Shown here piece after piece: positions 1-64,000 of a stretch of 64,000 nucleotides of DNA; position 1 is the stretch's first letter, and every line of letters begins with the position of its first letter. Position numbers and translations under genes: made by a program. Location of the stretch: positions 248,001 through 312,000 of the forward strand of contig JAENZJ010000001.1 of NCBI GenBank assembly GCA_016841325.1, given 5' to 3'. A model generated the notes under the pieces. The model saw only the letters and a program-made list of their open reading frames with translations. It searched no databases and was not told the origin of the DNA. The stretch comes from Thermincola carboxydiphila (GTDB taxonomy: Bacteria > Bacillota > Thermincolia > Thermincolales > UBA2595).

Positions 1-293
1 ATTATATTGAGGAGCTCAGGCCGCTCACCGGCAATGACCCCCAGGTTCAGGAATATGTACTTGATTCTCCTGTCAGCAGGACTTTTATGAGAAAATTTTC
101 CGGCCTGATTAAATTCCTCATCCCCCATTACATCAAAGAAGGGAAGACCAGCCTGGTTATAGCCATTGGCTGTACCGGCGGGCAGCACCGTTCGGTTACA
201 CTTGTCAACAGGCTGTTTGAATCCCTGAAATCCAGCAACTACCTGGTTAACAAAAGACACCGCGACCTGGAGAAAAACACGTCAGGGGTGTAA
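1..293 (+). CDS. rapZ: RapZ family nucleotide-binding protein, C-terminal part (partial)
   Basis: The reading frame is open from base 3 and ends at the TAA at 291-293, so only about the last 96 residues are present and the start lies outside the window. The visible part carries the RapZ C-terminal signature: [10 protein letters not shown] near the left edge and [11 protein letters not shown] about 40 residues before the end. RapZ (YvcJ in Bacillus) is a P-loop NTPase; in Escherichia coli it controls glmZ decay, and in Firmicutes its role is less clear. The stop is 3 bases before the yvcK start, which matches the conserved rapZ-yvcK pair and implies co-transcription. Confidence 0.93.
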
Positions 294-296
294 TGT

Positions 297-1595
297 ATGG
301 AGAGACTTAAATGGCTTTACCCCGGTTTGCGGATTAAGCGCTGGATGTTTCTGGCTTTTGCCGGGGCTGTCTGTTTTGGTGCCGGGGTAATACTGGTGAC
401 AAACAAGTTGCACCATATTCTTCAGGGGTTTCCCCTGGAAACAGGGCTCCTCCTTCTTGCAGCAGGAGCTTTTATGGTGTGCATCGGGACGCGAAACACC
501 CTGAATTCAATAATACGGGCCCTGGCTCCGGGGAGAGAGGAGGATGTTGCCGGACTTATCTACCGCGAGCATCACCTCAAGCGGGGGCCCAAAGTCGTTG
601 TCGTCGGTGGGGGGACCGGTCTTTCGGTGCTGCTCCGGGGCTTGAAAAAATACACCAGCAATATTACAGCCATTGTTACCGTTGCCGATGACGGGGGCAG
701 TTCCGGAAAGCTGCGCGGTGAATTTGGGATCCTGCCTCCGGGAGATATTCGGAACTGCCTGGTGGCCCTGGCAGATAAGGAGACATTGATGGAAGATCTG
801 TTTCAGCACCGGTTTTCCAATGGTTATGGCCTGGCGGGACACAGTATGGGAAACTTGCTGCTAACAGCAATGACCCAGGTGGTTGGAGATTTTGGGACAG
901 CAGTGAGGGAGATGAGCAAGGTACTGGCTGTCAGGGGTCAGGTTTTGCCGGCCACCCTGAAGAACTGCAGCCTCTGTGCCGAACTCGAAGATGGCAGCAT
1001 TATTGAGGGTGAATCAAAGATCCCGCGTACAGGTAAAAAGATTAAGCGGGTATTCCTGAAACCGGGAGACTGTGAACCTGTACCGGAAGCTTTTCGGGCT
1101 ATCGCAGGCGCCGACCTGATTATCCTGGGTCCGGGAAGCCTGTATACCAGCGTGATCCCTAACCTCCTGGTACGGGGCATGGCTGATGCCATCGCCGCTT
1201 CCCCGGCAGTAACGGTATATGCCTGCAACATTATGACACAACCGGGTGAGACCGATGGCTTCACGGCATCTGACCACATCAGGGCGATTCACCGCCATGC
1301 CGGGTCAGGGTTGATTGATTATGCCATCGTCAATGTTCAGGAAATCCCCCGGAGGCTGCTGCGGAAGTATCAAAAGGACGGCGCTGTTCCGGTTAAGGCT
1401 GACCTGAGACAGATAGAAGAAATGAAAGTAAAACCCGTTAAAGAGGACCTGGTTTTCGAGAGCGATTTGGTACGCCATGACCCGGTCAAACTGGCGGAAT
1501 CAGTGATGGGGCTTATCGGTCAACTTGGGCTGGGTCAGGAGAAATCCCTGCTGCCGGGGCTGTTTCAGGTAAGGCAAAAGGCAAAAGGGGTGTAG
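297..1595 (+). CDS. yvcK: YvcK family gluconeogenesis/cell-shape factor with N-terminal membrane segments
   Basis: The 432-residue protein has two hydrophobic segments (about residues 16-36 and 47-65), then a CofD-like nucleotide-sugar-binding domain beginning with PKVVVVGGGTGLSVL (GGGTG at about 104-108) and followed by VADDGGSSGKLRGEFG and PPGDIRNC. YvcK binds UDP-GlcNAc in Bacillus and is needed for growth on gluconeogenic carbon sources and for normal cell shape. Bacillus YvcK lacks the membrane anchor; the N-terminally anchored form is seen in other Firmicutes. The ATG lies 3 bases after the rapZ stop. whiA, its usual downstream neighbour, is about 8.6 kb away. Confidence 0.93.
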   Translation: MERLKWLYPGLRIKRWMFLAFAGAVCFGAGVILVTNKLHHILQGFPLETGLLLLAAGAFMVCIGTRNTLNSIIRALAPGREEDVAGLIYREHHLKRGPKVVVVGGGTGLSVLLRGLKKYTSNITAIVTVADDGGSSGKLRGEFGILPPGDIRNCLVALADKETLMEDLFQHRFSNGYGLAGHSMGNLLLTAMTQVVGDFGTAVREMSKVLAVRGQVLPATLKNCSLCAELEDGSIIEGESKIPRTGKKIKRVFLKPGDCEPVPEAFRAIAGADLIILGPGSLYTSVIPNLLVRGMADAIAASPAVTVYACNIMTQPGETDGFTASDHIRAIHRHAGSGLIDYAIVNVQEIPRRLLRKYQKDGAVPVKADLRQIEEMKVKPVKEDLVFESDLVRHDPVKLAESVMGLIGQLGLGQEKSLLPGLFQVRQKAKGV

Positions 1596-1647
1596 GTGCA
1601 CCATATTATGACAAAATTTGCAATGTGAGAAGGAAATAAAAATATTT

Positions 1648-1654
1648 TGTCGAA
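1648..1654 (+). promoter_or_regulatory. candidate Spo0A box (TGTCGAA)
   Basis: TGTCGAA lies in an AT-rich setting (TTTTGTCGAAAATA) about 200 bases upstream of a DUF2294 gene. It matches the core of the Spo0A box known from Bacillus and clostridia. A 7-base match is expected several times by chance in 64 kb, so this is a weak call that rests on its intergenic position. Confidence 0.25.
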
Positions 1655-1687
1655 AATAAAATACGTGTTACGAGTTTTAACTAAAAT

Positions 1688-1719
1688 AGGAATGCCTGCT
1701 ATTAAGAGTAGGACTTCCT
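1688..1719 (+). terminator. hairpin after yvcK, possible terminator
   Basis: AGGAA at 1688-1692 pairs with TTCCT at 1715-1719, and a partial inner stem (CCTGCT against AGTAGG) lies between. A short T-rich stretch follows. It is the only terminator-like structure between yvcK and the next gene. Confidence 0.35.
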
Positions 1720-1851
1720 TTCTGGCATCTATTGATACCATCCGGTATCCGGCGTGGAAACCGTATGGTACAGGGATGTCTTTTGTTTTTTTAGGAGAAG
1801 GTATTATCAGTGGCTACCAAGGGGGTGCCTGGAAGACGTGGAGGGGATCCG

Positions 1852-2211
1852 GTGTCTAACCGACCAGACTGCACTTATGCCCGGCATATACTGCTGAGTG
1901 AAACCAAAAAGATTTATAAGGAACTGTTCGGAAAGGGTCCTGAAAACGTTAGGTTACGTATAGCGGGTGATGTCGTGGTCATCGAACTTTCCCGTTTCCT
2001 GCGAACTGCCGAAGTCAGAATGATAGAGCAGCAGCCCCAAAAAGCCCGCCTTATTAAGGCATACCGGCAGGCTATTCTGGAATCTATGAAGGAAGAGGTT
2101 TTGCAAAGGGTGGAGGCGGTATTGGGCTGTAAAGTAATACGATATTTGTATGAAATTGATGTGCCGAAAAATTCGGCGATAACTGTGTTCATATTGGATA
2201 AACCATTTTAA
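1852..2211 (+). CDS. DUF2294 family protein
   Basis: The protein has about 119 residues and contains the DUF2294 pattern: a short helix, then FGKGPENVRLRIAGDVVVIELSRFL in one run (the GKGP...V motif starts near residue 24) and a C-terminal stretch ending in a hydrophobic strand. The function of the family is unknown; members are small and often lie near regulatory or respiratory genes. GTG at 1852 has a strong ribosome binding site (GGAGGGG at 1840-1846, 5 bases away). An in-frame GTG at 1810 with a more distant site is the alternative and would add 14 residues. A second DUF2294 gene lies at 8109, so the pair flanks the two MCP-CheW pairs. Confidence 0.75.
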   Translation: MSNRPDCTYARHILLSETKKIYKELFGKGPENVRLRIAGDVVVIELSRFLRTAEVRMIEQQPQKARLIKAYRQAILESMKEEVLQRVEAVLGCKVIRYLYEIDVPKNSAITVFILDKPF

Positions 2212-2246
2212 ATAACAGGAAAGCGAGTTTAAATAAAATAAAAATA

Positions 2247-2345
2247 GCTTGAAAAAGGTAAACCTGCCGAAAGGCAGGGGCACAAAGCCAAGGGTCTAAG
2301 GCAGTTATTCCTGGAGGATAACTGCTATGACTGCCGGCCGCCAAG
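2247..2345 (+). promoter_or_regulatory. c-di-GMP-I (GEMM) riboswitch aptamer
   Basis: The sequence shows the conserved GEMM-I elements in order: GGTAAACC, a P2 hairpin with GAAA tetraloop (CCTGCCGAAAGGCAGG at about 2263-2278), then GGGCACAAAGCC, GGGTCTAAGG, a P3 hairpin closed by CAGTTAT and ATAACTG, and the CTATGACTGCCGG receptor side. GEMM-I RNAs bind cyclic di-GMP and typically control motility, chemotaxis and surface genes. The next gene downstream is an MCP. A hairpin follows at 2375, so control by termination is likely. Confidence 0.88.
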
Positions 2346-2374
2346 CAGAAGAAAAAAGCCTTTAAACATTTTAG

Positions 2375-2415
2375 AGCCTTTTTGCCTGCCTGGCAGAAAG
2401 GCTTATATATTTTGG
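2375..2415 (+). terminator. expression-platform hairpin after the c-di-GMP riboswitch
   Basis: AGCCTTT at 2375-2381 pairs with AAAGGCT at 2397-2403, and inner TGCC pairs with GGCA. A moderately T-rich tail (TTATATATTTT) follows. It sits about 30 bases after the aptamer, as expected for the switching terminator, and 220 bases before the MCP start. Confidence 0.6.
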
Positions 2416-2638
2416 GAAATGCAGTCTTTACAGATTGAACTTCCCGGTCGACATCTGTGGTTCCAACCGGCCTTAAGTATGGGCCGAATGGTGCTTATAG
2501 ATGTTTTTTGCATTTTTGGAGATTTATAAAACCAATTGTGGGGGGGATGACAAAGAAATTGTACAATGTTTGGAGGTGATTATCAGCCAAAGCCTTATTT
2601 TGTTATTGTAATGAAGATAGAATCGGAGGGGATAAAGT

Positions 2639-4495
2639 ATGAAAATAACAATAGGTAAAAAAATTATCGGAGGATTCCTTTCAATTTCTCTATTATTAAT
2701 TGTTACTGCATATTTTGGAATAGCCGGAATGACTACAATGGAGAAAAATTATGCTGAAATAATTTCCGTCAATATGCCGATAGATACATATGTATCGGAT
2801 ATCGGGACTATTCAGATGGAGCAGGTGGCTAAGGTGCGGGGCTTTATATTGTATCAGGACCAGGGAAATATTGAGGACTATAACAAACTTGACCAGGAAC
2901 AGGCCCGGCTTTTTGAAGAGCTTTCCGGGCTGCTGGTTACTGATGAATCAAGGCAGTATAAAGAGAAACTCCTCGCGAGCAGCGATAGTTATAATGATAT
3001 AGCTCAGGAGGTCTTTGGCCTTGTCAGGTCAGGAGATATTAACGGTGCGGCAATAGCATCTGAAAAAGCAAGGCCTGTCATTAATGAATTTAAGCAAATT
3101 CAGGAAGAATGGAACAAATTTGTGGCAGAGCAAAACAGTGAAGTAATTAAAGAGGCAGATAACCAGTTCCTAAGGAGCAAATATCTGGCTTACGGCATAT
3201 CAGGGGCAGCACTTCTAATTTCGGTTATACTTGGCATAATCCTTAGCAGAGCTATATCAAGACCTATTAACAGGCTGGCGGCGGTTGCTGAGCAGATTTC
3301 CCAGGGGGACCTGACTGTAGATGTTCCTGAAGTTACGACCAGGGATGAGGTTCGAATCCTGACAGCATCATTTGGAGTCATGGTAAAAAACCTTAGAGAA
3401 CTACTTAGAGGCGTAAATAATTCTTCACAGACTGTGGCAGCTACCAGTGAGGAATTGTCATCAAATGCAGAGGAAGCCACCAAGGCGACCCAGCAGGTGG
3501 CCAAAGCCATCGAACAGGTTGCTGCCGGAGCAGGTGAGCAGTCAAAGAGTGTCACCGAAACCGTCAAGGTGGTGGAACAGGTTTCCCAGGCTATTGAACA
3601 GATTGCCTCAGGAGCCCAGGAACAGAGCAAGAATGTAGTAAGTTCAACCGAACTGGTAAACGGAATGGCCCGGAAAATCGATACCATGGCTGACGGTATG
3701 GAAACAGTAAGAGAGGTGGCGGAACAGAGCAAGACCGTTGCTGAAAGCGGCGGTGAGTCGGTTAAGAAAACCGTTGCCGGGATGTATAAGGTAAAAGATG
3801 CGTCATCTGATACCGCACTGAAGATAAGGGAACTGGGAGAACAGTCCCAGAAAATCGGTGAAATCATCGAGGTGATTGATGACATCGCCGAACAGACTAA
3901 CTTACTGGCCTTAAATGCAGCCATAGAGGCAGCCCGTGCCGGTGAACACGGTAAGGGATTTGCCGTGGTGGCCGACGAGGTGCGCAAGCTGGCAGAGCGG
4001 TCCGGTAAAGCTACCAAGGAGATAGCGGAACTTATTACCGGGATCCAGAGAGGAACAGCGGCTGCGGTTGAATCCATGGAAATAGGGACCAGAGAAGTTG
4101 AGGAAGGGGTAATCCTGGCTCAGGAAGCAGGAAAAGCCCTTGAGGAAATTATGTCGGGAGTAAAAACCTCCAGTGAACATGTGAACCGGATTATGGACAT
4201 TATTGATGATATCCTTAAAGGAAGCAAGGAAGTAGCCGAGACAGTTAACAATGTCGCGGCAATAACAGAAGAGAATACAGCAGCGACAGAGGAGATGGCT
4301 GCATCTGCACAGCAGGTGAATTCTGCAATGCAGAGTATTGCCTCAGTATCTGAAGAAAGTGCGGCAGCAGCAGAAGAGGTCTCGGCCTCAACAGAAGAGC
4401 TGAACGCATCTGTGGAAGAGATTTCGGCGTCCTCTGAACAATTGGCCAAAATGGCTCAGGAGCTGCAGGACATGGTTGCCAGGTTCAAGGTGTAA
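2639..4495 (+). CDS. methyl-accepting chemotaxis protein 1
   Basis: The 618-residue receptor has a transmembrane segment at about 10-30, a roughly 150-residue extracellular helical sensor region of the four-helix-bundle type, a second transmembrane segment at about 184-205, a HAMP domain ([19 protein letters not shown]) and a long cytoplasmic coiled coil with the signalling tip [19 protein letters not shown]. It should pass attractant or repellent signals to CheA through CheW. The ATG has GGAGGGG upstream. The gene follows a c-di-GMP-I riboswitch and is followed 24 bases later by cheW, so they form an operon. From base 3521 its signalling half is identical in DNA to that of the second MCP. 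Confidence 0.95.
3521..4428 (+). repeat. 908-base direct repeat, copy 1 (MCP signalling domain)
   Basis: Bases 3521-4428 read identically to 6266-7173 (offset 2745). Mismatches appear immediately outside at both ends. The repeat covers most of the cytoplasmic signalling domain but not the sensor, HAMP or last residues. The identity includes third codon positions, so it reflects recent duplication or gene conversion. Confidence 0.93.
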
Positions 4496-4519
4496 CCTGC
4501 ATAATTTGGAGGTGAGGCA

Positions 4520-4993
4520 ATGGAGTACAAGACATCTGAAGAAAAACAGTATGTAGTGTTCAGAATGAATATGGAAGTCTTTGGCCTGGAAATAAACAGG
4601 GTTAAGGAGATCATTACTTATCAGGAATACACTAATATACCCGGAGCCGGCGAATTGGTGGAAGGGGTGATAAACCTCAGGGGTCATGTTATCCCGATCT
4701 TTGACCTGAGGAAAAGGTTTGGCTTTTCGCAGGCGGAAAGGACCGGAAGTACCCGGATTGTTGTGGTGGAAGCAAATGATAATACCGTAGGTATTGTAGT
4801 CGATGGTGTATCAGAGGTGTTGGCGATACCCGGAGGCATGATAGAGGAACCGTCAGCTATGCTTACATCAGGACTCGATTCAGATTTCATTACCGGAATA
4901 GCCAAGATGGATGAAAGACTTATTATTATTCTGGACCTGGAGAGGGTTGTCAGCATAGATACGGACCGGAGTGCAGCGCCGGAAGCAGTTTAA
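4520..4993 (+). CDS. cheW: CheW-like chemotaxis coupling protein 1
   Basis: This 157-residue protein consists of one CheW domain: EEKQYVVFRMNMEVFGLEI at residues 8-26, the GVINLRGHVIPIFDLRKRFG motif and a C-terminal IIILDLERV strand. CheW couples chemoreceptors to the CheA kinase in the cytoplasm. The gene starts 24 bases after the MCP stop behind GGAGGTGAGG and is closed by a terminator at 5002. No CheA or CheY gene is present in the window, so it must work with partners encoded elsewhere. Confidence 0.93.
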   Translation: MEYKTSEEKQYVVFRMNMEVFGLEINRVKEIITYQEYTNIPGAGELVEGVINLRGHVIPIFDLRKRFGFSQAERTGSTRIVVVEANDNTVGIVVDGVSEVLAIPGGMIEEPSAMLTSGLDSDFITGIAKMDERLIIILDLERVVSIDTDRSAAPEAV

Positions 4994-5001
4994 AATGTGC
5001 T

Positions 5002-5037
5002 ATAGATAGCCGCCTGATGGTGGTTATCTATTTTTTT
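5002..5037 (+). terminator. rho-independent terminator after MCP1-cheW
   Basis: ATAGATAGCC at 5002-5011 pairs with GGTTATCTAT at 5022-5031, followed by seven T residues. It closes the first MCP-cheW unit, so the second MCP is transcribed separately. Confidence 0.85.
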
Positions 5038-5386
5038 AAAAAGATTTTAACAAATAATACCTAAAAAAGAGGAAAAAATCGAACAATGTCGTAATATGTA
5101 TACATTGCTATACATAATAATGAGTTTGCTTAGTATTTATAAACCCGAAATAAACAAAAATAGAGGGTGAAAGTAATCCGGAAATAAGCCGGATTAAAAG
5201 ACCTGGTGCTGTTTGGCTGTCCGTGGGCCTTCAAAAAAGGAGACGGTGGCCGGTTTCAGTATTGGGTTTTTATTTTTGTTGAAGAAAAATTAATATAAAG
5301 GGGGGAGAGTTGTAAACGAAAGGATTCTAATAGAATCGCATGGAAGAAAATAACTGCATAATTTACAAAAATGAGGAGGCGATTTT
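5038..5386 (+). other. leader region of MCP2, possible structured RNA
   Basis: This 349-base stretch has no coding capacity I can support. It holds a hairpin (AATCCGG at about 5177 with CCGGATT) and a paired GGCC-rich segment around 5226-5252, then GGGGGGAGAG about 90 bases before the start. It lacks the GAAA-tetraloop hairpin and GGTCTAAGG segment of a GEMM-I riboswitch, although the paralogous MCP1 gene has one. The promoter was not recognised with certainty. Confidence 0.35.
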
Positions 5387-7240
5387 ATGAAAAAAATTAG
5401 CTACAAGATTCTTGCCGGTTACCTGGTGGTGCTGATTCTCCTGGCAGTAGTTGCATATCTGGGGATCAGTGGTATGCAGAGTGGGCAGCAGGGTTTTACC
5501 GCACTTGTTAATAAACGTCTGGACCTTACCTCCAACATTGAAAGAATGAGATACTACATCACCAGTCAGGGTTACAGTTTCAGGGGATATATGATAACCA
5601 AGGACAGCTCCTGGTATGATAAGTTCATTGAATATGGTGAAAAGGTAGGGTTAGCTGAAGAAAACATCAAAAAAGAGATGACCACAAAGCAGGGGGCCGA
5701 AACGCTGGCCAAGATGGTAGATCTACAGAAACGGTATGAAGATGTCTGTGCACAGGTAAAAACACTGATTGATACAGGCCGTGAAAATGAAGTAACCCCG
5801 TATACAGATGAAGCAGGCAAGATATTTGCCGAACTGGAGACATTGGGAGATGAATTTGTCCAGCTGAATGAACAGGCCAGCCAGGACGGAATTCTTGCTG
5901 AGGTCCGGAATGCGGAAAGGACCCAAATGATAAGTATAGTGGTCTCGGTGTTGGCAGCGCTGTTGAGTATTGGCATCGGTCTGTTCCTGAGTCGGAGTAT
6001 TTCCAGGCCAGTGGTGGCACTGTCCGCTGCCCTTACCAGGGTTTCCGACGGGGACCTTAGTGTGGAGAAAGTCCGGACAACCACCAGGGATGAGGTTGGA
6101 CAGATGACAATGGCTTTCAACACTATGCTGGAAAGCCTGAGGAATATGATTAACCAGATTAGTGCATCCTCGCAGTCGGTGGCGGCAACCAGTGAAGAAC
6201 TGTCATCCAACGGGGAGGAAGCTACCAGGGCAACCCAGCAGGTGGCCAAAGCCATCGAGCAGATTGCTGCCGGAGCAGGTGAGCAGTCAAAGAGTGTCAC
6301 CGAAACCGTCAAGGTGGTGGAACAGGTTTCCCAGGCTATTGAACAGATTGCCTCAGGAGCCCAGGAACAGAGCAAGAATGTAGTAAGTTCAACCGAACTG
6401 GTAAACGGAATGGCCCGGAAAATCGATACCATGGCTGACGGTATGGAAACAGTAAGAGAGGTGGCGGAACAGAGCAAGACCGTTGCTGAAAGCGGCGGTG
6501 AGTCGGTTAAGAAAACCGTTGCCGGGATGTATAAGGTAAAAGATGCGTCATCTGATACCGCACTGAAGATAAGGGAACTGGGAGAACAGTCCCAGAAAAT
6601 CGGTGAAATCATCGAGGTGATTGATGACATCGCCGAACAGACTAACTTACTGGCCTTAAATGCAGCCATAGAGGCAGCCCGTGCCGGTGAACACGGTAAG
6701 GGATTTGCCGTGGTGGCCGACGAGGTGCGCAAGCTGGCAGAGCGGTCCGGTAAAGCTACCAAGGAGATAGCGGAACTTATTACCGGGATCCAGAGAGGAA
6801 CAGCGGCTGCGGTTGAATCCATGGAAATAGGGACCAGAGAAGTTGAGGAAGGGGTAATCCTGGCTCAGGAAGCAGGAAAAGCCCTTGAGGAAATTATGTC
6901 GGGAGTAAAAACCTCCAGTGAACATGTGAACCGGATTATGGACATTATTGATGATATCCTTAAAGGAAGCAAGGAAGTAGCCGAGACAGTTAACAATGTC
7001 GCGGCAATAACAGAAGAGAATACAGCAGCGACAGAGGAGATGGCTGCATCTGCACAGCAGGTGAATTCTGCAATGCAGAGTATTGCCTCAGTATCTGAAG
7101 AAAGTGCGGCAGCAGCAGAAGAGGTCTCGGCCTCAACAGAAGAGCTGAACGCATCTGTGGAAGAGATTTCGGCCTCCTCGGAACAATTGGCCAAAATGGC
7201 CCAGGAACTGCAGCAGATGGTGGCCAATTTCAGGTTATAG
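5387..7240 (+). CDS. methyl-accepting chemotaxis protein 2
   Basis: The 617-residue receptor has the same plan as MCP1: transmembrane segment at about 7-28, an extracellular helical sensor of about 150 residues, a second transmembrane segment at about 184-206, HAMP ([20 protein letters not shown]) and the MCP signalling domain with [19 protein letters not shown]. The sensor and HAMP parts differ clearly from MCP1, whereas the signalling part is identical in sequence over 908 bases. The ATG follows GAGGAGGCG. A cheW gene lies 51 bases downstream. The two receptors probably sense different ligands but feed the same pathway. Confidence 0.95.
6266..7173 (+). repeat. 908-base direct repeat, copy 2 (MCP signalling domain)
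   Basis: This is the partner of 3521-4428. The first difference on the left is in the CAG-GTT / CAG-ATT codons just before 6266, and the first on the right is GCG versus GCC at 4429 / 7174. Recombination between the copies would delete or duplicate about 2.7 kb and create a chimeric receptor. Confidence 0.93.
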
Positions 7241-7291
7241 ACTGCAGGTGGGGTGACATAACCCCAGGCTGCGGAAACAGGAGGGAAACTG

Positions 7292-7780
7292 ATGTCAGAG
7301 ATGGCTGTTCAAAGGCAGGATTTTGATGGCAGGACAAATGATGAGAAACAATATGTAGTGTTTCAACTGGGTGCAGAAGTATTTGGAATGGATATCCATA
7401 AGATCAAGGAGATAATCACCTATCGTGAAACAACCCAGCTGCCCGGCACGGGGCACCTGAGTGAAGGGGTGATTAACCTGAGGGGAACAGTAATCCCGGT
7501 CTTCTGCCTGAGAAAGAAATTTGGCTTTCCGGAGTCGGAAAAAGACCGTAATACCCGCATCGTTGTTGTCGAAGTCTATGACAATACAGTAGGAATAGTG
7601 GTTGATGCGGTTGCTGAGGTACTGCTGATACCGGAAGATACTATTGAAGAACCATCGGCAATGGTAACATCTGATGTGGATGCCGACTATATCACCGGGA
7701 TTGCCAAGCTGGAAGACCGGCTGGTAATCATCCTGGACCTGGAGAAGGTAATCAGCACCGGTGCGGCAAACATTCAATAG
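7292..7780 (+). CDS. cheW: CheW-like chemotaxis coupling protein 2
   Basis: The 162-residue protein is a single CheW domain, with EKQYVVFQLGAEVFGMDI near the start, GVINLRGTVIPVFCLRKKFG and LVIILDLEKVI at the end. It resembles the first CheW over its whole length but differs at many positions, unlike the identical MCP halves. It lies 51 bases after MCP2 behind GGAGGG. An N-terminal extension of about 10 residues is present relative to the first copy. Confidence 0.93.
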   Translation: MSEMAVQRQDFDGRTNDEKQYVVFQLGAEVFGMDIHKIKEIITYRETTQLPGTGHLSEGVINLRGTVIPVFCLRKKFGFPESEKDRNTRIVVVEVYDNTVGIVVDAVAEVLLIPEDTIEEPSAMVTSDVDADYITGIAKLEDRLVIILDLEKVISTGAANIQ

Positions 7781-7833
7781 TTTTTCAATAAAATAATTTA
7801 AAAATATCATCTGTAACATGTTGACTTATTGTC

Positions 7834-7900
7834 AAAGGCCCAAATGATTTCATAGAGAAGTTTTCAGCGGAGAAGTTCTCTATGGAACAACAGGGCCTTT
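7834..7900 (+). other. nested hairpin, terminator-like or structured RNA
   Basis: AAAGGCCC at 7834-7841 pairs with GGGCCTTT at 7893-7900, and inside it CATAGAGAA at 7851-7859 pairs with TTCTCTATG at 7876-7884. The tail after it (ATATCTTAAGG) is not a clean T tract. It may terminate the MCP2-cheW unit or be part of a regulatory RNA; the double stem with symmetric internal loops is unusual for a simple terminator. Confidence 0.5.
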
Positions 7901-7964
7901 ATATCTTAAGGCTACGCCCCTGATAATAATACCTATTTAGTATAAAAAGGGAAAGGTCACAGGG

Positions 7965-7971
7965 TGTCGAA
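7965..7971 (+). promoter_or_regulatory. candidate Spo0A box (TGTCGAA)
   Basis: TGTCGAA lies in the intergenic region 138 bases upstream of the second DUF2294 gene, matching the candidate box upstream of the first DUF2294 gene at 1648. The motif is short and the call is weak on its own. Confidence 0.25.
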
Positions 7972-8108
7972 AGTATTGTTCTGAAAACAAAACAGTGCTG
8001 TTTACACAAGTCGCCCCGTAAGTGTTATCAAAAAAAGGTGTAGTGGTGCAGGTACAGGACAAATAGGCAGTAAAATCTGCTAATAAGTATTTGAAGGGGC
8101 AGCGTGGT

Positions 8109-8450
8109 ATGAAAAAAGGGGAACAAACACTGGAGAATTCAATAGCCTCTATGATTGCCAGGGAGATAAAGAACGGTACCGGAAAAGGGCCCGCAAATAC
8201 CGAGGTTTATCTGCACAGAAACTACCTGCTGGTTAAAGTATCGGGATACCTGCTTCCTTATGAGAAAGAGTTAAGTCGGGTTCGGCAGGGATGTTTTGAT
8301 GTTAAGTTCAATAGAATCAGGTGGGCCCATACAAACATAGATGTGCTGATGGAAAAAATGTCATCCCTGGTGGGGAGGAAGATAAAAGAATTTTACTATG
8401 ATGTCAACCCTGAACAGGATACCTCCGTAACGGTATGGTTTTTTGAATAA
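8109..8450 (+). CDS. DUF2294 family protein
   Basis: The protein has 113 residues. After an N-terminal helix (LENSIASMIAREIKNGTGKG) it shows the family motif GKGPANTEVYLHRNYLLVKV, then a helix and a C-terminal strand ending in TSVTVWFFE. It is distantly similar to the DUF2294 protein at 1852. The function is unknown. The ATG at 8109 has AAGGGGC 8 bases upstream and is preferred over the in-frame TTG at 8091. It is followed by its own terminator, so it appears monocistronic. Confidence 0.75.
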   Translation: MKKGEQTLENSIASMIAREIKNGTGKGPANTEVYLHRNYLLVKVSGYLLPYEKELSRVRQGCFDVKFNRIRWAHTNIDVLMEKMSSLVGRKIKEFYYDVNPEQDTSVTVWFFE

Positions 8451-8490
8451 TTACAGAGGCTGGTGCTGCAGACGGGCGTGACAACTGACA

Positions 8491-8528
8491 GCTTCTGCCA
8501 TATAATAATGGTGAAGCCCCCCTTTTTT
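8491..8528 (+). terminator. rho-independent terminator
   Basis: GCTTCTGCCAT at 8491-8501 pairs, with one bulge, with ATGGTGAAGC at 8508-8517, followed by a C run and six T residues. It separates the DUF2294 gene from crcB. I compared the surrounding bases with the fluoride riboswitch and could not fit them convincingly. Confidence 0.65.
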
Positions 8529-8569
8529 ATTAAATATTTACTGATATTTTAATAGAGCAGGTGATCTGT

Positions 8570-9031
8570 TTGGACTTCCTGGCCGTTGCAATTGCCGGTT
8601 TTTTAGGGGCTGTCACCAGGGCAGCCCTGGGAGAGGGAATTAATATGCTGCTCCCCTGGAAATTTCCCCTGGGCACTCTGATACCTAACCTTACAGGGTG
8701 TTTTCTGTTAAGCCTGTTTATGGATCTAGCCATGGATCGCCTGCAGATATCCCAAAGACTCAGGGTTGCCGTGGGAACTGGTTTCCTGGGTGCCTATACC
8801 ACATTTTCAACCTTCACGGTGGAATCATTGAATCTCATTGAAAACCGGCTTGCCCTGCAGGCAGCAGCCTATATATTACTGACACCGGCAGGTTGTGTCC
8901 TGATGGCCTTATGGGGCCACAACCTAAGCAAATCCATGGCTGGAAAAGGCGGCTTTGTAAAAAGGGAAAGGGCCGGTGAATTAGGTACAGGGGAGATACA
9001 TGAATTAGATCCAGGGGATGAAAGGGAATAA
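8570..9031 (+). CDS. crcB: CrcB/Fluc fluoride ion channel subunit 1
   Basis: The protein has about 153 residues, with four hydrophobic segments and the Fluc signatures GFLGAVTRA near the start, FPLGTLIPNLTGCF and GFLGAYTTFSTFTVE. Fluc channels export fluoride passively as dual-topology dimers. A second crcB gene follows 52 bases later, so the functional channel is probably a heterodimer, as in other Firmicutes with paired genes. The C-terminus carries a charged tail of about 30 residues beyond the usual fold. TTG at 8570 with AGGTGAT upstream is chosen; GTG at 8561 is an in-frame alternative. Confidence 0.9.
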   Translation: MDFLAVAIAGFLGAVTRAALGEGINMLLPWKFPLGTLIPNLTGCFLLSLFMDLAMDRLQISQRLRVAVGTGFLGAYTTFSTFTVESLNLIENRLALQAAAYILLTPAGCVLMALWGHNLSKSMAGKGGFVKRERAGELGTGEIHELDPGDERE

Positions 9032-9083
9032 GGTAGAAGATGAATTGCAATAACATCGGGCAGCATTACCGGAGGTAAGAGAC

Positions 9084-9464
9084 ATGGATTATATTTTTGT
9101 GGGCCTTGGCGGCTCCATTGGAGCTATGGCAAGGTATGGTTTAAGCAAATGGGTCGGGACCAGGTGGCGGGGTGAATTTCCGCTGGGGACCTTTATTATC
9201 AATACTTCCGGGGCATTGGCGCTTGGTTTTTTGGCTGTGCTGTTTTCGGTGAGCGGACCGGAAAAAGTATGGTTAAATAAACTTGTGACAACCGGGATGC
9301 TGGGAGCTTTTACAACATATTCTACTTTCAGTTTTGAAATCATAGATTTAATCAGGGGCGGGGAAATCCGCACCGGAGCAGTATACCTGGCGGCAAGTGT
9401 ATTTACCGGACTGGTGGCCGCTTATTTTGGGATTATCCTGGCCAGATTACTGCTTGGGCAGTGA
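9084..9464 (+). CDS. crcB: CrcB/Fluc fluoride ion channel subunit 2
   Basis: The 126-residue membrane protein has four hydrophobic segments. It carries GGSIGAMARYG at residues 9-19, FPLGTFIINTSGA and GMLGAFTTYSTFSFE, which hold the conserved Asn and the Thr/Phe residues that line the fluoride pore in Fluc proteins. It probably pairs with the upstream CrcB. It has a normal ribosome binding site (CGGAGGTAAG). Confidence 0.93.
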   Translation: MDYIFVGLGGSIGAMARYGLSKWVGTRWRGEFPLGTFIINTSGALALGFLAVLFSVSGPEKVWLNKLVTTGMLGAFTTYSTFSFEIIDLIRGGEIRTGAVYLAASVFTGLVAAYFGIILARLLLGQ

Positions 9465-9576
9465 TTTGCCCAGACCCTGAACAAATGGCCCTCTATGCGC
9501 CTGGCCCGCATCGCGCCTGCGCATAAAAACCCCCTCCGGAGGCAGACTAGTACTGACACGGAGGAGGTGAGACAAG

Positions 9577-10074
9577 TTGGCAAAAATAAAGGGTAAAATG
9601 TTGCCGGCCCTGGCTCTGCTGGCAGCCTTGATTGTATTGGGTGGGTGTGCGGCCCAGAGGAAACCGCTGCCGCCTGAACCGGATGCACCTGACAGGGTTC
9701 CCGAAATGCAGGTTAAACCTGCTCCGGAGCGAAGTCCTGCCGAGGACAGGGACATAGCTGCAGAGATTAACAGGACAGTCGAGTCTGTTCCGGGGGTGGA
9801 AAGATCTTATTCGGTTGTGGTTGGGAATGCGGTGCTGATTGGCTTTGACCTTGACCAGGACCAACAGGAACAGGGTATCAGCAATATCAAGAACAGGGTT
9901 GCCGAAAAGGCTGAGGCTGATCCCCGGATTGTCAGGGCTTATGTTTCATCAGACCCTGATACTACGGCAAGGATCAGGGAGCTGGCAGACAATGTCAGAA
10001 AGGGCAGGCCCGTTACCGAGTACCTGGATGAAATAGGCGAAATAATTCAGCGTTTAACACCCCGGACTGACTAG
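9577..10074 (+). CDS. YhcN/YlaJ family sporulation lipoprotein
   Basis: The 165-residue protein starts at TTG with GGAGGTGAG upstream. It has a lipoprotein signal (ALALLAALIVLGGCAA, with Cys at about 24), a proline-rich linker and a YhcN/YlaJ-type domain of about 110 residues containing EINRTVESVPGVERSYSVVV in the middle and ARIRELADNVRKGRP near the end. In Bacillus YhcN is found in the spore. The gene is consistent with a spore-forming host. It stands between crcB and whiA with no clear operon partner. Confidence 0.8.
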   Translation: MAKIKGKMLPALALLAALIVLGGCAAQRKPLPPEPDAPDRVPEMQVKPAPERSPAEDRDIAAEINRTVESVPGVERSYSVVVGNAVLIGFDLDQDQQEQGISNIKNRVAEKAEADPRIVRAYVSSDPDTTARIRELADNVRKGRPVTEYLDEIGEIIQRLTPRTD

Positions 10075-10148
10075 CGGGTATAATACGGGCCTGGCTGCAG
10101 ACAGTTGATGCAGTTGGGCCCTAACTGTCTTATTTTAATCCGGTATGC

Positions 10149-10154
10149 TATAAT
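10149..10154 (+). promoter_or_regulatory. candidate extended -10 promoter for whiA
   Basis: TATAAT at 10149-10154 is preceded by TGC, giving the extended -10 form TGnTATAAT. No good -35 was found at 16-18 bases. It lies 38 bases before the whiA start. Confidence 0.45.
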
Positions 10155-10191
10155 GATTAACAGGTGAAGATGTGAACCGGAGGGCGGAAGG

Positions 10192-11133
10192 ATGTCTTTT
10201 TCTACTGATACCAAAAATGAACTGGCCAGGGTTATGGCACAAAAACTTTGCTGCCAGACAGCGGAACTGGCTGCCCTGGCAAAAATGGACGGACTTGTCC
10301 AGATAAGCGGCAGACACCGGATCTCCCTGCATCTGATTACAGAAAGTGCAGCCGTTGCCCGCAAGGTAATTACATATTTAAAAAACCTCTATGGAGTTCA
10401 GACAGATATACTTATTAAAAAGAAAAACAAACTGAAAAAAAACAATGTCTACCTGGTGCGGATGCCTACTCAGGATGATGTGGTTAAAGTACTCCGTTCC
10501 CTTGGGATGCTTGATGACAATGGCCGGCTGGTTGACGGCATAAAGCCTGACCTGCTGAAAAGGGAATGCTGCCGGAGGGCCTATCTGCGCGGGATATTTC
10601 TTGGCGGCGGTTCTGTCAGCGACCCTGAAGGTGATTATCACCTGGAGATTCTTGTCAGTGACGAAGATTTCAGCCACTTATTATGTGATATTCTGAAACG
10701 GTATGACCTGGCGGCAGGAATCAACAGAAGGAAGAACTGGGATGTGGTTTACCTGAAGGGAAGTGAGGATATTATCAAACTGCTGAACCTGATGGGCGCC
10801 CATGGGGCGTTATTAAACTTTGAAAATGTCAGGATATATAAAGATGTCAGGAATCAGGTCAACCGCCTGGTTAACTGTGAAACGGCAAATCTTAACAAGA
10901 CCGTCAATGCCGCTGTCAGGCAGGTCGAGGATATCAGGCTGATTGACAAGGCAATAGGCCTGGCAAAGCTCCCCCTCAATCTGAGGACAATAGCCGAATA
11001 CCGCCTCACTTATCCTGATATCAGTCTTAAGGAACTGGGAGAGATGATGGAACCCAGGATTGGCAAATCAGGAGTCAACCACCGGATGAGGAGGATCCAG
11101 AGGATTGCGGAAAAGATCAGGGGAGATATGTAA
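10192..11133 (+). CDS. whiA: WhiA sporulation/cell-division DNA-binding protein
   Basis: The 313-residue protein matches WhiA over its length: an N-terminal region beginning [14 protein letters not shown], a LAGLIDADG-homing-endonuclease-like core with [16 protein letters not shown], and a C-terminal helix-turn-helix ([20 protein letters not shown]). WhiA controls sporulation septation in Streptomyces and influences cell division and chromosome segregation in Bacillus. The ATG has GGAGGGCGGAAGG upstream. It normally follows yvcK directly; here it has its own promoter-like sequence and sits 8.6 kb away. Confidence 0.95.
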
Positions 11134-11258
11134 AACTGAATAAAGGCACATTTTGGCTGCATAAGATTATATTAGTCGTAAAAGCAGGAAAACAGCGGGA
11201 TTTAAAGAAATTATTTTAAAGAAACTATACTGATATACTAAATTGGGGAGTGGCTTTT

Positions 11259-12695
11259 ATGCGTATGGGGTTTGGCCTATATCAGGAACAGACACAAAAA
11301 CTTATGATGACCCCTGAACTAAGGCTGGCAATAAAGATACTGCAATTTTCAACTATTGAACTTACAGAATATATTGAAAATGAGCTGGTGGAGAATCCAC
11401 TGCTGGAAATTGCCGAGTCTGCACCGGATACAGGTAATTCCGATGATTCTGCGGCTGGGACCGAACATGAGGAATCCGGACAACAGGATTTGACTGATGA
11501 AATGGAAAAGGTAGATATTGACTGGGACCAGTATTTTGATGACGGTACCGGCTACCGGAATGACTTCGCTGTAAACCGCCAGGAAGAAACCCCGCGTTAT
11601 GAAAACTTTATCGCCGAAGTTCCCACCCTTCAGGAGTATTTAATGTTTCAACTGGCCCTTACAAGGATGACCGATCAGGAAAAGTCAGTGGGAGAGTTTT
11701 TTATCGGGAACATTGATGACAATGGCTATTTGCACTGTTCCCCTGAGGAGGCTGCAGTTAAATGTAATGTTCCTGTGGAAACTGCAGAAGATGTCCTGGG
11801 CATAATCCAGGGTATGGAGCCCCCCGGAGTAGGCGCCAGGGACCTCAGGGAGTGTTTGCTGATACAGTACGCGCAGCTTGAAGTTAAGAATGAGATGTTG
11901 AAAGAAATCATTTGTGACTACCTGCAGGAAATTGCTGCCGGGAAGGTTATGAAAGTTGCCAAAAAGCTGGGTGTTCAGCTCTATGAGATCCAGGATGCAA
12001 TGGACCTCCTGAAAATGCTGGAACCTAAGCCGGGCAGGAGATTTTCACCTACCGACAGCACCCGTTACATTGTTCCTGATGTTGTTGTGGAAAAGGTGGA
12101 CGGTGAATATATTATCCTGGTCAATGATGTCTCCACTCCACGCCTTACAGTTAATAATGCCTATAAGGAAATTGTCAGGGGAAGCAATGCCGACCAGGAA
12201 AGCCGCAGGTATATTGAAGAAAAGCTTAATTCTGCCGTCTGGCTGATGAAAAGCATTGAGCAGCGCCGGGAGACCCTCTATAAGGTTTCCCGCTGTATCG
12301 TTGATTTTCAGAAGGATTTTTTTGACAAGGGCATAAAACACCTGAAAAGTATGAACCTGAGAGATGTGGCCCAAATATTGGGGATACATGAATCCACAGT
12401 TAGCAGGGCTGCCGCCGGCAAGTATATGCAAACTCCCCGGGGGCTGTTTGAAATGAAGTTTTTCTTTTCCAGCGGGGTCTCCAATATCCATGGTACATCC
12501 ACCTCCGCTGAGGCTGTAAAAAAAATAATCAGGGAACTGGTGGAAGCCGAAGACCCGCATAAGCCCCTGAGTGACCAGAAGATTGCAGAGGACCTCCAGG
12601 CCAAGGGGGTCAATATCTCCAGGCGAACTGTAGCCAAATACAGGGATGAAATCGGTATCCTGCCTACCTCCAAGAGGAGACGGTACTGCAAATAG
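11259..12695 (+). CDS. rpoN: RNA polymerase sigma-54 factor
   Basis: The protein has about 478 residues. It has the glutamine-containing activator-interacting region I (LYQEQTQKLMMTPELRLAIK), an acidic region II, the core-binding region and the C-terminal DNA-binding part with a helix-turn-helix (VAQILGIHESTVSRA) and the RpoN box (SRRTVAKYRDEIGI). Sigma-54 directs transcription from -24/-12 promoters with enhancer-binding activators. ATG at 11259 with GGGGAG 8 bases upstream is chosen over the in-frame GTG at 11250, whose ribosome binding site would be adjacent to it. No enhancer-binding activator is encoded in the window. Confidence 0.94.
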   Translation: MRMGFGLYQEQTQKLMMTPELRLAIKILQFSTIELTEYIENELVENPLLEIAESAPDTGNSDDSAAGTEHEESGQQDLTDEMEKVDIDWDQYFDDGTGYRNDFAVNRQEETPRYENFIAEVPTLQEYLMFQLALTRMTDQEKSVGEFFIGNIDDNGYLHCSPEEAAVKCNVPVETAEDVLGIIQGMEPPGVGARDLRECLLIQYAQLEVKNEMLKEIICDYLQEIAAGKVMKVAKKLGVQLYEIQDAMDLLKMLEPKPGRRFSPTDSTRYIVPDVVVEKVDGEYIILVNDVSTPRLTVNNAYKEIVRGSNADQESRRYIEEKLNSAVWLMKSIEQRRETLYKVSRCIVDFQKDFFDKGIKHLKSMNLRDVAQILGIHESTVSRAAAGKYMQTPRGLFEMKFFFSSGVSNIHGTSTSAEAVKKIIRELVEAEDPHKPLSDQKIAEDLQAKGVNISRRTVAKYRDEIGILPTSKRRRYCK

Positions 12696-12913
12696 AACAG
12701 GCTTGCCATATACCGGGCGGGTCTGCAAATTAACGAACAGTTTTGCAATCAGTAGAATAGGTTTGTGATACATTGAAATAATAATGCTGAAACGGGATAT
12801 CAGAGGTTAAGGAAATTTTGGAAGAAAATTTTGGGGCGGTAAAAGGACTTTTGTATAAAAATGTAGAATTATATACCCGTTGAGGAAAAAAATGTTCTTC
12901 TTTTTTTGCTTGC

Positions 12914-12949
12914 CGGGACATATAATTATGTGGCGGGACACTAAATGAC
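12914..12949 (+). promoter_or_regulatory. CggR operator
   Basis: CGGGAC occurs at 12914-12919 and again at 12934-12939, exactly 20 bases apart, and the second is followed after six bases by TGAC. This fits the tandem CggR operator known from Bacillus (CGGGAC, six bases, TGTC, four bases, repeated), with mismatches in the TGTC parts. It lies just upstream of cggR and implies autorepression relieved by fructose-1,6-bisphosphate. Confidence 0.85.
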
Positions 12950-12971
12950 CCACTACGGGAGGCTGATTAAA

Positions 12972-14009
12972 GTGATCACAGATATTATTTCCCTGCAGCA
13001 AAAGATAGCTCCCGAATTAATAGAACTTATTGAAAGAAGATATACTATACTGCGACACGTATCTCATTTACAGCCTGTGGGCAGACGTGCCCTGGCCCAT
13101 GACCTTAAACTGGGGGAACGGACGGTTCGTTCCGAACTGGATTTTCTGAAGAAGCAGGGCCTTTTGGAAGGTGACCTGTCAGGAGTAAAACTGACCACTG
13201 ACGGAGAGGCTTTAATTCACCAACTCTCAGAATTCATAAAAGGCCTGAGGGGTCTGGTGGATATTGAATCCAGCCTGAGGGAACGCCTGGGCCTGAAACA
13301 GGTAATAGTTGTTCCTGGTGATGCTGATGAGGATGAACCAGTCAAAAAGGAACTGGGAAGGGCTGCAGCCCGGCACTTAATGGGGGTGCTGGAGGAAGGC
13401 AGCATTGTCGCGGTAACCGGTGGCACGACAGTTGGAGAAGTAGCCAATGCCGTGCCGGTTTCCTATAGTCCCAGGGAACTTTTGGTGGTTCCGGCCAGGG
13501 GAGGTCTTGGGGAGGAAGTGGAGACTCAGGCCAACAGCATTGCAGCTAAAATCGCCAAAAGGCTAAGGGCTTCATACCGGCTGCTGCATGTCCCTGATAA
13601 TATCGGGGAAGATGCCATGAACTCATTGATCAGGGATCCCCATTTAAAGGATATTATCAGGATCATCAAATCTGCTGATATTCTTGTACATGGTATTGGG
13701 AATGCCAGGGAGATTTCTGCCAGCCGGGGCGATTCTGCTGAAGAGACCAGGCGGATGCTGGAATCGGGGGCTGTCGGAGAGGCCTTCGGGCACTATTTTG
13801 CTAAAGATGGGGCAATAATCCGGACAATACACAGCCCGGGTATTCGCCTCAATGACCTTAAAAAGATAGATCATGTAATCGGGGTTGCCGGGGGCCGGAA
13901 AAAGGCAGCAGCAATCCTGGCTGTTTTGTCCAGCGGCAGTGAAACTGTTCTGGTAACTGATGAAGGCGCCGGAAGGGCAATGCTGGAACAGTTGAATAGC
14001 ATAAATTAA
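12972..14009 (+). CDS. cggR: central glycolytic genes regulator CggR (SorC family)
   Basis: The protein has about 345 residues. An N-terminal winged helix (VGRRALAHDLKLGERTVRSE) is followed by a SorC sugar-binding domain with VAVTGGTTVGEVA and the C-terminal GVAGGRKKAAAI. CggR represses the gapA operon and responds to fructose-1,6-bisphosphate. GTG at 12972 with GGGAGG 9 bases upstream is chosen. The in-frame ATG at 12945 would place the start inside the operator and has no good ribosome binding site. It is the first gene of the cggR-gapA-pgk-tpiA-gpmI-eno operon. Confidence 0.93.
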   Translation: MITDIISLQQKIAPELIELIERRYTILRHVSHLQPVGRRALAHDLKLGERTVRSELDFLKKQGLLEGDLSGVKLTTDGEALIHQLSEFIKGLRGLVDIESSLRERLGLKQVIVVPGDADEDEPVKKELGRAAARHLMGVLEEGSIVAVTGGTTVGEVANAVPVSYSPRELLVVPARGGLGEEVETQANSIAAKIAKRLRASYRLLHVPDNIGEDAMNSLIRDPHLKDIIRIIKSADILVHGIGNAREISASRGDSAEETRRMLESGAVGEAFGHYFAKDGAIIRTIHSPGIRLNDLKKIDHVIGVAGGRKKAAAILAVLSSGSETVLVTDEGAGRAMLEQLNSIN

Positions 14010-14018
14010 ATTAATTGA

Positions 14019-15038
<1,020 letters not shown>

Positions 15039-15079
15039 TGTAGGCAGATTTAATGGGGAGCAGGGAGGTAAGGTGTTTG

Positions 15080-16273
15080 ATGCAGATTAATACTGTTAAG
15101 GAAATGAATGTAAAAGGGAAAAGGGTATTTGTCAGGGTAGACTTTAATGTACCTCTCAATAAAGACAGGGTGATTACCGATGACACCAGGATCAGGGCAG
15201 CCGTTCCGACGATAAAATATCTTACAGAGCATGGCGCCAAAGTCATTCTGGCATCTCATCTGGGACGGCCAAAGGGTAAGGCCATGGCAGAGTATTCTTT
15301 GGCTCCTGTGGCAGTGAAGCTTGAAGAAATTCTTGGCCAAAAGGTGGTTTTTGCGCGTGACTGTACCGGTGAGGAAGCCCATAAAACAGTAGCCATAATG
15401 AATGATGGTGATATAGTGCTTCTCGAAAACCTGAGGTTTCATGCGGGTGAGGAAAAAAACGACCCCGCTTTTGTCAGGGAGCTGGCGGGACTGGCTGACA
15501 TGTATGTAAATGATGCCTTTGGGACAGCTCACCGGGCTCATGCCTCAACTGCAGGCATAGCAGGATTGCTGCCGGCTGGTGCAGGCTTCCTTATGGAAAA
15601 AGAAGTGGAATACCTGGGCAAAGCGGTCCGTAATCCGGTAAGGCCGTTTACTGCCATCATTGGAGGGGCCAAGGTATCTGACAAGATCGGTGTTATTGAG
15701 AACCTCCTTGACAAGGTGGATACCCTTATTATCGGAGGGGGTATGGCCAACACCTTTCTCAAAGCCCGGGGTTATGACATGGGGAATTCCCTGGTAGAGG
15801 AAGATAAGATTGCCCTGGCCGGGGAGACTATGGAAAAAGCCGCAGAAAAGAATATCAGACTGTTCCTTCCGGTTGACCTGGTAGTTGCGGAAAGCGTTTC
15901 TCCTGATTCACCCCATAAGGTGGTAAGCAAAGAAGGGGTTCCATCGGGGTGGGCTGCAGTGGACATTGGACCTGAGAGCGCCAGATTGTTTGCTGATGCT
16001 GTAAAAGGGGCCGGTACCATTGTCTGGAACGGGCCTATGGGAGTATTTGAGATGGCTCCTTTTGCCAGCGGCACAGAGGCTGTGGCCAAGGCGGTTGGTG
16101 AATCTGGCGGCACATCGATTGTTGGCGGCGGGGATTCGGTTGCTGCAGTCAGGAAAATGGGAGTAGCCGATAAAATAAGCCATATATCTACAGGTGGCGG
16201 GGCCTCACTGGAATTTTTGGAAGGGAAGGAACTTCCAGGAATTAAGGCTCTCGAAAAAGTGGCAGTCAGCTGA
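15080..16273 (+). CDS. pgk: phosphoglycerate kinase
   Basis: The enzyme has about 397 residues and transfers phosphate from 1,3-bisphosphoglycerate to ADP. The two-domain fold is marked by [37 protein letters not shown], the nucleotide-site GPMGVFE and [12 protein letters not shown] at 15080 is used because family members begin shortly before the [11 protein letters not shown] segment; a longer in-frame start at 15053 would sit ahead of the GGGAGG site. It is the third gene of the operon. Confidence 0.96.
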
Positions 16274-16322
16274 ACAGAGATAAAGTGACTGTCAGGCAAA
16301 TGGAAATCAGGAGGTGGCAAGT

Positions 16323-17078
16323 TTGCGAAAACCTATCATGGCCGGTAACTGGAAAATGAATAAAACCGTTGAAGAGGCAATTCTGTTGGTCAGTGAACTG
16401 GGAATGCTGGTCGATGATGTAAAAGATACAGAGGTAGTGGTATGTCCACCGTTCATCGCGCTGGATGCGGTGATAGAGGCCGGTGTCAAGTCTAAAATTG
16501 CCTTTGGCGCCCAGAACATGTACTGGGAAGAAAAGGGAGCTTTTACCGGTGAGATTTCTCCGGTAATGCTGCAGAATATGGGATGCAAATATGTGATTAT
16601 CGGTCATTCGGAACGCCGGGAATACTTTGGAGAAACTGATGAGACAGTCAACAAAAAGCTGCGGGCGGCCCTCAGGTTTGACCTTATACCCATTGTCTGT
16701 GTGGGAGAGAAACTGGAGGACAGGGAAAAAGGAACTACTGAGGAGGTTATCCGGAAGCAGGTTGAAGCAGGTTTTTCAGGACTTGATCAGGAGCAGGCGG
16801 CAGGTCTGGTTGTCGCCTATGAGCCTGTTTGGGCCATTGGTACCGGAAAAACTGCATCAGATGAAGATGCTCAAAAGGTAATCGGTTTTATCAGAAAGAT
16901 AATAGGTGGAATGTATGGAAAAGATGCAGCCGACAGGGTACGTATCCTGTATGGCGGCAGTGTCAAGCCCGAAAACATATCAGGCCTGATGCAGCAGCCG
17001 GATATCGACGGCGCCTTGGTAGGAGGAGCCAGCCTTGATGCAAAAGTGTTTACTTCAATAGTAAAGTATCAGAAATAA
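16323..17078 (+). CDS. tpiA: triosephosphate isomerase
   Basis: The enzyme has about 251 residues and interconverts dihydroxyacetone phosphate and glyceraldehyde 3-phosphate. It shows MRKPIMAGNWKMNK at the start, catalytic His in IGHSERREYFGE, catalytic Glu in VAYEPVWAIGTG and the phosphate loop YGGSVKPEN. TTG at 16323 has AGGAGG 8 bases upstream and gives the canonical N-terminus. The in-frame GTG at 16314 overlaps that ribosome binding site. Confidence 0.96.
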   Translation: MRKPIMAGNWKMNKTVEEAILLVSELGMLVDDVKDTEVVVCPPFIALDAVIEAGVKSKIAFGAQNMYWEEKGAFTGEISPVMLQNMGCKYVIIGHSERREYFGETDETVNKKLRAALRFDLIPIVCVGEKLEDREKGTTEEVIRKQVEAGFSGLDQEQAAGLVVAYEPVWAIGTGKTASDEDAQKVIGFIRKIIGGMYGKDAADRVRILYGGSVKPENISGLMQQPDIDGALVGGASLDAKVFTSIVKYQK

Positions 17079-17124
17079 AGATACAACCGGTTTTGGAAGC
17101 AGTAAGTGAAAAGGAGGTGGTGTT

Positions 17125-18669
17125 GTGACGGCTGTGAGAGCACCATTGATGCTAATGATTTTGGATGGATGGGGAATAAGCGGAGAAAAAACAGGAAATG
17201 CCATCACACAGGCCAATACTCCTTATTATGATGGATTGCTCAGTACATATCCCCATACACTGTTGGGGGCAAGCGGTGAAGATGTGGGTCTGCCTGACGG
17301 TCAGATGGGCAATTCCGAAGTGGGACACCTGAATATAGGAGCCGGCCGGGTTGTTTACCAGGACTTCACCCGTATTTCCAAAGCCATCCGTGAAGGTGAC
17401 TTCTTTAAAAATGATGTTCTCCGGGAGGCTGTCAACAGGGCCAGGAACAATGGTAAAGCCCTGCACCTTATAGGGCTGCTCTCCGACGGCGGGGTACACA
17501 GCCATATCAACCACCTTTATGCCCTCCTGGAGCTGGCCAAACAACAGGGGCTGCAAAGGGTTTATGTCCACGCCGTACTTGACGGACGGGATGTTCCCCC
17601 GGCAAATGCCAGGGAATACATTGATGCCCTGGAAAACAAATTTTCTGAACTCGGGCTGGGTGCTATTGCCACTGTCATGGGGCGTTACTATGCCATGGAC
17701 CGGGACAAGAGATGGGATCGGGTAGAAAAGGCATATAATGCTATGGCTTTTGGGGAGGGTATCATGGCTACCCTGCCATCCGGGGCCGTTGCCAGGTCAT
17801 ACGAAAACGGGGAGACAGACGAATTCGTGGTTCCGACGGTGATTATCAGGCAGACCGGGGAACCTGTTGCTGCAATAAAAGACGGTGACTCCGTAATATT
17901 CTATAATTTCCGTCCTGACAGGGCCAGGGAGATTACACGCGCTTTTGTTGATGAGGATTTTTCCGGTTTTGTAAGGAAACAGGGTTATCCGCGAATTTTT
18001 TATGTGTGTATGACACAATATGATAAGACCATAGATGCACCGGTTGCCTTTAAGCCTCAGGCGCTTGTAAACACACTGGGAGAGTACCTCGGCAAAAAAG
18101 GCATCAGGCAGCTCAGAATAGCGGAGACCGAAAAGTATGCCCATGTAACATTTTTCTTTAACGGTGGGATTGAACCTCCAAACCCGGGAGAAGAGAGGAT
18201 TTTGATTCCTTCACCAAAAGTGCCGACATATGATCTCAAACCTGAAATGAGCGCTTATGAAGTTACCGAAGCGGTCCTTGAGGAAATAGAGGCCGAAAAG
18301 CACGATATCATTATACTTAATTTTGCTAATCCGGATATGGTTGGTCATACAGGTGTCGTGGAAGCTGCCGTAAAGGCAGTTGAGGTGATAGATGACTGCA
18401 TGTCCAGAATAGTTGAAAAAATCAAAAAGAAAAGAGGGATTGTCCTTATTACAGCCGACCACGGGAATGTGGAACAGATGACAGCCGGCGACACAGGCCA
18501 GCCGCATACGGCACATACTACAAACAGGGTTCCCCTGATTTATGTTGACGAGGCGAACCGGAATGCCGGAATACAGGAGGGAAGGCTTGAAGATGTTGCT
18601 CCGACACTCCTAAAACTGCTGGGCCTGGAAAAACCCGCAGAAATGACAGGAAGAGCATTAATTAGTTAG
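17125..18669 (+). CDS. gpmI: 2,3-bisphosphoglycerate-independent phosphoglycerate mutase
   Basis: The 514-residue enzyme of the alkaline phosphatase superfamily converts 3- to 2-phosphoglycerate with Mn2+. It has the metal ligand Asp in MILDGWG, the phosphoserine in [31 protein letters not shown] and the metal-binding [11 protein letters not shown]. It starts at GTG with AAGGAGGTGGTG upstream, 46 bases after tpiA. Its length is typical. Confidence 0.96.
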
Positions 18670-18714
18670 CAGTTGGCACTTGGCAAGGTATTATTAGAAT
18701 GGAGGTTAAGGTAA

Positions 18715-19998
<1,284 letters not shown>

Positions 19999-20133
19999 GC
20001 CGATAATTTGTTTTCAAATTGCCTGTTTATCAGGGTTTTGGCATATTACGGGTCTGCCTCCATAGAATAATAAAGGGTGGACTTGTACATGTCAAAAGGT
20101 TTTGAATCTTCACTATATTAACCCTGATTGTTA

Positions 20134-20162
20134 TTGTATTTTTGTCCATCGTATGGTATAAT
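20134..20162 (+). promoter_or_regulatory. probable sigma-A promoter for hppA
   Basis: TTGTAT at 20134-20139 and TATAAT at 20157-20162 are 17 bases apart, and the -10 is preceded by TGG, giving an extended form. About 150 bases of leader follow, including an inverted repeat (CCTGGTT at 20180 and AACCAGG at 20225). The rest of 19999-20313 holds no other feature I can support. Confidence 0.6.
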
Positions 20163-20313
20163 TGACCATCATGGGTTATCCTGGTTAGGGGGTGATGGAA
20201 CTACATAATACTGGTTCCGGTTGTAACCAGGGACCTTTGTGATTTTGGGCAATATAGAAAGAGATCCCGCCAAGAAAACCAAAAATAAGGGAAGAGGAGA
20301 GTGAGAGTGTCCA

Positions 20314-22428
20314 ATGAGTTTGAGTAATCCTGATATTACTTTGGCATGGCTGTCTTTTGGAGCAGGTATCATTTCCCTGATAGTTGCGTTTTTGTTCCTG
20401 AAAAGCGTGCTGAAGGAGGACATGGGAACCCCGAGGATGAAGGAACTGTCTGACGCTATTTTCGAAGGCGCCATGGCATTCCTGAATCGCCAGTACAAGA
20501 CTCTGGCACCGATTGTTGTTATTATCTTTATTGTACTATTCTTTGTTCCTGTTGAGTTGTTCACTCATGGTGATCCCGAAGCAGCCGCACAGGTACAGGG
20601 ACTGGCCGGTAAACTGGCCCTTCCGGTATCTTTCCTGGTTGGCGCTGTGGCTTCTGCTTTTGCCGGTTATGCCGGTATGGTCAGTACAACCAAATCCAAT
20701 GCCAGGACCACTAATGCTGCTAGAACCGGTATCCGGAAGGCCCTGACTATTTCCTTCCGCGGTGGAGCTGTTATGGGTCTGTCTGTTGCCGGTCTCGGTC
20801 TGGCCGGTGTTTCCGGATTATATCTGGCCTTCAAAATACCTGCAGTTATCAACAGTTTCGCCTTTGGCGCCAGCGCTGTTGCGCTTTTTGCCCGGATCGG
20901 CGGCGGTATCTATACCAAAGCTGCTGACGTAGGTGCTGACCTGGTTGGTAAAGTTGAAGCCGGTATTCCGGAAGATGACCCGAGGAACCCTGCCGTTATT
21001 GCCGATAACGTTGGTGATAACGTTGGTGATACTGCAGGAATGGGTGCCGACCTGTTCGAGTCATATGCTGCCACTACTATTGCAGCTATGGTTATTGGGG
21101 GCAGTGTTCTCAAGGAAGCCGGACTGCAGATGCAGGGGATCCTGTTCCCGCTCCTGATAGGCGCTATCGGAATTATAGCTTCCATTATAGCCACTTCTTT
21201 TGTAAGAATGAGCAGTGAAGATGCCAACCCGCAGACAGCCCTCAACATGGGCCTCTGGGGTACCAATATTATTACTGCTATTGCAGGTTTCTTCCTTGCC
21301 AAGGCTTTATTTGGTGATATCGGGACAGGTATTTTTGTCGGTATTGTTGCCGGTCTGTTAACCAACGTAGCCATAGGTTATATTACTGAGCTTTATACTT
21401 CTTATCATAAGCGCCCGGCCCAGGAGATTGCAGAAGCATCTGAGACCGGTGCTGCTACAAACCTGATTAAGGGCCTGGCTGTTGGCCTGAAATCAACTGT
21501 ATATCCGATCTTCGTAATTGTACTTGCCATTTGGGCATCATACTTCTTTGCTGAGACCGGTTTGGAAGGCCTTGGTATCTATGGTATAGCCATGGCTGCC
21601 ATGGGTATGCTCTCAACAGCAGGTATGGTTGTTGCTATTGACTCCTTTGGCCCTGTTGCTGACAACGCCGGTGGTATTGCAGAAATGGCTGAACTTGGTC
21701 CTGAAGTACGGAAAAACACTGATAAACTCGATGCCGTTGGTAACACCACTGCTGCTGTTGCCAAAGGTTTTGCCATCGGTTCCGCTGCCCTGACAGCACT
21801 GGCCCTGTTTACCGCTTATGCGGAGTCAGCCGGTCTGGCAGAAACGGGTATAGATATCCTTAATCCGATAGTTATCATTGGTTTATTCCTTGGGGCGACT
21901 GTACCCTTCCTGGTTGCTTCGTTTGCTATGGAAGCTGTCGGTAAGGCCGCTTTTGAAATGATTGCCGAAGTACGCCGCCAGTTCCGGGAAATTCCCGGGA
22001 TCATGGAAGGTACAGGCAAGCCTGATTATGCCAGCTGTGTTGATATCAGTACACGGGCCGCCATCAAGCAGATGGTTGCTCCCGGTCTGGTTGCTATCGG
22101 TACCCCGGTAGTAGTCGGCTTCCTGCTTGGCCCACTGGCTCTTGGCGCTGTCCTGGCCGGTGGTACAGCATCAGGTGTCCTGATGGCCCTCTTCATGGCT
22201 AATGCCGGAGGCGCATGGGATAATGCCAAAAAGTATATCGAAACAGGAAAACTCGGCGGTAAAGGTAGTGAAGCTCATAAGGCTGCCGTTGTTGGTGATA
22301 CTGTGGGTGACCCCTTCAAGGACACTGCAGGTCCTGCAATGAACCCGCTGATCAAGGTTATGGGTACCATTTCCCTGATCCTGGCTCCTGTTGTGGCTAA
22401 TTACAACGTATTTGGTGGTCTGTTCTAA
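20314..22428 (+). CDS. hppA: K+-dependent membrane-bound pyrophosphatase
   Basis: The 704-residue integral membrane enzyme has about 16 hydrophobic segments. It couples pyrophosphate hydrolysis to H+ or Na+ export. The catalytic signatures are DVGADLVGKVE, NVGDNVGD and GDTVGDPFKDTAGP. The segment GNTTAAVAKG has Ala where K+-independent enzymes have Lys, so it belongs to the K+-dependent class; whether it pumps Na+ or H+ cannot be settled by eye. It is monocistronic, with its own promoter and a strong terminator. Confidence 0.95.
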   Translation: MSLSNPDITLAWLSFGAGIISLIVAFLFLKSVLKEDMGTPRMKELSDAIFEGAMAFLNRQYKTLAPIVVIIFIVLFFVPVELFTHGDPEAAAQVQGLAGKLALPVSFLVGAVASAFAGYAGMVSTTKSNARTTNAARTGIRKALTISFRGGAVMGLSVAGLGLAGVSGLYLAFKIPAVINSFAFGASAVALFARIGGGIYTKAADVGADLVGKVEAGIPEDDPRNPAVIADNVGDNVGDTAGMGADLFESYAATTIAAMVIGGSVLKEAGLQMQGILFPLLIGAIGIIASIIATSFVRMSSEDANPQTALNMGLWGTNIITAIAGFFLAKALFGDIGTGIFVGIVAGLLTNVAIGYITELYTSYHKRPAQEIAEASETGAATNLIKGLAVGLKSTVYPIFVIVLAIWASYFFAETGLEGLGIYGIAMAAMGMLSTAGMVVAIDSFGPVADNAGGIAEMAELGPEVRKNTDKLDAVGNTTAAVAKGFAIGSAALTALALFTAYAESAGLAETGIDILNPIVIIGLFLGATVPFLVASFAMEAVGKAAFEMIAEVRRQFREIPGIMEGTGKPDYASCVDISTRAAIKQMVAPGLVAIGTPVVVGFLLGPLALGAVLAGGTASGVLMALFMANAGGAWDNAKKYIETGKLGGKGSEAHKAAVVGDTVGDPFKDTAGPAMNPLIKVMGTISLILAPVVANYNVFGGLF

Positions 22429-22448
22429 AAGTAATAAATTATTAAGTT

Positions 22449-22476
22449 GGGTGCCGGCATGTCCGGCACCCTTTTT
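22449..22476 (+). terminator. rho-independent terminator after hppA
   Basis: GGGTGCCGG at 22449-22457 pairs with CCGGCACCC at 22463-22471, followed by five T residues. Confidence 0.92.
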
Positions 22477-22554
22477 GCACTTAGTGTATTTTTTGTTGCC
22501 TTAGAGGACAAAATATGCTAAAATTTATTTGTTAGTCTTCAGGAGGTGTCGATA

Positions 22555-22785
22555 GTGAAAATCTTTATTACCATAGTCCATGTTTTGCTTGCTATCGGGG
22601 TTATAGCTACCATATTACTGCAGTCCGGTAAGAGTGCCGGTCTTTCGGGAGCCATTGCAGGTGGTGCGGAAACCTTTTTCGGCAAAAAAAAGGGCATGGA
22701 TGCTTTTCTGAGTAAGCTGTCTACCGGGTTTGCCATAGGGTTTTTGATTACATCACTTCTGTTAAGTACAAATCTGGTGGATTAG
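22555..22785 (+). CDS. secG: preprotein translocase subunit SecG
   Basis: The small membrane protein (about 76 residues) has two transmembrane segments separated by the conserved LLQSGKSAGLSGAIAGGAE segment, which includes the SecG LLQ...GLSGAI..G motif, and the FFGKKKG motif. SecG assists SecYEG-dependent protein export. GTG at 22555 has AGGAGG 8 bases upstream; the GTG at 22546 overlaps that site and is rejected. secG upstream of rnr, smpB and ssrA is a conserved arrangement in Firmicutes. Confidence 0.93.
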   Translation: MKIFITIVHVLLAIGVIATILLQSGKSAGLSGAIAGGAETFFGKKKGMDAFLSKLSTGFAIGFLITSLLLSTNLVD

Positions 22786-22829
22786 CAGGGAAAGGGATAC
22801 AGAAGCGACAAGCAGATATGGGAAGATAC

Positions 22830-22868
22830 AGAGCGGGTTCTGATACCGGCTCTTTATTCTTTTTTTAG
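22830..22868 (+). terminator. rho-independent terminator after secG
   Basis: AGAGC with GGGT at 22830-22838 pairs with ACC and GGCTCT at about 22844-22853, followed by a T-rich tract with seven consecutive T residues. It separates secG from the acyl-CoA synthetase gene. Confidence 0.75.
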
Positions 22869-22992
22869 GTTCTTTATTTTTTAAGAATAGTTCCTGTGAG
22901 GGTGTGCGGCAAAAAATAAAGGACATGTATTAACTGGCTGTGTTATAATACACTTATAGTTGGCAATTTTAATTATAAGGAGGATTGTTTAC

Positions 22993-24507
22993 ATGACACT
23001 GGGAGATATACTTGTTAAGGGCTGCCGGGAATATCCGGAAAGAGTCGCGTTTAAATTTAGGGACAGGGAATGGATCTACGGAGATTTTGAGGTCCAGACC
23101 AACAGGGTTGCCAATGGCCTGAAGAAACTTGGTATCGGCAGAGGAGACAAGGTCGGCCTCCAGATGCTGAACAGTCCTTATTTTATTATAAGTTACTTTG
23201 GTATCGTTAAACTGGGTGCCACAGTTGTACCTCTTAATGTTATGTTTAAGGGTGAAGAGGTTGTTTACCAGTTGAACGATTCCAATGCAGCAGCACTGAT
23301 CACCTCTCCTATGTTTATGCCTATGATATCACAAATCCGGGAGCGGATGGCAACAGTTAAGCATGTGATTGTTGAGGACCTTGACCAGGAAAATACTTAT
23401 CCGGGTATCCTTTCCCTGAAAGAGATGCTTGAAGGGGAAGATGACACCCTAAACCTTGACTATACCGTGACTGATGAAGATATAGCTGTGTTTTTATATA
23501 CTTCCGGGACTACAGGAAATCCCAAGGGCGCCATGCTGACCCATGACTGCCTGGTGGCCAATGCTGACCAGACCAGAATTGCCACAGATTCCACCGGAGA
23601 TGATATTACCCTGTGTGTACTGCCTATGTTTCATTCTTTTGCATGGACGACCTGTGTGACCCTGCCCCTTTTGTGCGGCGGGAAGATAATAATCCATGAA
23701 AACTTTGCCCCCCAGGCTTTTCTGAGGACAATCGTGGAAGAAAATATTACTATTATTGCTGCAGTACCTACCATGTACAGTGTCCTTCTGCAGGTGCCTG
23801 AAGTTAATCCTGAGCATTATAAGAAAATTCGCCTGGCATATTCAGGGGGTGCAGCACTCCCGGTGGAAGTACTGAAGAAATTTGAAGCCAAGTATGGTAT
23901 TAAGGTGCTGGAGGGTTACGGTCTGTCAGAATGCAGCCCGGTTTGTACGGTTAACCCGTGGCGGGGTGTCCGTAAACCGGGTTCCATCGGAATAGTACTT
24001 CCGGGAGTGGAATGCAGGATCATTGATGAAAATGGTAATGATCTTCCCCGGAATACTCCGGGAGAGCTGCTCTTTAAAGGCAGGAACGTTATGAAGGGTT
24101 ATTATAACCTTCCTGAAGCCACTGCAGAAGCTTTGCGGGATGGATGGATGCATACCGGAGATATCGGGTATATGGATGATGATGGGTATATTTACATTGT
24201 TGACAGGAAAAAAGACCTGATTATCGTGGGTGGCTTAAATGTTTACCCCCGTGAAGTGGAAGAGGTCCTTTACAGCTACCCCAAGGTTGCTGAGGCAGCA
24301 GTTATAGGGGTTACCAACGAACTTAGAGGAGAGATGGTAAAGGCATTTATTACCCTTAAGGAAGGTGAAACAGCTTCAGAACGGGAAATAATAAAATACT
24401 GTCAGGAGAGACTGGCTAACTACAAGCTGCCCAAGGAAGTGGAATTTGTGGCTGCCCTGCCGAAAACAAGTACAGGTAAAATTCTTAAAAGGGCTTTAAA
24501 GAGTTAG
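22993..24507 (+). CDS. AMP-dependent acyl-CoA synthetase (long-chain-fatty-acid-CoA ligase-like)
   Basis: The protein has about 504 residues and belongs to the adenylate-forming family: the P-loop YTSGTTGNPKGAM, the GYGLSECSPV motif, TGDIGYMDDDGYIYIVDR and the hinge/lysine region ending PKTSTGKILKRALKS. It should activate a carboxylic acid to the acyl-CoA through an acyl-AMP. Chain-length preference cannot be read from the sequence. ATG at 22993 follows AAGGAGG. The HD-domain gene is 20 bases downstream, so they are co-transcribed. Confidence 0.9.
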   Translation: MTLGDILVKGCREYPERVAFKFRDREWIYGDFEVQTNRVANGLKKLGIGRGDKVGLQMLNSPYFIISYFGIVKLGATVVPLNVMFKGEEVVYQLNDSNAAALITSPMFMPMISQIRERMATVKHVIVEDLDQENTYPGILSLKEMLEGEDDTLNLDYTVTDEDIAVFLYTSGTTGNPKGAMLTHDCLVANADQTRIATDSTGDDITLCVLPMFHSFAWTTCVTLPLLCGGKIIIHENFAPQAFLRTIVEENITIIAAVPTMYSVLLQVPEVNPEHYKKIRLAYSGGAALPVEVLKKFEAKYGIKVLEGYGLSECSPVCTVNPWRGVRKPGSIGIVLPGVECRIIDENGNDLPRNTPGELLFKGRNVMKGYYNLPEATAEALRDGWMHTGDIGYMDDDGYIYIVDRKKDLIIVGGLNVYPREVEEVLYSYPKVAEAAVIGVTNELRGEMVKAFITLKEGETASEREIIKYCQERLANYKLPKEVEFVAALPKTSTGKILKRALKS

Positions 24508-24527
24508 CGGAAAAGGAGGAAACAGTC

Positions 24528-25079
24528 TTGGAAAGAGATGCAGCCTTGGCTGAATTAAAAAGGCATGTGAAGAATAAAAACCTGCTGAAACACATGTATG
24601 CATGTGAAGCAGTTATGAGGAGACTGGCCCGGCACTTTAGCGAAGATGAAAATAAGTGGGGCCTGGGCGGTCTGCTGCATGATATTGATTATGATGAGAC
24701 CAAAGACGACCCTGTAAGCCACAGCATGGTTGGGGCTGAAATGCTGCAACAGCTGGGGCTGCCGGAGGACATAGTGTATGCAGTCAAAGTACATAATGAT
24801 GCCCACGGTCTGCCCCGGAAGAGCCTGATGGACAAGGCCCTGTATGCTACCGATCCGGTTACCGGCCTGATAGTTGCCGGTGCTTTAATCAGGCCTGAGA
24901 AGAAACTGGCTGCTGTTGATATCTCCTTTCTGGTAAACCGTTTCAATGAAAAGTCTTTTGCCAGAGGGGCCAACCGTGAGCAGATAGCAAGCTGTTCAGA
25001 ACTGGGGATGGAATTGGAGGATTTCCTGGGTCTTTCCCTTGAAGCCATGCAGGATATCAGCAAAGAATTGGGGCTCTAA
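24528..25079 (+). CDS. HD-domain hydrolase
   Basis: The 183-residue protein is a single HD-superfamily domain: His in LKHMYACEAVMRRLA, the metal-binding GLLHDIDYD pair, a further His in VSHSMVGAE and KVHNDAHG. Such proteins are metal-dependent phosphohydrolases, often on nucleotides; the substrate is not known. It starts at TTG with AAGGAGGAAAC upstream. Linkage to an acyl-CoA synthetase gives no clear hint of role. Confidence 0.8.
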   Translation: MERDAALAELKRHVKNKNLLKHMYACEAVMRRLARHFSEDENKWGLGGLLHDIDYDETKDDPVSHSMVGAEMLQQLGLPEDIVYAVKVHNDAHGLPRKSLMDKALYATDPVTGLIVAGALIRPEKKLAAVDISFLVNRFNEKSFARGANREQIASCSELGMELEDFLGLSLEAMQDISKELGL

Positions 25080-25102
25080 GGTTATCAGCCAGAATTGCTG
25101 CA

Positions 25103-25128
25103 AGCCGGAGTTTTAGCGAACTTCGGCT
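25103..25128 (+). terminator. hairpin after the HD-domain gene, possible terminator
   Basis: AGCCGGAGTT at 25103-25112 pairs with AACTTCGGCT at 25119-25128 (one mismatch). The tail AATTGTTTG is only weakly T-rich. Confidence 0.5.
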
Positions 25129-25221
25129 AATTGTTTGTAAAAAGGTATTACTGGATAAAATATTGTTAAATGGGATGAGGAAAAAAAATATTGGACATTA
25201 ATAGAAGGCAGGTGAAAATAA

Positions 25222-27417
25222 ATGAAAGAGCGTGTGGTAACAACAGAGGAAAAAACGGGACCTGGGGGTTTTGATGATCATCCCGACAGCCTGAAGGATA
25301 GCTTAGAGGAAATAAAACAGCAGATTCTTGATTTTATGCGAAAGGCGGCTTACCGTCCGCTGGCTGCAGATGAACTTTACCGGGCCATGGAGATCCGGGA
25401 CATGGACGGGTTTATGAAGTCCCTGATGGAACTCGAAAAAGAAGGTAAGGTTATCTGTACCAGAAAGCTAAAGTACGGAGTCCCGGAAAAAATGAACCTT
25501 GCCGTGGGTAAGCTCCAGGGACACCAAAATGGGTTTGGCTTCCTGATTCAGGATACACCTGGAGTACCGGACATATACATCAGTGCTGAAAACATGAACA
25601 GCGCCATGCACAATGACAGGGTTGTAGCCAGGCTGCTGGGGCACAACTGGGAAGGGCCCAGGCAGGAAGGGGAAATAATCAGGATACTTGAGAGGGCTAA
25701 TACCCAGATTGTAGGCACATTTGAAAAGGGAAAAAGGTATGGTTTTGTAACACCTGATGAGAACAGGATTAGTATAGATGTATTTATAGCTAACGGGCAC
25801 GAAAACGGTGCTGTCACAGGGGATAAGGTTGTTGTTGAAGTGACCAGGTGGCCTGAAAAACGCCGTAATCCGGAAGGAAAGATTATCAGGATTATTGGAC
25901 ACAAAGGCGACCCCGGTACAGATATCGAGTCCATTGTATGGAAATACGGCCTGCCCCAGCAGTTCCCTAAACCGGTTCTGAATGAGGTTGCCAAAATCCC
26001 CATGCAGGTAACAGAGGAACAGAGACGTGGCCGGCGGGACCTGAGGGCTTTGCAGATGGTGACTATCGATGGGGCAGATGCCAGGGACTTAGATGACGCC
26101 GTTTCCCTGGAAGTACTGCCAAACGGCAATTACCGCCTGGGTGTCCACATTGCCGATGTGGGGGCATATGTCCCCCCGGGCAGCGCCCTGGACAGGGAGG
26201 CGTATAAAAGGGGGACCAGTGTCTACCTGGTGGACCGGGTTATCCCAATGCTGCCGCAGGAACTTTCCAACGGCATATGCAGTCTTAACCCGAAAGTTGA
26301 CAGGCTGGCCATGTCCGTTTTTATGGAAATCGACGCCCGGGGGCAGGTGCTTAACCATGAAATCACCGAATCGGTAATTAACGTCAATGAGCGGATGACT
26401 TACGGTGATGTTAAAAGAATTTTGATTGACAGGGATGCAGAATTAATCAGTAAATATGATCACCTTGTAGGGACATTTACCGAAATGGAAAAACTGTGCC
26501 TCATTTTAAGGGGGCGCAGGCTGCGTAGGGGCACAATTGATTTTGATTTCCCCGAGGTTAAAGTGAAGCTTGACAATATAGGCCGTCCGGTGGAAATTAA
26601 TAAGTATGACCGGTCTGTTGCCGACCAGATTATTGAGGAGTTTATGCTGGTCACCAATGAAACCGTGGCAGAGCATTTTTATAATGCCCGGGTGCCTTTT
26701 GTTTACCGGATACATGAAACACCCGACGGTGAGAAACTCTCTAATCTGAACCGTTTTTTATTTACCTTTGGCCTTAGTATAAAAGGGTTTAACAAAATCC
26801 ACCCGGGCGCCTTCCAGGAAGTACTCAGTAAGGTGCAGGGCAGGCCCGAGGAACGGGTTATCGGTACAGTCATGCTGAGGACTATGAAACTTGCCCGCTA
26901 CAGTGAGGAAAATTTGGGGCATTTCGGGCTGGCGGCAGAGTATTATTCCCATTTTACATCACCCATCAGGCGTTACCCTGATCTTGTAATACACCGTATT
27001 ATCAAGGAAACCCTGGCAAAGGACAGGCTTTCTGAAAAGAGAAAAGGCAAGCTGGCTTCCTTTGTCGCTGATGCGGCTATTCAATCCTCAGATAGGGAGA
27101 GGGTTGCCACTGAAGCCGAACGGGAAAGTGTAGACCTGAAAAAGGTCGAATTTATGAAGGATAAGGTGGGAGAGGAGTTTGATGCGGTTATTTCAAGTGT
27201 CACTTCTTTCGGTTTCTTTGTTGAGCTGGATAATCTGGTGGAGGGTCTGGTCCATGTAACCAACCTCGTTGATGATTTTTATGAGTATGATGAGGCCAGG
27301 CTGGCTCTTACGGGGATCCACACGGGCAAACAGTTCCGTATCGGCGACACTGTTCGGGTGAAGCTGGAAAAGGTTAACCTTGATGAGAGGCAGCTCGATT
27401 TTGAACTGGCAGAGTAG
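25222..27417 (+). CDS. rnr: ribonuclease R
   Basis: The 731-residue 3'-5' exoribonuclease has an N-terminal winged helix (about 30-85), two cold-shock/OB domains (about 90-230), the RNB catalytic domain (about 270-600) with the Asp cluster in IDGADARDLDDAVSLE, and a C-terminal S1 domain (about 645-728, starting GEEFDAVISSVTSFGFFVEL). RNase R degrades structured RNA and, with SmpB and tmRNA, clears faulty mRNA during trans-translation. It lies upstream of smpB and ssrA as in many Firmicutes, but a promoter and structured leader lie between rnr and smpB. Confidence 0.95.
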   Translation: MKERVVTTEEKTGPGGFDDHPDSLKDSLEEIKQQILDFMRKAAYRPLAADELYRAMEIRDMDGFMKSLMELEKEGKVICTRKLKYGVPEKMNLAVGKLQGHQNGFGFLIQDTPGVPDIYISAENMNSAMHNDRVVARLLGHNWEGPRQEGEIIRILERANTQIVGTFEKGKRYGFVTPDENRISIDVFIANGHENGAVTGDKVVVEVTRWPEKRRNPEGKIIRIIGHKGDPGTDIESIVWKYGLPQQFPKPVLNEVAKIPMQVTEEQRRGRRDLRALQMVTIDGADARDLDDAVSLEVLPNGNYRLGVHIADVGAYVPPGSALDREAYKRGTSVYLVDRVIPMLPQELSNGICSLNPKVDRLAMSVFMEIDARGQVLNHEITESVINVNERMTYGDVKRILIDRDAELISKYDHLVGTFTEMEKLCLILRGRRLRRGTIDFDFPEVKVKLDNIGRPVEINKYDRSVADQIIEEFMLVTNETVAEHFYNARVPFVYRIHETPDGEKLSNLNRFLFTFGLSIKGFNKIHPGAFQEVLSKVQGRPEERVIGTVMLRTMKLARYSEENLGHFGLAAEYYSHFTSPIRRYPDLVIHRIIKETLAKDRLSEKRKGKLASFVADAAIQSSDRERVATEAERESVDLKKVEFMKDKVGEEFDAVISSVTSFGFFVELDNLVEGLVHVTNLVDDFYEYDEARLALTGIHTGKQFRIGDTVRVKLEKVNLDERQLDFELAE

Positions 27418-27463
27418 CCGGCCCGGTGACAGTAACCTGTTGCTGCGGTCGACATGATATCCC

Positions 27464-27491
27464 TTGACAGTGAACTTTAATATGTTATAAT
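27464..27491 (+). promoter_or_regulatory. strong sigma-A promoter between rnr and smpB
   Basis: TTGACA at 27464-27469 and TATAAT at 27486-27491 are both perfect consensus hexamers, 16 bases apart. It is the best promoter in the window and starts a leader of about 270 bases ahead of smpB. Confidence 0.85.
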
Positions 27492-27545
27492 GATATATGC
27501 GTCAGATACAAAAATGCGTTACCCGTAAAAGCAAACAGTTAATGT

Positions 27546-27708
27546 AACCCTCTTGCTGTGGCTGTAGCTGCTCGTTCAAGAGGGTTGCTTTATCCGATAG
27601 CTAACCGCCCCGCTAAAGACTCCCACTTCGTCAGGAGGGAGATAAGCGGCGCTAAACTCTTGGATAAGTCAACTAAACTCAGATGGAGTTTAAAACTTCA
27701 CCTGAAGT
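27546..27708 (+). ncRNA. unassigned structured leader or small RNA upstream of smpB
   Basis: Four stems follow the promoter. AACCCTCTTG at 27546-27555 pairs perfectly with CAAGAGGGTT at 27577-27586. A nested element has TTATCC at 27590 pairing with GGATAA at 27662, CCGCT at 27610 with AGCGG at 27645, and ACTCCC at 27619 with GGGAG at 27637. AAACTC at 27675 pairs with GAGTTT at 27686, and ACTTCA with TGAAGT at 27695-27708. I do not recognise a known RNA family. It could be an attenuator of smpB, a separate small RNA, or a relic of an IS200/IS605-type end. Confidence 0.5.
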
Positions 27709-27768
27709 GAGTTTCCTTTATTAAACAGCTTTTGATGGCTAACTGTCAGGCTTGCAGAGGTGTTCATA

Positions 27769-28233
27769 ATGGCCGAGAATGTCAAGACAATAACTGATAA
27801 TCGCAAAGCTCGCCATGACTATCATATAGAAGAGACCTATGAGGCCGGGATTGTACTGGCCGGTACCGAAGTCAAATCCCTCAGGGCGGGGCGGGCCAAC
27901 CTCAAAGACAGCTTTGCCAGGGTTGATAATGGGGAGGTATTCCTGTATAATGCCCATATCAGTCCATACGAGCAGGGCAACAGGTTTAACCATGACCCGT
28001 TGCGGACCCGGAAGCTGCTGATGCATAAGCATGAGATCCGCAAGCTGATTGGCAGGGTCCAGGAGAAGGGGCTGACCCTGGTCCCGTTAAAGATGTATTT
28101 TAAAAACGGGAAGGCCAAGGTGCAGCTGGCCCTGGCCAAAGGCAAGAAGCTGTATGATAAGCGTGATGACATGGCAGCTCGTGACGCTAAAAGGGAAATG
28201 GAAAAGGCGTTTAGGGAGAGGCAGAAGTACTAG
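27769..28233 (+). CDS. smpB: SsrA-binding protein SmpB
   Basis: The protein has about 154 residues, with [21 protein letters not shown] (here given as separate parts: [10 protein letters not shown] and NLKDSFA), the oligonucleotide-binding barrel and the basic C-terminal tail KAFRERQKY. SmpB binds tmRNA and mimics the anticodon arm during ribosome rescue. ATG at 27769 with AGAGGTG upstream is used; GTG at 27760 is a weaker alternative. ssrA begins 87 bases downstream. Confidence 0.95.
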
Positions 28234-28320
28234 GGTAAGTTATAAAAGTCTGAGAGAATAAATAATAAAGTTTTAATAAGGATGTTTAGAAACGAGCATA
28301 GCGCGGTTAACATCCGTCAT

Positions 28321-28671
28321 GGGGGTGTACTGGTTTCGACGGGGGAAGAATGAGCATAGGCAGCGAGCCGGGGTCCCACAAGCCCGTTAACACGGTGGAA
28401 AACATTTAAACGCTAATAACGATTACGCTTTAGCTGCTTAATTGCAGCCTAACCTCTCTCTCTCTGTGCTCTGGGTGAGGGAGATGAGGTCATTTACCAG
28501 AGCTGGCTGATCCCCAATTCTCGGAGGTGTGAGGCGAGATTTATCGAGATAGTGACCTGACAGCTTGTCGGTAGGCGGTCAGTGAGCGAAATTTAAATTA
28601 CCTGACTGCGCTCGGAGAAGCTTATGTGGGTTCTCTTCCGGACAGGGGTTCGATTCCCCTCACCTCCACCA
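28321..28671 (+). ncRNA. ssrA: transfer-messenger RNA
   Basis: The 351-base RNA starts GGGGGTG, which pairs with CACCTCC at 28661-28667 to form the acceptor stem, followed by A and the encoded CCA. The T arm is AGGGG, TTCGATT, CCCCT. The tag reading frame at 28412-28441 encodes ANNDYALAA and ends with TAA; the tag-stop hairpin GCTGC / GCAGC follows. tmRNA rescues stalled ribosomes with SmpB, encoded just upstream. A terminator follows. Its segment from 28424 to the end recurs downstream. Confidence 0.96.
28424..28450 (+). repeat. ssrA core repeat, copy 1 (in tmRNA tag region)
   Basis: A 27-base segment covering the last tag codons, the stop codon and its hairpin is found again exactly at 30335-30361 and 32398-32424. 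Its centre is a near-symmetric inverted repeat (TTAGCTGC against GCAGCCTAA), as expected for an integrase crossover site. It is likely an attachment-site core. Confidence 0.8.
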
Positions 28672-28683
28672 TAACCGTAAATT

Positions 28684-28713
28684 AAACTCAGGCCATTACA
28701 GCCTGAGTTTTTT
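28684..28713 (+). terminator. rho-independent terminator of ssrA
   Basis: AAACTCAGGC at 28684-28693 pairs with GCCTGAGTTT at 28701-28710, followed by more T residues. The same type of terminator follows the partial ssrA copy at 30577. Confidence 0.92.
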
Positions 28714-28785
28714 ATTTTTGATTAGTTACACAATTTGTAATTTCACATATATTAGATTACCAACTCAAATAGAGGAGGAAATAAA

Positions 28786-30333
28786 ATGTCGCTTGAAAAG
28801 TATGTAGACCCACTCCCTCTTCCTGAAGTAATTGAGCCTGTTGGCCAAGTTAACGGAGTCGATTTATACAAGGTGGTAATGAAACAGGTCGAACAAAAGC
28901 TTCACAGGGATTTGCCGAAAACCACGGTCTGGGGGTATAATGGTGTTTTTCCGGGCCCTACCTTTGAAGCTAGAACAAATGTACCCATTAAGGTAAAATG
29001 GATCAATGACCTTCCGGTGGATAACCACTTACTGCCGGTGGATAAAACGGTGCATGGAGCCGAACCCCCTAACCCGGAAGTTAGGACTGTAGTTCACCTT
29101 CACGGAGGAAACAATCCCATGGATAGCGACGGGTACCCGGAGGCGTGGTTTACCAACAGCTTTAAACAAGTGGGACCTTTCTTTACTGCAAAGATATACA
29201 ATTACCCTCATATCCAACCTGCCGCTACCCTTTGGTATCATGACCATGCCATTGGAATTACACGTCTAAACGTCTATGCAGGGCTGGCGGGTTTTTATCT
29301 TCTTAGGGATGAGTGTGAAGATCAACTTAATTTACCAAGAGGAAGGTACGAAGTTCCACTTGTAATTCAAGATAGATCATTTAATGAGGATGGTTCATTT
29401 TTTTATCCCTCTCAACCGGATGAACCTGTGCCTGTATTTCCCTCCATAGTACCTGAATTTTTTGGTGAAACCATCCTGGTGAACGGTAAAGTTTGGCCAT
29501 TCCTTGAGGTGGAGCCACGGAAGTATAGATTCAGGTTGTTAAACGGTTCCAACTCTCGTTTCTATAGAATGAGATTCAGCTCAGGACAACCATTTATTCA
29601 GATTGGAACAGATGTGGGATTCCTTGAGAAGCCAGTTATAACGAATGAATTAATCCTTGGACCGGGCGAACGGGCTGATGTCATTATTAATTTCACGGAT
29701 TTTGCCGGACAGCATATCGTACTAACTAACGATGCCCCGTCTCCGTTCCCGGACGGAGATCCTGTAGAACCAAACACAACAGGCCAGATTATACAATTTC
29801 GTGTAGTCTTGCCGCTGTCAGGTACTGACACGAGTTCCATACCTACGAAGCTGTGTGCTTTCGAAAAACTGACTGAGGGAGATGCTACAAGACGCCGGAA
29901 TCAGCCGCTCATTGAAGGTGAGGATGAGTTTGGAAGACTCATATTGCTTCTTGAAGGATTAAGGTGGTCTGATTCGGTTACTGATAAGCCTGAGTTGGGT
30001 GATGTGGAAATCTGGAATCTAATTAATGCTACTCCCGATACTCATCCAATTCATCTGCATCTGGTACGGTTCCAAATTCTAGACCGTCGGCCTTTTGATG
30101 TGGAACATTATCTTGCAACTCGGGAAATTGTCTATACAGGTCCACCTGTTACTCCAGATCCGAACGAAAGAGGCCCTAAAGATACCGTAAGGGCAAATCC
30201 TGGAGAAGTGACACGAATTATTACTCGCTTTGAGGATTTTACCGGATTGTATCCATGGCACTGTCATATCCTTGAACATGAGGACCATGAGATGATGCGC
30301 CCTTATGAGGTCGTGGAAGAAATGGAAGAATAG
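28786..30333 (+). CDS. cotA: CotA-like multicopper oxidase (spore-coat laccase/bilirubin oxidase type)
   Basis: The 515-residue protein has three cupredoxin domains without a signal peptide. All four copper-binding motifs are present: VHLHGG, WYHDHA, THPIHLHL and the T1 motif YPWHCHILEHEDHEMM with its axial Met. It begins and ends very much like Bacillus CotA (LHRDLPKTTVWGYNG and DGYPEAWF are shared features). CotA oxidises phenolics and bilirubin with O2 and makes brown spore pigment. The ATG follows AGAGGAGGAAA. It stands alone between ssrA and a partial ssrA copy that begins two bases after its stop, which suggests it was brought in by insertion at ssrA. Confidence 0.93.
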   Translation: MSLEKYVDPLPLPEVIEPVGQVNGVDLYKVVMKQVEQKLHRDLPKTTVWGYNGVFPGPTFEARTNVPIKVKWINDLPVDNHLLPVDKTVHGAEPPNPEVRTVVHLHGGNNPMDSDGYPEAWFTNSFKQVGPFFTAKIYNYPHIQPAATLWYHDHAIGITRLNVYAGLAGFYLLRDECEDQLNLPRGRYEVPLVIQDRSFNEDGSFFYPSQPDEPVPVFPSIVPEFFGETILVNGKVWPFLEVEPRKYRFRLLNGSNSRFYRMRFSSGQPFIQIGTDVGFLEKPVITNELILGPGERADVIINFTDFAGQHIVLTNDAPSPFPDGDPVEPNTTGQIIQFRVVLPLSGTDTSSIPTKLCAFEKLTEGDATRRRNQPLIEGEDEFGRLILLLEGLRWSDSVTDKPELGDVEIWNLINATPDTHPIHLHLVRFQILDRRPFDVEHYLATREIVYTGPPVTPDPNERGPKDTVRANPGEVTRIITRFEDFTGLYPWHCHILEHEDHEMMRPYEVVEEMEE

Positions 30334-30334
30334 A

Positions 30335-30570
30335 TACGCTTTAGCTGCTTAATTGCAGCCTAACCTCTCTTTCTCTGTGCTCTGGGTGAGATTTACCAGA
30401 GCCGGCTGATCCCCAATTCTCGGAGGTGTGAGGCGAGATTTATCGAGATAGTGACATGACAGCCTGTCGGTAGGCGGTTGGTGAGCGAAGCTTAAATTAC
30501 CTGACTGCGCTCGGAGAAGCTTATGTGGGTTCTCTTCCGGACGCGGGTTCGATTCCCGCCACCTCTACCA
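30335..30570 (+). pseudogene. second ssrA 3' half (tag end to CCA), displaced copy
   Basis: From the core at 30335 this segment follows the tmRNA gene to its CCA at 30568-30570, with one 12-base deletion (relative to about 28485) and scattered substitutions. There is no 5' half, so it cannot make a full tmRNA alone. Its T stem is GCGGG / CCCGC instead of AGGGG / CCCCT, so both strands changed together. It is best explained as the host or element 3' end displaced by integration into ssrA. Production of a small stable RNA is possible but not shown. Confidence 0.88.
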
Positions 30571-30576
30571 TGACCG

Positions 30577-30605
30577 TAAAACTCAGGCTAAGTTAGCCTG
30601 AGTTT
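30577..30605 (+). terminator. rho-independent terminator after the partial ssrA copy
   Basis: AAACTCAGGCTAA pairs with TTAGCCTGAGTTT across a two-base loop and runs into further T residues. It resembles the genuine ssrA terminator and supports the idea that a whole 3' end was moved. On the other strand it may also terminate the FAD-oxidoreductase gene. Confidence 0.88.
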
Positions 30606-30613
30606 TTGTCTTT

Positions 30614-31771
30614 CTAAGAGTAGGGGTTCGACGGGGGTGGAATAATCCTCTTACGTACCATTCTGGAGTTTTTATTCAGTGCGGCTCTGATTTTAACTTC
30701 TGGTTTTAAGAGATAACTTGCCGTTTTAAACGGGTTTATCTTTTGATTATTAAATATATAGTTAGCTAATTTTGTATTAAATAGGGAGACCAATAAATCT
30801 AACTTGCGGTTATCTAATTGTTCCATGAAGCGACGGATAACCAGCGAATTATTATAGCTTTCTTGTAAATGTTTGACCAGTTCGGCGTAATTTCCTTTAC
30901 CAACCAAATCAAAGGCCGCATAGATCCCTGTCAACATTGCAGGCAACTGCCCAAACCCAAAGGCCGGCATAATGGCACCGAAACAATTGCCCACGAAAAA
31001 GGTGTTTCCTAAACGCGGGTATTGACATTGACCAATTATGTACCTGGTAATTTCAAAGTTATCGGTGACCTTAAGGTTTTGATTTAAGTTAGCACATACT
31101 CTATCATAAAAGTTACCCCAAATAGCGTTAATGTCTTTTGACTGGTTCTCGGGATAATCTGGATAACCAATTGTGATTGAAGCTTCCCGTTCTGAGAAGG
31201 GCATTAAATAGCCGTATCCTTTCGGGGAAAGGTTATTGTCCAACCAAATTGCCGTGCTAAAACGGTCGAATTTACCTTCCACAGTAGCACCTTTGAGTGT
31301 TACTGTTAAGTCTACTTTAAAGTTCTGGATTTTGGAAGCATAAGCAGCGTCACCTGTGGCCAATATTACATGGGTAAAATCTTGTAATATTTGTTCATAT
31401 GTGACATTTGAGTTAAAGATGATATTTGTTTTGACCTGTTTGAAAAGTTGGTTCTCAATAGACTGAGAATGTCTGCCCCTTGAGTTAAGAAAACCTAAAT
31501 AACCACTCAAAGTAGCCACTTTGTTTTCCGAGTAAAAAGTAAGATTTTTAATGTTGCTTAACGGTTGTAAGAAGATACCATATTTCTCGGCAAGAAAACT
31601 GTAACTGTCATTTATTGGCCTATCCAATATAGGGATAAGAGCTTCACCATTGATAAACCGGTCTCCCACCTGGTTCCTATTTTCAAATATTGTTGGTGTA
31701 ATTCCATGTTTTTCGAGTGTAATTGCGCAGGCTAAACCGGAAAGTCCCGCTCCCATGATTGCAACATTCAA
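30614..31771 (-). CDS. FAD-dependent oxidoreductase (geranylgeranyl-reductase-like)
   Basis: The 385-residue protein starts with a dinucleotide-binding motif (MNVAIMGAGLSGLACAITLE, GxGxxG at residues 7-12), has a second FAD motif (HVILATGDAAYAS) and GYLMPFSEREASI, and a third FAD contact FVGNCFGAIMPAFGFG. This pattern suits the group of FAD monooxygenases and geranylgeranyl/lycopene-type reductases. The substrate is unknown. It is co-oriented with the membrane protein gene 20 bases upstream and lies between two ssrA-derived repeats. Its sequence is visibly richer in A and T than the neighbouring host genes. Confidence 0.75.
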   Translation of the reverse strand: MNVAIMGAGLSGLACAITLEKHGITPTIFENRNQVGDRFINGEALIPILDRPINDSYSFLAEKYGIFLQPLSNIKNLTFYSENKVATLSGYLGFLNSRGRHSQSIENQLFKQVKTNIIFNSNVTYEQILQDFTHVILATGDAAYASKIQNFKVDLTVTLKGATVEGKFDRFSTAIWLDNNLSPKGYGYLMPFSEREASITIGYPDYPENQSKDINAIWGNFYDRVCANLNQNLKVTDNFEITRYIIGQCQYPRLGNTFFVGNCFGAIMPAFGFGQLPAMLTGIYAAFDLVGKGNYAELVKHLQESYNNSLVIRRFMEQLDNRKLDLLVSLFNTKLANYIFNNQKINPFKTASYLLKPEVKIRAALNKNSRMVRKRIIPPPSNPYS

Positions 31772-31791
31772 ATCCGTCTCCTCCTTGATCT

Positions 31792-32268
31792 TCAGATTAA
31801 CCTGTTTATTTCGATTTTTTCTATTTTAAGATATACCAATGCAGCAGTAGTGAACCACACCAGAAATATAACAGGCATTATATATTTACCAATCCCTATG
31901 TAGTCGAATAAACCGAATGCCTGTAAGACTATCCCGACCGAATAGCTAAGACCTGTCCAGACAAGCAGATACAAGGCGAGGAATAATTTTCTGACCGGCA
32001 TTAGGTAGAAAAAAATAGAAAACGCAAACATCCAAGTAACAGGAGTCCAAAACGAAAACACATCAAATATGTTAAAGTAACCCATGTTTTTATATCGAGT
32101 CAGGTGAAAAATTTTAGAGAATATTGGCGATAAAATAGCATCACCTAATCCACCTAAAAAAATAGCATAAAGCAGGTATTTTCTGTATAACCTTTTGGGG
32201 ATTACAGCCAGAGCCGCAGTTCCCGTCATTACTGCAAATACAAAAAAGATAAGATATTTTCCGAACAT
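31792..32268 (-). CDS. small integral membrane protein, unknown family
   Basis: The protein has about 158 residues with five hydrophobic segments, starting MFGKYLIFFVFAVMTGTAAL and ending in a short charged tail (KIEKIEINRLI). The ATG at 32268 has AAGGAGAA six bases upstream; a longer frame to 32298 has no better site. I do not recognise the family. It is the first gene of a two-gene unit with the FAD-dependent oxidoreductase, which suggests a shared lipid- or quinone-related role, but that is only an inference. Confidence 0.7.
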   Translation of the reverse strand: MFGKYLIFFVFAVMTGTAALAVIPKRLYRKYLLYAIFLGGLGDAILSPIFSKIFHLTRYKNMGYFNIFDVFSFWTPVTWMFAFSIFFYLMPVRKLFLALYLLVWTGLSYSVGIVLQAFGLFDYIGIGKYIMPVIFLVWFTTAALVYLKIEKIEINRLI

Positions 32269-32397
32269 TGAGATTCTCCTTGTGGTACTGCAAATCACAT
32301 ATACTAAATATTAATATGTAAATTGGGTCTCCTTTTATGGGTAGTTATGCTTTTAGGATTTCCAGTGCGAATACTTGATATACAAATTAGCAATGAC

Positions 32398-32424
32398 TAC
32401 GCTTTAGCTGCTTAATTGCAGCCT
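32398..32424 (+). repeat. ssrA core repeat, copy 3
   Basis: The 27 bases are identical to 28424-28450 and 30335-30361. The bases just before it read AAT GAC TAC in the tag frame, similar in meaning but not in sequence to the AAC GAT TAC of the intact tag. After the core the sequence departs completely from ssrA. It fits an attachment site at the far end of an element. Confidence 0.8.
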
Positions 32425-32578
32425 CGGAAATCTACCGTCAGTGGCGGTGGTTACTGGATGCGTGTGGTCTCAAGGTTCGGCATTTCCGCCAGTGGCGTTA
32501 GTCACTTTTTTAGGGTGCCGGAAAGCCCACCTTTTATGGCGGTGGGCTTAATGTGGATCTAACAACCGAGACAGTAAT
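32425..32578 (+). other. non-coding, repeat-rich structured region
   Basis: CGGAAAT at 32425 pairs with ATTTCCG at about 32480. Two similar 20-base segments beginning CCGTCAGTGGCGG and CCGCCAGTGGCG lie about 40 bases apart. AGCCCACC at about 32525 pairs with GGTGGGCT. I see no gene. It may be an element end or a small structured RNA that runs into the terminator at 32581. Confidence 0.45.
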
Positions 32579-32580
32579 TA

Positions 32581-32617
32581 AGCCGCTTTCGCAGGTTTTG
32601 CGACAGCGGCTTTTTTC
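32581..32617 (+). terminator. strong rho-independent terminator
   Basis: AAGCCGCT at 32581-32588 pairs with AGCGGCTT at 32606-32613, inner TCGCA pairs with TGCGA, and six T residues follow. There is no gene directly upstream on this strand, so the terminated transcript is unknown. Confidence 0.85.
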
Positions 32618-32758
32618 GAGTGCTGAAGAATTTTTTTAACGGAGTGTTTTAATAACGCCGGTTAAATCGTTATCTGCACCCGGTGATATAAACCCTTCCC
32701 ACTCTAATTATAACATATAAAAAATTGAAAATGCAGACTGTTTGTTCCCATTTGCTGA

Positions 32759-32767
32759 TGCTATAAT
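32759..32767 (+). promoter_or_regulatory. extended -10 promoter for the rph unit
   Basis: TGCTATAAT carries a perfect TATAAT at 32762-32767 with the TGn extension. No good -35 was found. It lies 44 bases before the leader ORF. I looked for a rifamycin-associated element upstream and saw none. Confidence 0.5.
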
Positions 32768-32810
32768 GCAATAGACGTTGATGCGATTTGTTGGAGGGGT
32801 GACCTGAAGT

Positions 32811-35473
<2,663 letters not shown>

Positions 35474-35512
35474 TGGGGATACGGTAGAACGTAATTAAGT
35501 TAGGCATAGCCT

Positions 35513-35563
35513 AATACCTTGAGCCCGTAGTAAGAAAAGGACTGCGGCCTCAAGGTATTTTCG
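35513..35563 (+). terminator. rho-independent terminator after rph
   Basis: AATACCTTGAG at 35513-35523 pairs with CTCAAGGTATT at 35549-35559, with an inner CCGTAGT / ACTGCGG stem, followed by TTTTC. Confidence 0.85.
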
Positions 35564-35622
35564 GTTCCCGTATATAAGGCAAGGGATAACAATTTTGCCT
35601 CCTATAAGCTGTTCATAAAATG

Positions 35623-35678
35623 TTGACATTTATTGCAGTTATGATAAAATATACATGAACATACTTGTATATACAAGT
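35623..35678 (+). promoter_or_regulatory. promoter with palindromic operator for the methyltransferase operon
   Basis: TTGACA at 35623-35628 and TAAAAT at 35645-35650 are 16 bases apart. ACTTGTATATACAAGT at 35663-35678 is a perfect 16-base palindrome located at the expected transcription start, so it probably binds a repressor. Similar GTAT/ATAC palindromes lie upstream of the second corrinoid protein gene and the reductive activator gene. The linked GntR/UTRA protein at 40740 is the obvious candidate. Confidence 0.75.
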
Positions 35679-35719
35679 AAATATCGCAAAAATAACATAG
35701 TGAGGGAGGGATAATTGGC

Positions 35720-36529
35720 TTGATTATTATTGGCGAAAAAATCAATGGGACAATCCCCGGTGTTAAAAAAGCGATTCAGGAAAAAGATGAAGCCTATATT
35801 CGGGATTTAGCCATCAGACAAACTGAGGCCGGCGCTCACTATCTTGACATCTGTGCAAGTACAAAGCCGGAAATTGAAGCAGAAACCCTGGTATGGCTGA
35901 TGAATATTGTCCAGGATGCGGTTGATACGCCCCTTTGTATTGACAGCCCAAATCCGAGGGTCATTGAGCAGGTCTTCAAATATGCGAAAAAGCCGGGCCT
36001 TATCAATTCAGTATCTGAAGAAGGCGAAAAATGTGAGATAATCTACCCCGTGATCCAGGGAACTGATTGGCAGGTCATAGCACTAACCTGTGACAACAGA
36101 GGAATCCCATCTGACGTGCAGACCAGAGTGGAAATTACAAAAGTACTCGTGGAAAAAGCGGCCAAGTACGATATAACCCCTGGCAGAATCCATGTTGACC
36201 CACTGGTAATGGCCCTGTCTGCAGATAACCGGTCACTGTTAAATTTTGTTGAGTCATTAAACACAATTAAGTCTCTTTACCCAACTATCAAAGTAACTTC
36301 AGGCTTAAGCAACATTTCCTTCGGAATGCCATTAAGGAAAATCGTAAACCAACACTTTCTGACCATAGCAGCTTTTGTGGGTATGGATTCTGCAATTATG
36401 GACCCCTGCAACAGGGATATGTATACAACACTTCTGGCAACAGAAGCCCTGCTTGGCCGTGACAGGTTTTGCAGAAACTTCTCCAATGCATATCGTAAAA
36501 ACAAAATAGGCCCGGTTAGGGTTGACTAG
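35720..36529 (+). CDS. methyltetrahydrofolate:corrinoid methyltransferase (MT-II, pterin-binding)
   Basis: The 269-residue protein is a pterin-binding TIM barrel of the AcsE/MtgA/MtvA group: MIIIGEKINGTIPGVKKAI at the start, AGAHYLDICA, CIDSPNPRVIEQ, the core VTSGLSNISFGMP (folate-binding Asn) and DSAIMDPCNRDM. It should pass a methyl group between a corrinoid protein and tetrahydrofolate. TTG at 35720 has GAGGGAGGG 9 bases upstream. It is the first gene of an operon with a corrinoid protein and a UroD-type methyltransferase. The direction in the cell is probably methyl group to H4folate for catabolism. Confidence 0.9.
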   Translation: MIIIGEKINGTIPGVKKAIQEKDEAYIRDLAIRQTEAGAHYLDICASTKPEIEAETLVWLMNIVQDAVDTPLCIDSPNPRVIEQVFKYAKKPGLINSVSEEGEKCEIIYPVIQGTDWQVIALTCDNRGIPSDVQTRVEITKVLVEKAAKYDITPGRIHVDPLVMALSADNRSLLNFVESLNTIKSLYPTIKVTSGLSNISFGMPLRKIVNQHFLTIAAFVGMDSAIMDPCNRDMYTTLLATEALLGRDRFCRNFSNAYRKNKIGPVRVD

Positions 36530-36602
36530 ATGCTGCACTGGTTCGTGTCTGTTTATACCAGGATGTTTTCAAATATAACAAATTAATGAGGGGGATGAAA
36601 AG

Positions 36603-37241
36603 ATGTTAGATTTAAATGCTTTAACACAGGCAGTAGGAGACCTGGACGAGACCGCAGTAGTACAAATTCTGGAAGCATTTGTTGCCGAAAATCCCAGCGG
36701 TGAAGAGGCATATAGTGTAGTTAATGCCTGCCAGCAGGGGATGGCCATTGTAGGTGAACTGTTTGAAAAAAATGAGTATTTTGTTGGTGACCTGATTTTC
36801 GCCGGTGAACTGCTTAACCAGGCAATCGATATCCTTAAGCCGGTTATCAGTGGGGACAATTCCAAGAAAATCGGCACCATTGTCCTGGGAACAGTGAAGG
36901 GTGACCTTCATGATATCGGTAAGAACATTTTCGCCAGCATGGTAGATGCAGCCGGGTTTGAAGTACATGACCTGGGCATTGACGTACCTCCCGGTGATTT
37001 TGTGGAAAAAGTCAGGGAAATCAAGCCACAAATAATTGGCATGAGTGGTGTGCTTACACTGGCCCTGGACTCTATGAAAGCAACTGTGGATGCACTTACA
37101 GCAGCCGGACTGCGTAATGACATAAAAATTATAATCGGCGGAAACCCTGTAACTGAGGAAGCCTGTAAGCAGATTGGGGCGGATGCCTTTACAACCAACG
37201 CTGCCGAAGGTGTTAAACAATGTCAAGGGTGGGTGAAATAG
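36603..37241 (+). CDS. corrinoid (B12-binding) methyl-carrier protein 1
   Basis: The 212-residue protein has an N-terminal four-helix cap (about 1-85) and a Rossmann B12-binding domain with the lower-axial histidine motif DLHDIGKNIF, followed by MSGVLTL and IIIGGNPVT. It carries the methyl group between the two methyltransferases encoded next to it, as in the MtvABC and MtgABC systems of acetogens and Desulfitobacterium. The stop is one base before the next start, so the two are tightly coupled. It is a paralogue of the protein at 40067. Confidence 0.93.
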   Translation: MLDLNALTQAVGDLDETAVVQILEAFVAENPSGEEAYSVVNACQQGMAIVGELFEKNEYFVGDLIFAGELLNQAIDILKPVISGDNSKKIGTIVLGTVKGDLHDIGKNIFASMVDAAGFEVHDLGIDVPPGDFVEKVREIKPQIIGMSGVLTLALDSMKATVDALTAAGLRNDIKIIIGGNPVTEEACKQIGADAFTTNAAEGVKQCQGWVK

Positions 37242-37242
37242 A

Positions 37243-38397
37243 ATGACAGATGTGCTGGCTTTATCTCAGGAGAGAACTCAGCTGTTTCATGATTTAATTG
37301 ATGGCAGGGTCCCCAAAAGAGTTCCTATAAGCGCTGCTTTTGCTCATGAATTTGCCATTCAGTATGCCGGCAGGGATTTGACAGAGGCCCAATGGGATAC
37401 CGATGCGCTTGAACCGATATTTGAAAAAACATGCCAGGATTTTTACTCAGACCTGCTGCCGGTTTCGGCCTTCAGATTACCCTCTTTTTATAAAATTTTA
37501 GGTTCAAGGAACTTTGTCATGGGATCAAATGGTTTTATCCAGCACCCTGAGGTGGAAGGGCTTGCTCTGGAAGACTATGATGCTTTCATCGCCTCACCTT
37601 TTGACTGTATTGTGGAAAGAGTATTGCCAAAACTGTATTCAAACCTTGATACAGATTCGACCACCAAATCAATGGTGATGGCAAAGGCATTCAAAGCATA
37701 TACTGATGAAATGGCTAACCTGGGCAGGATATACGGCAATCTTATCCAAAAATCCGGTTATGGTTATGTGAACTTTTACTCCGGATTTTGTGAGGCGCCA
37801 TTTGATATCATTTCTGACCAGCTAAGAGGATTTAAGAACATTTCCATTGACGTAAGAAGGGTTCCCGATAAAGTGGAAGCAGCCGCTGAAGCTGCTACCC
37901 CATTAATGATCAAGATGGGGACTCCGCCAAACCCGTCACCTTACAATGCCACATTTATTCCGCTGCATATGGCTCCTTACCTGAGAGGTAAGGATTTTGA
38001 GAGACTCTACTGGCCAAGCTTCAAGAAGACTGTCGAAGGTTTGAAGGCAAATGGAATGAGGTCATTCCTGTTTGTTGAGAATGACTGGATGCGTTTCATT
38101 GATTATTTGGCTGAACTGCCTGAAGGGACTATCATGTGCTTTGAGTATGGTGACCCTAAACTGGTGAAGGAGAAACTCGGCAAAAAGCATATCATCGGTG
38201 GTTTCTATCCCGTTTCATTACTAAAGACCGGGACAAAGCAGCAGTGTATCGATAAGGCCAAGGAGCTTATTGATGTCCTGGCCCCGGGTGGCGGGTATTA
38301 CTTCAGCTTTGACAAGGTTATAATTACCCTGGACAGCGCTAATGTGGAAAATACCAAGGCAGTGCTTGACTACGTGGCCGAAAACACCAATTATTAA
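37243..38397 (+). CDS. UroD-family corrinoid methyltransferase (MT-I)
   Basis: The 384-residue protein belongs to the uroporphyrinogen decarboxylase / MtaA / CmuA superfamily, with a TIM-barrel layout and the C-terminal GGGYYFSFDKVI segment. In this operon setting it should demethylate a methylated substrate, for example an aromatic methyl ether or methylamine, and methylate the adjacent corrinoid protein. The substrate cannot be read from sequence; Moorella MtvB is a functional analogue. A haem-synthesis role is unlikely because no other haem gene is near. Confidence 0.85.
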   Translation: MTDVLALSQERTQLFHDLIDGRVPKRVPISAAFAHEFAIQYAGRDLTEAQWDTDALEPIFEKTCQDFYSDLLPVSAFRLPSFYKILGSRNFVMGSNGFIQHPEVEGLALEDYDAFIASPFDCIVERVLPKLYSNLDTDSTTKSMVMAKAFKAYTDEMANLGRIYGNLIQKSGYGYVNFYSGFCEAPFDIISDQLRGFKNISIDVRRVPDKVEAAAEAATPLMIKMGTPPNPSPYNATFIPLHMAPYLRGKDFERLYWPSFKKTVEGLKANGMRSFLFVENDWMRFIDYLAELPEGTIMCFEYGDPKLVKEKLGKKHIIGGFYPVSLLKTGTKQQCIDKAKELIDVLAPGGGYYFSFDKVIITLDSANVENTKAVLDYVAENTNY

Positions 38398-38424
38398 GCC
38401 AATTACTAAAAGGAGGGGTCTTTA

Positions 38425-38568
38425 GTGAATTCAAAGTATTATAAGACCTGGGAGGAATATAAGGGTGAGAACCCTGACATTACTGAGAAGCAGGAAGAGG
38501 CAATGGCTCCCAAAATGCAGTCCTATGAGGAAATGCTGTTTAACTTTATTATGTTCCTTTGTGCGTAA
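38425..38568 (+). CDS. 47-residue small protein of the methyltransferase operon, unknown family
   Basis: GTG at 38425 follows AAGGAGGGG at 10 bases and opens a 47-codon frame that ends at TAA 38566-38568. The product begins MNSKYYKTWEEYKGENPDI, is acidic with a Met-rich centre (EEAMAPKMQSYEEM) and ends in a short hydrophobic stretch with a Cys (NFIMFLCA). It lies 27 bases after the methyltransferase gene and before the operon terminator, so it is very likely translated. I do not recognise the family. A structural or assembly subunit of the methyltransferase complex is one idea. Confidence 0.7.
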   Translation: MNSKYYKTWEEYKGENPDITEKQEEAMAPKMQSYEEMLFNFIMFLCA

Positions 38569-38618
38569 CGCCGTAAAAAGATCATAAAACAACAAATCAA
38601 AAAATCAACAAATCAAAT

Positions 38619-38652
38619 AGGCGGAGAGAGCATAACTCTCTCCGCTTATTTC
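38619..38652 (+). terminator. rho-independent terminator of the methyltransferase operon
   Basis: GCGGAGAGAG at 38621-38630 pairs perfectly with CTCTCTCCGC at 38636-38645, followed by TTATTT. It separates the operon from the MFS gene, although read-through is possible because no clear promoter was seen before the latter. Confidence 0.85.
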
Positions 38653-38672
38653 TGGCAGCAGGAGGGGAAATC

Positions 38673-39881
38673 ATGACTGACAATGCAACACCGGTTATAT
38701 CACCTTACCGTTGGGTCATCCTGTTTATAATGTGGTGCTCTTTATTTGTAGGGCTGGCGGCACAGTTTCAGATAGCTGGGTTAGCATATAAGATAATCCC
38801 GGAATTTAAACTGACCCCTGCACAGTTTTCCCTTGTTTTAACTGCCCCTATGCTGGCAGGTGTTTGTTTCAGCTTCGCGGCCGGGGCCCTGGCTGATAAA
38901 TTTGGTGTAAAGCAGGTTGTTGCCATAGGATTTATTTTCTCTACAGCCGGTGTCTTTTTTCGTTATGCGGCTGTCGGCTTTTGGGATTTATTTTTCCTGA
39001 TGTTTCTGGCAGGTATCAGTCCGGGCTTTTTAAATGCAAATGTATCCAAGCTGTTGGGTGCATGGTTTCCCAAAGAACAAATGGGGACTGCCATGGGCAT
39101 CTATTTATCTGCTATGGGAGTAGGGGTTACTGCTGCTTTGGCCACTTCCGCCCTTTTTCCCACAACCAGGAGCGCTTTTGTTACTGCGGGTATTCTAATG
39201 GCATTGGTATGGGCTTTGTGGATTATCCTGATAAAACCTAAACCCCACGGCGCGCCAGATTTACCTGTTATGCCGGTTACCAGATATATCGGAGTAGCTG
39301 CAAGGAGCAGAAATGTCTGGTTAGTTGGCCTTGCCCTGCTGTTTTTTATGGGAAACTCTATGGCCTTCTCCGGCTTTTTGTCCAATGCCCTGAACGAGGC
39401 AAAAGGGATAGGCCCTGTAAGTGCCGGTTTTCTGGCATCTTTAGTCACCTTTGGGACAATTGTCGGCAGCATAATTGGTCCGGTCCTGTCTGGCCGGATG
39501 GGGAGGATCAAAGGTTTTTTAATTCCGGTTGCAGCAGCGGGTGCTGCTACGGGATATGCAGCCTGGGTTTTACCTCAGGGAACAAGCATGTCTGTGCTTC
39601 TCTTTCTTTTTGGTATCTTATCCGGTATGTGTTCACCCCTGCTGATGTCATTTCCAATGCTGCTGCCTGAAATAGGTCCTGTATATGCCGGAAGCGCCGG
39701 AGGAATTATCGGGACTCTACAGGTTATTGGCGCAGTATTTATACCATCCTTTATACTGACTCCAATAGCGGGCCATAACTACAACCTGTTTTTTGCCCTG
39801 GGCAGCTTATGCTTTTTATTAGTCGCTATTGTAATATTGTTCCTCCCCGAACTGGGTGTCAAGGCCCGGGCTAAGGCCTAA
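38673..39881 (+). CDS. major facilitator superfamily transporter
   Basis: The 402-residue protein has about 12 hydrophobic segments and the MFS loop 2-3 motif GALADKFGVKQV near residues 70-81. It resembles the anion- or organic-acid-type MFS proteins (NNP/CynX-like), but the substrate is not identifiable. Its position between two corrinoid-protein genes suggests that it imports the methylated substrate or exports the demethylated product. The ATG has AGGAGGGG upstream. The stop is followed by a short direct repeat (GGCCCGGGCTAAG twice). Confidence 0.85.
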   Translation: MTDNATPVISPYRWVILFIMWCSLFVGLAAQFQIAGLAYKIIPEFKLTPAQFSLVLTAPMLAGVCFSFAAGALADKFGVKQVVAIGFIFSTAGVFFRYAAVGFWDLFFLMFLAGISPGFLNANVSKLLGAWFPKEQMGTAMGIYLSAMGVGVTAALATSALFPTTRSAFVTAGILMALVWALWIILIKPKPHGAPDLPVMPVTRYIGVAARSRNVWLVGLALLFFMGNSMAFSGFLSNALNEAKGIGPVSAGFLASLVTFGTIVGSIIGPVLSGRMGRIKGFLIPVAAAGAATGYAAWVLPQGTSMSVLLFLFGILSGMCSPLLMSFPMLLPEIGPVYAGSAGGIIGTLQVIGAVFIPSFILTPIAGHNYNLFFALGSLCFLLVAIVILFLPELGVKARAKA

Positions 39882-39939
39882 GCTAAGGCCCGGGCTAAGT
39901 CTTGAACCACCTTTTATGAGTTTTAAAAATGAGGGCTTA

Positions 39940-39998
39940 TTGACAGGAATAATTACCGGCTATAATATATAAGCAATGGTATATTGCTGTATATACCA
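39940..39998 (+). promoter_or_regulatory. promoter with inverted-repeat operator for the second corrinoid protein unit
   Basis: TTGACA at 39940-39945 is followed by TATAAT at 39961-39966 (15-base spacer) or TAATAT at 39963-39968 (17). TGGTATAT at 39977-39984 and ATATACCA at 39991-39998 form an inverted repeat with a 6-base spacer just downstream. The second half, TGTATATACC, matches the centre of the operator at 35663. Confidence 0.65.
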
Positions 39999-40066
39999 CC
40001 ATCTGGTAATCTCAGGGTAATTTTATAACTTAAAAACCCAATAATATCGTAATGTTGGAGGGTAAA

Positions 40067-40747
40067 ATGGAAGACCTGAAAAAAATGGAAGGTACAATAA
40101 TTGACCTTGTAGAACAACTGGATGAAGAAGGTGTCATCAGCTTGGCCAGCCAGGCGCTGGATGCCGGTATTCAGCCACTGCGCCTTTTGGAGCTGATAGA
40201 CGAGGGGATGAACAGGGTAGGACAGCTGTATGAAAGTAAAGAATACTTCATTGCTGACCTTATTATGGCCGGACTGATCTTTAAGGATGTTTTGAAACTG
40301 GAAAAAATGGCGGCTCACTTTCAGCGCAGTTATTCCAAAAGGATAGGCAAGATACTGATTGGGACAGTTAAGGGTGATATCCATGATATTGGCAAGGAAA
40401 TTTTCCGGAGCATGGCAGAGGCTAATGGATTCGAAGTAATTGATATTGGCGTTGATGTCCCCAAGGAACTGTTTGTATCCAGAGTTGTCGAGAACAAACC
40501 CGATATTCTGGGACTAAGCGGTGTCTTAACAAACACTATTGAGGCCATGAGAGAGGTCGTTGAGGCGATAACCCGGGCGGGGCTGAGAGACAGTGTCAGG
40601 ATTATTGCAGGGGGTAACCACCTGACTGAAGATGCCTGCAGGTTTATCGGCGCCGACAGCTATGCAAACGATGCTTCATCAGGGGTGAAACGGTGCAGAG
40701 ACTGGATCGGCTCTGCCGGGGGAAAGGAAGTTCGTGCAGATGATTAG
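40067..40747 (+). CDS. corrinoid (B12-binding) methyl-carrier protein 2
   Basis: The protein has about 226 residues, with a helical cap and a B12 domain carrying DIHDIGKEIF, GLSGVLTN and IIAGGNHLT. It is clearly related to the protein at 36603 but differs in its N-terminal cap and has a C-terminal extension. ATG at 40067 with GGAGGG just upstream is chosen over ATG at 40052. No second UroD-type or folate methyltransferase is next to it, so it either shares those at 35.7-38.4 kb or serves a partner elsewhere. It overlaps the regulator gene. Confidence 0.92.
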   Translation: MEDLKKMEGTIIDLVEQLDEEGVISLASQALDAGIQPLRLLELIDEGMNRVGQLYESKEYFIADLIMAGLIFKDVLKLEKMAAHFQRSYSKRIGKILIGTVKGDIHDIGKEIFRSMAEANGFEVIDIGVDVPKELFVSRVVENKPDILGLSGVLTNTIEAMREVVEAITRAGLRDSVRIIAGGNHLTEDACRFIGADSYANDASSGVKRCRDWIGSAGGKEVRADD

Positions 40748-41438
40748 CCCGGTTTATCTCAAAATAGTTGAAGATATCAAGAAAAAGATAAACAGTGCTG
40801 AATTAAAACCGGGAGATGCCATAAGTTCTGAAACAGCTTTATGCAAGGAATACGGCGCCAGCCGGATGACTGTCAGGAAGGGATTAGCCATTCTGGTTAA
40901 TGAAGGGTATATTTATTCAATTCCGGGTAAGGGGAATTTTGTACAAAAACCTGACTATGATAAATATATCATTCAATATAATGAGATGAGCAACTCCATC
41001 AACACTGTTGATAAAACACAGCTTCTCGAAGTGAATATTGTGGTTCCTGACGAAAAACTGGCCAACAGCTTGCAGATAACCAGAAACAAAAATGTTATTA
41101 TGATCCGCAGGTTATTTTTCACTGACGGGGATCCGGTGGCTTATGATGTCAAATATCTGCTTTATCAAAAGGGAATGCCTATTGTTGAGAAGGAGATTGA
41201 ACATGCCACATTTCCTGAGATGATGTCAAAAAGCACGCCTATTTTTGCGTTAAAAAAGGAACTGACCATTTATGCCCAAACACCGGATGAAGAAATTAAA
41301 AGGTATCTTGATATATATGATAATGTTGCTATTTTAGTCGTGGAGCAAAAGTTATATAATAACGAAAACAAGCCGATGGGTCTCGGGATTACCTATTACA
41401 GGGGAGATTACATTAAATTACAGGGCATCACTGAATAA
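40740..41438 (+). CDS. GntR/HutC-family transcriptional regulator with UTRA domain
   Basis: The protein has about 232 residues. It has an N-terminal winged helix typical of GntR (GDAISSETALCKEYGASRMT then VRKGLAILVNEGYIYSIPGKG) and a C-terminal UTRA ligand-binding domain (about 80-230). It overlaps the end of the corrinoid-protein gene by 8 bases, so it is transcribed with it. It is the likely regulator of the methyl-transfer genes through the palindromes at 35663, 39977 and 41546. An in-frame GTG at 40734 is the alternative start. Confidence 0.9.
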   Translation: MISPVYLKIVEDIKKKINSAELKPGDAISSETALCKEYGASRMTVRKGLAILVNEGYIYSIPGKGNFVQKPDYDKYIIQYNEMSNSINTVDKTQLLEVNIVVPDEKLANSLQITRNKNVIMIRRLFFTDGDPVAYDVKYLLYQKGMPIVEKEIEHATFPEMMSKSTPIFALKKELTIYAQTPDEEIKRYLDIYDNVAILVVEQKLYNNENKPMGLGITYYRGDYIKLQGITE

Positions 41439-41461
41439 GTACCGAAATCCGTATTTTTCCG

Positions 41462-41495
41462 AGCTGTATCATTACCTGATGCAGCTTTATTGTTT
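41462..41495 (+). terminator. rho-independent terminator after the GntR gene
   Basis: AGCTGTATCA at 41462-41471 pairs with TGATGCAGCT at 41477-41486 with one G-U, followed by TTATTGTTT. Confidence 0.75.
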
Positions 41496-41545
41496 AAAAT
41501 TTGTTTGCTGTAATGATACAACGGCTTAAGGGGTATAAACACCTT

Positions 41546-41563
41546 TGCATGTATACACATGTA
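41546..41563 (+). promoter_or_regulatory. candidate operator upstream of the reductive activator gene
   Basis: TGCATGTATACACATGTA contains the 8-base palindrome TGTATACA and resembles the GTATAC centre of the two operators upstream. It lies 43 bases before the start codon. The match is partial, so a common regulator is a hypothesis. Confidence 0.45.
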
Positions 41564-41606
41564 AGTATAAGGTGATGTGATGCAACACTTAAGGGGGATA
41601 GTGCTT

Positions 41607-43466
41607 ATGGAACATTATAAAGTGATATTTCAGCCGGAAACGAGGGAAGTAGAAGTTTTGGCGGGCACCGACCTTATGGAGGTAATGAATGATGCCGGGG
41701 TTGAGCATGACTTTCCCTGTGGCGGCATGGGCAGGTGCGGCAAATGCCGATTAAAAATTTCTCATGGCCTGAACCCGCCTACCGCTAGAGAAAAGGAAAT
41801 TCTTAATGCCGGGGAAATAGAGGACGGGGTACGCCTGGCTTGCCTGACCAAAGTCCAAAACGATATGGTTGTGGTAACAGAGGGTGACAAAAAGCTTCAG
41901 CACAACATTTTGCTGGCTTCTGAAGAAAGACCTTTCAATATAAAACCACACCTGAACAAAATATTTATTAATATTGAAAAGCCTGCAATCCACGATCAGC
42001 GTTCAGACTGGCGCCGCATAAAAGATACCCTGCGTAAAAATGGCTGCGAATATAATGACCTGACGGTTCCCATCAGAGTATTGCGCCAGATCCCTGCCGT
42101 CATAAGGGAGGCAGGGCACAGAATTACCTTGGTTACAGATGGCAATGAAGTACTGGGAATCGAAGCACAGGATACGTCAGAAAAAATGCTGGGAATGGCT
42201 TTTGATATAGGGACAACTACTATAGTTGGGTATTTACTGAATCTCTGTTCCGGGGAAATACTGGGTGTTGCGTCAACCCTTAACCCTCAGACCAGGTTCG
42301 GGGCAGATGTTATCTCACGGGTAAACTTCGCAGCACAGAATGAAGACGGGCTTGATAAGCTGCACAAAACTGTCATAGATGCTATCAACATGCTTATTGG
42401 GAAGGCATCCGGAGAAGCCGGGGTAAGCCGCAGTAATATCTACGGGGTTTCCATTGCGGCTAATACCTGTATGCATCACCTGTTCCTGGGGATAACCCCG
42501 GAAAACATAGCTGCTGCCCCTTATGTTCCTGCCACCGGGGAGCCGGTAGTGGCAGCGGCAGAGGAATTGTGTATTGAAATTAATCCGGCCGGCCGGATAT
42601 TTGTGCTGCCTAATATAGCCGGTTTCGTCGGGGCAGATACCACGGCAGTCTTACTGGCTGCTGAGCTGGAACAGAGTGAGGATATCAAACTGATTATAGA
42701 CATCGGTACCAACGGGGAAATTGCTATTGGTTCCAAAGCTGGGATTGTCGCCTGTTCCGCCGCCGCCGGACCTGCTTTTGAAGGCGCCCAGATAAGCAGT
42801 GGGATGAGAGGGGCAGATGGCGCCATCGACCACGTTCATTTTGCCCGGCAGCTTGAATATTCCGTTATCGGAGGGGGCGCCCCCCTGGGTATCTGCGGTT
42901 CAGCTCTGCTGGATACGGTGGCGGGTCTGGTAGAATTGGGGATCATTGATAAGCGGGGCAGGATTCTGAATCCGGATAAACTGACTAATCCTGCAGGCAA
43001 AAGGTTTGCCAACCATATCATTGAGCACGGGGGGCAACCGGCATTTTTACTTGTACCTGCAGGCAAAACCGGCCATGGCAGACCAATCACGTGTACCCAG
43101 AGTGATATTCGGGAACTCCAGTTAGCCAAAGGCGCTATGGCTGCAGGAGTAAAAGTACTGATAGACAAACTTGGCATCGGGACCGGGGACATTAAAGAGG
43201 TACTCCTGGCCGGCGCCTTTGGCAATTATTTAAACCCGCACAGTGCATGTGTGTTAGGTCTGATTCCCATGGAACTGGAAGGGAAAATCAGGATGATAGG
43301 AAATGCAGCAGGGACTGGGGCACGTCTTGCCCTACTTTCTTCTGACGAATACCGGAAAGCAGGGGATATAGCCGGTGACGTAGAGTTTGTTGAATTGGGC
43401 AGTTATCCTAAATTCAACAGTATTTTTGGTGAATGCACGTATTTCACGATTCAGGATAAAAACTAA
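41607..43466 (+). CDS. RACE protein: ferredoxin/ASKHA reductive activator of corrinoid proteins
   Basis: The protein has about 619 residues. It starts with a 2Fe-2S ferredoxin domain (CGGMGRCGKCRLKISHG with the fourth Cys in RLACLTK, about residues 37-80), then a linker and a large DUF4445 ASKHA-type ATPase domain (AFDIGTTTIVGYLL near residue 205; IIDIGTNGEIAIG; AGPAFEGAQISSGMRG). RACE proteins, like RamA functionally, use ATP to reduce inactive Co(II) corrinoid to Co(I). ATG at 41607 gives the usual N-terminus; ATG at 41577 is in frame upstream. It is required logically by the corrinoid proteins nearby. Confidence 0.92.
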   Translation: MEHYKVIFQPETREVEVLAGTDLMEVMNDAGVEHDFPCGGMGRCGKCRLKISHGLNPPTAREKEILNAGEIEDGVRLACLTKVQNDMVVVTEGDKKLQHNILLASEERPFNIKPHLNKIFINIEKPAIHDQRSDWRRIKDTLRKNGCEYNDLTVPIRVLRQIPAVIREAGHRITLVTDGNEVLGIEAQDTSEKMLGMAFDIGTTTIVGYLLNLCSGEILGVASTLNPQTRFGADVISRVNFAAQNEDGLDKLHKTVIDAINMLIGKASGEAGVSRSNIYGVSIAANTCMHHLFLGITPENIAAAPYVPATGEPVVAAAEELCIEINPAGRIFVLPNIAGFVGADTTAVLLAAELEQSEDIKLIIDIGTNGEIAIGSKAGIVACSAAAGPAFEGAQISSGMRGADGAIDHVHFARQLEYSVIGGGAPLGICGSALLDTVAGLVELGIIDKRGRILNPDKLTNPAGKRFANHIIEHGGQPAFLLVPAGKTGHGRPITCTQSDIRELQLAKGAMAAGVKVLIDKLGIGTGDIKEVLLAGAFGNYLNPHSACVLGLIPMELEGKIRMIGNAAGTGARLALLSSDEYRKAGDIAGDVEFVELGSYPKFNSIFGECTYFTIQDKN

Positions 43467-43485
43467 AGAAGAAAGAAGTGAGAAG

Positions 43486-44196
43486 ATGAAAGAGTCGGTA
43501 GTATGGGAACTTGAGTTGCCGGAGGTAACTTTGGAGGAGGTTTTTCAGGCGGAGGGAGCTGATTACAGCAGACGCCCGCCCCGCCCGGGGATCGTTGAAT
43601 TACACCGGCAGATCATGGCAGAAGCAGAGTCTTTGGTCTCCCCGGTTGCTGTCTGGTGTGAGGTGGCAGTAAAGGATTTTGGGCAGGAAGAGGTTATTCT
43701 GGAAAATGGACAGAAGTTAACCAGCAGGCTTTTGGTCAGGACGGCCGGAACTGCGGAAAAGTTAATTTTGTTTACGGTGACTATTGGGAGCGCCATGGAT
43801 AACCGTACCGCCGAATACAGCAAGGCCGGGGAAATAATGGAAGCCTTCATTTCCGATGCTGTTGGTACAGCCTATATCGCCAAAAGCGCTATAGCGGCTT
43901 TGGCGAAACTTGAAGAAAAGTATCACAGAAGTGGTCTGGAAACCACATTTCCCATGGGACCCGGGCACTCATACTGGAGGGCAATGGAAGATATGCGGAC
44001 CATTTTTGGGATTCTGAGACCGGAGCAGGTTGGTTTGAAACTGACGGAGTCAAATTTGATTTTGCCCCGCAAATCAATTGCCATGGTAATTGGGGCAGGC
44101 AGTAAGCTGCCGGATTTCAAGGGGAAATCCCATTGTGATTTCTGTGACCTGCAAAATAGCTGTAAGATGCGAACCGGCAGTGGACCTATATGTTAA
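43486..44196 (+). CDS. vitamin B12-dependent methionine-synthase-activation-domain-like protein
   Basis: The protein has about 236 residues. The segments MGPGHSYWRAMEDMRTIFGI and VGLKLTESNLILPRKSIAMV match the S-adenosylmethionine-binding reactivation domain of MetH. It ends with a cysteine cluster, CDFCDLQNSCKMR (CxxCx5C), that may bind a metal. In acetogens such free-standing proteins occur with corrinoid methyltransferases and activators. It lies 19 bases after the RACE gene, so the two probably act together on oxidised cobalt, by reduction and perhaps by remethylation. Confidence 0.8.
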   Translation: MKESVVWELELPEVTLEEVFQAEGADYSRRPPRPGIVELHRQIMAEAESLVSPVAVWCEVAVKDFGQEEVILENGQKLTSRLLVRTAGTAEKLILFTVTIGSAMDNRTAEYSKAGEIMEAFISDAVGTAYIAKSAIAALAKLEEKYHRSGLETTFPMGPGHSYWRAMEDMRTIFGILRPEQVGLKLTESNLILPRKSIAMVIGAGSKLPDFKGKSHCDFCDLQNSCKMRTGSGPIC

Positions 44197-44197
44197 T

Positions 44198-44232
44198 GGG
44201 GCTGACTCATACCTAATGAGTTGGCCCCTTCT
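44198..44232 (+). terminator. hairpin terminator after the activator operon
   Basis: GGGGC with ACTCAT at 44198-44210 pairs with ATGAGT and GCCCC at 44216-44228. The T tract is short (TTCT). Confidence 0.7.
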
Positions 44233-44396
44233 CCATTGGTAATGAAGTTAGCAGGCAGCGAAAATCTGATCCCGAGCATTAATTAGTCGAAATATGTAAA
44301 AAATTATACAATTTTAAAGGAATTATACAAAAGTTTACAGAAAGAAATTATTTAAACTCAGGCACGGTCTAAACACGTTTGGAGTGTGTATCTGTT

Positions 44397-45932
44397 ATGG
44401 AATCTAAAAAAATAAAGTCCAATCATGAACAAATTAAGATAACAGCAATATATATGCTATTTGGCGTATTATGGATAAAGTTTTCCGATGGGTTCCTGTG
44501 GCAAATAGGGGCTGATGAGGAGACAATTTCCAAAATCAGTTTATACAAGGGTTGGGCTTATGTAGCAATAACGGGTATTCTGCTTTATTACCTGATTAAC
44601 CGGGCGATGCAGGAGGTCTTATCCAGTCAGAAGAAGCTTCATTACCTTGCCTACCACGATGCCCTGACAGGACTGCCCAACAGGGTCAATTTTTATGAAA
44701 AATTCAGTGAGGTTGTTGACGGTCTTTCTGCTGATAATATAAAGGGGGCTTTATTATACATAGATACCGATAACTTCAAGGATATAAATGACACCCTGGG
44801 ACATTCATTTGGGGACCGGTTTATAGTGCAATTTGCTGACAGATTACTGGATCTTGCGGATGAGAAACGTAAGCTGTTCCGGCTTAGTGGTGATGAATTT
44901 ATTTTCTTTTTGGTAAATACCCGGGATATAAGTGTAGTGGAGTCATTTGCTGAGGATATTTTGGAAGGGATCAGGAGGCCGTTTTATATAGATGAAAACA
45001 CCCTGAACATTTCGGCAAGCATTGGGATTGCACTGTTTCCTGACCATGGCAGAGATATCGGTGAGTTATTGAAAAATGCCGATACAGCGACGTATCAGGC
45101 CAAGTATTTGGGTAAAAACAAATTTGTTTTATTTAATCAGGCAATGAATCAGGCGATTGTTGACCGAATTAACACAGAGAAGAATTTAAAAACTGCCCTA
45201 AGCAACGGGGAATTTGTACTTTATTATCAGCCTCAGGTGGATATGCAAACACGTAAAATAACCGGTTTTGAGGCTCTTATCAGGTGGGACAGCAGGAATC
45301 TTGGCCTGTTACTTCCTGACAAGTTTATCAAGATCGCAGAGGAAACGGGACTGATTGTTCCCATCGGTGAATGGGTTTTAAAAAATGCCTGCTCATTCAT
45401 TAAAAAACTGCACAAAAAGGGTTATACGGACTGCCGTGTTTCTGTTAACATTTCGGTCCGCCAATTACAGCAGGACAGTTTCGTAAAAACGGTCTCCGAG
45501 ACCCTGGAGGAAGCAGGGATACCTCCGGCATGCCTTGAAATTGAAATTACGGAATCAATATTTATGGAAACATTTTATGAAATTAATGAAAGACTGAATC
45601 AGTTAAGAAAAATAGGAGTAAATATAGCTCTTGATGATTTTGGAAAAGGATATTCATCTTTAACCAATCTGGAGCAGCTGCCTATTAATACTTTAAAGAT
45701 CGATAAACTGTTTATTGATAATATCGCCGGTTCAAGGGATAACAAATCAATAATGGGGCTAATTATTCAGATAGGCCACACAATGGGTTTGAATGTTGTT
45801 GCCGAAGGTGTGGAAACAGAAGAGCAATACAGTTATTTGAGGAGAAACAATTGTGATATTGTTCAGGGGTTTTTGCTGGGCCGCCCTGTTGCTGAGGAAA
45901 CAGCAGCCTCGCTTTTGGCCAGGTGTTCCTAA
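44397..45932 (+). CDS. membrane-anchored GGDEF-EAL protein (probable c-di-GMP phosphodiesterase)
   Basis: The protein has about 511 residues. Two hydrophobic segments (about 16-35 and 55-73) precede a GGDEF domain and an EAL domain. The GGDEF motif reads SGDEF and no RxxD inhibitory site precedes it, so cyclase activity is doubtful. The EAL domain keeps EALIRW, VNISVRQLQ, EITESIF, DDFGKGYSSL, LKIDKLFI and AEGVET, so it should hydrolyse c-di-GMP. The ATG at 44397 is preferred over TTG at 44379. A second c-di-GMP phosphodiesterase gene follows 86 bases later. Confidence 0.92.
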   Translation: MESKKIKSNHEQIKITAIYMLFGVLWIKFSDGFLWQIGADEETISKISLYKGWAYVAITGILLYYLINRAMQEVLSSQKKLHYLAYHDALTGLPNRVNFYEKFSEVVDGLSADNIKGALLYIDTDNFKDINDTLGHSFGDRFIVQFADRLLDLADEKRKLFRLSGDEFIFFLVNTRDISVVESFAEDILEGIRRPFYIDENTLNISASIGIALFPDHGRDIGELLKNADTATYQAKYLGKNKFVLFNQAMNQAIVDRINTEKNLKTALSNGEFVLYYQPQVDMQTRKITGFEALIRWDSRNLGLLLPDKFIKIAEETGLIVPIGEWVLKNACSFIKKLHKKGYTDCRVSVNISVRQLQQDSFVKTVSETLEEAGIPPACLEIEITESIFMETFYEINERLNQLRKIGVNIALDDFGKGYSSLTNLEQLPINTLKIDKLFIDNIAGSRDNKSIMGLIIQIGHTMGLNVVAEGVETEEQYSYLRRNNCDIVQGFLLGRPVAEETAASLLARCS

Positions 45933-45959
45933 ATTATTTGCAGGATAAAGTTCCTATAT

Positions 45960-45966
45960 TGTCGAA
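45960..45966 (+). promoter_or_regulatory. candidate Spo0A box (TGTCGAA)
   Basis: TGTCGAA followed by AAA lies 53 bases before the HD-GYP gene. It is the third such site in an intergenic region of this window. It is a weak call for the same reason as the others. Confidence 0.25.
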
Positions 45967-46018
45967 AAAGTGAATTATTCAATTTACCTGGTAAATTTGA
46001 TATAAAGGTGGAATTGAT

Positions 46019-47296
46019 TTGAAAAAAGAGCCTTCTGTTTCCCTGTTTGAATTGGTAACGGCTTTATCTGAAGCTGCTGACCTGGTGAGCCCGGTACTGG
46101 TAAACCATCATAAGATGGTGGCGTATTTTTCGCTGCGCCTGGGTACGGAGATGGGATTATCAATTGAAAATATCAGGCAGACGGTTTTGGCCGGCGCTTT
46201 ACACGACATAGGAGCATTATCAATCAGAGAAAGGCTTGAGGCGCTTCATTTTGAAGTAGAGAATCCTTACCAGCATGCAGAAACCGGTTATCATCTGATG
46301 AAGGCTTTTCCGCATTTCTCCAAAATAGCGGAATTTATCCGGTTCCACCATGTTTGGTGGAATTATGGTGAGGGAAAAGAGTTTAGAGGCCACGAGGTAC
46401 CGATTGAAAGCCATATTCTGCATCTAGCAGACAGGATCTCTGTTTTGATTCATAAGGACCATCAGGTTTTAAGCCAGGTTGGCAACATCAGAGAGCAGAT
46501 TGTCAATCAGTCCGAAATAATGTTTCACCCTGATGCAATTGAAGCCTTTAAAAGCTTGGCAGATAAGGAATATTTCTGGCTTGACTCTGTCTCCAATTCT
46601 ATTCATACTATTTTAAAAAATCGCCTCGAATTTCAGACTGTCCTCCTGGACCTGGATGCCATTATTGATTTGGCTAATATTTTCAGCCAGATTATCGACT
46701 TTAGATGTAAATTCACGGCCAATCACTCCAGCGGTGTGGCTGCAAGTGCGGAAAAGTTAGCACAATTGGCTGCATTTTCTGAACGTGACCGTAAAATGAT
46801 GAAAGTTGCAGGTTACCTGCATGACTTAGGTAAACTGGCCGTTCCTGTTGATATTATTAATAAACCGTCGGGACTGTCTGATGAAGAGTTTCAGATAATT
46901 AAGAGTCACACTTATTATACATATCGCATATTAGAACAGATAAATGGTTTTGAGAAAATAAACTCGTGGGCTTCATTTCACCATGAATGTCTGGACGGGG
47001 GAGGCTATCCATTCCACCTGGGCGAATCCGAATTGTGTATGGGGTCACGCATTGTGGCAGTTGCCGATGTATTCACGGCTGTCACCGAAGACAGGCCATA
47101 CAGGGCAGGAATGGATAAAAAAAGTGCTTTGCAGGTTCTGCGGAAGATGGCAGATAAGCATAAGCTGGATCCGGATGTGGTCATGCTGCTGAAAGAAAAT
47201 TTTGAAGAGGTAAATGTGTGCCGGTTATTGGCTCAGGAAGTGACCGGTAATGAGTATCACCGTATTCTTGAGCATTCTGATAACCCTGACATCTAA
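46019..47296 (+). CDS. dual-HD protein with C-terminal HD-GYP c-di-GMP phosphodiesterase domain
   Basis: The 425-residue cytoplasmic protein has an N-terminal HD domain (about 20-170; HDIGALS, IRFHHVWW) and a complete C-terminal HD-GYP domain (about 215-410; LHDLGKLAVP, IKSHTYYTYRIL, SFHHECLDGGGYP, SRIVAVADVFTAVTEDRPYR). HD-GYP enzymes hydrolyse c-di-GMP to GMP. The N-terminal domain lacks the GYP motif and may be regulatory. It starts at TTG with GGTGGA upstream and may be co-transcribed with the GGDEF-EAL gene. Confidence 0.9.
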   Translation: MKKEPSVSLFELVTALSEAADLVSPVLVNHHKMVAYFSLRLGTEMGLSIENIRQTVLAGALHDIGALSIRERLEALHFEVENPYQHAETGYHLMKAFPHFSKIAEFIRFHHVWWNYGEGKEFRGHEVPIESHILHLADRISVLIHKDHQVLSQVGNIREQIVNQSEIMFHPDAIEAFKSLADKEYFWLDSVSNSIHTILKNRLEFQTVLLDLDAIIDLANIFSQIIDFRCKFTANHSSGVAASAEKLAQLAAFSERDRKMMKVAGYLHDLGKLAVPVDIINKPSGLSDEEFQIIKSHTYYTYRILEQINGFEKINSWASFHHECLDGGGYPFHLGESELCMGSRIVAVADVFTAVTEDRPYRAGMDKKSALQVLRKMADKHKLDPDVVMLLKENFEEVNVCRLLAQEVTGNEYHRILEHSDNPDI

Positions 47297-47352
47297 AAAC
47301 AGACAGCTAATAGTTTCCTTAAGCAGTCGTTGTAACGGAAAAAGGAGCAAAT

Positions 47353-48495
47353 ATGTGGGGAATAATATCTACAGCTTTTTTAGGAATATATTGTTTAATG
47401 AGTATTTATATTGGCCGCAGGGGCTGGACTGCGTTTGGCAAATCTGTTTCACCCGTACTCCGGAGAATATATTGGGTGGTTTTGGGATTAACGGTTTTTG
47501 CCTTTCCCATTGCCGAAATGGGTGAGGACCTTCTGCCTGCCGCCGGCGGTGTTTGGTTAAACATCTGGGGCGGCTATTCAATGATAGCGGTCGTATATAT
47601 ATTTATGTTTCTTTTGCTGATAGATTTCTTCAGGCTTACTGATAAATTTATCGGCTGCATTCCCGGGAAGATAAAGGAAAATGAGAGGACTCCCGTAATA
47701 TTGGGTGTTGCAGTCCTGGCAGTAGTAACCGCCATTCTTGCTTATGGTACCTGGAATGCGCGAAATCCCGTTGTTACAAAGTATGACCTTAAACTTGACA
47801 AACAGGCAGGTTCCCTGTCAGAACTTAAGATTGCCATGGTTTCAGATATCCATTATGGAACAATTATTGATGCCCAACGACTTGAAAGCATGGTCAGCAT
47901 CATTAATGAACTGAAACCGGACCTTATCCTGTTTGCCGGGGACATTATCGAAGGGGCGCCCACAGAAGCAGAAGCCCGAAAACTCGTGGCTTTATTTAAA
48001 CAGATGGATGCCAGATACGGGAAGGCTGCAGTTCCCGGAAACCATGACCGTGCCCTGCGAAATGACAATAAGGTGGTGGCTTATTTTGAAGAGGCCGGGA
48101 TAACTATACTAAGAGACAGTTATATTAAACCCGGGGACAGTTTTTATGTAATCGGACGGGATGACCCGGGACACGGGAGCCGCAGCCGTATAGAGCTTGG
48201 CGAGATAATGAACGGAGTGGACCCATCTTATCCCATAATCTTACTGGATCACCAGCCCATTGACCTGGAGGCCGCTCAGGAAAACGCCGTTGACCTGCAG
48301 TTATCCGGGCACACCCACAGGGGCCAGGTATTTCCCAGCCAACTGATAACAGGAAAAATATTTGAACTGGATTGGGGTTTGCTTAAAAGAGACGATTATC
48401 ACCTGGTAGTGTCCTCCGGTTATGGCACATGGGGACCTCCGCTGCGGATTGGAAATCATCCTGAGGTGGTTTACATCAAAATCAATTTTAGATGA
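47353..48495 (+). CDS. membrane-anchored metallophosphoesterase (YkuE-like)
   Basis: The 380-residue protein has about four N-terminal membrane segments (within residues 1-130) and a calcineurin-type phosphoesterase domain: VSDIHYGTII, FAGDIIEGAP, VPGNHDRAL and LSGHTHRGQVFP carry the two-metal ligands. The active site should face outside. Related proteins (YkuE/YaeI) act on phospholipid or other phosphoesters; the substrate here is not known. The ATG follows AAAAAGGAG. Confidence 0.88.
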   Translation: MWGIISTAFLGIYCLMSIYIGRRGWTAFGKSVSPVLRRIYWVVLGLTVFAFPIAEMGEDLLPAAGGVWLNIWGGYSMIAVVYIFMFLLLIDFFRLTDKFIGCIPGKIKENERTPVILGVAVLAVVTAILAYGTWNARNPVVTKYDLKLDKQAGSLSELKIAMVSDIHYGTIIDAQRLESMVSIINELKPDLILFAGDIIEGAPTEAEARKLVALFKQMDARYGKAAVPGNHDRALRNDNKVVAYFEEAGITILRDSYIKPGDSFYVIGRDDPGHGSRSRIELGEIMNGVDPSYPIILLDHQPIDLEAAQENAVDLQLSGHTHRGQVFPSQLITGKIFELDWGLLKRDDYHLVVSSGYGTWGPPLRIGNHPEVVYIKINFR

Positions 48496-48639
48496 GACAG
48501 GTCTGGGGCCAAAATTGATCCATATAAAAAAGAGGAATTTGTGGAATTAAATAGAAATACTAATTAGTGTCGTTGGGGATGGGTTGGAAATTGTTGCAGA
48601 ACCAGTGGCACTAATTTTAGTTGGGGGAGATGAAAAAAG

Positions 48640-49797
48640 GTGTTGAAGAGGGCAATAGTATTAATGACAGTGTTTGTGCTCATGCTGTCTCTGGTTGCCG
48701 GATGTGGTGGTGAGCAGGGGGCAAAAGATTCCAGAAGTAATGCATCTGTTTCAGAAAACGGAGAATCCGGGTCTCCAAAACCTTATGTTAAAAAGGATAT
48801 GGTGAGGTTTGCGTATATAGTCATGCCCCAGGCTGCTCCCCAGGCTTTAATCAACCGGGAGGCAAAAATATTTGAAAATCAGCTGCAAAAACTGGGGAAA
48901 AAAGTTGAGTTTGTTTCTACCAGGAGTTTGGACAAGATCTGGCCAATGATGGACGGGGAGAAGAATGCTCCTGACTTTGTGTATATCCCCACCGCCAATT
49001 TTGCGACATACATCACAGAAACCTCCAGGTTTGGCGGGAGCAACAAGTACACGATAATTGCCGGCAGTATTAATACCAATACAACAGTATTAATTACCAG
49101 GCCGGAGATAAAATCACTTAAAGACCTGGACGGTAAAAAGGTTGGGCTGGCTAACCAGAGGTACTCTGATGAATACCAGTTTAATGAAATACTTTCTACG
49201 GTGGGGTTAGCGACCACCAGTGCAGGCGGCAGTGTTGAGGTTGTATATGATGATATCGTGATGAAAGAGCTGGAAAACTTCGCTGCAGGCAAATATGATG
49301 CCATCATCATTTATGACCCGATGAATTTTGAGACTGCCCTGAGCAAAGTTCCCGGCAGCAAAATTATGATGTCCCTGAATCCGGACGGAATGTTCGGTGA
49401 AAAACAGCCGCGCAGTTGGCTGGTAGCCAGAAAGGACATTATAAAAAATGAGCCTGAACTGGTGAAAGAAGTGCTAAAAACCCATATTATGGCTACCGAT
49501 AAAGCGCAGGAAGAGATTGCCAAAATACCTGCGATAAACCGTGAGGTCTTCCTTAATTATTTTGAGGAAATGAGTGCCGACATGACGGATATCCTAAAGG
49601 TACATACCCCGGAATTCTATGAGCAGAAGTGGCAGGAAGCTGAAATAACATATGACCCCAATATGGATTTTGTCACCGGGGTATTTGAATTTATGGATAA
49701 AAAAGGTGTGGTTGAAGGCAAGACACTGGATGATTTTGTGCAAATTGATTTCTTAAATGAGGTTCTGAAAGAAATGGGACGGGAAACGAGTGAATAA
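48640..49797 (+). CDS. PhnD-like substrate-binding lipoprotein (phosphate/phosphonate-type ABC)
   Basis: The 385-residue protein has a lipoprotein signal (LMLSLVAGCGG, Cys at about 22), a Ser/Gly-rich linker and a periplasmic-binding fold like PhnD: RFAYIVMPQAAPQA, then IKSLKDLDGKKVGLAN, a signature of this family. The ligand is probably a small anion such as phosphonate or phosphite, but thiamine- or sulfonate-type binders look similar. No permease or ATPase gene adjoins it; it is followed by a terminator. It may feed a transporter encoded elsewhere or act in signalling. Confidence 0.8.
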   Translation: MLKRAIVLMTVFVLMLSLVAGCGGEQGAKDSRSNASVSENGESGSPKPYVKKDMVRFAYIVMPQAAPQALINREAKIFENQLQKLGKKVEFVSTRSLDKIWPMMDGEKNAPDFVYIPTANFATYITETSRFGGSNKYTIIAGSINTNTTVLITRPEIKSLKDLDGKKVGLANQRYSDEYQFNEILSTVGLATTSAGGSVEVVYDDIVMKELENFAAGKYDAIIIYDPMNFETALSKVPGSKIMMSLNPDGMFGEKQPRSWLVARKDIIKNEPELVKEVLKTHIMATDKAQEEIAKIPAINREVFLNYFEEMSADMTDILKVHTPEFYEQKWQEAEITYDPNMDFVTGVFEFMDKKGVVEGKTLDDFVQIDFLNEVLKEMGRETSE

Positions 49798-49814
49798 AAA
49801 CAGCTCTTCTGAAA

Positions 49815-49846
49815 AACTGCCTGGAATTTTTCCGGGCAGTTTTTTT
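49815..49846 (+). terminator. rho-independent terminator
   Basis: AACTGCCTGG at 49815-49824 pairs with CCGGGCAGTT at 49832-49841 with one G-U, followed by five or more T residues. Confidence 0.9.
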
Positions 49847-49962
49847 GTCGGGGCTTTATTTTTCCGTACCGGACTGTCAGAAGATGCAGTTTCGCGCAGA
49901 GAATATCCTGAGGCAGTTTTTGAGAATAATAAAACAAAAAAACAAGGATGGTGTAATTTGAA

Positions 49963-51333
49963 GTGGCAGGATTTTTTGAAAGAATTTTTGGTGACGAGAA
50001 GGCCCAGCGAAAACCGGAGCCCCCGGCAAAGAAAATGCATTGCCACCAGTGTGAGTATACTCCTGTGGGTGGATGTACCCAGGTGGGGGTATGTGGAAAA
50101 GACCCTGACCTGGCCAGTTTGCAGGATACTATAATCTTTGGTCTTAAGGGTGTTGCGGCATATGCAGTACATGCCAGGGAGCTGGGATATGAAGACCCTG
50201 ATGTTAATGCCATTACCCATGAAGCGCTGTTTTTAACTCTGACCAATGCCAACTTTAATCTCCGGGAGCATATCGACATGTGTCTTAAGGTGGGTACGGC
50301 TACGGTCAAGGTACTGGACCTGTTGGACAAAGCACATACAACTGAATTGGGGGTCCCCAACCCGGTTAAGGTGACCAACAACAAGATTGAAGGACACTGC
50401 ATCCTGGTTACCGGTCATGACCTGCTGGCACTGAAGGAACTGCTGAAACAAACTGAAGGTAAGGGTATCAACATATATACTCACTCTGAAATGCTCCCGG
50501 CTCATGGTTATCCCGAACTTAACAAGTATAAGCACTTAAAGGGTAATATAGGTAAAGCCTGGTATGACCAGAGAGAGGTTTTTGAGCGTTTCCCGGGGGC
50601 AATTCTTGCTACTACCAATTGTGTGATGCCAATCAAAAACAAGACCTATGGGGATCGCATGTTTACTTACCTGGTTGCCGGGGTTGAAGGCGCTCAGAAA
50701 ATCAAAGAGCGGGATTTTTCCCCGGTAATTGAAAAGGCGCTGTCACTGCCGGCAGCAAATATTGATTCTCAGGAGACTTTAATTACCGGTTATCATCATC
50801 AGAGTGTTCTTCCTATGGCGCCGCTTATTGTGGATGCGGTAAAGGCCGGCAAAATCAGGAGATTTTTTGTGGTTGCGGGATGTGATGCACCTACCAGGGG
50901 CCGGGATTACTTCCGGGAGCTGGCTGTATCAATTCCGAAGGATTGTGTAATTATAACCACCTCCTGCGGAAAGTTCAGGTTTAATGATATTGACTATGGT
51001 AATATTGAAGGGACCGAAATTCCCCGTTATATAGACCTGGGACAGTGTAACAATTCCGGTTCAGCCACCAAAATAGCCCTGGCCCTGGCAGAGGCCTTTG
51101 ACTGTACGGTCAATGACCTGCCCCTGAGTATTGTACTGTCATGGTTTGAGCAAAAGGCTGTAGCTATCTTGCTGGGCCTCCTGAGCCTGAATGTCCGCAA
51201 CATTACCATTGGGCCCAAGGCGCCTGAGTTTTTGTCACCGGGAGTGGTTGAGGTGCTCCAGAAAACCTTTGGCCTGCAGTTAATCAGTGGTGATGCCAAA
51301 GCTGACCTGGCCCGGATGCTGGGGGAAGGATAA
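49963..51333 (+). CDS. hcp: hybrid cluster protein (hydroxylamine reductase), short class III type
   Basis: The 456-residue protein has the N-terminal iron-sulfur motif CHQCEYTPVGGCTQVGVC (CxxCx7Cx5C, at about 26-43), and hybrid-cluster ligands in ITGYHHQSVLP, VVAGCDAP, TTSCGKFRF, DLGQCNNSGS and WFEQKAVAILLGLL. Typical class I Hcp has about 540 residues; this one lacks a helical bundle of about 100 residues, as in class III proteins of thermophiles and archaea. Hcp handles NO or hydroxylamine under anaerobic nitrosative stress. It starts at GTG with an N-terminal extension of about 25 residues. No Hcr partner is adjacent. Confidence 0.92.
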   Translation: MAGFFERIFGDEKAQRKPEPPAKKMHCHQCEYTPVGGCTQVGVCGKDPDLASLQDTIIFGLKGVAAYAVHARELGYEDPDVNAITHEALFLTLTNANFNLREHIDMCLKVGTATVKVLDLLDKAHTTELGVPNPVKVTNNKIEGHCILVTGHDLLALKELLKQTEGKGINIYTHSEMLPAHGYPELNKYKHLKGNIGKAWYDQREVFERFPGAILATTNCVMPIKNKTYGDRMFTYLVAGVEGAQKIKERDFSPVIEKALSLPAANIDSQETLITGYHHQSVLPMAPLIVDAVKAGKIRRFFVVAGCDAPTRGRDYFRELAVSIPKDCVIITTSCGKFRFNDIDYGNIEGTEIPRYIDLGQCNNSGSATKIALALAEAFDCTVNDLPLSIVLSWFEQKAVAILLGLLSLNVRNITIGPKAPEFLSPGVVEVLQKTFGLQLISGDAKADLARMLGEG

Positions 51334-51364
51334 TCAATTGGTTTAAAGAGTTATGCCAACAAAC

Positions 51365-51399
51365 GGCGGTATCTGCCAAAGTATCAGGTAAATACCGCC
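51365..51399. terminator. hairpin between convergent hcp and membrane-protein genes
   Basis: GGCGGTAT at 51365-51372 pairs perfectly with ATACCGCC at 51392-51399. It sits between two converging genes and may terminate both, although T tracts are weak on both sides. Confidence 0.55.
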
Positions 51400-51411
51400 A
51401 CATTAATGTCA

Positions 51412-51978
51412 TTACAACTTGTGAGGCTTGCGCAGTTTTTTGATCACCTTTTGGGGTTTTTTTGCCGGTAATGAGGCCAGCCTGAAATTCAGGCCTCTTG
51501 CCATTTTAGGCTTGTCTTTATTTTCTGCGGCAATCTGCCTGGAGTAACCCAAAAGATGAGTGAAAAACGCCAGTGCCAGACCAAAGAAAAAATGAGCAAC
51601 CATAGTTACCATGATAGCCGGGGCATTATGGGGGATTTTGCCTTGTACCGACTGCCCCAGCAGTGTGCCAAAAAGCCCTACCCAAACAGCCAGGCCAAAG
51701 CCAATACCCTTTATGGACAGAGCCCTGTTTCCCAGTAGATGGATGATGTAAATAAACACTATGCCCAATCCTGCTGAAACAGTGATATCAGCAACCCCTC
51801 CAATCAGGTATGCCCAGGGTGTGGTCAATTCTTCCTTATCCAGGAAGCGTGCTGCGGTAATCTGCCAAAATACAACTGAAGTAAAACCGAGCAGGTAAAA
51901 AACATAATTGACTGCCAGCTTGACCGTATCTGCCAATAAGCCCAGCAGGACCCCCGGAACTACAATATCCTTAATCAT
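51412..51978 (-). CDS. integral membrane protein, unknown family
   Basis: The 188-residue protein has about four hydrophobic segments (within residues 5-150) and a very basic C-terminal tail of about 35 residues ending KKLRKPHKL. I do not recognise a named family; it resembles small YqhR-like membrane proteins of Firmicutes in layout. The ATG at 51978 has GGAGG (CCTCC on the + strand) about 8 bases upstream. It is monocistronic, divergent from the cold-shock gene. Confidence 0.75.
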   Translation of the reverse strand: MIKDIVVPGVLLGLLADTVKLAVNYVFYLLGFTSVVFWQITAARFLDKEELTTPWAYLIGGVADITVSAGLGIVFIYIIHLLGNRALSIKGIGFGLAVWVGLFGTLLGQSVQGKIPHNAPAIMVTMVAHFFFGLALAFFTHLLGYSRQIAAENKDKPKMARGLNFRLASLPAKKPQKVIKKLRKPHKL

Positions 51979-52110
51979 GTGATAACCTCCATTAAGAGCA
52001 TTTATTTGTATTATGTATCCTCTGGTGTAATTAATTCCGAATAATTAATATTTTTATGTTAATAATATAAGTGTCAAATTGTAACAAAGATTTAAGGGAG
52101 GCCTGTATTG

Positions 52111-52311
52111 ATGCAAGGAAAAGTAAAGTGGTTCAATCCGGAAAAAGGTTTTGGCTTTATTGAGAGCAATGAAGGAGGAGATGTTTTCGTCCACTTCTCA
52201 GCTATCCAGAGCGAAGGGTTTAAAACCCTGGAAGAAGGGCAGGACGTTGAATTTGATATTGTTGAAGGCAACCGTGGCCCTCAGGCGGCCAATGTTGTCC
52301 CTGTAAGATAA
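52111..52311 (+). CDS. cold-shock protein (CspA family)
   Basis: The 66-residue protein is one cold-shock domain with both RNA-binding motifs: [16 protein letters not shown] and VFVHFSAIQ. It binds single-stranded RNA and DNA and acts as an RNA chaperone. The ATG at 52111 directly follows a TTG; GGGAGG is about 10 bases upstream. A terminator follows at 52392. Confidence 0.95.
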
Positions 52312-52391
52312 GTAATTTTTCCCAATTGAATATTGTAAATCACTCCAAATTGTGGTATTCTTACCTTAAGCTAAACTTTTTCACTTTTATT

Positions 52392-52415
52392 TCTCCTTCA
52401 GGGGAGATTTTTTTT
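52392..52415 (+). terminator. rho-independent terminator after the cold-shock gene
   Basis: TCTCC at 52392-52396 pairs with GGAGA at about 52403-52407 across a short loop, followed by eight T residues. Confidence 0.75.
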
Positions 52416-52421
52416 GCCTGT

Positions 52422-53780
52422 TCAGGTGTCCTGACTCCCGAAGCCGGCGAGGTAGTTGGCATAACCTACTATGTATTCATATACCTGTTTCCGCCACAGC
52501 GGGTACTCAGTTTGGATAAATGCCGGAGTTCTGGCCGGATTGGCGTTTGCTTCCAGCAGCCATGGTTTGCCCTGGCGGTCGAGAATTATATCTACTCCCA
52601 ATTCACCTAAAGGACCGAAACTTTTGTCCAGCAGTGAGGCTGTTTTCAGGGTGATTTCTTCCAGCAGCAGCATAAATTCATCTTTGGTATACGGGAGAAG
52701 GGGTAATATAGTTTTGAACAGGTCTTTCAGGGGGATACGCCTGCCTCCGGAGGCATAATTGGTTACATGGCTTTTCCCCATAGTTCCTATTACAACCATC
52801 CCCGGCAGTATCCATCTGTTGCTTTCATTCTTCATGGGACAGGTGCGGAAAGAAAAGGGGCCTCCGCCGTATTCCATACAGTCAACAGCCTGCTGCATTA
52901 TATAATGTTTTTTGCCTCCGGCAGCGGCCAGGAGAATTTCCGGGATTTCAGTGTAAGAGGTAACGGTTCGGATGGTATCCTTTCCGTCTGAGTTAAACCT
53001 GCACTCGAGGCCGTTGCCGGTCTGGGACACCATGACAATTCCCTTACCCTTCATGGAGTCGACCGGTTTCAGGAAAACCCTGCCGAATTTTAAAATAAAA
53101 ATACTCAAGTCAGAGGGATATTTTAACAACTGCGTTGTTGGCAGGTATTTCTGCAGAAAACTATCCCTATGAACAGTTTTGAAAAAATCAGTTTTTGTGA
53201 TACGGGTAGTATTATTAAATATTTTGCCCCGGCCCATAACTTCTGCAAGGAGGTTATGGGCTTTTTTCGAACTGGGATAACAGCGGTCCATTACTGTATC
53301 AGGAAACGGGAATAACCGTTGTTTCCATGCCTTGGCGGCAGAGTCATAATAATAACCCGTGATAGTTTTGCGGTTGACATCTATGTCCTGCCGGGAAAAT
53401 ACGTAAATCAGTCCCTTGTTTTTTTTGGCAAACACATATTTATAGTAATAATCCAGACGCGATGGAAGGTGCTTGGCAAAGGTGAGGACTCCGATAAGGG
53501 GCCCCAGTTTCAGTCCATTATTACCGGCAAACCGGGCAGTCAGGAGAATGTCGTCCGGAATATTAAGAGATTCCAGGACAGCGCCTGAGAGGCCGATTTC
53601 CGGGGTGTGCGGTGCTTCCCCGGAATCCGATTTAAGGGTTTTAGCCGGCACAGATGCAGAGCCACAGCTCAGTTTAACGGTATCACCTTCTTTTAATCCA
53701 TAGAGATTCATTAAGTCCCGGGCCAGGTTGAGGACATACCCAGGTTCGCCGGTCCGGAGAATTTTATACTTTGTTTCCAT
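52422..53780 (-). CDS. YheC/YheD family endospore coat-associated ATP-grasp protein 1
   Basis: The protein has about 452 residues. An N-terminal beta domain of about 100 residues (LKEGDTVKLSCGSASV) is followed by a YheC/YheD ATP-grasp domain with FLKPVDSMKGKGIVMV, the metal-binding LGELGVDIILDRQGKPWLLE and ANANPARTP. In Bacillus these proteins associate with the spore coat; the substrate is unknown. The start ATG at 53780 has AAAGGTGG just upstream on the minus strand. A homologue lies at 61577-62929, also on the minus strand. Confidence 0.9.
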   Translation of the reverse strand: METKYKILRTGEPGYVLNLARDLMNLYGLKEGDTVKLSCGSASVPAKTLKSDSGEAPHTPEIGLSGAVLESLNIPDDILLTARFAGNNGLKLGPLIGVLTFAKHLPSRLDYYYKYVFAKKNKGLIYVFSRQDIDVNRKTITGYYYDSAAKAWKQRLFPFPDTVMDRCYPSSKKAHNLLAEVMGRGKIFNNTTRITKTDFFKTVHRDSFLQKYLPTTQLLKYPSDLSIFILKFGRVFLKPVDSMKGKGIVMVSQTGNGLECRFNSDGKDTIRTVTSYTEIPEILLAAAGGKKHYIMQQAVDCMEYGGGPFSFRTCPMKNESNRWILPGMVVIGTMGKSHVTNYASGGRRIPLKDLFKTILPLLPYTKDEFMLLLEEITLKTASLLDKSFGPLGELGVDIILDRQGKPWLLEANANPARTPAFIQTEYPLWRKQVYEYIVGYANYLAGFGSQDT

Positions 53781-53948
53781 ATTAACCACCTTTACACAGA
53801 ACATGTTAGATTGTTTTCAATTATACTATATGACTGCATTTGTTCCGGTGTGTAAAAACTGTTTGAATGCCAGGCGGATGAATAAGCGGTCAGTGATAAG
53901 GAAACAAATAAGACTAGCGGGGCAATGGGAATGAAAGGAGTGTCTGGA

Positions 53949-54737
53949 TTGAAACTGTTTCATAAGTTTACACTATGTTTACTGCTTTTAATGGTTCCGC
54001 TTTTTGTATTCGGATGTGCAGGGGGAACCCAGCCTGAAGGTCAGCAGCAGGCCCAGGACCAGGGGCAACAGGATAAACAGGAGGATAAACAACAGCAGAC
54101 AGGTGAAGCGGAGTTTGTATCCAGCGCGGAAAAACCGGAGGCGTGTGGTACCTGTCATGTGAAAGTAAGCGACGAAAAGGATTATTCCCTAAGTGCTGAG
54201 GTGAAGCAGATCGAAAACCACCCTCAGGTTGAGGGCAATACTGCCGGTGACTGTATAGGCTGCCACCGGGAGGGGGAAAATGGGTTCAGCACCATTATGC
54301 ACAAACACCACTATAAGAAAGGTGAAAACAGTTTTGTCGCCAACTATAAAGGGTCCTGTGTCCATTGTCATAAGCTGACGGCAGAAGGTGAACTTCCGGT
54401 CCCTGGTCTTGCCCCCGAAGGCACAACATATGAAACTATAGAAGTGGCCCAGGTTGATAAGGCTCCGGGGGGCTGTCAGGACTGCCACAAAAAAATTAGT
54501 GATGAAAAAGACTACAGCCTGCCTACTGAAGTCGGCCAGATACCAAATCACCCTGCTGTGGAGTCAAATGATTTTAATGACTGTTACACTTGCCACCAGA
54601 GTGGTGAAAACTCATTTGACCGGATTCTACACCGGCACCATCTGAAAGGTGAAAAATACAGGGAATATGGAAATAGCTGCTTAAATTGTCACGAAGTCGC
54701 TGAAAACGGGACAATAACCTTAAAAGGTAAAAAGTAA
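53949..54737 (+). CDS. hexahaem c-type cytochrome lipoprotein with duplicated triheme module
   Basis: The protein has about 262 residues. A lipoprotein signal (LMVPLFVFGCAGG, Cys at about 23) precedes a Gln-rich linker and six CxxCH haem sites: CGTCH, CIGCH, CVHCH, CQDCH, CYTCH, CLNCH. The two halves repeat each other (SDEKDYSLSAEV and SDEKDYSLPTEV; ENGFSTIMHKHH and ENSFDRILHRHH), so it is two triheme units. It should carry electrons outside the membrane. TTG at 53949 has GGAG 8 bases upstream and gives the best signal peptide. No maturation or partner gene is adjacent. Confidence 0.9.
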   Translation: MKLFHKFTLCLLLLMVPLFVFGCAGGTQPEGQQQAQDQGQQDKQEDKQQQTGEAEFVSSAEKPEACGTCHVKVSDEKDYSLSAEVKQIENHPQVEGNTAGDCIGCHREGENGFSTIMHKHHYKKGENSFVANYKGSCVHCHKLTAEGELPVPGLAPEGTTYETIEVAQVDKAPGGCQDCHKKISDEKDYSLPTEVGQIPNHPAVESNDFNDCYTCHQSGENSFDRILHRHHLKGEKYREYGNSCLNCHEVAENGTITLKGKK

Positions 54738-54761
54738 CCACTTTTCATCAGGATTTTCAGG

Positions 54762-54806
54762 GACAGGGTGTCTCAGAAGTTGCATTATTGGGGCACCCTG
54801 TCTTTT
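54762..54806 (+). terminator. rho-independent terminator after the cytochrome gene
   Basis: GACAGGGTG at 54762-54770 pairs with CACCCTGTC at 54794-54802, followed by TTTT. The loop is long (23 bases). Confidence 0.75.
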
Positions 54807-54913
54807 AGTTTAAACTTACTGCATACTTGACACGGGCTGTGCCACAAGGTAACATTATTATGCTAACCTATGCTAACCTGATATGATTAATTCATAACTA
54901 AATGAGGTGTGCC

Positions 54914-55996
54914 ATGTATCCGGCAGAATTAAAATACAGGATGCCTCCGGAGTGGGCTGCACATGTGAGAACTTTAATAGAATGGCCTGTAAGGGAATCA
55001 ATGTGCTGGCCTGATAACTATGCAGAAGTATGCCGCGGATATGCTCAGGTAGTCAGGGCTATAGCACGGTTTGAACCTGTTACCGTGCTGGTAAATCCGG
55101 AAGATGCGGTTGCGGCCGCAGGACTGTGTGGTCCGGATGTGGAACTGGTTGACATTAAGCATAATGATTCCTGGGTTAGGGATAATGGACCCACTTTTGT
55201 GACCGGAACCGGTGGACAGATTGCCGGAGTCAACTGGAAGTTTAATGCCTGGGGAGGCAGGTACCTGCCTTATGACCTGGATGATTCCGTACCGCCCAGG
55301 CTCCTGGAGAGAGAGCGAATCCGGATTTTTAATGCACCCATTGTCCTTGAAGGGGGGTCCATCCATGTTGACGGGGAAGGAACTCTGCTGACTACACAGG
55401 AATGCCTGCTGAACCCTAACCGGAATCCGGGGATGACCAGGGAGGACATAGTTGGCCTACTGAAAAAGTACCTGGGCATAGAGACTGTTATCTGGCTCAA
55501 TAAAGGACTGTATGGTGATGAGACAGACGGCCACATAGACAATGTTGCCTGTTTTGCCCGGCCGGGGGTTGTGCTTATACAGGTATGTAATGATCCGGGT
55601 GACCCGAACTATGAGATAACCAGGGAGAACCTCGGTATCCTGCGACAGGCTGTTGATGCCCGGGGGAGACGGCTGGAAATAATTCAGGTGCCCCAGCCAT
55701 ACCCGGAATATTACATGGGAAAACGGCTGACCCTGAGCTATATCAATTTTTATTTTGTCAATGGAGGAATCATTTTACCTGTATTTGGCGGGAAATCCCG
55801 GGAGACTGATGATATCGCCCGAAATATTCTAAGAGACCTGTTCCCGGAACGGGAAATCGTCACCATAGATGGCCTTCCATTAGTGAAAGAGGGTGGTAAT
55901 GTACACTGTATCACTCAGCAGATGCCCCTGGCAGGCGGCCCTGTAAGGCGGCCGGCAGCGGACATCCCGGGGGGACATCCTGACAGGAGGGGGTAA
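54914..55996 (+). CDS. aguA: agmatine deiminase
   Basis: The protein has about 360 residues and belongs to the peptidylarginine-deiminase superfamily. Substrate and catalytic segments are NDSWVRDNGPTFV, VLEGGSIHVDGEGTLLTT, GDETDGHIDNVACF and the C-terminal catalytic Cys in GGNVHCITQQMP. It converts agmatine to N-carbamoylputrescine. ATG at 54914 with GAGGTG just upstream is preferred over ATG at 54902. The gene for the next enzyme starts 4 bases after its stop, so the pair forms the agmatine route to putrescine. Confidence 0.95.
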   Translation: MYPAELKYRMPPEWAAHVRTLIEWPVRESMCWPDNYAEVCRGYAQVVRAIARFEPVTVLVNPEDAVAAAGLCGPDVELVDIKHNDSWVRDNGPTFVTGTGGQIAGVNWKFNAWGGRYLPYDLDDSVPPRLLERERIRIFNAPIVLEGGSIHVDGEGTLLTTQECLLNPNRNPGMTREDIVGLLKKYLGIETVIWLNKGLYGDETDGHIDNVACFARPGVVLIQVCNDPGDPNYEITRENLGILRQAVDARGRRLEIIQVPQPYPEYYMGKRLTLSYINFYFVNGGIILPVFGGKSRETDDIARNILRDLFPEREIVTIDGLPLVKEGGNVHCITQQMPLAGGPVRRPAADIPGGHPDRRG

Positions 55997-56000
55997 AGAA

Positions 56001-56870
56001 ATGCGCCAGGTCAAAGTTGCCGTTGTACAGATGAGGTGCACCGGGGATACCGGGGAAAATATCGCCAGGGCAGAGCAGCTGGCCAGGGAGGCGGCAGCAG
56101 GTGGAGCCCGGATTATCCTGCTTCCGGAGTTGTTGGAGACACCGTATTTTTGCCAGAAGCAAAAACCGGAATATTATAGATACGCCGTAGAAACGGAAAA
56201 TAACCGGGCGGTACAGCGCTTCCGTGAGACAGCCCGGGAACTGGGTGCTGTGATACCGGTCAGTTTCTATGAAAAGAGGCATAATGCCCTGTTTAACTCA
56301 GTTGCGGTAATTGATGCTGACGGTGCGGTTCTGGGCGTTTACCGCAAGAGCCATATTCCTGACGGGCCGGGGTATCAGGAGAAATTTTATTTTAGCCCGG
56401 GAGATACCGGCTTTAAAGTATGGCCGACCCGCTATGGCAGGATAGGCCTGGGCATCTGCTGGGACCAGTGGTTTCCCGAAGCGGCCAGGGTTATGACTCT
56501 TATGGGTGCAGAAATTTTACTGTACCCGACAGCCATCGGTTCAGAACCCGGTGACCCGGCTATAGATTCACGTGATCACTGGCAGACCTGTATGCTGGGG
56601 CACGCGGCCGCCAATCTGGTGCCGGTGGCTGCGGCAAACCGGGTGGGAACCGAAACTGTGGAAGAATCTGAAATAACGTTTTATGGTTCTTCATTTATAG
56701 CAGGACCCCAGGGCCAAAAGATTGCTGCGGCAGGAAGAGAAGAGGAGACAGTATTGACAGGAGAATTTGACCTTGACAGGCTGCAGGCAGAGAGGACGGA
56801 ATGGGGTGTTTTCCGGGACCGCAGGCCGGAGCTGTATAAGGCCCTGGTTACCCATGACGGCACCGGTTGA
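56001..56870 (+). CDS. aguB: N-carbamoylputrescine amidase
   Basis: The 289-residue nitrilase-superfamily enzyme has the Glu-Lys-Cys triad in LLPELLETPYF, YRKSHIPDGPGY and GLGICWDQWFPEAAR. It hydrolyses N-carbamoylputrescine to putrescine, CO2 and ammonia. It directly follows aguA and has GGAGGGGG upstream. The pair replaces ornithine decarboxylase for putrescine synthesis; no arginine decarboxylase gene is in the window. Confidence 0.95.
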   Translation: MRQVKVAVVQMRCTGDTGENIARAEQLAREAAAGGARIILLPELLETPYFCQKQKPEYYRYAVETENNRAVQRFRETARELGAVIPVSFYEKRHNALFNSVAVIDADGAVLGVYRKSHIPDGPGYQEKFYFSPGDTGFKVWPTRYGRIGLGICWDQWFPEAARVMTLMGAEILLYPTAIGSEPGDPAIDSRDHWQTCMLGHAAANLVPVAAANRVGTETVEESEITFYGSSFIAGPQGQKIAAAGREEETVLTGEFDLDRLQAERTEWGVFRDRRPELYKALVTHDGTG

Positions 56871-56889
56871 TATAATTTCTGCAAATCAG

Positions 56890-56916
56890 AAAGTGGCAGG
56901 TTGTTCCTGCCACTTT
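56890..56916. terminator. bidirectional terminator between aguB and the cyclophilin gene
   Basis: AAAGTGGCAGG at 56890-56900 pairs perfectly with CCTGCCACTTT at 56906-56916. It lies between two converging stop codons. T residues flank it on both strands. Confidence 0.8.
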
Positions 56917-56917
56917 G

Positions 56918-57439
56918 TCATACTCTGTCAGGTTCGCCGTAATCTACGCCAAAGGTATCCACAGCTGCCTTTTTAATTATCTGGTCGGTAACGGGTTTGT
57001 CCCGGAAATCTCTGTCTGAATGGACAATTCTGTCAACTTCATCCATTCCTTCAGTGACTTTGCCGAAGGCGGCATACTCTCCGTCGAGGTGCGGGGAGTC
57101 CTGTACCATGATAAAAAACTGCGAACCTGCAGAGTTTGGATCCATGGTCCGGGCCATGGAAATTACTCCTCTTTCATGTTTTAAATTATTACTATGCTTG
57201 TTGGAGCTGAATTCCCCTTTGATTGAATAACCGGGACCACCCACCCCGGTACCCTGGGGACAGCCGCCCTGAACCATGAAACCGGGGATAACCCTGTGAA
57301 ATGTAAGCCCGTCATAAAACCCACTGTTTACCAGTGAAATAAAGTTTTTTACCGTGTTAGGGGCAATTTCTGGAAACAACTCTATTTTTATTGTCTTGTC
57401 ATTTGCTGTTTCCAGGGTCACTACTGGATTACTTGCCAA
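56918..57439 (-). CDS. cyclophilin-type peptidyl-prolyl cis-trans isomerase
   Basis: The 173-residue protein is a single cyclophilin domain: FHRVIPGFMVQGG with the catalytic Arg, GTGVGGPGYSIKGEF, ISMARTMDPNSAGSQFFIM and GEYAAFGKVTEGMD. It speeds proline isomerisation in protein folding. No signal peptide is visible, so it is cytoplasmic. It starts at TTG with AAGGAGGTG upstream on the minus strand. Confidence 0.95.
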   Translation of the reverse strand: MASNPVVTLETANDKTIKIELFPEIAPNTVKNFISLVNSGFYDGLTFHRVIPGFMVQGGCPQGTGVGGPGYSIKGEFSSNKHSNNLKHERGVISMARTMDPNSAGSQFFIMVQDSPHLDGEYAAFGKVTEGMDEVDRIVHSDRDFRDKPVTDQIIKKAAVDTFGVDYGEPDRV

Positions 57440-57625
57440 TTTACGGACACCTCCTTAAAAGTAACAGACACCACTATTTTACCAAAATCCGGCTTTCATA
57501 TGCAAGATACAATGGTATAAAAAGCAGTTTCTTCATAATCCAAAGGAATTTTTATATAAATATAGAAAGGTACATAAGACGGAAAAATACTGATGTAAAT
57601 GCAAGTGATGTTTGGAGGGTGACCA

Positions 57626-58612
57626 ATGTTTGCGATGATTCTTGATGCTCCCGGAAGGCCTTTGCGGGCTGCTGAGGTGGGAATCCCCGTGCCGGGACCG
57701 GACCAGGCGCTTATCAGGGTACATGCCTGCGGGGTCTGCCGGACTGACCTGCATATTGTTGACGGGGAACTTACGGAGCCTGTGCTGCCCCTCATTCCGG
57801 GCCACCAGATTGTGGGCACGGTGGTGGAGACAGGTGCAAATGCGGGTACTCTGAAGAAAGGCCAGCGGGTGGGGATACCGTGGCTCGGTTCAAGCTGCAA
57901 TGACTGCCGTTACTGCCGCTCCGGCCGTGAAAACCTCTGTAATGGTGCCAGGTTTACCGGCTATCAGCTCAATGGAGGTTTTGCGGAATATACGGTTGCT
58001 GACCACAGGTTTTGTTTCCCTGTTCCTGACGGGTATCCGGACCTGCAGGCTGCACCGCTCTTATGCGCCGGGCTGATAGGATACCGGTCCCTGGTAATGG
58101 CCGGGGATGCAGAAAACCTTGGCATATACGGTTTTGGCGCCGCTGCTCACATTGTGGCCCAGGTGGCCCATTACCAGGGGCGCAGGGTTTATGCCTTTAC
58201 CCGTCCCGGTGACCGGGAGGCCAGGGAGTTTGCCCTGGACATGGGGGCTGTCTGGGCAGGGGAAACAGGTGAGTCACCTCCTGAAGAACTGGAAGCCGCC
58301 ATAATTTTCGCACCTGACGGGTCCTGCCTTCCGGCGGCTCTCCGGGCTGTTGCCAAAGGCGGCATTGTGGTCTGTGGCGGGATTCATATGAGTGATATCC
58401 CATCTTTTCCTTATGAAATAATGTGGGGAGAACGTGTTGTCAAGTCAGTGGCCAACCTGACCCGCCGCGATGGGGAAGAGTTCCTGGCTCTGGCACCCAG
58501 GATACCAATCCGGACAGAAATCCGGCCTTTCCCCCTGAGTGCAGCCAATGAAGCCCTGGATACCCTGAGAAACGGCAAAATCAGGGGTGCGGCTGTACTG
58601 GTGGTGGATTAG
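57626..58612 (+). CDS. zinc-dependent alcohol dehydrogenase family protein
   Basis: The 328-residue medium-chain dehydrogenase has catalytic-zinc ligands in ACGVCRTDLH and PGHQIVGTV, the structural-zinc cluster CNDCRYCRSGRENLC, and a nucleotide-binding domain with IYGFGAAAHIVAQVAHYQG. It oxidises alcohols or reduces aldehydes with NAD(P)H; the substrate is not known. GFGAAA departs slightly from GxGxxG. The ATG follows TTTGGAGGG. The gene stands alone. Confidence 0.9.
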   Translation: MFAMILDAPGRPLRAAEVGIPVPGPDQALIRVHACGVCRTDLHIVDGELTEPVLPLIPGHQIVGTVVETGANAGTLKKGQRVGIPWLGSSCNDCRYCRSGRENLCNGARFTGYQLNGGFAEYTVADHRFCFPVPDGYPDLQAAPLLCAGLIGYRSLVMAGDAENLGIYGFGAAAHIVAQVAHYQGRRVYAFTRPGDREAREFALDMGAVWAGETGESPPEELEAAIIFAPDGSCLPAALRAVAKGGIVVCGGIHMSDIPSFPYEIMWGERVVKSVANLTRRDGEEFLALAPRIPIRTEIRPFPLSAANEALDTLRNGKIRGAAVLVVD

Positions 58613-58737
58613 CATTATTTTGCAGGTTGACAGTTTGACTGAATAATCTTAGAATAAAATAAAAGTGAAAAAATACATAAATGGCAGAGCAGACGGAAGA
58701 ACGGCAGGGCAGTAAATTTTTTATAAAGGGTATGTTC

Positions 58738-58760
58738 GCACTCCTGCGGGAGTGCTTTTT
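58738..58760 (+). terminator. rho-independent terminator
   Basis: GCACTCC at 58738-58744 pairs with GGAGTGC at 58749-58755, followed by five T residues. It ends 48 bases before the ABC transporter operon and may belong to the dehydrogenase transcript or serve as an attenuator for the operon. Confidence 0.8.
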
Positions 58761-58808
58761 ATATTTAGTCAAAAAATTTCAGAGAAAGTGCAAAAGGAGG
58801 AATTTAAA

Positions 58809-59809
58809 GTGAGGAAAATTCTTGTTGTTTGTCTCAGTGTGCTGCTCTTATTGGGGCTGGCCGGATGTGGGACAGAAAAGGCTCCTGCTGGGAATACCGG
58901 TGCTGAGGGTGAGGCCAAGACAGTGAAAGTGGGTATTATCCAGATAGTTGAACACCCGGCTCTGGATGCAGCGCGGGAAGGTTTCCTGGCAGCCCTCAAG
59001 GCAAACGGTTATGAAGAAGGAAAGAACCTGAAAGTTGATTACCAAAACGCCCAGGGTGACCAGACCATACTTAATTCAATTGCCCAGAAGTTTGCCAATG
59101 ATAAGCCTGACCTGATCCTGGCTATTGCCACACCTTCAGCTCAGGCCATGGCCAGCGCTACCAAAGACATTCCGATTCTGATTACTGCTGTCACCGATCC
59201 TGTGGCTGCAAAACTTGTGAACAGCATGGATAAGCCGGGCACAAATGTAACCGGGACAACAGATATGAACCCCATCAAAGAACAGTTTGACCTGCTGAAG
59301 GCCCTTGTTCCCGATGCTGCCAAGGTTGGTATTATTTACAATGCCGGTGAAGTTAATTCCCAGGTTCAGGTTGATATCGCCAAGGAAGTGGCTGCAGAAC
59401 TCAATCTGGAGATAACTGAGGCTACAGTGGCCAGTAGTGCTGATGTCCTGCAGGCGGCTCAATCACTGATCGGCAAGGTTGATGTTATCTATGTACCCAC
59501 AGACAACATGGTTGTGTCTGCTGCCCAGTCTGTAGTACAGGTGCTGACCAGAACAAGATTCCCATAATAGCCGGTGAAAGCAGTGTTGTTGAGGCCGGAG
59601 GCCTGGCTACGATAGGGATCAATTACGCCAAACTGGGTGAACAGACCGGGGAAATGGCTGTAAGAATAATTGACGGCGCCCAGCCCCAGGATACACCTAT
59701 CGAGAGCCAGAAAGATGTTGATATCATAGTAAACAAGAAAAATGCTGACCTGATGGGTATAACAATTCCCGATGATATTATGAGTAAGGCTGCAAAAGTT
59801 ATCGAATAA
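58809..59809 (+). pseudogene. ABC transporter substrate-binding lipoprotein (TrpX-like family), frameshifted
   Basis: GTG at 58809 with AAGGAGG 8 bases upstream opens a lipoprotein (LLLLGLAGCGT) of the COG2984/TrpX-type binding-protein family, with VKVGIIQIVEHPALDAAREG and TAVTDPVAAKLV. The frame ends early at 59567. The family sequence continues in another frame from 59552 (NKIPIIAGESSVVEAGGLAT) to TAA at 59809, so one base is missing near 59550. Without it the product would have about 333 residues. There is no homopolymer at the site. A sequencing error is possible because the permease and ATPase genes are intact. Confidence 0.88.
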
Positions 59810-59862
59810 AACGACAAAATCCGGAATCAGCGGATGAAACAATCGGCAACTGAGGTGTTATT

Positions 59863-60783
59863 ATGTCATGGCAGATATTATCGGGTACTCTTGAGCTGGG
59901 ATTAATGTATGCAGTGATGGTAATCGGTGTTTACCTTACATTCCGTGTGTTAAACTATGCTGACTTATCCGTTGATGGCAGCTTCACTCTGGGAGCTGCC
60001 ATTGCGGCTACTTTAATAGTTTCCGGTTACAACCCCTGGCTGGCTACAGGTGCGGCTTTTGCCGGAGGTCTGCTTGCCGGAATTTTCACCGGAGTGCTGC
60101 ATACGAAGTTTAAAATTACCCCGCTGTTATCGGGTATCCTTACAATGACGGCCCTGTACTCTGTTAACCTGAGGGTAATGGGTAAGGCCAATATTTCTCT
60201 GTTAAATACCAGGACCATCTTTACTGATTTTGCGAAGCTTCCTTTCCTGGAAGGTTATGCTGTACTGGTTTTAAGCCTGGCGACTGTTATAATTATAGGC
60301 TTTTTGGTATACCGTTTTCTGCTGACAGAAGTCGGACTGGCCCTGAGGGCGACCGGTGATAATGAACTGATGATTCAGAGCCAGGGTGTCAATATAGAAG
60401 TAATGAAGATAATGGGACTGGCCATTTCCAACGGCCTGGTTGCTTTTGCCGGGAGCTATGTTGCTCAAAACCAGCAGTTTGCTGATGCCGGAATGGGAAT
60501 CGGGATGATTATAGCGGGTCTGGCCTCGGTTATAATCGGGGAAGTCCTGATCGGTACTTCTTCTATAGGAAGGACTGTAGTGGCAGTCATTTTCGGGGGG
60601 GTCATGTACCGTGTCATAATTGCATTGGTGCTGCAACTGGGCCTGAAACCCACCGACCTCAAAATGGTAACGGCATTTATTGTGATTATTGCTTTGATTT
60701 CGCCCGGAATCAGGAAGAAGGTCTTTTCACTGACTGGCAGGACAGAAGCTGCAAAGGGGGAGAGCCATGCTGAAAATCCGTAA
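59863..60783 (+). CDS. ABC transporter permease (COG4120 type)
   Basis: The 306-residue protein has about eight hydrophobic segments and the branched-chain-type permease signature LNYADLSVDGSFTLGAA near residues 30-46. It forms the membrane channel of the transporter encoded with its neighbours. Related Streptococcus systems carry tryptophan; the substrate here is not known. It overlaps the ATPase gene by 17 bases. Confidence 0.9.
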   Translation: MSWQILSGTLELGLMYAVMVIGVYLTFRVLNYADLSVDGSFTLGAAIAATLIVSGYNPWLATGAAFAGGLLAGIFTGVLHTKFKITPLLSGILTMTALYSVNLRVMGKANISLLNTRTIFTDFAKLPFLEGYAVLVLSLATVIIIGFLVYRFLLTEVGLALRATGDNELMIQSQGVNIEVMKIMGLAISNGLVAFAGSYVAQNQQFADAGMGIGMIIAGLASVIIGEVLIGTSSIGRTVVAVIFGGVMYRVIIALVLQLGLKPTDLKMVTAFIVIIALISPGIRKKVFSLTGRTEAAKGESHAENP

Positions 60784-61561
60784 TGTCACCAAAATATTTA
60801 ATAAAGGGACCATTAATGAAAAAGTTGCCTTAGACGGGGTCAGCCTGGAACTGAATGAAGGGGACTTTGTTACGGTAATCGGAAGCAATGGCGCAGGTAA
60901 GTCAACTCTCCTGAATGCGGTGGCCGGCAACTTTTCTATAGATGCCGGGGAAATATTTATTGAAGGGAACAATGTGACAGCCCTGCCTCAGCACAAGCGG
61001 GCTGAGTTTATCAGCCGGGTCTTTCAGGACCCTATGCTGGGTACCGCGTCTTCCATGACTATTGAGGAAAACCTGGTGATGGCCAGGCGCAGGGGACATC
61101 GCCGTAGGCTGCGGAAGGCTATCACCTCCAGGGACCGCACCATATTTATGGAGGAATTAAAAAAACTCGGCCTGGGACTGGAATCGCGCCTGACAAACCG
61201 GGTCAGCCTGCTGTCGGGAGGCCAGAGACAGGCGCTGACCCTGCTGATGGCTACACTGCAGACGCCAAAGCTGCTGCTGCTGGATGAGCATACTGCCGCA
61301 CTTGACCCTAAAACAGCAGACAAGGTTTTGGAGCTGACCCGGAGTGTGGCGGAAGAGTCACGCCTGACCACTTTTATGGTCACACACAACCTGGAACACG
61401 CCCTTAGCATAGGTAACCGGACGATTATGATGCATGAAGGCCGCATTATCCTGGATATCAGTGGTGATAAGCGCTCTGGAATGACTATGGAAGGGTTGCT
61501 GGAGATGTTCGGAAAAGCCAGCGGCAAGCTCCTTGCAAATGATAAGATGCTGCTGGCGTAA
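60767..61561 (+). CDS. ABC transporter ATP-binding protein (COG1101 type)
   Basis: The 264-residue ATPase has Walker A (GSNGAGKST at about 43-51), the signature LLSGGQRQAL, Walker B (LLLLDEHTAALD) and the switch His in MVTHNLEHAL. It powers uptake with the permease encoded just upstream. It ends 15 bases before the converging YheC/YheD gene. Confidence 0.93.
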   Translation: MLKIRNVTKIFNKGTINEKVALDGVSLELNEGDFVTVIGSNGAGKSTLLNAVAGNFSIDAGEIFIEGNNVTALPQHKRAEFISRVFQDPMLGTASSMTIEENLVMARRRGHRRRLRKAITSRDRTIFMEELKKLGLGLESRLTNRVSLLSGGQRQALTLLMATLQTPKLLLLDEHTAALDPKTADKVLELTRSVAEESRLTTFMVTHNLEHALSIGNRTIMMHEGRIILDISGDKRSGMTMEGLLEMFGKASGKLLANDKMLLA

Positions 61562-61576
61562 AGAGTTCATATGAAA

Positions 61577-62929
61577 TTAAAACCCTGCCAGGTAAGTGGC
61601 GTAGTCCACAGGGTACTTATAAAGCAGGAAGGGCCACAGGGGGTATTCCTTTTGGATGAAAATGGGAATGACACCGGGATTGCCGTTTGCTTCAATGATC
61701 CAGGGCTTTCCTTCATTGTCAAATACAATGTCAAAGCCCAGTTCTCCCAGGGGCCCAAATTTCTGGTCCAGCACCCGGGCTGTTTTCAGGGTTAATTCTT
61801 CCAGGAGCTGAACCAGGCTTTCCTTTGTATAAGACAGCATTGAGGTGATGTGATCATAGATTTCCTGCAGCGGAATAAGCTTTGCACCGGCAGTGAAGTT
61901 GGTCAGGAAACTGCTGCCAAAAGAGCCTTTGGCAAACATGCCCGGAATCACCCACTGCCCGCTGCCGTCTTTCATGGCCCATGTCCTGATGGAGAAAGGA
62001 CCCCCTTTATATTCCATGCGGCTGATTCCCTGTTGGATAAGGTAAGGCCTTTTTCGGCCTGCTGCCGTTAACAGGACATTATGGATTTCTTCCGGATGAT
62101 TGATAAGAACAGAAATGTTCCGATCATGGCTGGCATAGGTACATTCAAGTTTCCCGGATGTTCCGGGCCTGGCAGGCTTAACCACCACAATGCCGAATCC
62201 TTTCATGGCATTAACCGGTTTCAGGAAGACTTCCCCAAAGCTCTGCAGCATAGTCTCGAGCTGTGCGGCATTGGTAAACACCTCGGTTTTTGGCATATAT
62301 GTTCTCAGGATGGGGTCACTGTTAAGGGCATTAAAGAAATCGAGCTTGTCAATCATGGTTTTTTTGTTAAAGATTTTGTTTTTGCCAATTACTTTTTCCA
62401 GACGGGCATGACTTATGTATCCATTGGGGTAACACTTGTCAATAACTGCATCCGGAAACGGGAACCGGGCAGGCTGCCATTTGTGTTCTCCGTGATTATA
62501 ATAATAACCCTCAATAACCTGATTTTTCACATCGATGCTCCTGCCCTTAAATACATATAGTATACCGTTGTTTCTGGCAGCCCTGGCATAAGCCCTGTAG
62601 AATTTGAGGGCATCAGGGACATGCCCGGCAAAAGTGAGCACACCTATGACCGGCCCCAGCCTGAAACTGCGGGTGCCCTCCGGTTTCAGCAGAAGTGTTG
62701 AGTTATTCGGAATCATGAGGGTATCCATCACAGGTGCAGATAATTCCATCAGGGTCAGGTCAGGGGAATTTCCCCGGGATTTGCGGACATAGACACTGGT
62801 ACTGGCAGAACCGCATTTAAGTGTTACCATCCGGTTTTCTTTTAATTTCAGATTATCCATTAAACCTTCCGGGAGTGTCCAGATATTTTCCTGTTGCCCA
62901 CTTAGGAGAATCTTATATCGACCGTGCAT
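61577..62929 (-). CDS. YheC/YheD family endospore coat-associated ATP-grasp protein 2
   Basis: The protein has about 450 residues with the same plan as the one at 52422: an N-terminal beta domain (LKENRMVTLKCGSASTSVYV), then the ATP-grasp part with FLKPVNAMKGFGIVVVKP, LGELGFDIVFDNEGKPWIIE and EANGNPGVIP. ATG at 62929 has AAAGGTGG just upstream, like the paralogue. The two are similar along their whole length and have the same promoter-proximal layout, so they are likely duplicates with a common spore-related role. Confidence 0.9.
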   Translation of the reverse strand: MHGRYKILLSGQQENIWTLPEGLMDNLKLKENRMVTLKCGSASTSVYVRKSRGNSPDLTLMELSAPVMDTLMIPNNSTLLLKPEGTRSFRLGPVIGVLTFAGHVPDALKFYRAYARAARNNGILYVFKGRSIDVKNQVIEGYYYNHGEHKWQPARFPFPDAVIDKCYPNGYISHARLEKVIGKNKIFNKKTMIDKLDFFNALNSDPILRTYMPKTEVFTNAAQLETMLQSFGEVFLKPVNAMKGFGIVVVKPARPGTSGKLECTYASHDRNISVLINHPEEIHNVLLTAAGRKRPYLIQQGISRMEYKGGPFSIRTWAMKDGSGQWVIPGMFAKGSFGSSFLTNFTAGAKLIPLQEIYDHITSMLSYTKESLVQLLEELTLKTARVLDQKFGPLGELGFDIVFDNEGKPWIIEANGNPGVIPIFIQKEYPLWPFLLYKYPVDYATYLAGF

Positions 62930-63002
62930 AACTACCACCTTTACATAAAAGTTTGTGTTTTTAACACTATATGTTTCAGGCGGAAGTTCCGTGCTTAAGA
63001 GA

Positions 63003-63029
63003 AAAGGACTGTCCCTGCCGGGTCAGTCC
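63003..63029 (-). terminator. rho-independent terminator of the minus-strand lipoprotein gene
   Basis: Read on the minus strand, GGACTG pairs with CAGTCC (63024-63029 and 63007-63012), followed by TTTTCTCTT. It follows the lipoprotein stop by about 20 bases. Confidence 0.75.
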
Positions 63030-63047
63030 CTGTAACACTCTGTTATA

Positions 63048-63620
63048 CTATTGCGCAATTGAAATTGTCAATACGGCAACGGTTTTATCACCTGACTTGA
63101 TGGGAAGGTACACTTTCTGGTAGTTGGTTGAGCCTATACTGCCGGCAGAAACTATTGAAGCCTTCCCGGTATCCATGGTTTGGCCAACGGCTTCCGGAGT
63201 CGGGTAGCCTTCCAGTACCCTTTTGCCATCTTCACCTGTTATGGTCCCTGATATCCTTTCCTCTCCCACAAACAGGGAAACCATACTTCCCGGATATATA
63301 TTGGTTACCTCATCTACAATGCCATAGTTGCCGTTTTCGGTGTAATCCCCTTTTTGCAGTGTGGTATCCGAAACCTTCCATTCACCGGGGAATTTTTTGT
63401 CAAGAGCGGTATTGATCTTGTCCATGACTTCTTCTGCATCAACAGTCGGTTGGCCGGACGGTTGCTGACTGCCGTCAATTTCATCAAAAGACGGGTGGCC
63501 CGCAGGTAATTCAGTCTGGGATGTCCCTGTTGTATCAAGGGCCTGTTCTTTGTTACCGGAACAGCCCAGGGCTGTAATGACCAGCAGCCCTGCAATAACA
63601 GCAATCAATAGTTTTTTCAT
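63048..63620 (-). CDS. lipoprotein, unknown family
   Basis: The 190-residue protein has a lipoprotein signal (MKKLLIAVIAGLLVITALGC, Cys at 20), a Ser/Gly/Pro linker to about residue 60 and a soluble domain of about 130 residues. No catalytic motif is recognised. The ATG has AAGGAGGA upstream, and the gene has its own terminator, so it is transcribed alone. It is probably anchored outside the membrane. Confidence 0.75.
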   Translation of the reverse strand: MKKLLIAVIAGLLVITALGCSGNKEQALDTTGTSQTELPAGHPSFDEIDGSQQPSGQPTVDAEEVMDKINTALDKKFPGEWKVSDTTLQKGDYTENGNYGIVDEVTNIYPGSMVSLFVGEERISGTITGEDGKRVLEGYPTPEAVGQTMDTGKASIVSAGSIGSTNYQKVYLPIKSGDKTVAVLTISIAQ

Positions 63621-63827
63621 CAGTTCCTCCTTCTCCTGCTTTATTTAAGCTGTGAATTTCGGTACGGGTACCCTATTAATTATAACGCGTTCCCACACCT
63701 GTAGCCAGTATTAATTGGCCGGAATGCCACTCCAATTCATGGAAAGTGATATTCTCGTGTTTAGGATGAATTTCAGAAATCGGGATATACTAAGATTTGA
63801 AATAATGATAAAAGTGAGGTGTTGTTT

Positions 63828-64000
63828 ATGGCATTGGACAGAATATCACTTGTACTTGTAATTATCGGGGCCTTAAACTGGCTGCTTGTAGGGCTGTTTC
63901 GGTATGACCTGGTGGCCGGTTTGTTTGGCGGTACTGATTCCCTGATAAGCAGAATTATTTACGTTATTGTTGGCCTCGCCGGAATCTGGTGTATCAGTCT
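63828..64000 (+). CDS. DUF378 family membrane protein (YuzA-like), cut by the window edge
   Basis: ATG at 63828 with GTGAGGTG upstream opens a frame that runs to the end of the window. The first 57 residues begin MALDRISLVLVIIGALNWLL and include VGLFRYDLVAGLFGG, the DUF378 signature, with a second hydrophobic segment (RIIYVIVGLAGIWCI). The family holds small two-segment membrane proteins of unknown function, usually 60-80 residues long, so little is missing. Confidence 0.88.
   Translation, partial: MALDRISLVLVIIGALNWLLVGLFRYDLVAGLFGGTDSLISRIIYVIVGLAGIWCIS

Follow-up and report, generated by a model that had tools for sequence, protein, structure and literature searches.

The laccase gene beside ssrA in Thermincola carboxydiphila arrived as a 1911-bp unit, and ssrA was rebuilt in the process. 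An older unit lies distal to it, so that two nested units follow ssrA, of which the one nearest ssrA is the youngest, and a like anatomy is found in relatives. On this and the further evidence below, we consider it fairly probable that ssrA is an accretion locus, at which small mobile units were inserted serially and then trimmed.

Within the window (the whole stretch of 64,000 nucleotides that was analysed), ssrA lies just downstream of smpB and is complete (Rfam 198 bits; encoded tag ANNDYALAA). The 27-base core from the tag region described in the initial annotation (TACGCTTTAGCTGCTTAATTGCAGCCT) was confirmed as an exact match at 28424, 30335 and 32398; none is expected by chance (100 shuffles with up to three mismatches allowed), which rules out a chance repeat as the origin of the copies, and a slightly shorter degenerate form of the core matched the same three sites only in the 3.4-Mb genome. 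The three copies nevertheless differ in extent: copy 2 is larger than the core, extending from the tag through the 3' end and terminator (ssrA 104-351, 90% identity, with a 12-nt deletion, followed by a homologous terminator), while copy 3 is only a 33-base scrap (ssrA 98-130, 94% identity), in whose upstream bases N-D-Y-A-L-A-A-stop is still readable with two synonymous changes. The strongest two terminators of the region are the ssrA terminators. Far upstream in the window, a c-di-GMP-I riboswitch is present at 2247-2345.

Table 1. Features of the ssrA locus in the window (positions of the whole stretch).
Feature	Position	Strand	Evidence or remark
ssrA, intact, chimeric	28321..28671	+	5' part 28321-28423 resident; 3' half probably from the laccase unit
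Tag/helix-5 core, 27 bp, copy 1	28424..28450	+	shuffle test
Inserted unit, 1911 bp: tag core, ssrA 3' half, terminator, laccase	28424..30334	+	absent from G002; flanks join seamlessly
Terminator of regenerated ssrA	28684..28712	+	homologous to terminator at 30578
Cargo 1: multicopper oxidase (laccase), 515 aa, intact	28786..30333	+	PF07731, PF07732, PF00394
Old ssrA 3' half, displaced, with terminator	30335..30607	+	ssrA 104-351, 12-nt deletion
Cargo 2a: FAD/NAD(P)-binding oxidoreductase	30614..31771	-	weak geranylgeranyl-reductase-like match; homologous DNA directly after ssrA in G002
Possible ssrA 5'-end vestige, GGGTTCGACGGGGGTGGAAT against ssrA 12-31	30624..30643	+	85%; also in G002
Cargo 2b: 168-aa protein, apparent membrane protein	31792..32298	-	no family match
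Displaced ssrA copy, lone remnant (ssrA 98-130)	32392..32424	+	closes older unit

The 1911-bp unit consists, in order, of the core, an ssrA 3' half, a terminator, a 73-base leader and the laccase, whose copper-binding motifs (HLHGG, WYHDHA, HPIHLHL and HCHILEHEDHEMM) are present and whose stop codon (30333) is one base from copy 2 (30335), not two as first reported. Alignment with a relative of the same genus (G002) revealed the empty site: its ssrA is undivided and runs into the sequence that here follows copy 2, it lacks the laccase, and it aligns with window 30335-31703 (copy 2, terminator and oxidoreductase DNA) at 92.6% over 1384 columns. Moreover, the flanks joined after removal of 28424-30334 align seamlessly with the ssrA of G002 (89.7% over 544 columns). 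The marks of a genomic island found here are i) an uninterrupted site in a relative, for the laccase unit, and ii) an intact target (28321-28671) together with displaced target fragments (30335-30607 and 32392-32424). ssrA was regenerated because the laccase unit brought a new ssrA 3' half and terminator; the T-arm alleles of copy 1 (as in G002) and copy 2 (as in G001) differ, in keeping with an exchange of the 3' half.

The insertion into ssrA proposed by the initial annotation is thus supported by the joined-flank match and by the repeated pattern in relatives. Neither outcome that it had named as contrary (the same gene order without core repeats, or an ancestral duplication of ssrA alone) was seen; instead, a relative shares the downstream gene and lacks both the laccase and the repeat. 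An assembly artefact, or a tandem duplication of ssrA alone, would fit the similarity of the copies, but its probability is close to negligible: the copies are distinguished by substitutions, the 12-nt deletion and their terminators, the array lies in the interior of a 392-kb contig, and the laccase between the copies and the undivided site of G002 rule out plain ssrA duplication. Of the cargo, for which a foreign gene style was also claimed, only the oxidoreductase (38.6% GC) and the membrane protein (35.6%) are clearly low in GC; the claim is weak for the laccase, because at 45.1% GC in a 46.5% window it is not compositionally odd. A mobile laccase cassette elsewhere was considered and rejected, as the sole close homolog in the class (76% identical, in G009) occupies an ordinary locus with no ssrA piece. 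That genome also has a second complete tmRNA-like gene (C4:30153-30481), ~72% identical to its main ssrA.

The oxidoreductase, the membrane-protein gene and the lone core form the older unit, closed by the distal core; it is older because the oxidoreductase was already beside ssrA in the ancestor of the source genome (G000) and G002. The earlier suggestion of two nested units with very small cargo and no integrase gains support from the empty site and from the pattern in relatives. The 20-base 5'-end vestige at 30624 (p ~0.0025, uncorrected for the 15 tests made) is probably genuine, but is an isolated case: a 5' vestige after every terminator was rejected, since only the case in the window and G002 stands out and the others are at or near background.

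The near-symmetric repeat around the tag stop codon, previously read as a crossover site, is instead conserved tmRNA structure. It corresponds to the helix-5 hairpin, both arms of which are changed in compensation in G001-G003 (GCAGC-TTAATT-GCTGC), and the palindrome is therefore no evidence of a crossover or recombinase site.

Fragment arrays are also present in relatives. In a MAG named Thermincola ferriacetica (G005), at least ten ssrA fragments are spread among unrelated genes in the 18 kb after ssrA, the cargo including a LAGLIDADG endonuclease, an acyl-CoA ligase, GAF-GGDEF and histidine-kinase proteins, an SLH protein, three DUF6789 copies and others. The module of minus-strand DUF6789 plus tag core occurs three times (C60 6005-6565, 20777-21206 and 21671-22363; L046/L034) at ~90-94% identity; the first DUF6789 copy, at 6005, is frameshifted and truncated and has a ragged left end. 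G003 has one further ssrA fragment, behind a kinase-like gene, and two more are found around the YggT and RluD genes of G002. The single fragment of G004 follows a three-gene HTH-M78-PIN module that ends one base before it, and a module of this type lies directly downstream of ssrA in G001 (M78 peptidase ~32% identical over the stretch compared). Two further observations were made in these genomes: degenerate, non-coding internal repeats just before an ssrA fragment in G005 (C60 ~12290-12710), where no gene was found, and an OLE RNA with a strong Rfam match in G004 (L048 9250-9878).

Outside the family, a zeta-toxin-like gene of G375 (L070, C1:198000-212000) ends directly at an ssrA 3' fragment (12735-12819), and a second fragment (8042-8107) has a Doc-like pair beside it; the anatomy is as in Thermincolaceae, but with a 3'-end attachment site. 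In G177 (L069, C22, reverse complement 10445-10930), an intronless ssrA is separated by TRAP transporter genes from a displaced ssrA piece, which starts near helix 5 and has an intron in its T loop.

The junctions show regularities. Each of the ten plus-strand cargo genes has its stop codon 1-33 bp short of an ssrA fragment, the distance being 11 bp or less for eight of them (for two G005 genes it varies with the position chosen as the start of the degraded fragment), and most of the fragments behind them retain the ssrA 3' end and terminator. For minus-strand cargo, the start codon is ~70-125 bp from the fragment, which is a bare core in three cases. With repeated copies of one module counted once, seven of 13 fragments start at ssrA 86-108 (tag) and four at 316-332 (T arm), the full range being 54-332; under uniform starts, the probability of the 86-108 cluster is estimated at ~1e-5, or ~1e-4 once the choice of interval is taken into account. 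These patterns are most simply explained if units were inserted at a small number of favoured sites and then lost the DNA that was not required for the cargo or its expression. A template switch from mRNA to tmRNA, for which junctions near stop codon and resume codon might speak, was rejected, as it is at odds with minus-strand cargo, with three-gene cargo and with the spread of starts from 54 to 332.

These rules also bear on a reading without any site-specific recombinase, in which DNA with an ssrA 3' segment and a gene recombined by ordinary homology with the resident ssrA, through a single crossover or with one homologous and one illegitimate end, the tag hairpin being only a favoured break or template-switch point. 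Such random ends explain neither the clusters at 86-108 and 316-332 nor a stop codon within ~10 bp of so many junctions. On the other hand, several derived sites absent from G001-G003 are common to both ssrA copies of the source genome (unresolved within the genus in a tree of ssrA 3' halves), the functional and displaced halves of G005 group together, an internal deletion in G003 has 5-bp microhomology, start positions are spread from 54 to 332, and no recombinase is nearby. We regard this reading as possible, though unlikely. Serial insertion and trimming has weaknesses of its own: the fragment starts do not fall on one base, the G005 halves are close kin (100/99), a result likewise expected from homologous recombination, one DUF6789 copy (at 6005) is ragged, and the Thermincolaceae arrays lack a recombinase or second attachment sequence.

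Indeed, no integrase or resolvase was detected in any Thermincolaceae array searched (including between the copies in the window and in the G003 and G005 arrays), no Thermincolaceae genome has a recombinase next to the core, a check that the initial annotation had proposed, and no second attachment sequence is recognisable in any of the arrays. The four phage-integrase-family genes and one resolvase-family gene of the source genome are all on contigs other than that of ssrA. The core is not carried by any phage or plasmid record: IMG/VR pattern scans and a distant phage search returned phage-borne tmRNA genes, 3'-end pieces and chance matches only, and plasmids, likewise without a matching attachment site, were rejected as its source. 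A Heliobacteria-family relative (G302), on the other hand, has a tyrosine recombinase 230 bp after ssrA, a second one inside the element, as well as an identical displaced fragment that starts internally, at about ssrA 187. A 64%-identical integrase is beside ssrA in Heliophilum (G058, same family), the only ssrA-adjacent relative among the best 30 loci when 400 genomes were scanned with the G302 integrase. From G302 it is clear that elements with a recombinase are able to insert far inside ssrA, but not that such elements are kin of the makers of the window units. G302 is also the exception to the close junctions: in this only element with recombinases still present, ~400 bp separate the last gene from the displaced fragment.

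In integron arrays, most units are single-gene cassettes in which the recombination segment closely follows the stop codon. The units described here are likewise mostly single genes with an ssrA segment just past the stop codon, and it might be supposed that genes travel singly between arrays in circular form, each with a 3' segment derived from ssrA, and are served by a recombinase in trans. Functionally unrelated cargo and the multiple copies of the DUF6789-core module in G005 agree with this. However, unlike in integron arrays, no integrase (IntI) is adjacent to the array, the candidate recombinase genes of the source genome all being away from it; the 3' segments are ordinary homologs of ssrA, among which no attC family was seen; cargo lies on both strands; and the same laccase family is at an ordinary locus in G009. 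We consider such a cassette system highly unlikely. Decidedly unlikely, too, is the proposal that the tag/helix-5 segment serves as a separate attachment site, away from the tRNA-like 3' end, for minimal cassettes that carry the tmRNA 3' half and are moved in trans by a recombinase, which would make the Thermincolaceae arrays integron-like arrays on tmRNA.

The nearest described system is that of the tandem ssrA islands (vcr islands) of Dehalococcoides, which are stacked downstream of ssrA with ssrA repeats at each border, carry accessory metabolism, lack an integration module in 15 of 31 cases, and recombine in the T loop (333/334), with repeats of 20 bp and a pair of Ccr-like serine recombinases as the agent (PMC3146451). 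Stacking at ssrA, ssrA repeats at the borders and some units without a recombinase are common to both. In contrast, many repeats here start in the tag (the border of the laccase unit is ssrA 104) and, terminator included, can have a length of ~250 bp, single-gene units are frequent, no recombinase was found, and the sole resolvase-family gene of the source genome is on another contig. Because they differ in crossover site, repeat length and known serine recombinases, the ssrA arrays are a variant of known islands. As in islands at tRNA and tmRNA genes (Islander, PMC4383910), incoming DNA regenerates the target and a displaced fragment marks the far end; unlike those, the units have no integrase and attachment is internal, not at the 3' end, for many.

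Group I introns also use this locus, at 334/335 in the tmRNA T loop (PMC11915505). They occur in the ssrA of G003 and G005 but are absent from the window, where ssrA is uninterrupted, and they leave the cargo units unexplained. The G005 T-loop intron matches RF00028 with E 1.3e-7, below the curated cut-off. Introns were seen, with a LAGLIDADG gene just downstream in G005, both in the functional T loop and inside displaced fragments (L034 4486-4726 and ~6687-6928; L033 6253-6508 and 7631-7867), and an intron seems to have homed into pseudo-ssrA pieces.

Serial insertion at ssrA is favoured by the empty site in G002, the arrays of relatives, junctions near stop codons, clustered starts, strong ssrA terminators, the recombinases of G302 and G058, and strain-like 3' alleles. 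Small mobile units would have entered ssrA one by one, mostly at the tag/helix-5 segment, each bringing a replacement ssrA 3' half, a terminator and cargo, so that tmRNA function would be preserved and the older 3' half displaced in the downstream direction. The insertions were presumably made by a site-specific recombinase that was later lost, integration genes and spare DNA disappearing alike. Cargo on the ssrA strand would have been trimmed to its stop codons, with the displaced ssrA 3' end kept as a ready-made terminator, a role that the remnants probably still play, and cargo on the opposite strand may have left the bare core only.

An insertion hot spot at ssrA is known; unusual here are the single-gene units, the tag-located borders and the many repeats of the pattern. 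Nearly all known elements at the tmRNA gene reportedly enter ssrA at the 3' end (the Williams survey of 2003 is said to show this), and repeated entry through the tag would add a new sublocation within ssrA. Such entry would leave long displaced ssrA pieces able to serve new genes as terminators. ssrA arrays can mislead tmRNA and gene annotation; as products of serial insertion, they would be an ordered record, nearest being newest, of the capture and trimming of single metabolic and signalling genes.
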